Below, one piece after another: positions 1 to 33,933 of a stretch of 33,933 bases of DNA. Every line of letters begins with the position of its first letter. The stretch's first letter is position 1. The position numbers were made by a program, and so were the translations under genes. Location of the stretch: the IMG/VR virus record IMGVR_UViG_3300042542_002998, positions 1 through 33,933 of that record, one strand, 5' to 3'. The DNA comes from a virus. The notes under the pieces are model-generated. The model was not told where the DNA came from. It saw nothing but the letters and a program-made list of their open reading frames with translations, and did not search any database.

Positions 1-1525
1 CGTCGCCACGCAGATAGTTCGACGCCGATGCGGTGCCGGTGCCGAGCCTCGCCGTGGCCAGCACGCCGCTCCCGATCTGCGAGGCGGGGAGGCTGGGGAT
101 GCGGGCAAAGTCCAGCGTTCCGCTCGTAATCTCGCTGGCCGCGTGAGCATGGCTTGCAGCGGCGAAATCCGTCGTGGCCGCTGCGGCTGCGGTGCCGAGA
201 GTCGGGCGTCCCGTGAGGTCCGAATAGGCTCCGCTGGTCGCGACGGCGGCGAGGCCGCTCACATCTTGTGCGCTATGCGTATGAGAGACGGCAGCTGCAT
301 CCGTGATCCCATACCCCGCCAAGGTGGTCGGCGTCGAGGTGATCGTTGACCACGCCTGGTTATGGGCCAGCGGTGTCCGTGCATCCGTCAGGCGGGCATC
401 CGACGAGCCCACCGCGTCGGTGATGCCGTAGCCGGAAAGCGTCGTGGGGGTCGAAGTAATCGTGGACCACGCCTGCGCGTGGCTCGCCGCCGCTACGTCG
501 GTGCCGATCGCAAGACCGAGATTCGTCCGCGCCGCCGAGGCCGTCGTCGCGCCGGTGCCGCCGTAGGCAACGCCGATGGCGCTGGCGAGCCATGTGCCAG
601 CGACGACCTGCCCGGCATTGTTGACCGAAAACGGCACTGGGCCGCCGCCGATTGCCGTCAAAGACAGTGTGCGACCCTGAATCGAGGACTCGGAAATAAA
701 AGCAGATGCGCCTACAACGCCATCGACAACAACATCGTTGCCAAAATCCACGTAGCCGGTAAACGACGCCCCCGCAAGCGACGCCTTCGCGTCCAGCGCC
801 GCCTGCAATCCCGAGACCGTGCTGATGGCCTGCGTTCCCGTGTGCGACGACCGCGCCCGCGCGTCCACGTTGGCGACGTTGCCCAGGCCCACCATCGCGG
901 CGGTGATGCCGCTCACCGTGCCGGTGAACGTGGGATTGGCGAGCGGGGCTTTCGCGGCGAGCGAGTTGGTAACGGTCGTGGCAAAGTTCGCGTCGTCGCC
1001 CAGGGCAGCGGCGAGCTCGTTGAGCGTGTCGAGCGATGCCGGGGCGGCGTCGATCACGGCAGCCACGGCCGCCGTAACGTCGCTCGTGCGGGCGATTGCC
1101 GGGGAGAGCCGCGCGTCGGGGAGGATGCCCGACACCAAGGCCGAGGCGTCGGTCGTCGCGGTAGCGTTGCTGCCCGCTGGCCCGGTTGCGCCCGCAGGCC
1201 CCTGAATTCCGGCGACGCCTTGGATTCCTTGAATCCCTTGCTCGCCACGCTCGCCGCGTTCGCCTTGCGGGCCGGTAGCCCCGACTGCGCCGGTGGCCCC
1301 GGCGGGGATGACGAAGTTCAGCACGGCCGCGCTCGAAGTGCCAGCGTTCACGACGCTCGCCGACGATCCCGGCGCACCCGTCGTGACGGTGCCAACCTGA
1401 ACCGACGCAGCCGCACCGTTCGCCCCCGAAGGGCCGAACCCGCCAGCCACCGAAACGTCGATCTGCGTCTCTCCGACGCTGGCCGTGATCTGCTGGTTCG
1501 TCACGTTCGCGTTAATCGGCGGCAT
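1..1525 (-). CDS. Collagen-like tail fibre protein, 3' end cut by window edge
   Basis: The frame is open from ATG at 1525 to the window edge, giving at least 508 residues. Residues about 77-118 are Gly-X-Y collagen-like repeats (for example GATGPQGERGERGEQG). Further on come fibre motifs: GGTGATT, two near-identical units built on AWSTITSTPTTL and GYGITDA, and SNYLRGD at the cut end, which in many tail fibres continues as GDGTW. This fits a trimeric receptor-binding fibre or fibre tip at the distal tail. The start codon overlaps the upstream stop (TGATG). The missing C-terminus should carry the receptor-binding or chaperone part. The fibre class is clear from composition and motifs; the receptor is unknown. 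Confidence 0.85.
   Translation of the reverse strand, partial: MPPINANVTNQQITASVGETQIDVSVAGGFGPSGANGAAASVQVGTVTTGAPGSSASVVNAGTSSAAVLNFVIPAGATGAVGATGPQGERGERGEQGIQGIQGVAGIQGPAGATGPAGSNATATTDASALVSGILPDARLSPAIARTSDVTAAVAAVIDAAPASLDTLNELAAALGDDANFATTVTNSLAAKAPLANPTFTGTVSGITAAMVGLGNVANVDARARSSHTGTQAISTVSGLQAALDAKASLAGASFTGYVDFGNDVVVDGVVGASAFISESSIQGRTLSLTAIGGGPVPFSVNNAGQVVAGTWLASAIGVAYGGTGATTASAARTNLGLAIGTDVAAASHAQAWSTITSTPTTLSGYGITDAVGSSDARLTDARTPLAHNQAWSTITSTPTTLAGYGITDAAAVSHTHSAQDVSGLAAVATSGAYSDLTGRPTLGTAAAAATTDFAAASHAHAASEITSGTLDFARIPSLPASQIGSGVLATARLGTGTASASNYLRGD
299..472 (-). repeat. Tandem fibre repeat within the tail fibre gene
   Basis: Two copies of a unit of about 20 residues (AWSTITSTPTTL, then S or A, then GYGITDA) are encoded at roughly 414-472 and 299-357. 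They are separated by a segment containing DARLTDARTPLAH. Short repeats of this kind are common in phage fibre shafts. The DNA copies have diverged at wobble positions, so the duplication is not recent. Boundaries are approximate. Confidence 0.65.
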
Positions 1526-1839
1526 CAAAGCACCTCCACGAAGCCGGTGAGGGCCGTTCGCGTGGCCTGGTTCTCGGTCCACTTCATTTGCCACCCGTAG
1601 GTGCCACGGGCCAGCGCGGCCGTCTGCGTGTCGGTCAGGCTCACGTTCACCTGCCCGGCCGTGGCCGAGACGAACGACACGGTGAGCGGCTGCACCTCGG
1701 CACCGCTGACGAGCGACGTGATGCCAGCGGTCACGGTGTACGAGGCCAGCGAAATGGAGAAGTCCACCATTGCGCTTACGTCATCGCCCCGCTTGAACGA
1801 GAGATTGAGCGTGCCAGGTGTTTGATCGTAAGAAGCCAT
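1525..1839 (-). CDS. Small beta-rich virion or baseplate-type protein, unknown function
   Basis: This 104-residue protein lies directly upstream of the tail fibre and is coupled to it by TGATG. It alternates hydrophobic and polar stretches typical of an Ig-like beta sandwich (TLNLSFKRGDDVSAMVDFSI, then QVNVSLTDTQ, then a C-terminal TYGWQMKWTE strand). It resembles the N-terminal domains of BppU-type baseplate proteins in general pattern only. The ATG has a GAGG ribosome site 7 nt upstream. Position and overlap suggest a tail-tip or fibre-attachment subunit, which is an inference. Confidence 0.6.
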   Translation of the reverse strand: MASYDQTPGTLNLSFKRGDDVSAMVDFSISLASYTVTAGITSLVSGAEVQPLTVSFVSATAGQVNVSLTDTQTAALARGTYGWQMKWTENQATRTALTGFVEVL

Positions 1840-1848
1840 TGGCTCGCC

Positions 1849-2109
1849 TCAGTTGTGCCGGTCGGTGTCGGGCAGGCTTGTCGCGGCAGACTTTGGTTGT
1901 AGGGCATACAGCAAGCGGGTCTGCTCCTTGATCGCGCTGCCGATCTCGCGCTGCGTCTCGCCCAGCTGCTGAACGAACTCTTGATGTGCCGCCACGAGCG
2001 GGAGCAGCACGTCCTGCCGCAGCACCCAGCCGAAGGCGATGGCCACCAATGTGGGAAATCCCCACCGCTCGATGATTGAAAACAGCGTGTTCTTTGCGTC
2101 GTCGGTCAT
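1849..2109 (-). CDS. Single-span membrane protein with short coiled coil, holin or spanin candidate
   Basis: This 86-residue protein has one predicted membrane segment at about residues 14-30 (WGFPTLVAIAFGWVL). A charged amphipathic helix follows (about 40-65, QEFVQQLGETQREIGSAIKEQ), then a polar tail. The ATG overlaps the upstream stop as ATGA. It follows a second one-span protein and a peptidase gene, which is the usual setting of holins and other lysis membrane proteins. There is no family-specific motif, so the lysis role is inferred from topology and neighbours. Confidence 0.6.
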   Translation of the reverse strand: MTDDAKNTLFSIIERWGFPTLVAIAFGWVLRQDVLLPLVAAHQEFVQQLGETQREIGSAIKEQTRLLYALQPKSAATSLPDTDRHN

Positions 2110-2447
2110 CGCCGCATCTCCGTCTGCCACCCTACCAATGCAATCCGATTGCTGGCAGATTTCATCCACCACGCCAGCACCGCTTTGACAATCTCTTGAA
2201 TCAGCACACCCAGCACGAGCGTGAGGATGATGCCCATGCGGACGTTCTGCCGTTCGCTGCGTTCGATGCTCGCGGAAACCTGTTCGAGCATCACGCCGTA
2301 GCCCTCGGGCCGGGCCTGCGAGATCGCCACCGTGGGCCACTTGCGGACGACGCGCCGCACCAGGCGGGAGACGAGCGGCCGCCCGGCGAGGTGCTTCCTC
2401 GCGGAGAGGCTGGACCACACGGCGGCGTCGAGGTCTTCGAGGCTCAC
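2106..2447 (-). CDS. Small membrane protein, lysis-cassette candidate
   Basis: The 113-residue product has a basic soluble N-terminal half and one strong hydrophobic helix at about residues 72-94 (GIILTLVLGVLIQEIVKAVL). It overlaps both neighbours by 4 nt (ATGA), so it is probably translated with them. Two consecutive one-span proteins followed by a fibre gene suggest holin and antiholin or spanin-like partners. No homologue can be named from sequence alone. Confidence 0.6.
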   Translation of the reverse strand: MSLEDLDAAVWSSLSARKHLAGRPLVSRLVRRVVRKWPTVAISQARPEGYGVMLEQVSASIERSERQNVRMGIILTLVLGVLIQEIVKAVLAWWMKSASNRIALVGWQTEMRR

Positions 2448-2710
2448 TTCGCCACCTTCTTTCCGGTGCCTTTGCAGACGGGGCAGGTAAACACGGAGAT
2501 TCCATCACCACTGCGCACCTTGCCCTTGCCATCGCAGTTGTCGCACTTGTCCGACGCCGGGGCGGGGGCCATCTCTTGGCCGAGCTTCACGCTCATGCGG
2601 GCCGTCTCGCAGGCCAGATCCGCCACGATGTCGGGGTGGTCGGGGGCCGGGGCTCCGCAGCCTCTGGCAAAGAGCAGGAACGTGCCGGTGACGAGGGCCG
2701 CAGTCTTCAT
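2444..2710 (-). CDS. Exported protein with DnaJ-type zinc knuckles
   Basis: Starting at ATG 2710 (GGAGG site upstream, ATGA overlap with the peptidase gene), the product is 88 residues. It begins MKTAALVTGTFLLFARGCGA, a short signal or lipoprotein-like leader. A strict lipobox is not met, because the residues before Cys are ARG. The C-terminal third has two CxxCxGxG motifs, CDNCDGKG and CPVCKGTG, as in half of a DnaJ zinc-binding domain. The frame is open a few codons upstream, but the ribosome site favours MKT. A periplasmic or envelope zinc protein of unknown function is the safest call. Confidence 0.7.
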   Translation of the reverse strand: MKTAALVTGTFLLFARGCGAPAPDHPDIVADLACETARMSVKLGQEMAPAPASDKCDNCDGKGKVRSGDGISVFTCPVCKGTGKKVAK

Positions 2711-3621
2711 AGGACGCCTCCGGTCCAATCGGGGAGCGTGCGGGGCGGGAAGCCCTGGTAGCCGCTGAGGGCAAACGAGTCTTCATTGGGCCCGATCATC
2801 CGCGTGAAGTCGCTTGCCTTCACCCAGCCCGCAGAGCGTTGAAACTGCGGCGGCAGATTCGTGTCGTAGGTTCCCGAGTAACAGTCTCCCCAACTGTTGC
2901 AGACCAGGATGGCGGGCTCCGGCTTCCAGCGAACTCCGGCGGCCATTTGGCAATGAGCCCAGCCGCCCATGGGTGTCATGTAGCCGTCACGCAGTGTCAT
3001 GGAAAATCCCATGCCACTGGTAATCCCGCACGGGTATCCGTTCTGCAATGCGCGGGCTACGTCCTCAAAATTTCTGACCAAGGCCACGCTGCTGACCTTG
3101 TGCTGTGCCGCGTACTGTTCGAGATGATCGGGCACGCCGTCGCGGCCCCATTCGCGCTCGCGGCTTCCGCTGTTATCGAGGAACTTCTCGCCGCCGTAGT
3201 CAATGCCGTAGTGCAGCGTCCCCCACTGCGTGATCGCCTTGGCGCACGCACCGCCGTAGGAACCGTCGCCGCCGAGGTTCCGGCCGCCGCGAACTTCCAC
3301 GCGACTGAAGGCGTACACGCTCGCTTCGAGCACACGCCCGCCATAACTCTCAGGTTCGTTTCGCAGGGCCACGTCGCAGGCGGCGAGCATGTCCACCGCC
3401 AAACCGAAGCCCCAGCCACAGCACGAACCCACCCGCTGGGCACCACGCTTCCAATCGGGTGCGACGGCAAGAAGGTACTGCCCCAAAAACACGTCTCGCG
3501 TCTCGTCGAGCACCAGATCGGGGCCAGCCTGCGCGAGCGTGGGCCGGGCGAGCGACGCCAGGAAGTCGTCGGTGCCCTTCCGGTCGGGCTGGTATCCCAT
3601 TAAGGGGATGAAGTCGGCCAC
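2707..3621 (-). CDS. Papain-like (C1-type) cysteine peptidase
   Basis: This 304-residue protein shows the papain-family signature. A Gln at 62 precedes GSCCGW (Cys67 or Cys68 as nucleophile). The His is in GGWAHCQ (His223), and the Asn is in the family hallmark NSWGD (Asn242). Extra cysteines are frequent. It starts at GTG 3621 behind GGAGGCTAGACC. The usual propeptide seems absent and there is no clear signal peptide. It sits among small membrane and exported proteins just before the tail fibre, where an endolysin is expected, and no canonical muramidase, amidase or CHAP enzyme is visible elsewhere. A role in host envelope degradation is therefore plausible but inferred. A virion-associated or host-protein-cutting peptidase is also possible. 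Confidence 0.85.
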   Translation of the reverse strand: MADFIPLMGYQPDRKGTDDFLASLARPTLAQAGPDLVLDETRDVFLGQYLLAVAPDWKRGAQRVGSCCGWGFGLAVDMLAACDVALRNEPESYGGRVLEASVYAFSRVEVRGGRNLGGDGSYGGACAKAITQWGTLHYGIDYGGEKFLDNSGSREREWGRDGVPDHLEQYAAQHKVSSVALVRNFEDVARALQNGYPCGITSGMGFSMTLRDGYMTPMGGWAHCQMAAGVRWKPEPAILVCNSWGDCYSGTYDTNLPPQFQRSAGWVKASDFTRMIGPNEDSFALSGYQGFPPRTLPDWTGGVL

Positions 3622-3624
3622 GGT

Positions 3625-4104
3625 CTAGCCTCCGTTGCCGTAGCCAGCCCACGCAATCGCCCTGCAAGCCTCGCCGTAGGCCCGCCGCAAGTCGGCGTCC
3701 ACCGGCTTCACGTCGAGGCCCACCACGCCCGTCATCGCCTTCTCGACGGCCTCACGCAGGCCGGGATACTGCCCCGGCTTCACGCCGCCCAGCCGTCGCC
3801 ACGCGATGTCGAGGCTCAGGACGGTGAAGCCACGCAGCGATCGCGTGTCGGTGAAGATCACCTCGGTGGTCACGGCGTCGCCCGCCACGACGACAGCGGC
3901 CTTCTCCCAAACACTCGCCCAAATGGCCCGCTCGGCCGGGCTGGCGGATCGCAGTGCCTTCGCAACGTCGGCCACCTTCGTCTTCATCTCGTCGCTCACG
4001 TCCTCAACCACAAACGTCGGCGCGGCATGCCTGGGCTGCGGCATCCCAAACGCCGCAACGCAGCCGAGTACAAACGCGATGGCAAGTCGGGTACCAATGC
4101 TCAT
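3625..4104 (-). CDS. Exported protein of unknown function
   Basis: The 159-residue product begins MSIGTRLAIAFVLGCVAAFG, a typical Sec signal peptide with likely cleavage near residue 28 (RHAA). The mature part is mixed helix and strand with no motif I recognise. The ATG is chosen because it overlaps the upstream stop (ATGA); the open frame extends further but without support. It ends 3 nt before the start of the papain-like peptidase, so the two may act together in the envelope. Confidence 0.65.
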   Translation of the reverse strand: MSIGTRLAIAFVLGCVAAFGMPQPRHAAPTFVVEDVSDEMKTKVADVAKALRSASPAERAIWASVWEKAAVVVAGDAVTTEVIFTDTRSLRGFTVLSLDIAWRRLGGVKPGQYPGLREAVEKAMTGVVGLDVKPVDADLRRAYGEACRAIAWAGYGNGG

Positions 4105-4382
4105 TTCTTCGCCTTGGGTGCGTTGCCGAGCATCACGTCGAGCAGCTGCTGGCACAGGGCCACGCCTTCGGCACAGCCTGCCGCCCGTAGCCTCGTGGCC
4201 AGGTCAAGCACGACGTGCAGGTCTTTGCCCGTCACGCTTGGGGCCGCTTCACCTGCGGCTTCCACCGCACGGTCTTGCCACGCGGCTTGGGCTTTCCGAG
4301 CCACGGCGGCAATCGCGGGGCCAGCGACGAGAGCCACTGCCGCCAGAGCGGCGACGATACGAATGGCAGCATCAAGGCTCAC
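4101..4382 (-). CDS. Membrane-anchored small protein, holin-like topology
   Basis: GTG at 4382 overlaps the upstream stop (GTGA) and has GGAGG about 8 nt upstream. From there the product is 93 residues. A hydrophobic Ala-rich helix covers about residues 6-27 (IVAALAAVALVAGPAIAAVA). A soluble helical C-terminus follows with two Cys (AAGCAEGVALCQQLL). One N-terminal span plus a cytoplasmic or periplasmic helix fits class II or III holins or a membrane anchor. Function is not established. Confidence 0.6.
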   Translation of the reverse strand: MSLDAAIRIVAALAAVALVAGPAIAAVARKAQAAWQDRAVEAAGEAAPSVTGKDLHVVLDLATRLRAAGCAEGVALCQQLLDVMLGNAPKAKK

Positions 4383-4678
4383 TTCGCTCCCTCCACTTGG
4401 AGAAGGCACCACCGCAGCAACGCCTCGCCCTCCTTGGTCTTCATCACGTCGCCAAGGTGCCGCACGAGTTGGTCATCGAGCGGGCTCGAAGTCTTTGCCG
4501 CGAGCCACTCGCAGGCGTCGGCAACGACGAGAGCCCGGCGGTGCGGGTCCATCTCGTTGACCAGCCGCTGGCCATAGCCGATGAGCGGTGCCCACGCTTG
4601 CAGCAGGCGAATCTGGTCCCAGATCGACAGGCCCGCCCCGTACTTGGCGGCTTCCTCGGGGGTCATCTCGTAACTCAT
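4379..4678 (-). CDS. Conserved-looking small phage protein, unknown
   Basis: The 99-residue protein starts at MSYEMTPEEAA, with GGAGG 8 nt upstream of ATG 4678. It is mostly alpha-helical and soluble, with a Trp-rich core (WDQIRLLQAWAPLIG) and no membrane span. It overlaps the next gene by 4 nt. No family recognised. Its place at the head of the membrane-protein cluster suggests a late gene. Confidence 0.55.
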   Translation of the reverse strand: MSYEMTPEEAAKYGAGLSIWDQIRLLQAWAPLIGYGQRLVNEMDPHRRALVVADACEWLAAKTSSPLDDQLVRHLGDVMKTKEGEALLRWCLLQVEGAK

Positions 4679-4690
4679 GGCGGGCACCTC

Positions 4691-4942
4691 CTACCCCGAG
4701 TCTGCCCCGCCACCCCCTCCGTCTTGCAGTTCGTCCGACAAGCCGTTCACCGTGTCATTGCAGAAGTCGTAGAACCAGTCGAAGCAGTCTTTCACTTCCT
4801 GCCGGGCGTCCTTCACGTCCAGGCGGTACGGCCAGCGGAAATGGTCGCCATCCTTCACGGTGCCGTCGCCTTCGCAGAGGTAGACGCTGATGTACTTCTG
4901 CGAGAAATCCACGACGATCTTGCCCAGGATGGGGTCGCTCAT
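4691..4942 (-). CDS. Small acidic protein, unknown
   Basis: The product is 83 residues and strongly acidic, with aromatic residues in FDWFYDFCND and a Gly-rich tail (DGGGGGADSG). It starts at ATG 4942, coupled by ATGA to the upstream gene and preceded by GGAGG. The N-terminus (ILGKIVVDFSQKYISVYLCE) looks like a beta hairpin. Small acidic phage proteins are sometimes DNA mimics or host-enzyme inhibitors, but nothing specific supports that here. Confidence 0.5.
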   Translation of the reverse strand: MSDPILGKIVVDFSQKYISVYLCEGDGTVKDGDHFRWPYRLDVKDARQEVKDCFDWFYDFCNDTVNGLSDELQDGGGGGADSG

Positions 4943-5283
4943 TCGCCGCCCTCCATGTGCCGCAGATCCTCGGGCGTCTCAATCTGCCGCAGCTGGAACT
5001 GCGTCGGCTTGGTCACAGCCCGCTCGTAGCGGGTGTGTTCGTCCCACCGAGCCTGAATCTCCTTGCAGGCTTGCTCGATCTCGCGGGGCGTGGGGTCGCG
5101 CTGGCGTTCGGGCTTGAAGCGGAACCGGCGGTCGTGCCGGGGCGGCAGGTGGGCGACGGCCTTCAGCCGGATCAGCTGATCCTTCGTGATCGTCCAATGC
5201 GTGCAGATGGCGTACATCGACGAGTGCGATGCCCACTGAATCCGCAGCGTCTGGAAATCAATGGTCGCCGTCACGCCCGCCAT
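4939..5283 (-). CDS. Helix-turn-helix-like small DNA-binding protein
   Basis: The 114-residue protein has a likely homeodomain-type helix-turn-helix in residues about 18-52. The line HSSMYAICTHWTITKDQLIR resembles GcrA-like or transposase-type helices. A basic segment RHDRRFRFKPERQ follows, then DPTPREIEQACKEIQARW. That last motif recurs in the protein at 7578..7814, so the two may be distant paralogues. It overlaps the glycosyltransferase gene by 26 nt. A transcription regulator is the best guess. Confidence 0.55.
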   Translation of the reverse strand: MAGVTATIDFQTLRIQWASHSSMYAICTHWTITKDQLIRLKAVAHLPPRHDRRFRFKPERQRDPTPREIEQACKEIQARWDEHTRYERAVTKPTQFQLRQIETPEDLRHMEGGE

Positions 5284-6157
5284 CGGTCGGCTCCATCCAG
5301 TGCATGACCGTTCTCATCGACGGGTCGAGATACAACTTCTGCCCCGTCCGCTCCGTGATGCTTCGATGGAAGGCAACGTGCTCGCAATCCTTCTCCCCGT
5401 CGTAGTGCCCACGCAGGAATGCGAAGCTGTCGTAGATCGCCATGCCGCCGAAGGCCGAGCAGACCGGGAACGGCGGCGAGCCTACCGGCGGCAGGTGACT
5501 GTGCTTCCAGCCGCCGAGCCCGGCGGTGTAGTCATCCCAATACGAATTGAGCCGGTAGGCCCAGGCGTCGTAGTTCACGAAATCCGCGACGAGCTTGGGC
5601 TGCCGGTCTTCGCCCATCGCCATCACAGGATGCTGAATCAGCGCCACGCCCGCCATGCCGTAGGCGTCGGGCGTCGCGTGCAGTGCCCCGATCCCGTGCA
5701 TGACGCCAGCGTGACTCCACCCGCCCCAGGCGTCCCAATCAATGACCACCACGAGATCGTAGTCGGCGCAGGTGTCGGCAACCCACCGCTGACAGGCGGT
5801 GCGGTACTCGGCGAGGGCAATCGTGCGGCGGCCCGCGAACTCGGCCCCGTAGTGCTCACGGTCGAGCCGCTGGCTCGTGAACGTCGCCTCCCGGTGAGCG
5901 GCGGCGAAGTCGGTCAGCACCTGCACCGTTCCATCGGATGAGTCGTTCTCTTCGATGTGCAAACGCCACTCGCCGCACGTCTCGACGAGCTGCTCGAACC
6001 GGCCGAGGTTCGCCTTGAGGTGCGGCGCACAGTTGCGGGCCAGGCCGACGAACGCCACGCGCGAGTCTTGGAAGTGCGACTCGCCCTCACGCACCACCCG
6101 CAGGTGGTCTGCCGCGAACGGCTCAAGCGGATAGACGAGGTGATCGGGGATCTTCAT
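5258..6157 (-). CDS. GT-A fold glycosyltransferase, CAP59-like (GT69 type)
   Basis: The 299-residue protein looks like a nucleotide-sugar-dependent glycosyltransferase. An N-terminal strand (VAFVGLARNCAPHL) and HIEENDSSDGT form the nucleotide-binding start. YDLVVVIDWDAW carries the metal-binding DxD (Asp140, Asp142). FGGMAIYDSFAFL matches the acceptor-side motif of the CAP59/GT69 mannosyltransferase group. The ATG overlaps the methyltransferase stop (ATGA). Together with that enzyme it could modify virion proteins, host surface glycans or DNA. The GT-A assignment is firm; the GT69 subfamily and substrate are inference. Confidence 0.75.
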   Translation of the reverse strand: MKIPDHLVYPLEPFAADHLRVVREGESHFQDSRVAFVGLARNCAPHLKANLGRFEQLVETCGEWRLHIEENDSSDGTVQVLTDFAAAHREATFTSQRLDREHYGAEFAGRRTIALAEYRTACQRWVADTCADYDLVVVIDWDAWGGWSHAGVMHGIGALHATPDAYGMAGVALIQHPVMAMGEDRQPKLVADFVNYDAWAYRLNSYWDDYTAGLGGWKHSHLPPVGSPPFPVCSAFGGMAIYDSFAFLRGHYDGEKDCEHVAFHRSITERTGQKLYLDPSMRTVMHWMEPTDGGRDGDH

Positions 6158-6681
6158 CGCTTCACCGCCACGGCCACGCCGTAGGGCTCGAGCACCTGCC
6201 GCCAGACGGCGATCTCCGGCCGTCGTTCCTCAACCCACTCGTCGAACGCAGTCAGCAGGTAGGGATGCGCGGGATGCGTAATGTCATGAAACGCAACGCA
6301 GCCGCCGGGGCGGCACAGGGGCCAGACGTTCCGCAGGTCGGCCAGCCCGCCCTCATAGGAGTGGTCGCCGTCTACGAGGATCAGATCGAACTGCTGGGCC
6401 AGCGTCGGGATCGTCTGCCTTGAGTCGCCGTCGAGGTATCGCACCTCGCCCGTGTAGAGCATCCCGGCCAGAAGCCGGTCGATGTGGTCGTGCGAGCCGC
6501 GCGAGGAGCCGCCCCACTCGCCGCCCCATGTGTCGGCACACACGATCGACTCAAGGGCCGGGGCGTTCTCCACGACCACCCGCAGCGAACCGCCGTCACG
6601 GGTGCCGATCTCCAAGTAGGACCGCACGGCGTTCTCTTCGCAGTGGCCCGACAAGAAATCGTAGAGGCTCTGGTTGCTCAT
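6154..6681 (-). CDS. SAM-dependent methyltransferase, Methyltransf_24 type
   Basis: The start MSNQSLYDFL at 6681 overlaps the RusA stop (ATGA), giving 175 residues. Motif I is LEIGTRDGGS (about 24-32). Then come ADTWGG, RYLDGDS and the class-typical LVDGDHSYEGGLADL (about 102-116). GGCVAFHDI follows. This pattern is that of the class I methyltransferases often paired with glycosyltransferases, which O-methylate sugars or peptide chains. The pairing with the next gene suggests glycan decoration. A DNA methyltransferase is unlikely, because DPPY/NPPY and PC motifs are absent. Confidence 0.8.
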   Translation of the reverse strand: MSNQSLYDFLSGHCEENAVRSYLEIGTRDGGSLRVVVENAPALESIVCADTWGGEWGGSSRGSHDHIDRLLAGMLYTGEVRYLDGDSRQTIPTLAQQFDLILVDGDHSYEGGLADLRNVWPLCRPGGCVAFHDITHPAHPYLLTAFDEWVEERRPEIAVWRQVLEPYGVAVAVKR

Positions 6682-7085
6682 GCGATCCGCACGGTGGTCC
6701 GTGCCTCCTGGCCGTAAGACTTCTCCACCACGAGCTTCGCCACCTGCGAGTCGTCCTCGAACGCCACGCCGTTCAAGGCGTCGAGGGCCGCCTTCGCGCA
6801 GTTGTCCACGTCGAACCGTGGCAACAGCGGTGCCCCCTTCCGCAGCCCCTTCTTTGTCAGGTGCGAGGCCGGGCGGGCGAAGACGAGATCGAGGATCACC
6901 GTGAGCGGCTCCGTCGTGATCGGCGTTGCCCCGGCCTCGAGGGCCGCCGCTGCGATGGCCGCCCGGTACGCATGCACCGGGTGTTTGCCCGGCACATACG
7001 CCCGCGCGAACCCGCCCCGCGTCGAGACTCTGGGCCTCGGCTGCGGCACGGGATCGCCCGGCACGGAGAAGGTCAACGGCTTCAC
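6678..7085 (-). CDS. rusA: RusA-family Holliday junction resolvase
   Basis: From GTG 7085 (overlapping the upstream stop as GTGA, with a GAGGA site) the product is 135 residues, a normal RusA size. It opens with FSVPGDPVPQPRPR. It contains the catalytic stretch FDVDNCAKAALDAL (Asp92, Asp94, Asp102), then EDDSQV (Asp111, Asp112), the acidic residues that bind metal in RusA. It cuts branched DNA during phage recombination and before packaging, and pairs logically with RecT in this window. Confidence 0.9.
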   Translation of the reverse strand: MKPLTFSVPGDPVPQPRPRVSTRGGFARAYVPGKHPVHAYRAAIAAAALEAGATPITTEPLTVILDLVFARPASHLTKKGLRKGAPLLPRFDVDNCAKAALDALNGVAFEDDSQVAKLVVEKSYGQEARTTVRIA

Positions 7086-7231
7086 GGTGTCCTCGCGGCC
7101 ATGTACAGGCCGACGTTTGCGAACGCATACCCGAGGTAGGCCAGGCCCAGCCCCGCTTTGCCATGCAGGGCCAGGTCGGCCGCCACCACGAGATAGATGC
7201 CGCCCGTGAGGGCGATGAGCCAAGGGGCCAC
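7082..7231 (-). CDS. 49-residue membrane protein
   Basis: This short GTG-started gene encodes two likely membrane helices, APWLIALTGGIYLVVAADLA and GLGLAYLGYAFANVGLYMAA, joined by LHGKA. Its stop overlaps the RusA start (GTGA), and it begins 3 nt after the upstream stop. It has a weak AGGTGA site. Small two-helix proteins of this kind occur widely in phage early regions with no known role. The tight coupling and clear topology make it credible. Confidence 0.6.
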   Translation of the reverse strand: MAPWLIALTGGIYLVVAADLALHGKAGLGLAYLGYAFANVGLYMAARTP

Positions 7232-7234
7232 GGT

Positions 7235-7528
7235 TCACCTGTAGCGGATGACGGCGTACCAGCGGCGAGTGACCGGCGAGTAGGCCACGCCCTCCTCGAC
7301 GATCACCTTCTTGCCAAAGAAACAACACGCGCGCCGGGCAGCCTCTGGCGTAGAACCCATACCTATCCCTTCCGTCTGGCTGCACTGGCTATGCACAAGC
7401 GTGCCGCGCCGGGCGATGACGGTGGCGTGCTCTTGGGCCGAGATCACGGCCGGGCCACGCACCACGATGGTCTGACCGTTGGCGAGCGAGGCGGCGAGGG
7501 CGAACAGGACGACGAAGGCAAAACGCAT
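7235..7528 (-). CDS. Exported Cys-containing protein, unknown
   Basis: From ATG 7528 (AGGAG 7 nt upstream) the product is 97 residues with a clean signal peptide, MRFAFVVLFALAASLANG, and cleavage expected after about residue 18. The mature part has three Cys (HSQCSQ and RRACCFF), so a disulfide is possible. An exported protein in the early region could act at the cell envelope, for instance in superinfection exclusion. That role is speculation. Confidence 0.6.
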   Translation of the reverse strand: MRFAFVVLFALAASLANGQTIVVRGPAVISAQEHATVIARRGTLVHSQCSQTEGIGMGSTPEAARRACCFFGKKVIVEEGVAYSPVTRRWYAVIRYR

Positions 7529-7577
7529 GGCGTTGCTCCTGGGGTGAGTGAACCACGCCCGCAGGATGGCAACCGTG

Positions 7578-7814
7578 TCAAGCGTCAGGCTCGGCCCGTC
7601 GCTGGGCGAAGTGCCGCTCACGGCACTCCCGCGCACGCTCTTCGATCTCCTCGGGCGTGGGGTCCACGATTCTTTTCCTGTACTTGCATACCCGATCTGG
7701 GATACCGTGCTCGCGCCGCAGTTCGTGCAGGCGTTGCCGCCGGATGCCGAGGTGCGCTGCGATCACGTCAGCAGGCACCTCGGCATCCCACATTTCGCGA
7801 AGGGTTTCGAGCAT
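7578..7814 (-). CDS. Small helix-turn-helix protein
   Basis: The 78-residue protein begins with a helix-turn-helix of Fis or homeodomain type (VPADVIAAHLGIRRQRLHEL). It ends with DPTPEEIEERARECRERHFA, a charged helix also seen at 4939..5283. ATG 7814 lies inside the clamp stop (TGATG). It is probably a DNA-binding regulator or a replication accessory protein; the target is unknown. Confidence 0.65.
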   Translation of the reverse strand: MLETLREMWDAEVPADVIAAHLGIRRQRLHELRREHGIPDRVCKYRKRIVDPTPEEIEERARECRERHFAQRRAEPDA

Positions 7815-8923
7815 CAGTCCTTCGCCAACGGCATGATGACCCCGGTGCAGTCGCCGCAGCGCAGCACCACCGCACTCTGAGCGTCCACCGCCTCGACCTC
7901 GACGGGCTCGGCCTCATCCACGCCACGCAGGAACTCGACCACGAAGCCGGGGTCGAGCGCCACGCTCGCCGTCAGGCCCGCTTCCAGCAGCCCGCACGTC
8001 ACGCTCGACTGCCCGGCCTCGGCACTCTGCGCCGTCAGGTGGATGCCGTTCTCCACGAAGGCGAACGTCACGCCCTTCGACTGCTCACTGGTCACGATGG
8101 CCGCCTGCCGCGTCGCCGCCAGCAGCTCGGCCCCGTTCACGAGCGACGCCTTCGCATCCCGCTCGGGGATCACGTCACGCCACCGGGGGAAGCGTCCCTC
8201 GACGAGCCGGGCCGTGACCACGGTGCCGTCGATCGTCGCCACCACCTCGCGGTCGGTGGCCTCCAGCTGCACCGCCCCCTCACTGTGCGAAGCGATGCTG
8301 CTGATAGTCAGGATCGCCCGCGCCGGGATCAGCGTCGTGGAGTCGTCCACCGCCTGGTCCACCTCGATCCCGTAGGACGAGAGCCGCCGCCCGTCCGTGC
8401 CGACCAGCGTCACCGTGCCGTCCTTCACCTCGACGAGCACCGCCCCGAGGGCGAACCGGCTTGAATCGGTGTCCGTGGCGTAGGCCACCGCCCGCACCGC
8501 CCGCACGAACTGGTCGGCCGGGATGCGGCAGATGGGCTTCACGGTGGGAGTTTCCCACTGTGGGAATTCCGCCGCATCCTCGGTCGGCAGCGTCCAAGTG
8601 CCACCGCCCACGCTCACGGTGCAAGAGTTGCCGCTGGGGGCCAGCGTCACCTCGTCGCCGGATGCCGCCCCGAGGATCGCCTGCAAGCGGGCGAACGGGA
8701 GCAGCAGCGGTGCGTCGGTGTACGGCACCTCGGCCGACACCTGAAGTTCAAGATCACTCGCCGTGATCCCGCCGTTTGCCAGCAAAACGTTCAACAGGAT
8801 CGGCTTCGGGCTTCGGTTTGGAACAGCGGCCCGCACCGCAGCCAGGGCGGCACGGAGCGCTGCGATCGGTAGGGAGATGCCACTGGCGCGAGCCTTCCGT
8901 GGCTTCGTTGCTGTTGCGGTCAT
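7814..8923 (-). CDS. dnaN: DNA polymerase III beta subunit (sliding clamp)
   Basis: The start MTATATKPRKARASG at 8923 (AAAGG upstream) gives 369 residues, a typical bacterial clamp length. Three clamp-like repeats are visible. Landmarks are NRSPKPILLNVLLANGG, FPQWETP, the central VAYATDTDSSRFALGAVLVE with GTDGRRLSSY (the classic TDGHRL site), and late RFPRWRDVIPE and GFVVEFLRGVD. The ring would tether a polymerase to DNA. No DNA polymerase gene lies in the window, so it presumably works with the host replicase. Small temperate phages rarely encode a full clamp, so this is notable. Confidence 0.93.
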   Translation of the reverse strand: MTATATKPRKARASGISLPIAALRAALAAVRAAVPNRSPKPILLNVLLANGGITASDLELQVSAEVPYTDAPLLLPFARLQAILGAASGDEVTLAPSGNSCTVSVGGGTWTLPTEDAAEFPQWETPTVKPICRIPADQFVRAVRAVAYATDTDSSRFALGAVLVEVKDGTVTLVGTDGRRLSSYGIEVDQAVDDSTTLIPARAILTISSIASHSEGAVQLEATDREVVATIDGTVVTARLVEGRFPRWRDVIPERDAKASLVNGAELLAATRQAAIVTSEQSKGVTFAFVENGIHLTAQSAEAGQSSVTCGLLEAGLTASVALDPGFVVEFLRGVDEAEPVEVEAVDAQSAVVLRCGDCTGVIMPLAKD

Positions 8924-9029
8924 GGGAATCCTTTCGAGTGAGGGAACAACCAACAAGAATGCCCAAGCAGAACGTGGCCGCGTTGGCCGCGATTCCTGCC
9001 GAGACAAGTACGAGATCGGAGAGCGTCAT
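8754..9029 (-). CDS. Small membrane protein overlapping the clamp gene
   Basis: ATG 9029 overlaps the upstream stop (ATGA). The first 35 residues (MTLSDLVLVSAGIAANAATF and CLGILVGCSL) form a membrane segment. The rest, to residue 91, is read out of frame across the first 170 nt of the clamp gene and looks like low-quality composition. The N-terminal part is probably real. The long overlap is suspicious but not ruled out, since the frame stays open. Confidence 0.45.
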   Translation of the reverse strand: MTLSDLVLVSAGIAANAATFCLGILVGCSLTRKDSHDRNSNEATEGSRQWHLPTDRSAPCRPGCGAGRCSKPKPEADPVERFAGKRRDHGE

Positions 9030-9271
9030 GCGGCACCGCCCTTCTGGGCCATCATCGACTTGATGTAGGCCGCCATCTGGTGGGCTTCGGCTTCGGTCTT
9101 CTCAAGCGTGGCGGCGTTCTTCACGAGCCGCGCGTGCAGTTCGCGGATCGTGTCGGCCGCCCACTCCAGCCTCAGCCGGGAGTCGTCGTCGATCGCGTCC
9201 AGCCATGCGGCCTGGGCACACAGATCCGCCACGATCAGCGGAGCAGGGGCGGGGTGCGGGTTCTCACTCAT
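9026..9271 (-). CDS. Small helical protein, unknown
   Basis: The 81-residue protein starts at MSENPHPAPA. It has a short Pro-rich head, then a long amphipathic helix (ADTIRELHARLVKNAATLEK and on) that would form a coiled coil. Its start lies inside the stop region of the LexA-like gene and its own stop overlaps the next start. No family recognised. Confidence 0.6.
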   Translation of the reverse strand: MSENPHPAPAPLIVADLCAQAAWLDAIDDDSRLRLEWAADTIRELHARLVKNAATLEKTEAEAHQMAAYIKSMMAQKGGAA

Positions 9272-9488
9272 CGACCACCTCCACGCTGCGGGCCTTGTTC
9301 GGGTTGCGACGCAGGTAGCCCTTCTTTTCAAGGGCGTTCAGGTGGCACTGCACGCCGTTCGGCGAGGCGATGCCGTGGGCAGCTGCGATCTCTCGCACGG
9401 TCGGGGCCGCGAGGCGCGAGTTCTCACGAATCCAGTCGAGAAGCTCACGCTGGCGGGCGGTCAGGGGCGGTCGGGCTGTTGCGGTCAT
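9264..9488 (-). CDS. LexA-type winged-helix DNA-binding protein without peptidase domain
   Basis: From ATG 9488 (GAGGACAT upstream, ATGA overlap) the product is 74 residues. LTARQRELLDWIRENSRLAA, PTVREIAAAHGIASPNGV and HLNALEKKGYL match the LexA N-terminal DNA-binding domain. The S24 self-cleaving domain is absent: the protein ends at VEVVDE. It may bind SOS-box-like sites constitutively, acting as a regulator or as an antagonist of host LexA. The domain match is strong; the role is inferred. Confidence 0.8.
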   Translation of the reverse strand: MTATARPPLTARQRELLDWIRENSRLAAPTVREIAAAHGIASPNGVQCHLNALEKKGYLRRNPNKARSVEVVDE

Positions 9489-10369
9489 ATGTCCTCTTCC
9501 TTGAGTTTCACGGCTGATGCAATCGCTGCGACCTCCTTCGGTCGCCGGTATGGGGCGGTCTGGTACTGGTCTTTCCATGCGACCGGGGCAGGCTTCTCGT
9601 CGGCCTGCCCGTAGCCGCGCTGTTTCTTGGCGTTGTCGAACTCGCCCGCCAGGATGCGGTCAACGAACTCGAAGAACTTGGTGACGGCCAGCGGGTTCTC
9701 GAAGAACTTGCAGCGCGGCAGCCTGGCCATCGCCTGCCGGGCACGCTCAAGCCAGCCGGGCGAGGCCGCAAGATCGACCCACCCAGCGGGTGCCATCAGC
9801 GGCGTCCACTTGGCTGCCCGCTCGGTGGCGTTCCAGACAGCCAGGAAGCGGTCCCATTCCTCGGCAGCCCAGCCGGGATGCCCGAAGTCCTCGCCTGCGT
9901 CTCGCGTGCGGTGTGTGTGTTCTTCTTCCCGAAGGGAAGAAGATGGGGATGGAGATGGAGGCTTCGTTTTTGCTTGGCCGTTTGCTTCACCGTTTGCTTG
10001 GCTTTTGCTTGCCGTTTGCTTGGGTGTTTGCTTGCGGTTTGCTTGGCTTTTGCTTCCACCGCTTCGGCCAGACTCTGCTCGCTTGGCCTTCAACTCTTGG
10101 GCCTTTGCCCGGTGCTCCTCCATTCGAGCGTTGCGGCGGTGGCCGTCATCGCACAGCGGGAACTTGGTCTTGAGCAACTCCCATACAGACGAGATTCCTG
10201 GGGAGATCAGTTCCAGCCGTTCAAGCTCGGCAGGCAGGGCTCCGCTGTCCCACTGAATCACCAGCAGGCGGATGTAGTGGCCCACTTCGGCAGCGGTCCA
10301 CATGGCCGTGGAGGCGTAGAAGTCGCGGCCGAAGAACGGGATGTAATGGTCAACCTGCGTGTGCGACAC
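9485..10369 (-). CDS. DUF1376 (YdaU-like) replication-initiation protein
   Basis: The 294-residue protein opens with HYIPFFGRDFYASTAMWTA and EVGHYIRLLVIQWDSGALP, the DUF1376 signature found in phage replication O-like proteins. This is a winged-helix fold. A long Gln/Lys/Ser linker (about residues 95-150) is encoded by short DNA repeats. The C-terminal part (GWAAEEWDRFLAVWNATER to FENPLAVTKFFE) resembles regions that contact replication partners. It probably binds the phage origin and recruits host helicase. It overlaps the upstream HNH fusion gene by 20 nt. The origin itself was not identified. Confidence 0.75.
   Translation of the reverse strand: MSHTQVDHYIPFFGRDFYASTAMWTAAEVGHYIRLLVIQWDSGALPAELERLELISPGISSVWELLKTKFPLCDDGHRRNARMEEHRAKAQELKAKRAESGRSGGSKSQANRKQTPKQTASKSQANGEANGQAKTKPPSPSPSSSLREEEHTHRTRDAGEDFGHPGWAAEEWDRFLAVWNATERAAKWTPLMAPAGWVDLAASPGWLERARQAMARLPRCKFFENPLAVTKFFEFVDRILAGEFDNAKKQRGYGQADEKPAPVAWKDQYQTAPYRRPKEVAAIASAVKLKEEDI
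9966..10056 (-). repeat. Degenerate TTTGCTT repeats encoding a linker
   Basis: About eight copies of TTTGCTT (plus strand), spaced by 3-6 nt, lie inside the DUF1376 gene. They encode a Gln/Lys/Ala-rich linker with the hexapeptide SKSQAN twice. Repeats inside the replication initiator gene are where origins lie in lambdoid phages, so an iteron-like role is possible. Simple slippage expansion of a linker is equally likely. Confidence 0.6.
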
Positions 10370-11285
10370 TGGTTGCCTCCTGTTCAGAAGCCACTAACTC
10401 CCAGAAATGCGACCAGGCTTTCGCCGGAGTCTTGGCCTCGATGTAGTAGCCCCACCTTGTCGCCAGCCACATTTCGTGCGCTGCCTTCGTGGCGGCAAAC
10501 TCGTCGCTCATCGCAACGACGACGGCCTTGCCGAGGGCTCTTGCGTACCCGATCTCAAGGATGGTGCCGTAGCAGTCCGGCCCGTCGATCCATGCAAAAA
10601 CAAGGTCGGCGGCCTCTATCGCAAACTGAACGGCGTCGGAGACCTCCGTGCGCGCCACATTTAGATCAGAGCCATCAGGCAAACAGGCGAACCGATCGAA
10701 CTCAACAATCGACTCGTCGTCTAAGAAGTAGCCGTGCGGGTGCTTTGATATGCGGGCGTTGCCGTGCCCGCAACACAACCCCCTCGTGTCCTTCCACCAC
10801 GGCCCCGTGTAATGCAGGTTGACCCCGCACGCCGCGCAGGCGTTTGGGACGGTCGCCCATCGGTGGCAATGGTCGTAGTCGATAAACGCTTGCCAGTAAG
10901 TACCCTCATGGTGATTCTCATCGGACCACCGCGGAACAATTTCATCACGCCAAGTTGTTCCCGTAATCTTCCCGGCGAGATAAAAAGACTTGACGCTCTC
11001 GCCGCGCCAAGGAAGCACGACAGGGCGATTTTCAGCGGGGTCGCTGTCGGACTTTGCATGAATGAAGTCGTGACACTGCCTGCAACACGCCTGTAAATCC
11101 TCAAGCCTCTCTGCGTACTTGCGCTCGTAGGTCAGGTGGTGAACGTGATCCATCGGGTTCACTTTGCATCGCTCGCAAACGCCGCCGCTTCGGCTCTTCA
11201 CGGCCTCCTTCAGCACAGACCACTCGCGACTGCATAGATACGCCGAGTATTTTTCTTTTCCGTCTGGCATCTTTTTCCAACGCAT
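10350..11285 (-). CDS. HNH domain fused to nucleoside 2-deoxyribosyltransferase-like domain
   Basis: From ATG 11285 (GGAGG 6 nt upstream, TGATG coupling) the product is 311 residues. Residues 37-76 are HNH-like: Cys37xxCys40, VHHLTY with His49-His50, then Cys68xxCys71-His72 and His76. From about 98 on, KSFYLAGKITGTTWRDEIVP and DLVFAWIDGPDCYGTILEIG with YARALGK match the nucleoside 2-deoxyribosyltransferase fold, with Glu244 as likely nucleophile. A Cys-containing insert lies between (CAAC at 150-153, CC at 171-172). Each domain is common in phages; the fusion is not one I recognise. It may act on modified or unusual nucleosides or on nucleotide signals. Confidence 0.8.
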   Translation of the reverse strand: MRWKKMPDGKEKYSAYLCSREWSVLKEAVKSRSGGVCERCKVNPMDHVHHLTYERKYAERLEDLQACCRQCHDFIHAKSDSDPAENRPVVLPWRGESVKSFYLAGKITGTTWRDEIVPRWSDENHHEGTYWQAFIDYDHCHRWATVPNACAACGVNLHYTGPWWKDTRGLCCGHGNARISKHPHGYFLDDESIVEFDRFACLPDGSDLNVARTEVSDAVQFAIEAADLVFAWIDGPDCYGTILEIGYARALGKAVVVAMSDEFAATKAAHEMWLATRWGYYIEAKTPAKAWSHFWELVASEQEATSVAHAG

Positions 11286-11644
11286 CACGCACCTCCTTGA
11301 ATTGCTTCCAGCCCCTTATCCGTCACGCGGCAAATCCGCTGCATCTCGCCCGCCTGGCTGCGGCGCTGCTCGCCCGTGTCGGCGATGTAGCCGTGTTCGA
11401 GGAGCTCGCCGCACCGCTTCCAGTAGCAGCAGCCCTTGCGGTCACTCAGGCCCGAGAGATCGCCCGCCTGCTCGTTGGTGAGCGGGCCGCGCTCGACGTA
11501 TTGCCGCAGCAGTTCCCAGCGTTGCGAGCCAGCCCGCACGCGCAACTCCTTCGAGACGGCGCAGCGGATGGGCAGTTCCACCTTGCGATCTGCCGCCGCG
11601 AACAGCGGCATGTCTGCCAGCGTTTCCGAGTAGTAGTCGCTCAC
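11285..11644 (-). CDS. Winged-helix DNA-binding protein
   Basis: The 119-residue protein starts at GTG 11644 with AGGAAAGGA upstream. Residues about 38-110 fit a MarR-like winged helix: SQRWELLRQYVERGPLTNEQ, AGDLSGLSDRKGCCYWKR as recognition region, then a wing ending ICRVTDKGLEAI. It is probably an early-region regulator. A structural Zn site is unlikely, because the Cys are not spaced for it. Confidence 0.65.
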   Translation of the reverse strand: MSDYYSETLADMPLFAAADRKVELPIRCAVSKELRVRAGSQRWELLRQYVERGPLTNEQAGDLSGLSDRKGCCYWKRCGELLEHGYIADTGEQRRSQAGEMQRICRVTDKGLEAIQGGA

Positions 11645-11693
11645 TGGATTCCTTTCCTTGAGTTGGCCGCGTGACGTGCGGCATCCGGTCGAG

Positions 11694-11846
11694 TCACTGG
11701 CCGGGAGTTTTTTTGTTTGGGCCAGCCTCGGCTGCGGTGGATTCAGGCGTCTCCCGCTTCGCCACCGCTGCCCTCTTGCGGGCTTCCCCCTGCGGCTGGG
11801 GCTGTTTCTTCTTTCGCATCTGCGTCCAACTGTCGTGCCACGCCAT
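11694..11846 (-). CDS. Possible 50-residue basic protein
   Basis: A short ATG frame with a GAGGA site 8 nt upstream encodes a Lys/Gln-rich peptide (starting MAWHDSWTQMRKKKQPQPQG). It overlaps the end of the 11743..12165 gene in another frame by about 100 nt. The ribosome site and position are in favour; composition and overlap are against. Confidence 0.3.
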   Translation of the reverse strand: MAWHDSWTQMRKKKQPQPQGEARKRAAVAKRETPESTAAEAGPNKKTPGQ

Positions 11847-12165
11847 CGTTGTGTTCCTCAGGTGTTGCTTTGCTTGCGTGTCTCACGGCGGCGCGAGCGC
11901 CGCCCCAAACGTTGACGATCACGGCGTCGGTCAGTTGCCCGCGCTCGGCAAGCACCTGGTCGAGCCCCACGAGCGCCTTGTAAAGTTCCCACCCAGCCGC
12001 CCTCGCCTGCTCGGGAGTGAGCGTCGCCATCGGCATCGGCTGGAAGCCGCCGCTGCGAACCCGTGAAGGCATCCGAATCGGCGGACGATCCTTCATGCGG
12101 ATGTCCGACTCCTCGCGACGGGCCTCCTCTTCGAGGTAGGCGAAGGTGGTGATGGGCTGGGTCAC
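11743..12165 (-). CDS. Hypothetical early protein
   Basis: The 140-residue protein overlaps the recT stop by 4 nt (ATGA). The N-terminal half is charged and helical (FAYLEEEARREESDIRMKDR). The middle contains a helical segment (TPEQARAAGWELYKALVGLD), and the C-terminus is a disordered Glu/Gly/Ala tail. Its coupling to recT suggests a helper in recombination, perhaps comparable to small proteins beside phage annealases. No family recognised. Confidence 0.6.
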   Translation of the reverse strand: MTQPITTFAYLEEEARREESDIRMKDRPPIRMPSRVRSGGFQPMPMATLTPEQARAAGWELYKALVGLDQVLAERGQLTDAVIVNVWGGARAAVRHASKATPEEHNDGVARQLDADAKEETAPAAGGSPQEGSGGEAGDA

Positions 12166-12965
12166 GACTGCGCCTCCACCATGAGTGCGTCGAGCTTCGC
12201 GTGGATGGCCGAGCAGACTTCCTTGTGCTCGTCCCCGGTGAAGGTGCCGTCGCCCAGCCGTTCGTCGGCGGTCGTCCGCAGGGCTTCGAGCCGGTCGATG
12301 GTGGTCGCCCGACCCACGGCCGCACGGGCCTTCTCAATCGCTGACGGGGCCAAGGCGACTTGCACGGCAGCAGGCACCGGCGTGTCGAACTTAGGCCGCA
12401 CCTGCACGGGCTCGCGGACGGGCTCGGCCTGCGGGTAGTCCTGGGCCTCTTCGGCCGTGATGAGGCCACGCAGGGCGTCAGCGAAGGCGTTGCGAAGTGC
12501 AAAGCCCCGTGCTCTCAGGGCCAGCATCCGCTCGGGGTATTGGGTCCACGGCCCGCTCTTGCCAGCCAGCCCCGCCCGCTTGGCGTCGGCCATCGAAAAC
12601 CGGCTGATCGTCGGAGCCGGGTAGCCGCGACGCTTGGCCTCGCACACGGCGGTCAGGTTGTCGCCCTGGCCCTCGGTGTATTCCTTGACGTACTCGCAGA
12701 CGAGGCTGCTCTGCACCAAGGCCAGGGCGGCATCGCCCCAGATGGTCGGCCTGCCGTTGATCACGGCAATGCTCTGGAGCGATTGCATCGGGCTCAGGCC
12801 GACTTCGCTCCCGTGCTGGATCGCCAGCATGCAGGACTCGGGCTTGCCCCGGAAATCCTTGGGGGCGAACTCAGACGCCGCCACCATCTTCGAGAAGCGG
12901 AAGGCGTCGTCGAACGATTGAAGGGCAAGTCCGCCTGCCCGCTGCGTTGAAATCTCCGTGCTCAT
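12162..12965 (-). CDS. recT: RecT-family single-strand annealing recombinase
   Basis: The start MSTEISTQRAGGLAL at 12965 follows AAAGGGA, giving 267 residues. Core motifs are AIQHGSEVGLSPMQSLQSIA, VINGRPTIWGDAALAL, FSMADAKRAGL and QYPERMLALRARGFALRNAF, followed by DALRGL. These are typical of the phage RecT group that anneals ssDNA. The frame is open upstream through the G16/C16 tract to 13253, but that extension lacks a good start. The C-terminal 70 residues are a variable tail. RecT with RusA forms the phage recombination set; no RecE-type exonuclease is clearly present. Confidence 0.9.
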   Translation of the reverse strand: MSTEISTQRAGGLALQSFDDAFRFSKMVAASEFAPKDFRGKPESCMLAIQHGSEVGLSPMQSLQSIAVINGRPTIWGDAALALVQSSLVCEYVKEYTEGQGDNLTAVCEAKRRGYPAPTISRFSMADAKRAGLAGKSGPWTQYPERMLALRARGFALRNAFADALRGLITAEEAQDYPQAEPVREPVQVRPKFDTPVPAAVQVALAPSAIEKARAAVGRATTIDRLEALRTTADERLGDGTFTGDEHKEVCSAIHAKLDALMVEAQS

Positions 12966-13108
12966 CTTTCGCGTCCCTTTCTGCGTGATGTGAAAACCGG
13001 CTCCGCTTCCTGCCTTGCCGGTCGATCCCTTCCTGGGCCATCCCGGTTCCACCGGGCTCCGTGTCTCTTGCGCGCCGTCTAATCCCTTGCGGGCGGGGTG
13101 TTCTAAAT

Positions 13109-13124
13109 GGGGGGGGGGGGGGGG
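13109..13124. repeat. G16 homopolymer tract
   Basis: Sixteen consecutive G on the plus strand (C on the coding strand) lie between recT and the next upstream gene. No other homopolymer of this length was noticed. It sits in a 191-nt non-coding leader (12966-13156) that also holds a small palindrome, CCCGGT-GGA-ACCGGG. Such tracts mutate by slippage and could vary leader structure or spacing. A sequencing artefact is possible. Confidence 0.85.
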
Positions 13125-13156
13125 CAATATCCGTGCCATTTCCCCCGTGTTTTTTG

Positions 13157-13378
13157 CTAGTGCGTGATGTCCACGAGCGGCACGCGGAGCCAACTGCCGC
13201 CCACGTCGAGCACCACCATGTGGCCGTCGATCCACTCCACGCGCCCGCTCCACGTCTTGCCGCTGGTCGTGCCGCTGATGAAGTCGCCCACGGCGGGCTC
13301 GGCCGGTGCGGCGGTGTGCTCGGCCATCCCGGCCACGGCGGCGAGGTACTCGTTCTGATGGGGGTCGGTACTGTACAT
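13157..13378 (-). CDS. Small SH3-like beta protein, unknown
   Basis: The 73-residue protein has an N-terminal helix, then a compact beta pattern (GDFISGTTSGKTWSGRVEWI, DGHMVVLDVGGSWLRVPLVD) resembling a small SH3-like or Tudor-like barrel. ATG 13378 has AAAGGAG upstream and a strong promoter about 30 nt before it, so it is the first gene of the recT-replication transcript. Confidence 0.65.
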   Translation of the reverse strand: MYSTDPHQNEYLAAVAGMAEHTAAPAEPAVGDFISGTTSGKTWSGRVEWIDGHMVVLDVGGSWLRVPLVDITH

Positions 13379-13408
13379 GTGTTTACTGGCTCCTTTGAGG
13401 GTGGCGAA

Positions 13409-13436
13409 AATGTATTGACGGGTGAACTTCTGTCAA
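13409..13436 (-). promoter_or_regulatory. Sigma70-type promoter for the early operon
   Basis: A perfect -35 TTGACA (13431-13436), a 16-nt spacer and -10 TACATT (13409-13414) lead into AAAGGAG and ATG 13378. This is the best promoter match seen in the window and probably drives the recT to clamp gene set. The operator-like repeat at 13443-13460 lies 6 nt upstream of the -35. Confidence 0.7.
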
Positions 13437-13442
13437 GTGGCA

Positions 13443-13460
13443 TAGCGTCGGCGTTAGAAC
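13443..13460. promoter_or_regulatory. Operator-like repeat, copy 1
   Basis: This 18-bp sequence, TAGCGTCGGCGTTAGAAC on the plus strand, is identical to 13947-13964. It abuts the -35 of the early promoter and the stop codon of the 47-residue gene. The core CGGCGTTAG recurs in opposite orientation at 14269-14277. A shared regulator site is the simplest reading. Confidence 0.6.
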
Positions 13461-13464
13461 AAAA

Positions 13465-13608
13465 TCAAAAAAGAGACTTGGCTGCGGTCAGGATCATGTC
13501 GATGGCGTCGTGGACAAAGCGGGCGAGCTGCGTGTCGTGGCCGAGGTCTTGGCCCAAGCGGACCAGCACCATCGACTCAAGAGCTCGATCCCAGTTGATG
13601 CGTTTCAT
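13465..13608 (-). CDS. 47-residue protein, unknown
   Basis: ATG 13608 with AAGGAAG 6 nt upstream starts a 47-residue frame ending at TGA 13465 (MKRINWDRALESMVLVRLGQ at the N-terminus). It is helical, with a mix of charged and hydrophobic residues typical of a small regulator. The ribosome site and its place between two control regions support it; no homologue is recognised. Confidence 0.5.
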   Translation of the reverse strand: MKRINWDRALESMVLVRLGQDLGHDTQLARFVHDAIDMILTAAKSLF

Positions 13609-13687
13609 GTTTGCTTCCTTGCGAGTTTGAAAGTGCCACCCATTTTGCGGCTGTCGGCGGGCTGGGTGGCCCCACCTTGTGCGTTGG

Positions 13688-13891
13688 TTAGCGGTAGTAG
13701 GTCACTCGGTTGCCTACCGCGTTGATCGTGCGGCGGGTGCCGTCAGCGAAGACCTGAAACAGAAGCGTGGAGCCCTTGACGCCCTCAATGATGCACTGGC
13801 GGATGATGCCAAGTTCGCGGGCGACGTTCACGCCAACGCCGAGCTCCTCGGCAACCTTGTACGTCCGATTGTTTAGCGTGATCGTTTCCAT
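13688..13891 (-). CDS. Small basic protein in the control region
   Basis: The start METITLNNRTYKVAEELGVG at 13891 has GGGAG 8 nt upstream, giving 67 residues. An in-frame ATG at 13936 would lie almost at the transcription start, so it is less likely. The product has a short N-terminal strand, one helix (VAEELGVGVNVARELGIIRQ) and a C-terminal beta hairpin. It may be a small Cro-like or antirepressor protein, judged only by location. Confidence 0.55.
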   Translation of the reverse strand: METITLNNRTYKVAEELGVGVNVARELGIIRQCIIEGVKGSTLLFQVFADGTRRTINAVGNRVTYYR

Positions 13892-13942
13892 CGTTTCGTC
13901 TCCCGGTTCAGGCTTGCGAGTCTCACTTGCTCGCATGGCCCT

Positions 13943-13970
13943 ATTGTAGCGTCGGCGTTAGAACTAGCAA
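13943..13970 (-). promoter_or_regulatory. Promoter with operator in its spacer
   Basis: -35 TTGCTA (13965-13970), a 16-nt spacer and -10 TACAAT (13943-13948) precede the gene starting at 13891. An A/T-rich block lies just upstream (AAAAAAATAATTT on the minus strand, 13980-13992) and could act as an UP element. The 18-bp repeat fills the spacer, so a protein bound there would block polymerase directly. Confidence 0.6.
13947..13964. promoter_or_regulatory. Operator-like repeat, copy 2
   Basis: This is an exact 18-bp copy of the element at 13443-13460, here overlapping the promoter spacer and -10. Exact conservation over 500 bp of otherwise different sequence points to a protein-binding site. 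The nearby helix-turn-helix gene product is the obvious candidate binder. Confidence 0.6.
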
Positions 13971-14017
13971 GGGGTGAGAAATTATTTTTTTCGACCCGGT
14001 TTTTCCCGTGAAAATCG

Positions 14018-14257
14018 CTAGTTTCGGGAAAACTTGCCAGGACGGCCGCCGGTCCCCCGGTCCCGCTTGGCGAATCGGAGCACCTCGGCCTCGTCAAAAA
14101 CGAGGGCGGTAGGGGCGGCGTGCCACGAGTCCAGGCCGCCTTTGTCGCCCCCGAGCAGGGCCAGCTGGCGCACCCTCCCCATCGAGACGTTGAGGATCTT
14201 CGCCGCCTCGGCTGTGGAAATCAGCTTTTTCCCGGTCGGGAGTGCCACGGTAATCAT
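14018..14257 (-). CDS. Helix-turn-helix (MerR/excisionase-like) regulator
   Basis: From ATG 14257 (GAAGGG upstream) the product is 79 residues. LISTAEAAKILNVSMGRVRQ is the winged helix-turn-helix of the MerR/excisionase (HTH_17) group. LVFDEAEVLRFAKRDRGTGG follows, typical of the domain's second half. It is transcribed divergently from the integrase, the usual place for an excisionase or repressor. The frame is open upstream to 14410, but the promoter at 14266-14293 argues for the short form. Confidence 0.75.
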   Translation of the reverse strand: MITVALPTGKKLISTAEAAKILNVSMGRVRQLALLGGDKGGLDSWHAAPTALVFDEAEVLRFAKRDRGTGGRPGKFSRN

Positions 14258-14265
14258 GCCCTTCA

Positions 14266-14293
14266 ATACTAACGCCGTGGCAAGCGGTGTCAA
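14266..14293 (-). promoter_or_regulatory. Promoter of the HTH regulator
   Basis: -35 TTGACA (14288-14293), a 16-nt spacer and -10 TAGTAT (14266-14271) lie just upstream of ATG 14257. The 9-bp core CGGCGTTAG (minus strand, 14277 to 14269) overlaps the -10, matching the core of the two exact repeats. This suggests autoregulation. Confidence 0.65.
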
Positions 14294-14326
14294 AGGGGCG
14301 CGATCCGGTTGCCAGCATCGCCTTTC

Positions 14327-14345
14327 CCGCCCGATAATCGGGCGG
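14327..14345. repeat. Perfect 9-bp inverted repeat
   Basis: CCGCCCGAT, one A, then ATCGGGCGG form a perfect dyad between the divergent HTH and integrase genes. It lies about 40 bp upstream of the integrase -10. It could be an operator or an integrase/excisionase arm site. It is not followed by a U-tract, so a terminator is unlikely. Confidence 0.6.
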
Positions 14346-14387
14346 TGAACAAGGCATCCAGCGGAGGGCACTCCCGCTGAAGTTTTG

Positions 14388-14393
14388 TATACT
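14388..14393 (+). promoter_or_regulatory. Likely -10 box of the integrase promoter
   Basis: TATACT lies 38 nt before the integrase start. No good -35 hexamer is visible at the right distance, so the promoter may be weak or activated. Confidence 0.4.
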
Positions 14394-14430
14394 AGTGACC
14401 GAAGGACCACGGAAAGCGAAAGGAAAGGCC

Positions 14431-15318
14431 ATGAAACTGCGAGAGTTCCTGCACGAAAGATATGCGATCCTCCACAATTTGAAAGCCCGCAGCGTCGAGC
14501 TCTACACGTTCTCGATCGACCGCTTCGGCGACTTCCTCGAACGCGAGCCGGAACTGTCTGACTTAGAGGATCTGACGGTATCCAAGTTCCTGCGGTGGCG
14601 GGCGGTCACGCCACACAAGGGCAAGATCGCACGCCCGGCATCCGTGGCAAAGGACAAGTGCCAACTGCTCGGGCTGTGGAACGCAGCCGCACGCAAGCGG
14701 CTGGTGGAGCACTTCCCCGATCTGGCCCGCAATATCGTCCGCGTTCCCCACCGACCGCCCCAGGCGTACACGGTGGAAGAGATCAGCCGCATGGTGCGGG
14801 TGGCCAAAACCCGGCAGGGGATGGTCGGCCCGGTCCCGGCCGCGTGGGTTTGGCCGACGCTCTTGATGTCGTGCTACTTCACCGGGGAGCGCATCGGCAG
14901 CCACCTCGAAGTACGCTGGCAGCAGATCGACTCCACCCGCCGCACGGTCACGTTTCTCTCGGAACACCGCAAGGGGCTCGGGCGCACGATTACGCGGGCG
15001 ATCACGCCGCAACTGGTTCAGATGCTGGACACGGCCCGTCGCGGCCCTGACGAGCTTGTATGGCCTTGGCTGCAACACCGCGAGATCGGCTCGCTGTGGC
15101 CACGGATTCGGGACATATGCCTAGCGGCAGGCGTAACGCCGAAGGGCTTCCACGCCATCCGCAAGGCGGCCGGTTCCTATGTCAAAGCTGCTGGCGGCGA
15201 TGCCACGGAGTTCCTGACGCACGCGGACGGGCGAACGACCAAGGACCACTACCTCGACCCGAAGATCGTGGGCGAGGCGTCGGCCTTGGATTTCCTGCCG
15301 CCGCTCGACATCAACTGA
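14431..15318 (+). CDS. int: Tyrosine recombinase integrase
   Basis: From ATG 14431 (AGGAAAGG upstream) the product is 295 residues. Residues 1-105 form a SAM-like core-binding domain (LHERYAILHNLKARSVELYT). The catalytic domain has Arg154 (FTGERIGSHLEV), a candidate Lys181 (SEHRKGLG), HAIRK with His241 and Arg244, His264 (LTHADGR), and the nucleophile Tyr274 in KDHYLDP. It integrates and excises the phage by site-specific recombination. No arm-binding domain is seen, so it is a short type. It is the only plus-strand gene. An attachment site was not identified. Confidence 0.93.
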   Translation: MKLREFLHERYAILHNLKARSVELYTFSIDRFGDFLEREPELSDLEDLTVSKFLRWRAVTPHKGKIARPASVAKDKCQLLGLWNAAARKRLVEHFPDLARNIVRVPHRPPQAYTVEEISRMVRVAKTRQGMVGPVPAAWVWPTLLMSCYFTGERIGSHLEVRWQQIDSTRRTVTFLSEHRKGLGRTITRAITPQLVQMLDTARRGPDELVWPWLQHREIGSLWPRIRDICLAAGVTPKGFHAIRKAAGSYVKAAGGDATEFLTHADGRTTKDHYLDPKIVGEASALDFLPPLDIN

Positions 15319-15332
15319 ACCGGGCTGACGGG

Positions 15333-15368
15333 GAGGCGGCAGGGAAAGGAAGGAAAACCTGCCGCCTC
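15333..15368. terminator. Hairpin between convergent genes, possible terminator
   Basis: GAGGCGGCAGG (15333-15343) pairs perfectly with CCTGCCGCCTC (15358-15368) across a 14-nt purine loop. It sits 14 nt after the integrase stop and 15 nt from the opposing gene's stop. No U-tract follows in either direction, so it may be a weak bidirectional terminator, an RNA-end protector, or part of an attachment site. Confidence 0.45.
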
Positions 15369-15383
15369 AACCCGCCGCCCGGC

Positions 15384-15584
15384 TCATTGTTCCGCTGGCC
15401 TCGGCAAGTTCTCGCGCGCCGCGATCATCGCCAGCAGCCGCTCGCGTTCTTCGAGCAGGCGGCCGATCATCCTGGCCGCCGTGCCGTTGGTGGCCGTCCA
15501 CGAGTTGCTCGGCCCGTGGCGTCCCACCCACAGCCACGCTTCCTGCGCCTCGTCTTCGGAGTAGGGCACGCGGCGGTCGGTCAC
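15384..15584 (-). CDS. Small helical protein, unknown
   Basis: The 66-residue protein begins MTDRRVPYSEDEAQEAWLWV and ends in a long helix (ARMIGRLLEERERLLAMIAA). It is coupled to the DUF1599-like gene by ATGA and is the last gene before the convergent integrase. No family recognised. Confidence 0.6.
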   Translation of the reverse strand: MTDRRVPYSEDEAQEAWLWVGRHGPSNSWTATNGTAARMIGRLLEERERLLAMIAARENLPRPAEQ

Positions 15585-15931
15585 TCGACGCTCTCCCGGT
15601 ACAGCACCAGGGCAATGATTGAATACGCCGCAAGGTCCAGCAGCGTGTCTTCCACGCCGTCAAATTCCACCTCGCCCCGGCGAAAGAACGACCGCAGCCG
15701 GTGCATCTTGTCGCTCATTCGCAGCACGCAGCCAGCGTAGGCGGGCACGTTGATGACATCGGCCGAGTTGCGAATGTTGCTCAGAGCATCATCGTCCTGC
15801 CCGTAGTCTTTTGTCTTCCGAAGGTGCAGCGTGCGAATCTCGTCGAGGATGTCGAGAAACTCGCGCGAGCCGGGCCGCAATCCCTCTCGCATCACGCCAT
15901 CGCCATTGAGTCGGTCGGCCACGTCAATCAT
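15581..15931 (-). CDS. DUF1599 / Nmad1-like phage protein
   Basis: The 116-residue protein carries LDILDEIRTLHLRKTKDYGQ, DDDALSNIRNSAD, LRMSDKMHRLRSFFRRGE and EDTLLDLAAYSIIAL. This all-alpha pattern fits the DUF1599 family, also called nucleotide modification associated domain 1, and the wider MazG/dUTPase-like helical fold with its metal-binding acidic residues. It may bind or hydrolyse a nucleotide. The family call is from memory of the motif; activity is unproven. Confidence 0.7.
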   Translation of the reverse strand: MIDVADRLNGDGVMREGLRPGSREFLDILDEIRTLHLRKTKDYGQDDDALSNIRNSADVINVPAYAGCVLRMSDKMHRLRSFFRRGEVEFDGVEDTLLDLAAYSIIALVLYRESVE

Positions 15932-17007
15932 TCCTTTCCCTTTCGCAAATCTCGGTCGCAGAACAATGGGTACGCTCGCGTCACTTCATTGCGCCGGTGA
16001 TCGACAATGGCCATGCCTTGACATGGCCGCTCAGGAGAAGCGACCCGATCAGCGTATGGGGAATGTCCAATGACCGATCCGTTCGCAACGTATCTCGCAC
16101 CACGCAGCCAGCCCCACGAGTGGTAGTGGCCGAAGATCGTCAGGTCTGCTTTGCGGCCAGCGTCCCATCGGGCGATTGCTTTGCTCGCTGGCAGCGCGAG
16201 ACCGTAGACGCCCCCAGCGAACCGAATTGAGTGACCATGGGTCGTGCGAACGAGGAACCCATCAAGGTTGACGTAGCCCAGGTGCCCCTCGGCAATCTGC
16301 CACTGCACGTTCTTGTTTCGCTCTTCGCGGGCGAGCGTGAAGTACATCAACTGCTCCCACGAATGATCGAGTTCTGTTGCGACCCTCGGCTTGCCCTCGT
16401 TGCTGCGGCCGTGGTTGCCTGCGTTCGTGCAGATGACCACCTGCTCGGCGTGCTTGGCCACGCTGTCGATGAGCCCGCGCAGCCGCTCGGCAATCCAGCG
16501 GGTGGCGTTCATCGGCGAGAGCTGTGCCACCTCTACGCAGTCGGGGTGGATGTGCCCCGTGATGAAGTCGCCGCCCAACCAGATGAGCACGCGGCGAACG
16601 TCCGCCTGGTTTCGTTCGTGTTCAAGGCAGTCGAGGAATCGCTCCTCTAACTCGGCGAGCCGCTTCTGACACACTTCGAGCGAGTAGTCGTTTTCGCCGT
16701 TCACGGTTTCAGGCAGCACCCGCTCTTCGGCGTGAACGTCCGACAGCATGAGAATCGCCGTGGCGTCGTGCCGCACCCGCTTGCGGCCCTTGGTGCCTTT
16801 GTTCAAGGCCACCGGCTTGAGGCTCGTCAGCGAGGCCAAGCCGTTCGCCCGTTCCCGCTCCTTGTCGATCTGGGCGAGCGCCGCCTTATACCGGTTCCGG
16901 TATGAAGCCACCTCGGCCCGCAGCCGGGCCAGTTCGGCGTCGGCCGCCAGCTGCGACGCCTGCTCCATCCCGGCCACGATCTCGTCGGCTATTTTTCTTC
17001 GAGCCAA
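15928..17007 (-). CDS. Calcineurin-like metallophosphoesterase with N-terminal coiled coil
   Basis: With the TTG start at 17007 the product is 359 residues. Residues 5-55 form a coiled coil (AELARLRAEVASYRNRYKAA). The metal motifs are LSDVHAEE (Asp90, His92), GGDFITGH (Asp147), AGNHGR (Asn198, His199), THGHS (His257) and FGHYHS (His294, His296), the complete set for a dinuclear phosphoesterase. It may be a nuclease or nucleotide phosphatase. The start is uncertain: GTG and ATG codons exist further in, and the frame is open to 17076. Confidence 0.85.
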   Translation of the reverse strand: MARRKIADEIVAGMEQASQLAADAELARLRAEVASYRNRYKAALAQIDKERERANGLASLTSLKPVALNKGTKGRKRVRHDATAILMLSDVHAEERVLPETVNGENDYSLEVCQKRLAELEERFLDCLEHERNQADVRRVLIWLGGDFITGHIHPDCVEVAQLSPMNATRWIAERLRGLIDSVAKHAEQVVICTNAGNHGRSNEGKPRVATELDHSWEQLMYFTLAREERNKNVQWQIAEGHLGYVNLDGFLVRTTHGHSIRFAGGVYGLALPASKAIARWDAGRKADLTIFGHYHSWGWLRGARYVANGSVIGHSPYADRVASPERPCQGMAIVDHRRNEVTRAYPLFCDRDLRKGKE

Positions 17008-17237
17008 TTCAGCACCCCGTGGTAGCCCACGGTGGCGATCCCGTGGTCGGTTAGGTACTTCGCGATTCCACGGCACACCGGCTTCTTGCCCGTGCCAAAC
17101 TCGCCAGCACGATATGCCCGGCGGATTTCTGCGAGCGTTGCTTGGTGTTCTGGCGCAACCTTCTGATGCCAGCAGAGTGCCTTGCCGCTCGGGATGTTTG
17201 AGCGAATCTCAGCGAGCAGGCTTTTTGCCTTTGCCAC
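16989..17237 (-). CDS. Small protein, possible DNA-binding
   Basis: The 82-residue protein starts at GTG 17237 (AAAGGAAAAG upstream). It ends in a likely helix-turn-helix (YLTDHGIATVGYHGVLNWLE). The N-terminal part is basic and helical, with HQKVAPEHQATLAEIRRAY. It resembles small proteins that decide between binding sites in phage control regions, but no family is certain. Confidence 0.6.
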   Translation of the reverse strand: MAKAKSLLAEIRSNIPSGKALCWHQKVAPEHQATLAEIRRAYRAGEFGTGKKPVCRGIAKYLTDHGIATVGYHGVLNWLEEK

Positions 17238-17385
17238 GGGCTTTTCCTTTCGTGGGCTTGGGCTTCGCAGATCGCCGCAGGACCATGTTCCCGTCGTCGT
17301 CCAAGGTGAAGGGCGGCTGGTCGTCGTCCTCTAAGGGATCGGCGTCAAACTGCGGCGTCTTCGCCTTGGGCGGCTTCCTTGGCAC
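17209..17385 (-). CDS. 58-residue protein with acidic middle and basic tail
   Basis: GTG 17385 has GGAGG 6 nt upstream and starts a frame to TGA 17209. It opens PRKPPKAKTPQFDADPLEDD, continues with TLDDDGNMVL, and ends in a Lys/Gly/Arg tail. It overlaps both neighbours in other frames (41 and 29 nt). The excellent ribosome site and fit between the genes make it credible; it is probably disordered. Confidence 0.6.
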   Translation of the reverse strand: MPRKPPKAKTPQFDADPLEDDDQPPFTLDDDGNMVLRRSAKPKPTKGKARGKGKKPAR

Positions 17386-17782
17386 GGCGGGCCTCCGCTT
17401 TGCGGGCGTTGCTAATCGCCCGCTTCACCAGCACACTACCGGCCATGTCAACGAACGGCAGGCCGCGCTTTGTCGCCTCCTCACGCAGCCAGCCAACGAT
17501 CTCGTCGACGTGGGCCTCGCACCAGCCGGGCTCGCGGGCCTCCTCCTCGTCCATCTTGCGGGCGCGGGCGTTACAGGAGCAGGTGGGCGAGGCTGTGATG
17601 CCGACGCGCTTCAAGAGCTTTTTCAGTTCGGTGCCGGGGCCGTGGGTCGTGGCTGGTGGCTGCGGTTGTGGCGGTGGCGATTCGCATTGGCACCTGCACG
17701 CAACGACATCCTTCACGCGGTCATAAATGACGCCGCAACATGTGCATTTAGCAACCGCATTTACACCGAAAACAACAGCCAT
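17345..17782 (-). CDS. Cys-rich zinc-binding small protein after tail genes
   Basis: The 145-residue protein is coupled to the tail gene upstream by TAATG. Residues 13-33 hold six Cys (KCTCCGVIYDRVKDVV and ACRCQC). A second cluster is SPTCSCNARA, followed by PGWCEAHVDEIVGWLREEAT. Cys spacing suggests zinc binding. The second half resembles a conserved phage domain of the type CxxCxxRAxxM with a helix before WLREEA. Position points to a virion-assembly or tail accessory role. Confidence 0.6.
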   Translation of the reverse strand: MAVVFGVNAVAKCTCCGVIYDRVKDVVACRCQCESPPPQPQPPATTHGPGTELKKLLKRVGITASPTCSCNARARKMDEEEAREPGWCEAHVDEIVGWLREEATKRGLPFVDMAGSVLVKRAISNARKAEARRAKEAAQGEDAAV

Positions 17783-18594
17783 TATGGGTACGCGATCTGC
17801 ATTGTGTACGAAATTGTTAACCCGAAGCCCTCGTAAAAACCTTCGTAGTTGCTATCCCCCTGGACCCTGCACTGCCCGTTCACGGTGGCGGCTTGATGTG
17901 TCTTGAATGCCGTCTGCCCGCCAGTCCACTGGCCGTTTTCAAACGTGCAGCCAGTAAAGGCGGCGTAGCTGTACCACCCGTCAGGCGCGTAATCGCACCG
18001 CAGGTAAATAGAGGCGGTCCCTACTCCTCCAACAGGGACGTTTTCAGCCCCGTAAAACGGAGAAAATGGCAACCGGCCAACCGTTAGGTTTAGCGTTACG
18101 TTTTCGCCAGGGCAGCTTGAACCTTCGCCGGTTGTGATTGTAAGGATGGCCGTAACAGTTGGGTTTCCAGGCAATGCCAAGCAGGGCGCAATGCACGGCG
18201 GCGGCGGATTGCAAATCCCGCCGCCGCAAGTCGTCCCACACCCTTTGAACACGCCTCCGAGCTGCTGACACACAACGTCGGCCTTAATTGAGCACGACGT
18301 ACCCTGGCAGCACGCGCCGTTGCAGCAAGTGTCTGGCTGGCAAGTGGGCGTGGAGCAGTTCGGCGTGCCGCCATCATTTATGCACCGTCTTTTTTTCGTG
18401 TCGTTCGTGCAAACGTAAATCTGCGAACCTTCCGGCACGGCGCAACACGGGCAGCAGCAGCAGTCCCTAGCGCCTAAGTCGCCATCCCTAATGAGGCCAA
18501 ACGACGGTTCATCCGGCGCGCCAGGCACGTAGGGTGGAGTCTCCCTAGGTGCAAACAGGAATGTTTTTGTGACAGAGTTGTAAAAAAATGCCAT
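17782..18594 (-). CDS. Cys-rich tail-region protein
   Basis: The 270-residue protein starts at ATG 18594 (TGATG coupling). It has a short N-terminal head and a dense Cys region: DCCCCPCCAVP, then CCNGACCQGTSCSIKADVVC and QQLGGVFKGCGTTC. A beta-rich C-terminal domain follows (LTITTGEGSSCPG to LTISYTMQIAYP). The GACCxxxxC...C..LGG.f.G.GTTC pattern resembles a domain I know from planctomycete surface proteins, so it may have been borrowed from the host. A distal tail or host-binding role is inferred. Confidence 0.65.
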   Translation of the reverse strand: MAFFYNSVTKTFLFAPRETPPYVPGAPDEPSFGLIRDGDLGARDCCCCPCCAVPEGSQIYVCTNDTKKRRCINDGGTPNCSTPTCQPDTCCNGACCQGTSCSIKADVVCQQLGGVFKGCGTTCGGGICNPPPPCIAPCLALPGNPTVTAILTITTGEGSSCPGENVTLNLTVGRLPFSPFYGAENVPVGGVGTASIYLRCDYAPDGWYSYAAFTGCTFENGQWTGGQTAFKTHQAATVNGQCRVQGDSNYEGFYEGFGLTISYTMQIAYP

Positions 18595-19439
18595 CAACTC
18601 ACCGAGCAGTTTGCGACCGGAATCGTCACGTCGATGTATCCCGATCCGACGTCAATCGGGTTAGTGTTGCCCTGCAATCCGAATGCTGGTGCCCAAATCT
18701 TGCACGTCTTGCACTTAAGGATCGGGCCGCTGCCATTGTCCTCAAACCGGATGCTCGTGATGACCGTCATCGGCTTCACTTCGACCCATTTCATGCACGA
18801 GTCGCCGCCGCTGCGAGAGATCAGCAGGCGAAACACTTGCGAGTTTTCGCTGAGTTCTTCGCTCGCGTTTGCTATGGAGTCTTTGTCTTTGCCTGTGGCG
18901 CAGGCGTGGCCTTCGTTCACCAACTGCCACGCATCGCCGATTTTCGCCGCAATGCAGTCTCGCGACCCAGATGCGTTAGGAATGGCATACAGCGAGTTGC
19001 TAACGCTGGCAGTGCTGCCGTCTGCAAACTGAACCGCCTTCGCTGCCCCTTTGCCCCACGCGCCGGTGAAACTGCCCTTACGCACTTCGCCGCCGTCGTC
19101 GAGCGTGTTGACGAAGTACCACGCCGTCCCTTCCTTGGCGATGGCACACACCTGCGGCTGCGCCGTGTTGAGCGGGGCCACGTCGTAGAGTTGGTTGAAG
19201 GCCGCCACCGTGTTGGGTGTCGTCGTCTGGTTCTGAAACGTCAGCACCTGCTGGGTGCCCACGCCCCACGCGGCCGTGAAGGTCGCCATGCGGAACGGCT
19301 TGGAAAGCGTCGGCGACTGCACAGGCTCAAACGACATCGGCCGCCCGCTCGGCGTTGCCAACTCGACGGAACGCACCACGCTTGCAATCCGTTCGGCGGA
19401 TTCACGCGTGAACTGTACGCGGTCGCGGGGCGTCGTCAT
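18594..19439 (-). CDS. Distal tail or baseplate protein, unknown family
   Basis: The 281-residue protein starts MTTPRDRVQFTRESAERIAS (ATGA overlap). It is beta-rich, with two similar stretches, FTAAWGVGTQQVLTF and FTGAWGKGAAKAVQFADG, that look like an internal duplication. The C-terminal part has Cys pairs (LKCKTCKIW). It lies between the tape measure set and the Cys-rich protein, the usual place of distal tail and tip proteins. Confidence 0.6.
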   Translation of the reverse strand: MTTPRDRVQFTRESAERIASVVRSVELATPSGRPMSFEPVQSPTLSKPFRMATFTAAWGVGTQQVLTFQNQTTTPNTVAAFNQLYDVAPLNTAQPQVCAIAKEGTAWYFVNTLDDGGEVRKGSFTGAWGKGAAKAVQFADGSTASVSNSLYAIPNASGSRDCIAAKIGDAWQLVNEGHACATGKDKDSIANASEELSENSQVFRLLISRSGGDSCMKWVEVKPMTVITSIRFEDNGSGPILKCKTCKIWAPAFGLQGNTNPIDVGSGYIDVTIPVANCSVS

Positions 19440-20305
19440 GGCGAGGCTCCAAAGATCCCGCCGAAGTTCGCCTCTGGGCAGACGCGGCGGTCGAGGATCG
19501 ACGGTGCGCCGCTGGCCAGCCCACCGCTGCCGTTGAGCGCCACGGGATTCGGCGATGGCAGCCATACGGCATTCTCGAAATCGAACACCAGCGCCCTGCG
19601 TTTTTCGCTGTCTGCGATGTAGTTGAAACCCACGTCGGGCAGTTGCAGATTGTGGCCGCTCTCGCGGTAAAGCAGCGTGGCAGTCGCCTCGTAATATGCA
19701 GCCGTACCCGTCGAAGACTCCTCAAAGGCAAGGTTCGCGGTGATGCCGTTGACTCGCAGCGTGTGCTGCGGGCAACCTAAGTAAAAATCGCTGTTGACGC
19801 AGTTATTCGCCGCAAACCACGCGAAAGGCCAAGACGAAAAGTTTTGCTTCACGGTCGCCCGCACGATTGACTCCGTAGTCGTTAGACCGGGAAAGTAGTC
19901 GTTCGCAGAGTTCGTCAGCGGCTTCGTCGTGCCGCCGTCGTAATAGAAGAGCGCCGGAAACTCGCCCTGCGTAGCCTCGGCGCTCCACTCCGCTGGCCGA
20001 GCGGTCGGAGCCTGCAACTCCGCTACCCGCATCGGGCCATACTCGGCCGTCACTTCGACGTGATAGGGGCTGCCGTCAAAGCCTTCGCGTATCGAAAACT
20101 TCCGCAGGACAAACCACGAGCGCAGCGGGTGCGCGGTCCCCCATGTGCCGACGCCTGTAGCGGCTACGATCTCGTCCTCTGTGACCGGCGTTCCAGTCAG
20201 CGTGTTGTCGGAGAGTACGCAAATCCACCTCCGCTTGAGTACGGAAGGCTTGCCGATCTCGGCGTCGAACGTGCGGCCCAACTCCTTAGTTGAAACAACT
20301 GGCAT
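19436..20305 (-). CDS. Distal tail protein candidate
   Basis: The 289-residue protein is directly downstream of the tape measure gene. It is beta-rich with many aromatic residues (RSWFVLRKFSIREGFDGSPY, HVEVTAEYGPM). By gene order it corresponds to the distal tail protein that caps the tube below the tape measure. Sequence alone does not identify the family. Confidence 0.6.
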   Translation of the reverse strand: MPVVSTKELGRTFDAEIGKPSVLKRRWICVLSDNTLTGTPVTEDEIVAATGVGTWGTAHPLRSWFVLRKFSIREGFDGSPYHVEVTAEYGPMRVAELQAPTARPAEWSAEATQGEFPALFYYDGGTTKPLTNSANDYFPGLTTTESIVRATVKQNFSSWPFAWFAANNCVNSDFYLGCPQHTLRVNGITANLAFEESSTGTAAYYEATATLLYRESGHNLQLPDVGFNYIADSEKRRALVFDFENAVWLPSPNPVALNGSGGLASGAPSILDRRVCPEANFGGIFGASP

Positions 20306-20308
20306 GGA

Positions 20309-23300
20309 TCACCCTAAACGTGCTGCGCCGACGATTGCCACCGGCGCGTTGTTTTCTGAGAGATACTGAGCGGACGCACCGAGCACCGCCTGCGAGATGG
20401 CTTGGAGCGCCCGCGTCTGGAGGCGGGCCTCGATGAGCGCGGGGTCTTGGGCCTGTGCGGCCACGTCCTGCACCAACGCCTGCCCCTCGGCGGTGCGAAT
20501 GTCAGCGACGTTTACGCTGGCGTTCGTCGGCCGCGTCAGCGCCTCCATCCGGCGGGCCTGCTCCTCCGCGACGCGGGCACTCTGGGCCAGGGCGGCGTTC
20601 GCCCCGGCGTAGGCGTTTTGGAAGCCTTGCAGGAAGGCGTCGTTCTGGCGGGCGACGAGCGATTGGAACTGCTGGGCGGCGCTGCTGCCCTGCTGCAACT
20701 GCTGGGCTTGCTGGCGGTTGGCCTGAACGCGGCCGTCCACGATGCCCTGTTCGAGGCGGCGGGCTTGCTCTAGCTGCTTGACCCGCTCCACCCCGGCGCG
20801 AGCGTCCTTCAGTCGCCCCTTGTCGCGGGCCTCCTCAATCGCCTTCTGCTCGGTCTGAATCTTCGCCTCAAGGGCTTGGATATTGACCGCCGCCTGTTTC
20901 TTCCGTTCCTCAAGTTGCTTGACGGCTTCCAGTTCTGCCCGCTGCCGCTCGTCGATCTTCGACGCGAGGAAGTCTTCGACCCGCTGGGCGGCGGCGAGTC
21001 GCTGATTAAACAACTCCTGCTGCTGGTTCACCTCGCGCTGGTACGTCTCGGCGGTCAGAATGCCCGCGCTGGCCTGCTGCTGGGCTCGGGCGACGCCTTG
21101 CTCAAGAGCCTGCGCCGCGAGTGCCCCGACGTTGCCGAACTGCGTGGCCTTTTCAATAAGGCCGTCGATGGTCTTGTCTGTGGCTTCAAACGCCCTGGCG
21201 AACCCGTCGCCGAAGCCCTGCTCAAGAGCCTGCTCTTGCTCTTCGAGCTTGGCCTGGATCTGGTCGAGTTGGGCCAGCCGGGCCGTCGCGGCGTCGGCGG
21301 CCATGACGGCACCGCGCTCGCGGGCATCGGCGATCTCTTCGACGAGTTGCTTCTGCTGCCGCAGGACAAACTCCAGATCGGTCTCGACCTGCTTCGTCTC
21401 CCGCTGCGCGGCCACCAGTTGGGCAAGTCGCTGCTCGTCGGCGGCGGCGATGTTCCGCTGCAACTGCTCGATCTTGGTGAACGCATCGACTTGCTTCTGG
21501 TACTCGGCGGCGGCCGCTGCGGCGTTTTGCTTGAGCGTGGCTTCGTTGATGATCCGCTTGCCGAACTGCTGTTCAAGTTCGCCGATCGCGTTCTGGTACT
21601 TCAGGGCCGCGTCGAATCCGGCCTGGCCGAACCGGGCCGAGTCTTCGATGGCGACGTTCAACTGCGCCCGCACCGTCTCAACGGCCTTGGCGGCGGCGGC
21701 GTTTTCCTGCTCCTCCGCAGCCGCCGCCCTCTGCGATTCTTTCGCAACTTCATTCAGACCATCCATAAACCGCTTGAAGTCGGCGTTTGCTGATTCCGTG
21801 AAAGCCTTGATGCTATCGGCCGACATGCCAGCGGCCTCGGCCTCTCGGGTAAAGAGGTCGATTGCCTTGCCTGCCGCTTCAGCTGCAAGTTCTTGATTCG
21901 CGCCAAAGTCTTCAGATGCAGCCTTCAAATCCTCAAATGTCTTTGCGAGTTTCTGCGCCGCCTGAAATTCGCCGTCAGAAACAATTTGCGGGACTTGGAT
22001 TTTGGCGAGGTCTTCTGTTGCCTTTCTTAGGCGCTCGCGGCTGGCGATGATTTCTTCGTCAAACTTCAGCCGTTCGGCAGACTTCTGAAAACCGAGCCAG
22101 GTTTTACTGCTGGCCGTGTCATCAAGCGACTTCAAAAACCGATTAAGCGAGCCAATCGACTCGGCCGTGGAGCTGGCGATAGCCGTTCCCATCCCGGCGA
22201 AGTTGGCCGTGATCTGCCGGTAGAGCCCCTGCGACGCCACGCCCACGCGATCCATCGCCCCGCCGAAGGCGTCGATGTCGGCACGCTGTTGATCGGTGAG
22301 CGCCCCGCCGAGCCGCTCCAGGTCGGCCGCCGCCGCCCCGAGTTGCCCGATCACCGGCAGCAGTTCGGCCCCGCTCTTCCCGAAGAGCGCCATGGCCGTG
22401 GCCGTGCGCTGGGCGGGATCTGGCATCTGCGCCAACGCCTGCGCCGCCTGCTGGAAGAGCGTCTCGGGGTTGCCGTCGCGAACGGCGTCGGTGCTGATCC
22501 GCAGGTTCTTGAACGCCTCGACGGCCGACTTCGTGCCGTCGCGGGCCTCGTTCACCGCACGCAGGAACCGGGTGAACCCGCCGCCCAACTGCTCGACGCT
22601 GGTGCCGGTTTGCAGGGCCGCCGCTTCAAGCACTTGGATGAACGAGAAGGAAACGCCGACGCGATCCGCCAACTGCCCCAGCCGCTCGACCTCGCCTTCG
22701 AGTTGCACGAGGTTGCGGCCAGCCGCCACGGCCCCGGCACCCAGCGCCGCGAACGCAGCCGCCCCGGCGGTGAACGGATTGACGAGCCCGGCCACGCTCG
22801 CCCCGATGCTGGCGAGGCCGTTCTGGAGGCCGCCCGAGAACACTCTCGCCAAGCCCTCGCCAGCCGACGCGAGACCCGAGAGCCGACCGGCCACATTGCC
22901 AATCGGGCCGGGCAGGGCCGACAGGATGCCGGTCAGTTCGTTGAACTTCAGCACCCCCTGCTTGCCAGCATCTTCGATCGCCTTGCCTGACCTGTTGGCG
23001 GCAATCGTGGCCTCGGCGAACAGGTCGGCCTGGCGTTGCAGTTCGCGGTTGAACTCCTGCTTTGTGAGCAGGTTGGCCTCTTCCAAGACTCTGGCGCGGC
23101 CGACCTCTTGATCGAATCGCTCCTGGGCCGTCAGGTTCCGCTGGCGAATCGCATCCGCCTCGGCTTCCAGCAATGCCCGCTGGCGGTTCGCTTGGGCGGC
23201 CGCCTGCTCCTCAGTCCTGCGGGCTTCCGCAAACGCCTCGGACTGCTTGCGTTCGGCGGCTGCAACAGCGTCGGCTCTGGCCCGCGCTGAGTCTGCCGTC

Positions 23301-23749
23301 TGCTTGTCGAGGCCAAGCCTTGCGATGGCGGCGTTATTCAGCGCCGTCTGGTCAATCGCCCCGAGCCGCTCAAGTTCCACGAGCCGCTCGATCTCGTCGG
23401 CCACCACCTTCGCCTGGTCGCCATACTGCTTTTGGATGCGGATGCCTTCCGCAAACGCCTCGGCCGACCTCTTGGCTTCTTCAGTCAGTTGGGCAAACGC
23501 CGCCGCGTATTCCTGCGGCTTGATTGTGTCCGCCTGCAACTGATCCGCCAGCCGGGCGAACCGCTCGGCAAACTGCTCCTGGGCGCGAGCCGCTGCGGCA
23601 GAGCTTTCCGTGAACGGCGCGAAGACCTTCGTGGCCCGGTCCACCTGCGCCTGCAAACTGTTCAGCGCACGCTCGGCCTGCGTGAGCGACTTCGGGACGC
23701 TTGAAGCGTCCGCCGTCACCTTCATCGCAAGTCCGAGAATCGTCGCCAT
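20309..23749 (-). CDS. Tail tape measure protein
   Basis: The 1146-residue protein is almost entirely helical and Ala/Gln/Glu-rich. It starts ATILGLAMKVTADASSVPKS and has long coiled-coil stretches (LEQQFGKRIINEATLKQNAA). A hydrophobic middle (AGLVNPFTAGAAAFAALGAG and AVAAGRN) is typical of tape measure proteins. It follows the gpG/gpGT pair, the standard order. By the usual rule of about 0.15 nm per residue, a tail near 170 nm would be expected. The tape sets tail length and helps DNA ejection. Confidence 0.92.
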   Translation of the reverse strand: MATILGLAMKVTADASSVPKSLTQAERALNSLQAQVDRATKVFAPFTESSAAAARAQEQFAERFARLADQLQADTIKPQEYAAAFAQLTEEAKRSAEAFAEGIRIQKQYGDQAKVVADEIERLVELERLGAIDQTALNNAAIARLGLDKQTADSARARADAVAAAERKQSEAFAEARRTEEQAAAQANRQRALLEAEADAIRQRNLTAQERFDQEVGRARVLEEANLLTKQEFNRELQRQADLFAEATIAANRSGKAIEDAGKQGVLKFNELTGILSALPGPIGNVAGRLSGLASAGEGLARVFSGGLQNGLASIGASVAGLVNPFTAGAAAFAALGAGAVAAGRNLVQLEGEVERLGQLADRVGVSFSFIQVLEAAALQTGTSVEQLGGGFTRFLRAVNEARDGTKSAVEAFKNLRISTDAVRDGNPETLFQQAAQALAQMPDPAQRTATAMALFGKSGAELLPVIGQLGAAAADLERLGGALTDQQRADIDAFGGAMDRVGVASQGLYRQITANFAGMGTAIASSTAESIGSLNRFLKSLDDTASSKTWLGFQKSAERLKFDEEIIASRERLRKATEDLAKIQVPQIVSDGEFQAAQKLAKTFEDLKAASEDFGANQELAAEAAGKAIDLFTREAEAAGMSADSIKAFTESANADFKRFMDGLNEVAKESQRAAAAEEQENAAAAKAVETVRAQLNVAIEDSARFGQAGFDAALKYQNAIGELEQQFGKRIINEATLKQNAAAAAAEYQKQVDAFTKIEQLQRNIAAADEQRLAQLVAAQRETKQVETDLEFVLRQQKQLVEEIADARERGAVMAADAATARLAQLDQIQAKLEEQEQALEQGFGDGFARAFEATDKTIDGLIEKATQFGNVGALAAQALEQGVARAQQQASAGILTAETYQREVNQQQELFNQRLAAAQRVEDFLASKIDERQRAELEAVKQLEERKKQAAVNIQALEAKIQTEQKAIEEARDKGRLKDARAGVERVKQLEQARRLEQGIVDGRVQANRQQAQQLQQGSSAAQQFQSLVARQNDAFLQGFQNAYAGANAALAQSARVAEEQARRMEALTRPTNASVNVADIRTAEGQALVQDVAAQAQDPALIEARLQTRALQAISQAVLGASAQYLSENNAPVAIVGAARLG

Positions 23750-23751
23750 TG

Positions 23752-24060
23752 CTATTGCCCGAGGGTTCCTAACAGTTTTTGCAGTTCCGCCTTCATCTGG
23801 TCCGTGTGCTGCGGCGGCTTCTCAATCGGAATGAAATCGCTGGCCTGCGGTGCCTTCCCCTTCTGGGCGTAGGGGGCAAGGATCGCACTGGCGAGCAACC
23901 CCGTTTCCGCCCACGAGTCAGGGATAGCCTCGAAATACCTCGTGTAAGCAATCCACTCCGTGAGTTCTCGGCTGTCCATCCGCATGGACAACTCGCCGAC
24001 CGTCATGCCTAAGTGACCCGCCAGCCGAAACAGCAGCCGTCGCAGCGGGCGGGCGTTTAG
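23752..24060 (-). CDS. gpT-like part of the gpGT tail assembly chaperone (made by -1 frameshift)
   Basis: This frame continues gpG after the -1 shift at 24060. The slip adds LNARPLRRLLFRLAGHLG before MTVGELSMRMDSRELTEWIA, the gpT (DUF4035-like) core. The shift product would be 114 plus 102 = 216 residues. ATG 24006 has no good ribosome site, so independent translation is unlikely. The gpGT protein binds tape measure and tail tube subunits during assembly. Confidence 0.85.
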   Translation of the reverse strand, partial: LNARPLRRLLFRLAGHLGMTVGELSMRMDSRELTEWIAYTRYFEAIPDSWAETGLLASAILAPYAQKGKAPQASDFIPIEKPPQHTDQMKAELQKLLGTLGQ

Positions 24061-24401
24061 TTTTTTGCCAACTCCTCCACGTCCGCTTCGCTCATCGCGT
24101 TGTGCTTCATGGCTCGATCAAACAGCCGCGTCATCACGGCCGCCGACTTCTGCCCGAGCTTCTCGATCTGCTCCCGCGTGAAGAGAAGGTTGCCCTTCTC
24201 GTCGCAGAGCACCCGCTGGAGATACTCCGTGCGGAAGTTTTCGATGCCCGTTTCCTTCTTGCCGATCCACATGCGCTCGTAGGCGTCGCGTTCCGAGACG
24301 CTCATCACGCGAACGAAAACGCTGCCGCCCCACTCCTTGACCTTCACTTCGAGGAGCGATGCGTCGTTTGCTGCCAGGATCTGGTCTGCCGTCAGTGCCA
24401 T
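24057..24401 (-). CDS. Tail assembly chaperone gpG
   Basis: The 114-residue protein (EVKVKEWGGSVFVRVMSVSE, RDAYERMWIGKKETGI) has the pattern of phage minor tail assembly gpG proteins. It lies between the tail-tube and tape measure genes, and its last codons form a frameshift site. It coats the tape measure during tail assembly and is not in the mature virion, by analogy with lambda and HK97. Confidence 0.85.
   Translation of the reverse strand: MALTADQILAANDASLLEVKVKEWGGSVFVRVMSVSERDAYERMWIGKKETGIENFRTEYLQRVLCDEKGNLLFTREQIEKLGQKSAAVMTRLFDRAMKHNAMSEADVEELAKN
24060..24066 (-). other. Programmed -1 ribosomal frameshift site A AAA AAC
   Basis: The gpG frame ends GCA AAA AAC TAA, a perfect X XXY YYZ heptamer immediately before the stop. 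Six nucleotides downstream, CCCGCC can pair with GGCGGG to form a stimulatory stem. The -1 frame then reads into gpT without a stop to 23752. Slip site, spacing and downstream family all agree. Confidence 0.88.
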
Positions 24402-24411
24402 GCGTGTGTCC

Positions 24412-24732
24412 TCATTCGGGCGTGATTTTGAACGTCACCGCATACCGTGCGATGTCGTTGACTTTGCCCGAGAGTTGCACCCGCTCGCAGACGGCTTTCG
24501 TGGAGAAGGTCAGCCCGCCACCAGTGATAGACAGCGTTGACTTCTTGCCGTATTGGGCCAGCGAGACGTTGGCAGTGCTCAGGCACGAGATATCTATAGT
24601 GCCAACGTCAAATGCCCAGGTGCTCGCCCGCGCGAGCGGCAGACTGCCGCCCGCGCTGACCTTGATCTCCACGACCTCGCCGAAGTCCGTGGAGTTCCAC
24701 GAAGCCGTAACGCCCGTGCACTCGTTAGCCAT
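24412..24732 (-). CDS. Tail tube-like protein, second copy
   Basis: The 106-residue beta-rich protein (VVEIKVSAGGSLPL, FDVGTIDISCLST, FKITPE at the end) shares a pattern with its upstream neighbour, including TIDxS.L and a final FxVxF-type strand. Both look like the major tail tube fold or a tube/terminator pair. It is one of two paralogue-like proteins before gpG. Confidence 0.6.
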   Translation of the reverse strand: MANECTGVTASWNSTDFGEVVEIKVSAGGSLPLARASTWAFDVGTIDISCLSTANVSLAQYGKKSTLSITGGGLTFSTKAVCERVQLSGKVNDIARYAVTFKITPE

Positions 24733-24750
24733 GACGGGCCTCCGTCAGGC

Positions 24751-25134
24751 TTAGTAGCGGTCCACGCGGAAGGTGACCTGGCCCCGCACCGCGTCGTTCG
24801 TCGCAAACGTCAGCGTGGACGAAGCCACGGTGGCGGCAGCGCTGATCGCCGCCGACCCGCCGACCGTCAGCACGAGCGTTCCGGTTGAGGCGTCCCTGAT
24901 GATGTTCGTGCCGAGGTAGTCCACCACGACCTCGCGGCCCGTGTCGGTAGCAGAACCCTTGAGCGGGCGGCTGATGGTCTTCACGCTGTTGCCGGTGGTC
25001 AGGCCGAGGTGCGACACGTCAATGGTGTCGTCGGCGGCCGGGTCCGTGTTGCTCACCACGATGTTCGTGACGGTGAACGCGGTGCCACCGAACGAGAACG
25101 TGGTGCCCGATCCATCATGCGGCGTTGCTGACAT
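24751..25134 (-). CDS. Major tail tube protein candidate
   Basis: The 127-residue protein (TTFSFGGTAFTVTNIVVSNT, TIDVSHLGLTTG, GQVTFRVDRY) matches small siphophage tail tube proteins, built of one beta sandwich with a long loop. It comes right after the tail completion protein, as expected. Of the two related genes this is the better candidate for the main tube subunit. Confidence 0.75.
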   Translation of the reverse strand: MSATPHDGSGTTFSFGGTAFTVTNIVVSNTDPAADDTIDVSHLGLTTGNSVKTISRPLKGSATDTGREVVVDYLGTNIIRDASTGTLVLTVGGSAAISAAATVASSTLTFATNDAVRGQVTFRVDRY

Positions 25135-25137
25135 CTG

Positions 25138-25554
25138 CTAAGTCTCCTGCCAGAGGATTGCGTAGGTTTGTGAAACGGAATAAACCGGCGGAAGGTCGCC
25201 ACCGGCCAACTGGACGAATCCGTCTGCCTCGTTTTGGAGACTGACGTTCTTCACTTCCACATTGTTCACGGTGCCGCCGTACCCATCCAGAACCTTGCGG
25301 CACTTGTCAGCAAGGTCTCGCACGGCCTCATAGGTCTCGGCATAGATGTCCAGCGTCATGTTCACCGTGGGCACGCCCATCGGGCCGGATAGCGTGTGCG
25401 CTCGAATGACGCCCGACCGGCGATAGGTGGCGAACGGCAGGGCGGCCGTTGCTGGGGCCAGCACCGGGAACACGCGCGTGCCGATCACGGCAGCCACGGC
25501 TGTGTTTGCTACCAGGGCCGACCGCGCCACAGACTCGGGGGATTTGAACGACAT
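25138..25554 (-). CDS. Tail completion protein, DUF3168 type
   Basis: The 138-residue protein (ALVANTAVAAVIGTRVFPVL, ALPFATYRRSGV, TLDIYAETYEAVRDLADKCR, SQTYAILWQE) fits DUF3168, the gp17-like tail terminator that joins the tail tube to the head connector. Gene order agrees. Confidence 0.85.
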   Translation of the reverse strand: MSFKSPESVARSALVANTAVAAVIGTRVFPVLAPATAALPFATYRRSGVIRAHTLSGPMGVPTVNMTLDIYAETYEAVRDLADKCRKVLDGYGGTVNNVEVKNVSLQNEADGFVQLAGGDLPPVYSVSQTYAILWQET

Positions 25555-25591
25555 GCCCCCATCGTGCCAGCGAGCCCGCCTCTGCTTGCAG

Positions 25592-26413
25592 TTACGGCGT
25601 GCCGCTCACTGTGCCCGTGCCGCTGTAGTTCAGCGACGACAAGGCCCGCTCCAGCGAAATCCGAAGTTCCTGCTGGAGGATGAAGGCGACCTGCCGCTGG
25701 GATTGCCGCCATGCCGTTTCCACTGGCGGCTGGCCTTCGGTGCCGCCGGGCTGCATTCGCGGAATCACGATTGGCCTGTTCGACTTCTTGAAGAAAGCGT
25801 GCGGGTTGTCCGTAGAAACACCACCGTCGCTTTTCCTCATGATCTTGAACGGGCCGGTTCCGCTGAGGCTCGACGCGATATAAGTCGGGACTCGCTCGCG
25901 CACCTCGTGCAGCACGCCGCTGCCCTGAACGGTCTCGATAATCAGCCTTCCGTTTCGCCGTCTAGCCCGCTGGTATGGCGCTGTCGGGCTGCGTCGCTGG
26001 TACTGCCGCTCCTTGGGGCCGCCGGTGGGATTCCTCCCGCTAGGCACCTCGCGCTGCTTCGTTCCGAACTCCAGCCACCACTGGTGAAAGGCCCGGTCTG
26101 GCCCCAGCTGCACACCGCCCGGCGTGATCTCTTGGGCTTCGCCTTTGCCGGATCGGTTGTATCCAATGAGGCCCACGGCACCGCCGTCTTTGCCGTACAC
26201 CCTCACCTTGTGATTGACGGCCCGCTTCAGGTTGCCAGTGGGGCCAACAGGCGTCACCTCGCGCAGCCGCAGGAACGCGGGCCAGATCGCTTTCTCCAGC
26301 GCCTCGCCCAGGATCGGGGCCACTTCCTTCGGGGCAAACAGATTCCGCAGCGAATCGCGAAGGCCCGCGATTTCCTTGGAGTCGAGTTGCAGCTTGATTC
26401 CCGCGACGGCCAT
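25592..26413 (-). CDS. HK97 gp10-like head-tail protein
   Basis: From ATG 26413 (TAATG) the product is 273 residues. EIAGLRDSLRNLFAPKEVAP, TPVGPTGNLKRAVNHKVRVY and HQWWLEFGTK are typical of the gp10 family of minor tail or head-tail joining proteins. It is longer than usual because of a basic middle (RRRNGRLIIET) and a C-terminal extension (RQVAFILQQELRISLERALS). Confidence 0.8.
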   Translation of the reverse strand: MAVAGIKLQLDSKEIAGLRDSLRNLFAPKEVAPILGEALEKAIWPAFLRLREVTPVGPTGNLKRAVNHKVRVYGKDGGAVGLIGYNRSGKGEAQEITPGGVQLGPDRAFHQWWLEFGTKQREVPSGRNPTGGPKERQYQRRSPTAPYQRARRRNGRLIIETVQGSGVLHEVRERVPTYIASSLSGTGPFKIMRKSDGGVSTDNPHAFFKKSNRPIVIPRMQPGGTEGQPPVETAWRQSQRQVAFILQQELRISLERALSSLNYSGTGTVSGTP

Positions 26414-26733
26414 TAGCCGACGTTCTCCTGGCAGATGATCTCGTGTTCGCTGCGGTTGTTGTGTTCGAGCAGGCTGACGATCTCCAGAACACGGCCCCCC
26501 CACGACAGCCGCATGTTTTGCGTCAGGCCCGGCAGGTAACGCATCCGCACGCGGTGGCTCATCGAGACCTGATTCTGCCCGGCAAGGAGAGCCTCGCGGG
26601 CACTCACGCCGTCCACGCTCGCCCAGACGCTCGTGGAATTGCTCCACGCCAGCACCGTCTCGCCCAGGGCATTGGTCGTGCCGCTGGCGATCTGGACCGT
26701 AACGCGATCGCGGAGCTTCCCGGCGTCGATCAT
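26413..26733 (-). CDS. Head closure protein (SPP1 gp16-like)
   Basis: The 106-residue protein starts MIDAGKLRDRVTVQ, the standard opening of phage head-tail joining proteins, and continues with ALGETVLAWSNSTSVWASVD. A final SEHEIICQENV strand follows. ATGA overlap with the connector. It stoppers the connector after packaging. Confidence 0.88.
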   Translation of the reverse strand: MIDAGKLRDRVTVQIASGTTNALGETVLAWSNSTSVWASVDGVSAREALLAGQNQVSMSHRVRMRYLPGLTQNMRLSWGGRVLEIVSLLEHNNRSEHEIICQENVG

Positions 26734-27341
26734 CGGTACGAGCCCCACTTCTGCGAGTCGAGCAGGGACGACACGGCGAACTCCAGTTCTTTGGAGATCG
26801 AGCCCACGAGCACCGTGCTGCGGTTGTCGTACCAGAAGCCCACGAGCATCAGCATTGCGTGGCGGATCGCGGCGGGCACGTCGGTGCCGCTGGCCCCGTA
26901 GCCAGCCCACCACGTCACGCTGATCGCGTTGTCGTCTTGGAGGTGCGGTGGCCACGTCTGGCCGTACAACGCCTTCACGGCCCCCGGCGTGCTGTGCCGG
27001 TCAACGCGGTAACTCGCCGACGAGTAGGTGGCCGTCTCGCCCGTCTGGAATGTGAACGTCAGGGCGACGGCCGTGGCTGTGCCAGCGGTCGCCATTGGCG
27101 GGCGGGGGAGCTCGATGTCCATCGTGCCGTCTGGTGGGAATCGGTCGAACCTCATCGCCCACTGCGTGTAGACGAGCGTGCGATCCAGATACTGCTCGCA
27201 CCACTCGCGGGCTGCCGTGATGAGCGAGGCCACATAGGCGTCATCGGCGTTGCCGTCTATGCGGCAGTGGGCCTTCGCCTCGGAGAGCGTCACGGGCTCC
27301 ACGGCGGGGGGCGTCTGGCGGCTGAGGCTGCGGTACTTCAC
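26730..27341 (-). CDS. Head-tail connector (phiE125 gp8 / gp6-like)
   Basis: The 203-residue protein has PVTLSEAKAHCRIDGNADDA with YVASLITAAREWCEQYLDRT, the typical N-terminal helices of the gp6-like connector family. AIRHAMLMLVGFWYDNRSTV follows near the end. It forms the adaptor ring under the portal. Confidence 0.9.
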   Translation of the reverse strand: MKYRSLSRQTPPAVEPVTLSEAKAHCRIDGNADDAYVASLITAAREWCEQYLDRTLVYTQWAMRFDRFPPDGTMDIELPRPPMATAGTATAVALTFTFQTGETATYSSASYRVDRHSTPGAVKALYGQTWPPHLQDDNAISVTWWAGYGASGTDVPAAIRHAMLMLVGFWYDNRSTVLVGSISKELEFAVSSLLDSQKWGSYR

Positions 27342-27538
27342 TTCTTGCGTCTCCGCTTGGGCGTGGCGTCGGCCGTCTCCACGTCGTGCTCGACGGCGGC
27401 CGTCTCGATCAATTCCTGCTGCCGGTCCTCCACCGCGAACCGCTTGGCGATCAGTTCCGCCGCCAAGCCGCCGGGGATCTCCACGACCTGGCCGGGGCGG
27501 TAGTTGCGGAACGATCGCAGCATCCTTAGTTTCTTCAT
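27338..27538 (-). CDS. Small protein of the head-tail region
   Basis: The 66-residue protein (MKKLRMLRSFRNYRPGQVVE, GGLAAELIAKRFAVE) has a short beta motif (PGQVVEIPGG) and a Lys/Arg tail. ATGA and 4-nt overlaps couple it to both neighbours. Similar small proteins occur beside connectors in HK97-like phages; a head decoration or assembly role is a guess. Confidence 0.6.
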   Translation of the reverse strand: MKKLRMLRSFRNYRPGQVVEIPGGLAAELIAKRFAVEDRQQELIETAAVEHDVETADATPKRRRKK

Positions 27539-28269
27539 TGGGGCACGCTCCATGCAGTTTCGGGCTTCTTTCCGTTGGTCGTGAACTCGGTGGTCCACTG
27601 AAACACGGGCTTGCCGAGGTTCTGCCCCGGCCACGTCACGACATACTCGCCGTGGCCCAAGACGACGCGCGGCGTGATGAAGACGCGATTCCCGCTCTCG
27701 CGCCAGTTCCGCCAAAACCAGATGTCGTCATCGGTGCGGCCCTCGTTCCACGATCCATCGGGGCCGGGCTTCGACCAGAACCAAGGCTTCTTGCACCGCT
27801 TCAGGGCGGCCGTGCTGATGACCGTCAGGCCGAAGTGGGCCGTATCCACCTCCTGCACCGGCTCGGAGAACCACGACATCGGCAGGCTCGTCTTCCCGTC
27901 CTCGGGCGGGTTGTCGAGCGTGCCGGGTAGCGTGAGCATCGGTCGGCCGTCTTCGCGTTTCGTTTGCAGCCCCGTCAGCGCGTCGCACTGAAACGTCATG
28001 GCCATCGCGAAGAGGTGCTCCACGTCTTCCTTCGTGAAGAACGTGTCGTAGTCGATGGTGAGCAGGTATTCCGCCTTGTCGATGAATTGCTCGAAAATCC
28101 TGCTATTCACCTGTGACCAGAACGCACCAGTTCCCATTGTGGGGCGGATGCCGAGCGGCATGAGTGCCTGAGCCCATGCGAAGTGATTGGCCGTAAACGA
28201 CAGCCGTGGCATCGACAGCACGGCCTCAACGCGAACGTCGGCTTCAGTGCCCCCAACCTTGACGATCAT
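27535..28269 (-). CDS. GT-A fold glycosyltransferase in the head operon
   Basis: The 244-residue protein has KAEYLLTIDYDTFFTKEDVE, with a DxD at Asp73 and Asp75. It also has FQCDALTGLQ, HFGLTVISTAALKR and an acidic TDDDIWFWRNWRESG, all typical of GT-A transferases of the GT2 type. It lies between the capsid gene and the connector, behind a terminator, which suggests that it glycosylates virion proteins. An alternative is host-surface modification. Confidence 0.75.
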   Translation of the reverse strand: MIVKVGGTEADVRVEAVLSMPRLSFTANHFAWAQALMPLGIRPTMGTGAFWSQVNSRIFEQFIDKAEYLLTIDYDTFFTKEDVEHLFAMAMTFQCDALTGLQTKREDGRPMLTLPGTLDNPPEDGKTSLPMSWFSEPVQEVDTAHFGLTVISTAALKRCKKPWFWSKPGPDGSWNEGRTDDDIWFWRNWRESGNRVFITPRVVLGHGEYVVTWPGQNLGKPVFQWTTEFTTNGKKPETAWSVPQ

Positions 28270-28278
28270 GTGCTACCT

Positions 28279-28317
28279 CAAAAAGAGAGCGGGCCGCCCC
28301 GTAGTGGAGCGACCCGC
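28279..28317 (-). terminator. Rho-independent terminator after the capsid gene
   Basis: GCGGGTCGCTCC pairs with GGGGCGGCCCGC (12 bp, two of them G-U) across ACTAC, then TCTCTTTTT. It begins 31 nt after the capsid stop. Readthrough would be needed for downstream tail genes, so it probably lowers their expression relative to capsid. Confidence 0.85.
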
Positions 28318-28348
28318 CCAGTTTGCACATCACGTCAAGCCGTCAGGC

Positions 28349-29659
28349 TCACGCACCGACGAGGCCGATGACCGGACCGGCGACGGTGGACGAACCGAGG
28401 TTCGGGTGAGCGATCGCCACGCGGGCGACGGCCCGAATCACGGTCTGGTCGCTGAGGAAGTTCACCTGGTCGCTGCTCGCGATCTCGATGGACTGCCGCA
28501 CGCCGTAGTAGGAGCTGTTGGCCATGTTGCCGTACAGCGCCATCACCGCACCCGTCGAGTCCGCACCGCTCGGGAGCCGGTCGGTGAGAACCACCGGGCT
28601 GCCGAGGAACGTCAAGCCCATGCCCTGCGACAGGCCGACCGAACCGCCCTGGTTCAGGTCGAGAGCCTGCATGCAGGTCGCGAAGAAGAACGGCGAGCAG
28701 AACCACTTGGCACCCTGACGCGAGTGCTGCGGCACGGCCGCCATCATCGCGAGCAGGTTGGCCTTGGTCACCTCGTCGGGGGTGTCACCGGCAGCGGTCA
28801 CGAGCGACGCGGCGTAGGTGGCACCAGACGAGGCCAGGAGGCCGCCCGTGTGGCTGGTCACGAGACCGGCCACGCCAGGAGCGCTCGCCGGGTTGCCGCT
28901 CCACGCAGCCGCCTCGACGGCGTTGGCGAGCGACAGGCCGAGCTCCGTGGCAATGAAGTCGGCGATCGACACGATGGAGTCCTGGAGCAGTTCGCTCGCG
29001 ACAACCACCGCACCCGTCACCTTCTTCGCCGTCAGCGAGACCTGATTCATGGTCGGGTCGCTGGCCGTGATCGCCGTGTTCTCGTCGATCCAGTAGGCAG
29101 TCGTGCCGCCCGTCCGACGCGGGAACTGGAGCACGTCGCTCGGCATCGTCACGCTCGTGGCGTTCTGGGCGAAAGCCGAATACTGGTCAACGAGCCGGAT
29201 GACCGTCGAGGAGAGCACGTCGGGCACCACGGCCGAACCGCTGTTCGCCGAGGTGGAACCCATCGCACGGGCCTCGACGCCGTGATCCTGGCACCACCGC
29301 TTGGCCTCGGCGTCGCCGCTCTTGGCCTTCAGCCACATGCCCGTCTTGTAGGCATCCTCGACGCTGTTGAACGCACGCAGGCGGCCCGAGAAGGGAACGG
29401 CCTCGATGCGAACCTTGGGCTCATCGGCACGGACCTCGGGGGCGGGCGAGCAACGCTCGACCACCGATCGCAGGCTCTTGGCCGACTCAACGACCTTCTT
29501 CTCGAAGTCGATCTTGGCGGTGAGTTCGTCGGCACGCTTGTTGAGGTCGATCAGTTCGACATCGCGAGCGGTCGTGTCTTCGGCCTCGATCGCACGAACG
29601 GCGTCGATCCGGTTGGCGAGGGCAGCCGCCTCGTCCTGAAGCTTCTTGAGGTTGTCCAC
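28349..29659 (-). CDS. Major capsid protein, HK97 fold
   Basis: The 436-residue protein has an N-terminal delta domain of coiled coil (MDNLKKLQDEAAALANRIDA to about residue 100). The HK97 core follows: ATSVTMPSDVLQFPRRTG, VVVASELLQDSIVSIADFIA, FLGSPVVLTDRLPS, SSDQVNFLSDQTVIRAVARV. It starts at GTG 29659. The delta domain is probably removed by the protease upstream. A terminator follows the gene. Confidence 0.95.
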   Translation of the reverse strand: MDNLKKLQDEAAALANRIDAVRAIEAEDTTARDVELIDLNKRADELTAKIDFEKKVVESAKSLRSVVERCSPAPEVRADEPKVRIEAVPFSGRLRAFNSVEDAYKTGMWLKAKSGDAEAKRWCQDHGVEARAMGSTSANSGSAVVPDVLSSTVIRLVDQYSAFAQNATSVTMPSDVLQFPRRTGGTTAYWIDENTAITASDPTMNQVSLTAKKVTGAVVVASELLQDSIVSIADFIATELGLSLANAVEAAAWSGNPASAPGVAGLVTSHTGGLLASSGATYAASLVTAAGDTPDEVTKANLLAMMAAVPQHSRQGAKWFCSPFFFATCMQALDLNQGGSVGLSQGMGLTFLGSPVVLTDRLPSGADSTGAVMALYGNMANSSYYGVRQSIEIASSDQVNFLSDQTVIRAVARVAIAHPNLGSSTVAGPVIGLVGA

Positions 29660-29707
29660 TGTGGTGAATCTCCTGGCGGCGGTATTGCCGTGGAGTCCAC
29701 AGTGCCA

Positions 29708-29878
29708 CTAGCGGGCCGACCTCTTGCAGAAGCGCACTTCGGAAAGTGTTGTTTTCACAAACGCCACCGCCCGAGCCCCGCACCGGGGGCAGCGCAAATA
29801 CCGCTGCCGCTCGTCACCGCAGGGGCGGCTGGAACGGCAACGAAGTTTCTCGCCGCAGGTGCAGCGTGCTTCAGACAC
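29708..29878 (-). CDS. 56-residue zinc-ribbon protein between protease and capsid
   Basis: GTG 29878 overlaps the protease stop and has GAGG upstream. The product has Cys6-x-Cys8, CRSSRPC, LRCPRCGARA and a final FCKR. Two Cys pairs suggest a zinc ribbon, similar to Com-type or zinc-knuckle translation regulators. Its place just before the capsid gene raises the idea of a regulatory role. Confidence 0.6.
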   Translation of the reverse strand: MSEARCTCGEKLRCRSSRPCGDERQRYLRCPRCGARAVAFVKTTLSEVRFCKRSAR

Positions 29879-30515
29879 GGCGAAGCCTCAGTGCCCACGC
29901 CGCAGCGGCGTCACGGACCAGGGAACGCTTGGCGACAACGGCGGCCACCGCCTCGGGCTCGGGCTGCGACTGCGACGCCAGCCAGGCTTCGTAGGACCGC
30001 ATGGCAACAGAAGCAGAGGTGGCGGGGTACGCGGGCACGAGTACCGGCCCCACGTCATACAGCCCGCTCACCTCGCGGATCTGGCGGACGGCCTTGCCGT
30101 CCTCGCCCTGGCGGAAGCCTTCGCCGCTCTTATCCACCGTGAAGGCGAACGACGAGCCGCGTACGTCGCGCCGCTGGATCAACTCCATCACGTCGGCCCG
30201 GCTCACTGGCGGCGTCACGACGTACCGCAGTCCCTTCTCGTCTGACGAGAGTTCGAGCGTGCCGCTCGACGTGCGGCCCAGGACGATGTTGCTGTCGTGG
30301 TTGAACAGGGCCACCACGTCGCTCTTGCCCCGCTGGCGGTTCAGGATCTTGTCGAAGGCACCCGGCAGGATCTCCTCGCGGAACCCACCGAGGTCGAGGG
30401 AAAGCCGGTTGTAAACGGCGGCGTAGCCGATGATCGCGGCCCGGCCATCGGCCCGGCTCTCCACGATCAACTCGTTCTCTTCCTCAAAGGCGAAGTCGCG
30501 GCGTTCAATTTCCAT
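29871..30515 (-). CDS. Prohead maturation protease, HK97 type
   Basis: The start MEIERRDFAFEEENEL at 30515 gives 214 residues. FNHDSNIVLGR holds His73, and RDVRGSSFAFTV holds the nucleophile Ser121 or Ser122. YDVGPVLVPAYPATSASVA ends the S78 domain. It cleaves the capsid delta domain and itself. It overlaps the portal gene by 11 nt. Confidence 0.93.
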   Translation of the reverse strand: MEIERRDFAFEEENELIVESRADGRAAIIGYAAVYNRLSLDLGGFREEILPGAFDKILNRQRGKSDVVALFNHDSNIVLGRTSSGTLELSSDEKGLRYVVTPPVSRADVMELIQRRDVRGSSFAFTVDKSGEGFRQGEDGKAVRQIREVSGLYDVGPVLVPAYPATSASVAMRSYEAWLASQSQPEPEAVAAVVAKRSLVRDAAAAWALRLRRV

Positions 30516-31794
30516 CGGTCTGCTCCTCCTGTTCGGCTTCATCCTCGGCGTCGTCGGCCGGGCTTTCCTCGTCCGCGACGGGCGGCGCTGGCATCGGCTC
30601 CGGTGCCGGTGCGTCCTGGCCAACCTTGTCGAGCGTGGTCATGTTCAACTGCACAAAGTGCTTGTCGCCTTCCGGCCCGATCGGGTTCAGGTTCTCCAGT
30701 TCCCGAATCTCGTTGATCGTCATCCACCCATTCTGCAAGGCGCTGACGTAGTAGGCCGACCGGCTCGCGTGGTCGCCACGCAGCAGGCCCGAGACGCTGT
30801 GCTCCGCGAAGTAGGTCTCATCGTCCACGATGAGGTCGCGGGAGATCGCCGCCTCCCACCGCTTGAGGTGCGGCAGCAGGCAATGCTGCACGAACTCCGT
30901 GCCCTGCACCTCGATGTTCGAGTAGGTCGAGCGGGTCAGGTCTTGAATCATGTGCGGCGGCACGCGGAACGCCCGACAGATTTCGATGACTTGGTACTGC
31001 CGCGTTTCGAGGAACTGGGCCGCCTCGTTCGAGCCGCTGAGCTCGTGGGCCTTCACGCCGTTAGGCAGGACGGCCGTGCGGAACGCCCGATCTGCGCCCC
31101 GGTGCATCCGCTCCCACTGCTCGCGGAGCCGCTCGGCCGCCTCCACCGGAATCGGGTTGTCGCTCTCCAGCACGATGCCGGGCCGGGCACCGTTGCCGAA
31201 GTAGGTGCTGCCGTGGGCCTCAAGAGCCTGGGCCAGCCCGATCGCGTTCTGGAAAATCTTGTAGGTGGGGATCGCCCGAATGCCGTCTTCCGTGGTGAAC
31301 CGCAGGGCGAAGATCTGCTCCTGGCTGTAGATCGTCTCGCGCCCGTTCGGCTCACGGTAGCGATACCGCAGCGTGCCGTCCGACAGCCGCTCGCACTCCA
31401 TCCGCGACGAGTGCAGCGGCCACAGTTCAGAGACGGCACCGCGAGCACCGGGGCGAATCTCGGCGTAGCTCGCACCGTAGTGCAGGTACATGCCGGTCAT
31501 CCAATCCCTGAATTCCTGCGCCGTCTGCCAGGGGTTCGGCTGCTGGTGGAGCAGGCGATACACGGGGTGGGCCGTGGCCTTCGCCTTGCCGCCGTTCGCC
31601 ATCCGCTCGTAAACGTGGAGCGGCAGGGCGGAGACGGCATCCGAGATCACGCGGATGCAGGCCGTGTACGCCGAGCACGCCATCGAGTTGTCGGCGTTGA
31701 CGCGGATGCCCGAGGGCGTGCGAGACGGCGAAACCTCGGGCCAGTCGATGCCACGCAGGTCGAACATCCTGAAGTCGGCGGCGTTTTCGCTCAT
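30505..31794 (-). CDS. Portal protein, HK97 family
   Basis: The 429-residue protein has CSAYTACIRVISDAVSALPL, HPVYRLLHQQPNPWQTAQEF, ICRAFRVPPHMIQDLTRSTY and LHYGASYAEI, a full HK97-type portal pattern. The acidic C-terminal tail (DDAEDEAEQEEQ) is typical. It forms the dodecameric ring for DNA entry. ATGA overlap with the terminase. Confidence 0.95.
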   Translation of the reverse strand: MSENAADFRMFDLRGIDWPEVSPSRTPSGIRVNADNSMACSAYTACIRVISDAVSALPLHVYERMANGGKAKATAHPVYRLLHQQPNPWQTAQEFRDWMTGMYLHYGASYAEIRPGARGAVSELWPLHSSRMECERLSDGTLRYRYREPNGRETIYSQEQIFALRFTTEDGIRAIPTYKIFQNAIGLAQALEAHGSTYFGNGARPGIVLESDNPIPVEAAERLREQWERMHRGADRAFRTAVLPNGVKAHELSGSNEAAQFLETRQYQVIEICRAFRVPPHMIQDLTRSTYSNIEVQGTEFVQHCLLPHLKRWEAAISRDLIVDDETYFAEHSVSGLLRGDHASRSAYYVSALQNGWMTINEIRELENLNPIGPEGDKHFVQLNMTTLDKVGQDAPAPEPMPAPPVADEESPADDAEDEAEQEEQTDGN

Positions 31795-33443
31795 ATCGTG
31801 AACAGTTCCCAGGATTGTTCGGGTGGCGGGGCCGTGGCCGTCGCGTGCAGCCCGAGGGCCATGACCAGCGACACGATGCCGTCGATGCGTTCCGTGCTCT
31901 TCGCCTTACTCGGTTTGATGTTGCCTTGGTGGTCGGTCTGCACCGCTACGTTGCCAGCCATCCACGAGAGCACCGGGTGGTTGGCGTGGCGGATCTTCTC
32001 CGACATGATGTAGTTTTCGAGGGCGCGGCTCGGGCTGCTCATCGAGCCGTACCCTTGTCCAAAGCCTGTCACATTCACCCCCTCGCCTTGCAGTTGCGTG
32101 GCCAATTGGGTGGCGTTCCAGCGGTCGATACCCACCTGCCGGATGTTGAACCGCTGCGAGAGTTCCACGATGTCCCGGCGGATCACGTCGTAGTCGGTGA
32201 CGTTGCCATCGGTCGCCCTGATATGCCCGTCGCGAATCCAGCCGATGTAGTCAACCTTGTCGCGCTGCGTCCGCTCGGCCGCGTTCTCCTGCGGCACCCA
32301 GAAGAACGGCATCACGTCAAAGGTTCCGTCGTCCGCCTGGCTCGCCATCACGAAGGCCGACAAGTCGTAGGTGGTCGCGAGATCGAGGCCCGCGTACCAC
32401 TCCCGCTTTTCCAGTTCGTCCCGCAGCGGGCCGCCGCACTTGGCCCAGGTATCGGGGCTGATCCAGCGAGTATCCTGCGTGGTCCAGACGTTGAGCCTGT
32501 ATCGCAGGAATGAGTTCAGCTTCGAGGGCGACTGATCGGCCTCGCGGGCGTCGGCGGCGAACGACTCCACCGTGATTGTCTCACCCAGCGACGGGTTCGC
32601 CTTGTGCCACGTCTTCGGGTCTTTCCAATCGTCGTCTGGCGATGCGGCGTAGATGCAGCCAAAGAAGGCTGGGTCTACCGTGGGATCGGCGATGCACCGC
32701 TCGGCGTAGGCATGCTGCTCCCAGCAGATGCTCTTGCGGTCGTACCCCGCCGTCGTGATCGAGAGCAGGAGCGGCGATCGTCTGGCTGCTCCACCGTACC
32801 TTAGCGCGTCGCGTTTTTTGCCCCGGCCTTCGCCCCCGGCTTCTCAGCCAGGGGCGAAAGCCCAGAGGCGGCGGTCCCTTTGCGCATGAAGCTCATCGAA
32901 GAGCAGGGCGTGGATGTTGAGCCCCTCGGCACGGAACGCATCCGCCGAGAGCACCCGATAGAACGAGTTGCTGGCCTTGTGAATGATCGTCTTCCGGCTG
33001 TCGATCACGTCGAAATACTTGGACAGCGCAGGCGAGGCCCGAACCATGCTGGCGGCCTCCCTGTATATGATCCCTGCTTGCTCACGGTCGCTAGCCGCCC
33101 CGTAGCACTCAGCACCTTTTTCACCGTCGAAACCGGTCAGATAGAGAGCCAACCCGGCAAGCGTGGTGCTCTTGCCTTGCTTCTTCGGGAGTTCGATGTA
33201 CCCAACGCGATGCTGCCGCGTGCCATCTGGATTCAGCCGCCCGAAGAGCTCGCGGAGAACATGGTGCTGCCAGGGCAGCAGTTTGAAAGGCTGCCCAGCG
33301 ATCTGGCCCTTGCTGTGCCGCAAGATGTTCTCAAAGAACCAGACAACTCGCTCGTACTTCTTCTGCCCCTCGGGCGTGAGTTCACGCGCCGTGGATCTTG
33401 AAGAACTCTTCAACTTCGTCGGTTGGCTTTTCTTCTTTGCCAC
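31791..33443 (-). CDS. terL: Terminase large subunit with an in-frame UGA inside a 51-nt hairpin insert
   Basis: A single frame runs from GTG 33443 to 31791 (551 codons), broken only by UGA at 32844-32846. Residues 85-92 are the Walker A motif (LPKKQGKS), and LLFDELHAQRDRRLW (180-194) is Walker B. After 17 extra codons the frame resumes at DALRYGGAARRSPLLLSITT, the normal continuation, with the coupling motif SITTAG. The nuclease domain follows, with GLDLATTYDLSAF and VGIDRWNATQ plus a late DGIVS. Without the insert it would be 533 residues, the usual length. Restart at GTG 32570 would lose the coupling motif, so separate halves seem unlikely to work. Confidence 0.9.
32811..32861 (-). other. 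In-frame 51-nt hairpin insert with UGA in terL
   Basis: Between Trp (TGG, 32862-32864) and Asp (GAC, 32808-32810) lies a 51-nt segment absent from the terminase pattern. GCTTTCGCCCCTGGCT (32861-32846) pairs with AGCCGGGGGCGAAGGC (32841-32826) over 16 bp, two of them G-U, with a GAGA (GNRA) loop. The UGA spans the top of the stem and the loop. The insert ends CGGGGC then AAAAAACGC. Its length is a multiple of three and the downstream frame is intact. Confidence 0.85.
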
Positions 33444-33855
33444 CTAGCCGTGTCCTGCTGGTAGGGGTCAATCCAAACTCGCCCATTAGCGACGCCTGGA
33501 GCGCCACTAAACTTCGATATAGCGGGCCTGCCGGGTTCGGCTTCACGCCACCGAGGTCCGTCCGCATCACCGGGCCGGTCGCCCGCAACTCCAAAAGGCA
33601 CGCCTGCGTTGCAGCATAGACCTCGCACAAAGTCGCCAAGGCTTCGCCATCGGCCTGGGTGAGCGTGCCGAGTTCGAGCAGGAGCGGCACGAACTCGTTC
33701 CACTTAGCCACGGCCTGGGGCTCGACCATCAAACGCTGCGGCATCGGCGGCGCACCGGACGGGGCGGGGAGGTCGGGACGAATCGGACGCTTGCCGGGAT
33801 TGCCGAGCAGCTTGCGGGCTGCGGCAGGCATCGGCTTGGGGCCGCGTTTACCCAT
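33382..33855 (-). CDS. terS: Terminase small subunit, P27 family
   Basis: The start MGKRGPKPMPAAARKL at 33855 gives 157 residues. LLGNPGKRPIRPD, then WNEFVPLLLELGTLTQADGE with a helical middle, and MGEFGLTPTSRTRL near the end match the P27-like terminase small subunit. It recognises the packaging site and loads the large subunit. It overlaps terL by 62 nt. Upstream (33856-33933) I see GC-rich sequence that may include a cos or pac site, not proved. Confidence 0.9.
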   Translation of the reverse strand: MGKRGPKPMPAAARKLLGNPGKRPIRPDLPAPSGAPPMPQRLMVEPQAVAKWNEFVPLLLELGTLTQADGEALATLCEVYAATQACLLELRATGPVMRTDLGGVKPNPAGPLYRSLVALQASLMGEFGLTPTSRTRLGGKEEKPTDEVEEFFKIHGA

Positions 33856-33933
33856 GATGGTCAAAAAACCCCACGAAACTTGCGGCCGCGCGTGCGCGAC
33901 TTCGACAGATGGTATTGCTCATTGACTTCAGTT

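Follow-up and report, generated by a model that had tools for sequence, protein, structure and literature searches.

The window analysed here, the whole 33,933-nucleotide stretch of the IMG/VR virus record IMGVR_UViG_3300042542_002998, encodes on its minus strand a 311-amino-acid protein in which an HNH nuclease domain is fused to a nucleoside 2-deoxyribosyltransferase (NDT)-like domain. The NDT domain belongs to a phage-rich clade in which fusions to no fewer than four unrelated types of DNA-cutting domain occur, a pattern suggesting that the two activities cooperate. We propose, with about even confidence, that the protein is an enzyme of the replication module with two catalytic domains, an HNH nickase and a nucleotide N-glycosidase, serving one job in phage DNA replication.

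The fusion gene and its two domains

The fusion gene (10350..11285, minus strand, stop codon included) was delimited by its open reading frame, its ribosome-binding site and its homologues. It starts with the ATG at 11285, an AGGAGG site being located 6 bases upstream, and the ORF listing also allows the GTG at 11288 as an alternative start codon; residues are numbered with the ATG as 1. The upstream gene (11285..11644, minus strand; phrog_18663, a family of no assigned function, winged-helix-like by eye) has its stop in the fusion start codon, and the downstream gene (9485..10369, minus strand), a member of a primosomal protein family (phrog_9327, E 7e-12), starts within the fusion end with a 20-base overlap, hence the three genes form a tightly packed cluster. 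The same module, also on the minus strand, comprises a RecT-like annealing protein (12162..13253; phrog_561, E 3e-48 over 12165-13049), a DNA polymerase processivity factor or beta clamp (7814..9007; phrog_947, E 1e-54) and an exonuclease (15928..17076; phrog_284, E 5e-34). A methyltransferase gene (6154-7164; Methyltransf_24, 5.9e-20) shares its strand with the replication genes, and a cytosine-5-type methyltransferase (by eye) is found near the fusion in the related contig L007. Searches with the portal and clamp proteins of the window, aimed at the host, returned no close relative.

The HNH nuclease domain (residues 10-84; 11034..11258, minus strand) is matched by PHROG HNH families over the N-terminal 84 residues (best E 8.7e-10 in the profile search) and aligns with IscB-type HNH chains. 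The Pfam HNH profile scores 16.7 bits on the window protein, below its cut-off of 21.4; the cut-off is passed by the type C HNH domains of L081 and L089 (see below). The domain carries C37xxC40, H49H50, D63, C68xxC71H72 and H76, and its four cysteines (C37, C40, C68, C71) and four histidines (H49, H50, H72, H76) are invariant in six fusions. In the structure model (pLDDT >90 for this domain) the beta-beta-alpha order is formed by strand 48-51, strand 65-68 and helix 70-76, and Foldseek matched the HNH part to viral HNH models with a probability of 1.00. By pattern, its zinc-binding and catalytic residues agree with those found to be important in Gp16 of PhiNM1, a RecA-dependent nickase with a nuclease centre of H157, H185 and H189 (PMC12817073). 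The preliminary description had read an HNH zinc fold from C37xxC40, HH and CxxCH, and the PHROG match, the conservation and the betabetaalpha order bear this out.

The NDT (DrHyd) domain (residues 97-300; 10386..10997, minus strand) matches PF05014 with 31.9 bits, above the cut-off of 28.8. Its closest NDT profile matches are solved CMP N-glycosidases (4jen, E 2.5e-5), other enzymes of the NDT/DNPH1 superfamily being matched as well, and no SLOG profile was matched by the window protein (L024 gave a weak SLOG match, below cut-off). Residues 88-305 of the model match NDT, DNPH1 and YtoQ at Z 10-11.6, with MilB also among the solved matches. The predicted catalytic triad consists of Tyr102 (10980..10982) in a YLAGK motif, Asp227 (10605..10607) and the putative nucleophile Glu244 (10554..10556) in a GTxxExG motif, all on the minus strand; Tyr102 and Glu244 are present in 37/37 clade members, while the Asp is found in 32/37 and replaced by Glu in 5/37. 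By motif, Tyr102 corresponds to Y24 and Glu244 to E104 of DNPH1, whose catalytic triad Y24/D80/E104 and mechanism have been described (PMC10603095); Asp227 is the counterpart of D80, and Glu244 corresponds also to E98 of L. leichmannii NDT. Profiles, structure and the conservation of Glu244 in every member support its earlier designation as the probable catalytic residue.

A segment of the domain (10734..10811, minus strand) holds the clade-specific YTGPWW motif and two histidines of an insert, with GP conserved in 37/37, H174 in 35/37 and H184 in 31/37 members. This insert was initially described as Cys-containing; the cysteines are indeed present in the window protein, but they are not conserved. 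A conserved zinc site in the insert was rejected, since L006 and L007 lack C153 and the clade keeps His instead.

The AlphaFold2 model, computed from a 45-row alignment (mean pLDDT 85.6, pTM 0.80; 91-97 in the HNH blocks and 86-97 in the NDT core), replaced an earlier 14-row model that was poor in the HNH half. The finding of neither fold by structure prediction had been set beforehand as the refuting test; a betabetaalpha-metal and an NDT fold were both found, so the presence of an HNH and an NDT-like domain in one protein, as first described, agrees with profiles, model and conservation alike. The insert lies as a loop over the NDT pocket and is modelled with low confidence, therefore the pocket and the substrate are not readable from the model. 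Compared to L001, dN/dS is 0.04 in the HNH domain, 0.06 in the NDT core and 0.35 in the insert. Both domains are thus under purifying selection, and the insert evolves fast except for the YTGPWW motif and the two histidines.

Distribution of the fusion and the partners of the NDT clade

Close relatives of the window protein were found in the IMG/VR contigs L001, L002, L033, L006, L007 and L030. The search for the same fusion and its gene neighbours, suggested at the outset as a check, showed that the fusion recurs in further phage contigs and that the gene order is kept: in six phage contigs, the window included, the fusion gene has a small gene upstream and a primosomal gene downstream (neighbours in the relatives were identified by eye from ORF translations). 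The joining is not due to chance, since many independent contigs carry it intact. Among phages sharing the HNH-NDT gene, the primosomal gene downstream comes in two dissimilar forms (window 9485-10369 compared to L002 and L006), i.e., the fusion was kept and its neighbour exchanged. The NDT half found no counterpart of this clade in 50,697 phage records, nor was there any match in a first genome scan (query A2); chromosomal occurrence amounts to one of 396 Actinomycetota genomes and two of 296 genomes of the genus Streptomyces.

The clade, recognized by its YTGPWW or YTGPFF motif, carries a nuclease domain in 29 of the 37 members found, a proportion that is not an unbiased rate, because near copies are included (L083/L084) and some members were reached via the HNH domain. 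The partner domains, called by profile searches and in close relatives by alignment or eye, are an N-terminal HNH of type A (12 members), an HNH of type B with a zinc ribbon (2), an HNH of type C (4), a C-terminal DUF559/MTES_1575 Vsr-like nuclease (8), a C-terminal MUG113/T5orf172 GIY-YIG domain (1) and an N-terminal PD-(D/E)XK-like domain (2, by PHROG resolvase/endonuclease matches). The remainder comprises one member with an AlpA HTH, five stand-alone members and two with unknown extra parts. A scan starting from mixed NDT rows found a nuclease on 9/14 new loci. In the AlpA-type fusion (L100:3587-4423) the catalytic Tyr, Asp and Glu of the NDT domain are intact. In L024, the gene of an NDT-DUF559 protein is preceded by an HD 5'-deoxynucleotidase-like gene (3752-4300) and followed by a DUF6884-like gene (7738-8400), both recognized by eye.

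Followed outwards, the HNH half is most often joined to an NDT domain, once to DnaB and otherwise to unknown or short tails, which shows it to be mobile itself. The DnaB case is L048:3001-4224, where this HNH module is followed by a DnaB-like replicative helicase (phrog_19, 6.6e-64). A single clade for the HNH type A fusions was rejected in the NDT tree (AU p 0.0002) and no longer rejected (p 0.16) when L014, bearing a different HNH, was added; in the HNH tree a single clade of the NDT-linked HNH domains was rejected (AU p 0.0017). A single origin of the fusion is accordingly disfavoured by both trees, which have long branches. More than one joining or swap, for which we claim no number, is likely from these sequences, with the reservation that the branches are long and that L014 removes the rejection in the NDT tree.

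In a rival reading the nucleases hitch-hike: HNH, GIY-YIG and Vsr-like domains would spread in frame onto replication genes as homing-type nucleases that serve themselves, while the NDT domain works alone. The occurrence of the same HNH module at the N terminus of DnaB and of unknown proteins would fit such a process, as would the typical homing families among the partners, and an in-frame homing HNH is known from a phage methylase (ShiLan, PMC11855218). ShiLan, similarly to the window protein, has the HNH within a phage DNA-metabolism protein, however, it is an insertion with homing behaviour, whereas the fused parts in the present clade are terminal, all contigs found of the window lineage have the fusion, and no empty allele was seen among them. 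Moreover, the nucleases, though unrelated, are concentrated on a single NDT clade and not scattered over random genes. That the NDT domain stays constant while its nucleases are swapped favours, not decisively, a functional link over hitch-hiking, which we consider rather unlikely.

The same arrangement, an invariable domain that bears one of four unrelated nuclease folds at either of its ends, or in one member an AlpA HTH, has the look of a sensor with variable outputs. The NDT domain might bind, and may slowly hydrolyse, a nucleotide signal, e.g., an NAD/ADP-ribose derivative or an unusual dNMP, thereby controlling whether the attached nuclease is active, with the sensor as the constant part and the output as the variable one. 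Such a role was proposed for phage SLOG-HNH fusions (PMC9503650), which likewise combine a nucleotide-handling Rossmann-like domain of the TIR-DrHyd-SLOG class with an HNH, SLOG being a sister fold; the domain of the window protein differs in being a DrHyd/NDT domain whose catalytic triad is intact. This triad, kept in 37/37 members (with Asp to Glu in five), would be superfluous in a pure sensor, and the stand-alone members lack an output domain. Its conservation speaks, though not decisively, for an enzyme rather than a pure sensor, and we give the sensor reading perhaps one chance in four. The stand-alone members, together with the HTH fusion, also indicate that the nuclease is not strictly needed.

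Replication setting and proposed activity

Ten genes adjoining clade NDT genes in other loci were inspected: six encode a primase or primase/polymerase (L041, L055, L060, L095, L019 and L022), two DnaB (L020 and L014), one a Sak4-like protein (L081) and one a protein without assigned function (L089). This location in replication modules argues for a part in replicating or processing DNA. In the phages of L041 and L043 the fusion is accompanied by a second, canonical NDT encoded elsewhere (157 aa in L105), so that salvage in these phages probably does not depend on the fused copy alone.

In the two-domain replication enzyme that we propose, the HNH domain would nick or cut DNA with a metal in its beta-beta-alpha active site (H49/H50, H72, H76), and the NDT domain would break or transfer a base-(deoxy)ribose bond by double displacement. 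Glu244 would attack C1' and Asp227 would protonate the leaving base, with support from Tyr102, as in DNPH1 and NDT. The joint job would most likely be to open DNA and at the same time remove or remodel particular nucleotides, be they of the host, damaged or modified. At the level of sequence and model, both folds with their catalytic residues intact and conserved are established, as is the replication setting; from these we infer that the two domains are catalytic, what they act on and what the protein does. To our knowledge, nucleases of the HNH kind do not release mononucleotides, therefore a direct hand-over of the product to the NDT domain is not obvious. The earlier idea that the protein links DNA cutting to a modified base or nucleotide signal is strengthened by the repeated fusion to unrelated nucleases, a gain that concerns the link and not the activity or the substrate.

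An NDT domain acting on DNA itself, by removing or exchanging a base so that the attached nuclease cuts at or near the site, is in our estimation improbable, the least probable of the readings weighed here. In its favour, all identified partners, the AlpA HTH included, bind or cut DNA, and the pocket carries a loop peculiar to this clade, with YTGPWW and two His. An NDT domain fused to AbiJ-NTD1 was predicted to act on DNA as ricin does on RNA (PMC3710099); that fusion resembles the present one as an NDT in a conflict-type fusion, however, it has no nuclease and belongs to a host abortive-infection setting, in contrast to the phage replication module of the window. A general link to 7-deazaguanine DNA modification was rejected, with QueC in 0/33 and a DpdA-like gene in 2/33 records, and this lack of association with DNA-modification genes speaks against base attack. 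So does the fact that the NDT-fold enzymes matched here act on free nucleosides or nucleotides, the only substrates so far known to us for this fold. Were base attack true, the clade would be a phage-borne family of modular base-excision nucleases with HNH, Vsr-like, GIY-YIG or PD-(D/E)XK parts.

In the phages of L043 and L041, a QueE gene (4njg, 1.6e-16 for L105), the canonical NDT and a DpdA-like protein recognized by eye occur together (L105:2727-4595, and L104), possibly as a 7-deazaguanine DNA modification locus; for the DpdA reading no convincing solved relative was found.

Relation to known systems

Both halves of the protein fall into established families, and fusions of a related kind have been described; within the literature searched, what is new is the joining of HNH to NDT in one protein and the NDT clade with its linked nucleases. 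In fold (Z up to 11.6), Tyr/Asp/Glu triad, GTxxExG motif and PF05014 match the NDT domain is like DNPH1 (RCL), the CMP N-glycosidases MilB and BcmB and L. leichmannii NDT, and it differs from them by the long pocket insert with YTGPWW/FF and two conserved His, as well as by the nuclease fusion. The HNH domain shares the zinc CxxC/CxxC frame, HH and H..H and the beta-beta-alpha fold with phrog_144/phrog_119-type HNH proteins, PhiNM1 Gp16 and IscB-like HNH, however, it has an N-terminal EKYxAYLCSREW module, and its partner is NDT (or DnaB) and not a NinB-like or RuvC domain. A survey of DrHyd domains in viruses reports only members of the ADP-ribosyl-cyclase type (PMC9503650). No published HNH-NDT fusion or nuclease-linked NDT clade was found in the literature searched, which covered few subscription papers; this, together with the 50,697 phage records, is consistent with the original remark that the fusion is not generally known. 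Membership in a known defence system is not supported, PADLOC matches covering only shared nuclease parts; for the window protein the match is confined to the HNH domain, which resembles part of ZorE (4e-5).

If our reading is right, phages have repeatedly linked one NDT clade to DNA cutting while replacing the nuclease by others of unrelated fold, and glycosidic-bond chemistry on nucleotides would be coupled to DNA cleavage during phage replication in a so far unstudied way. It would also correct annotations. A Streptomyces canus plasmid protein (WP_331722838.1; L008:6001-6906) is filed only as DUF559, with its NDT half unmentioned, while its N-terminal two thirds are an NDT domain of this clade.
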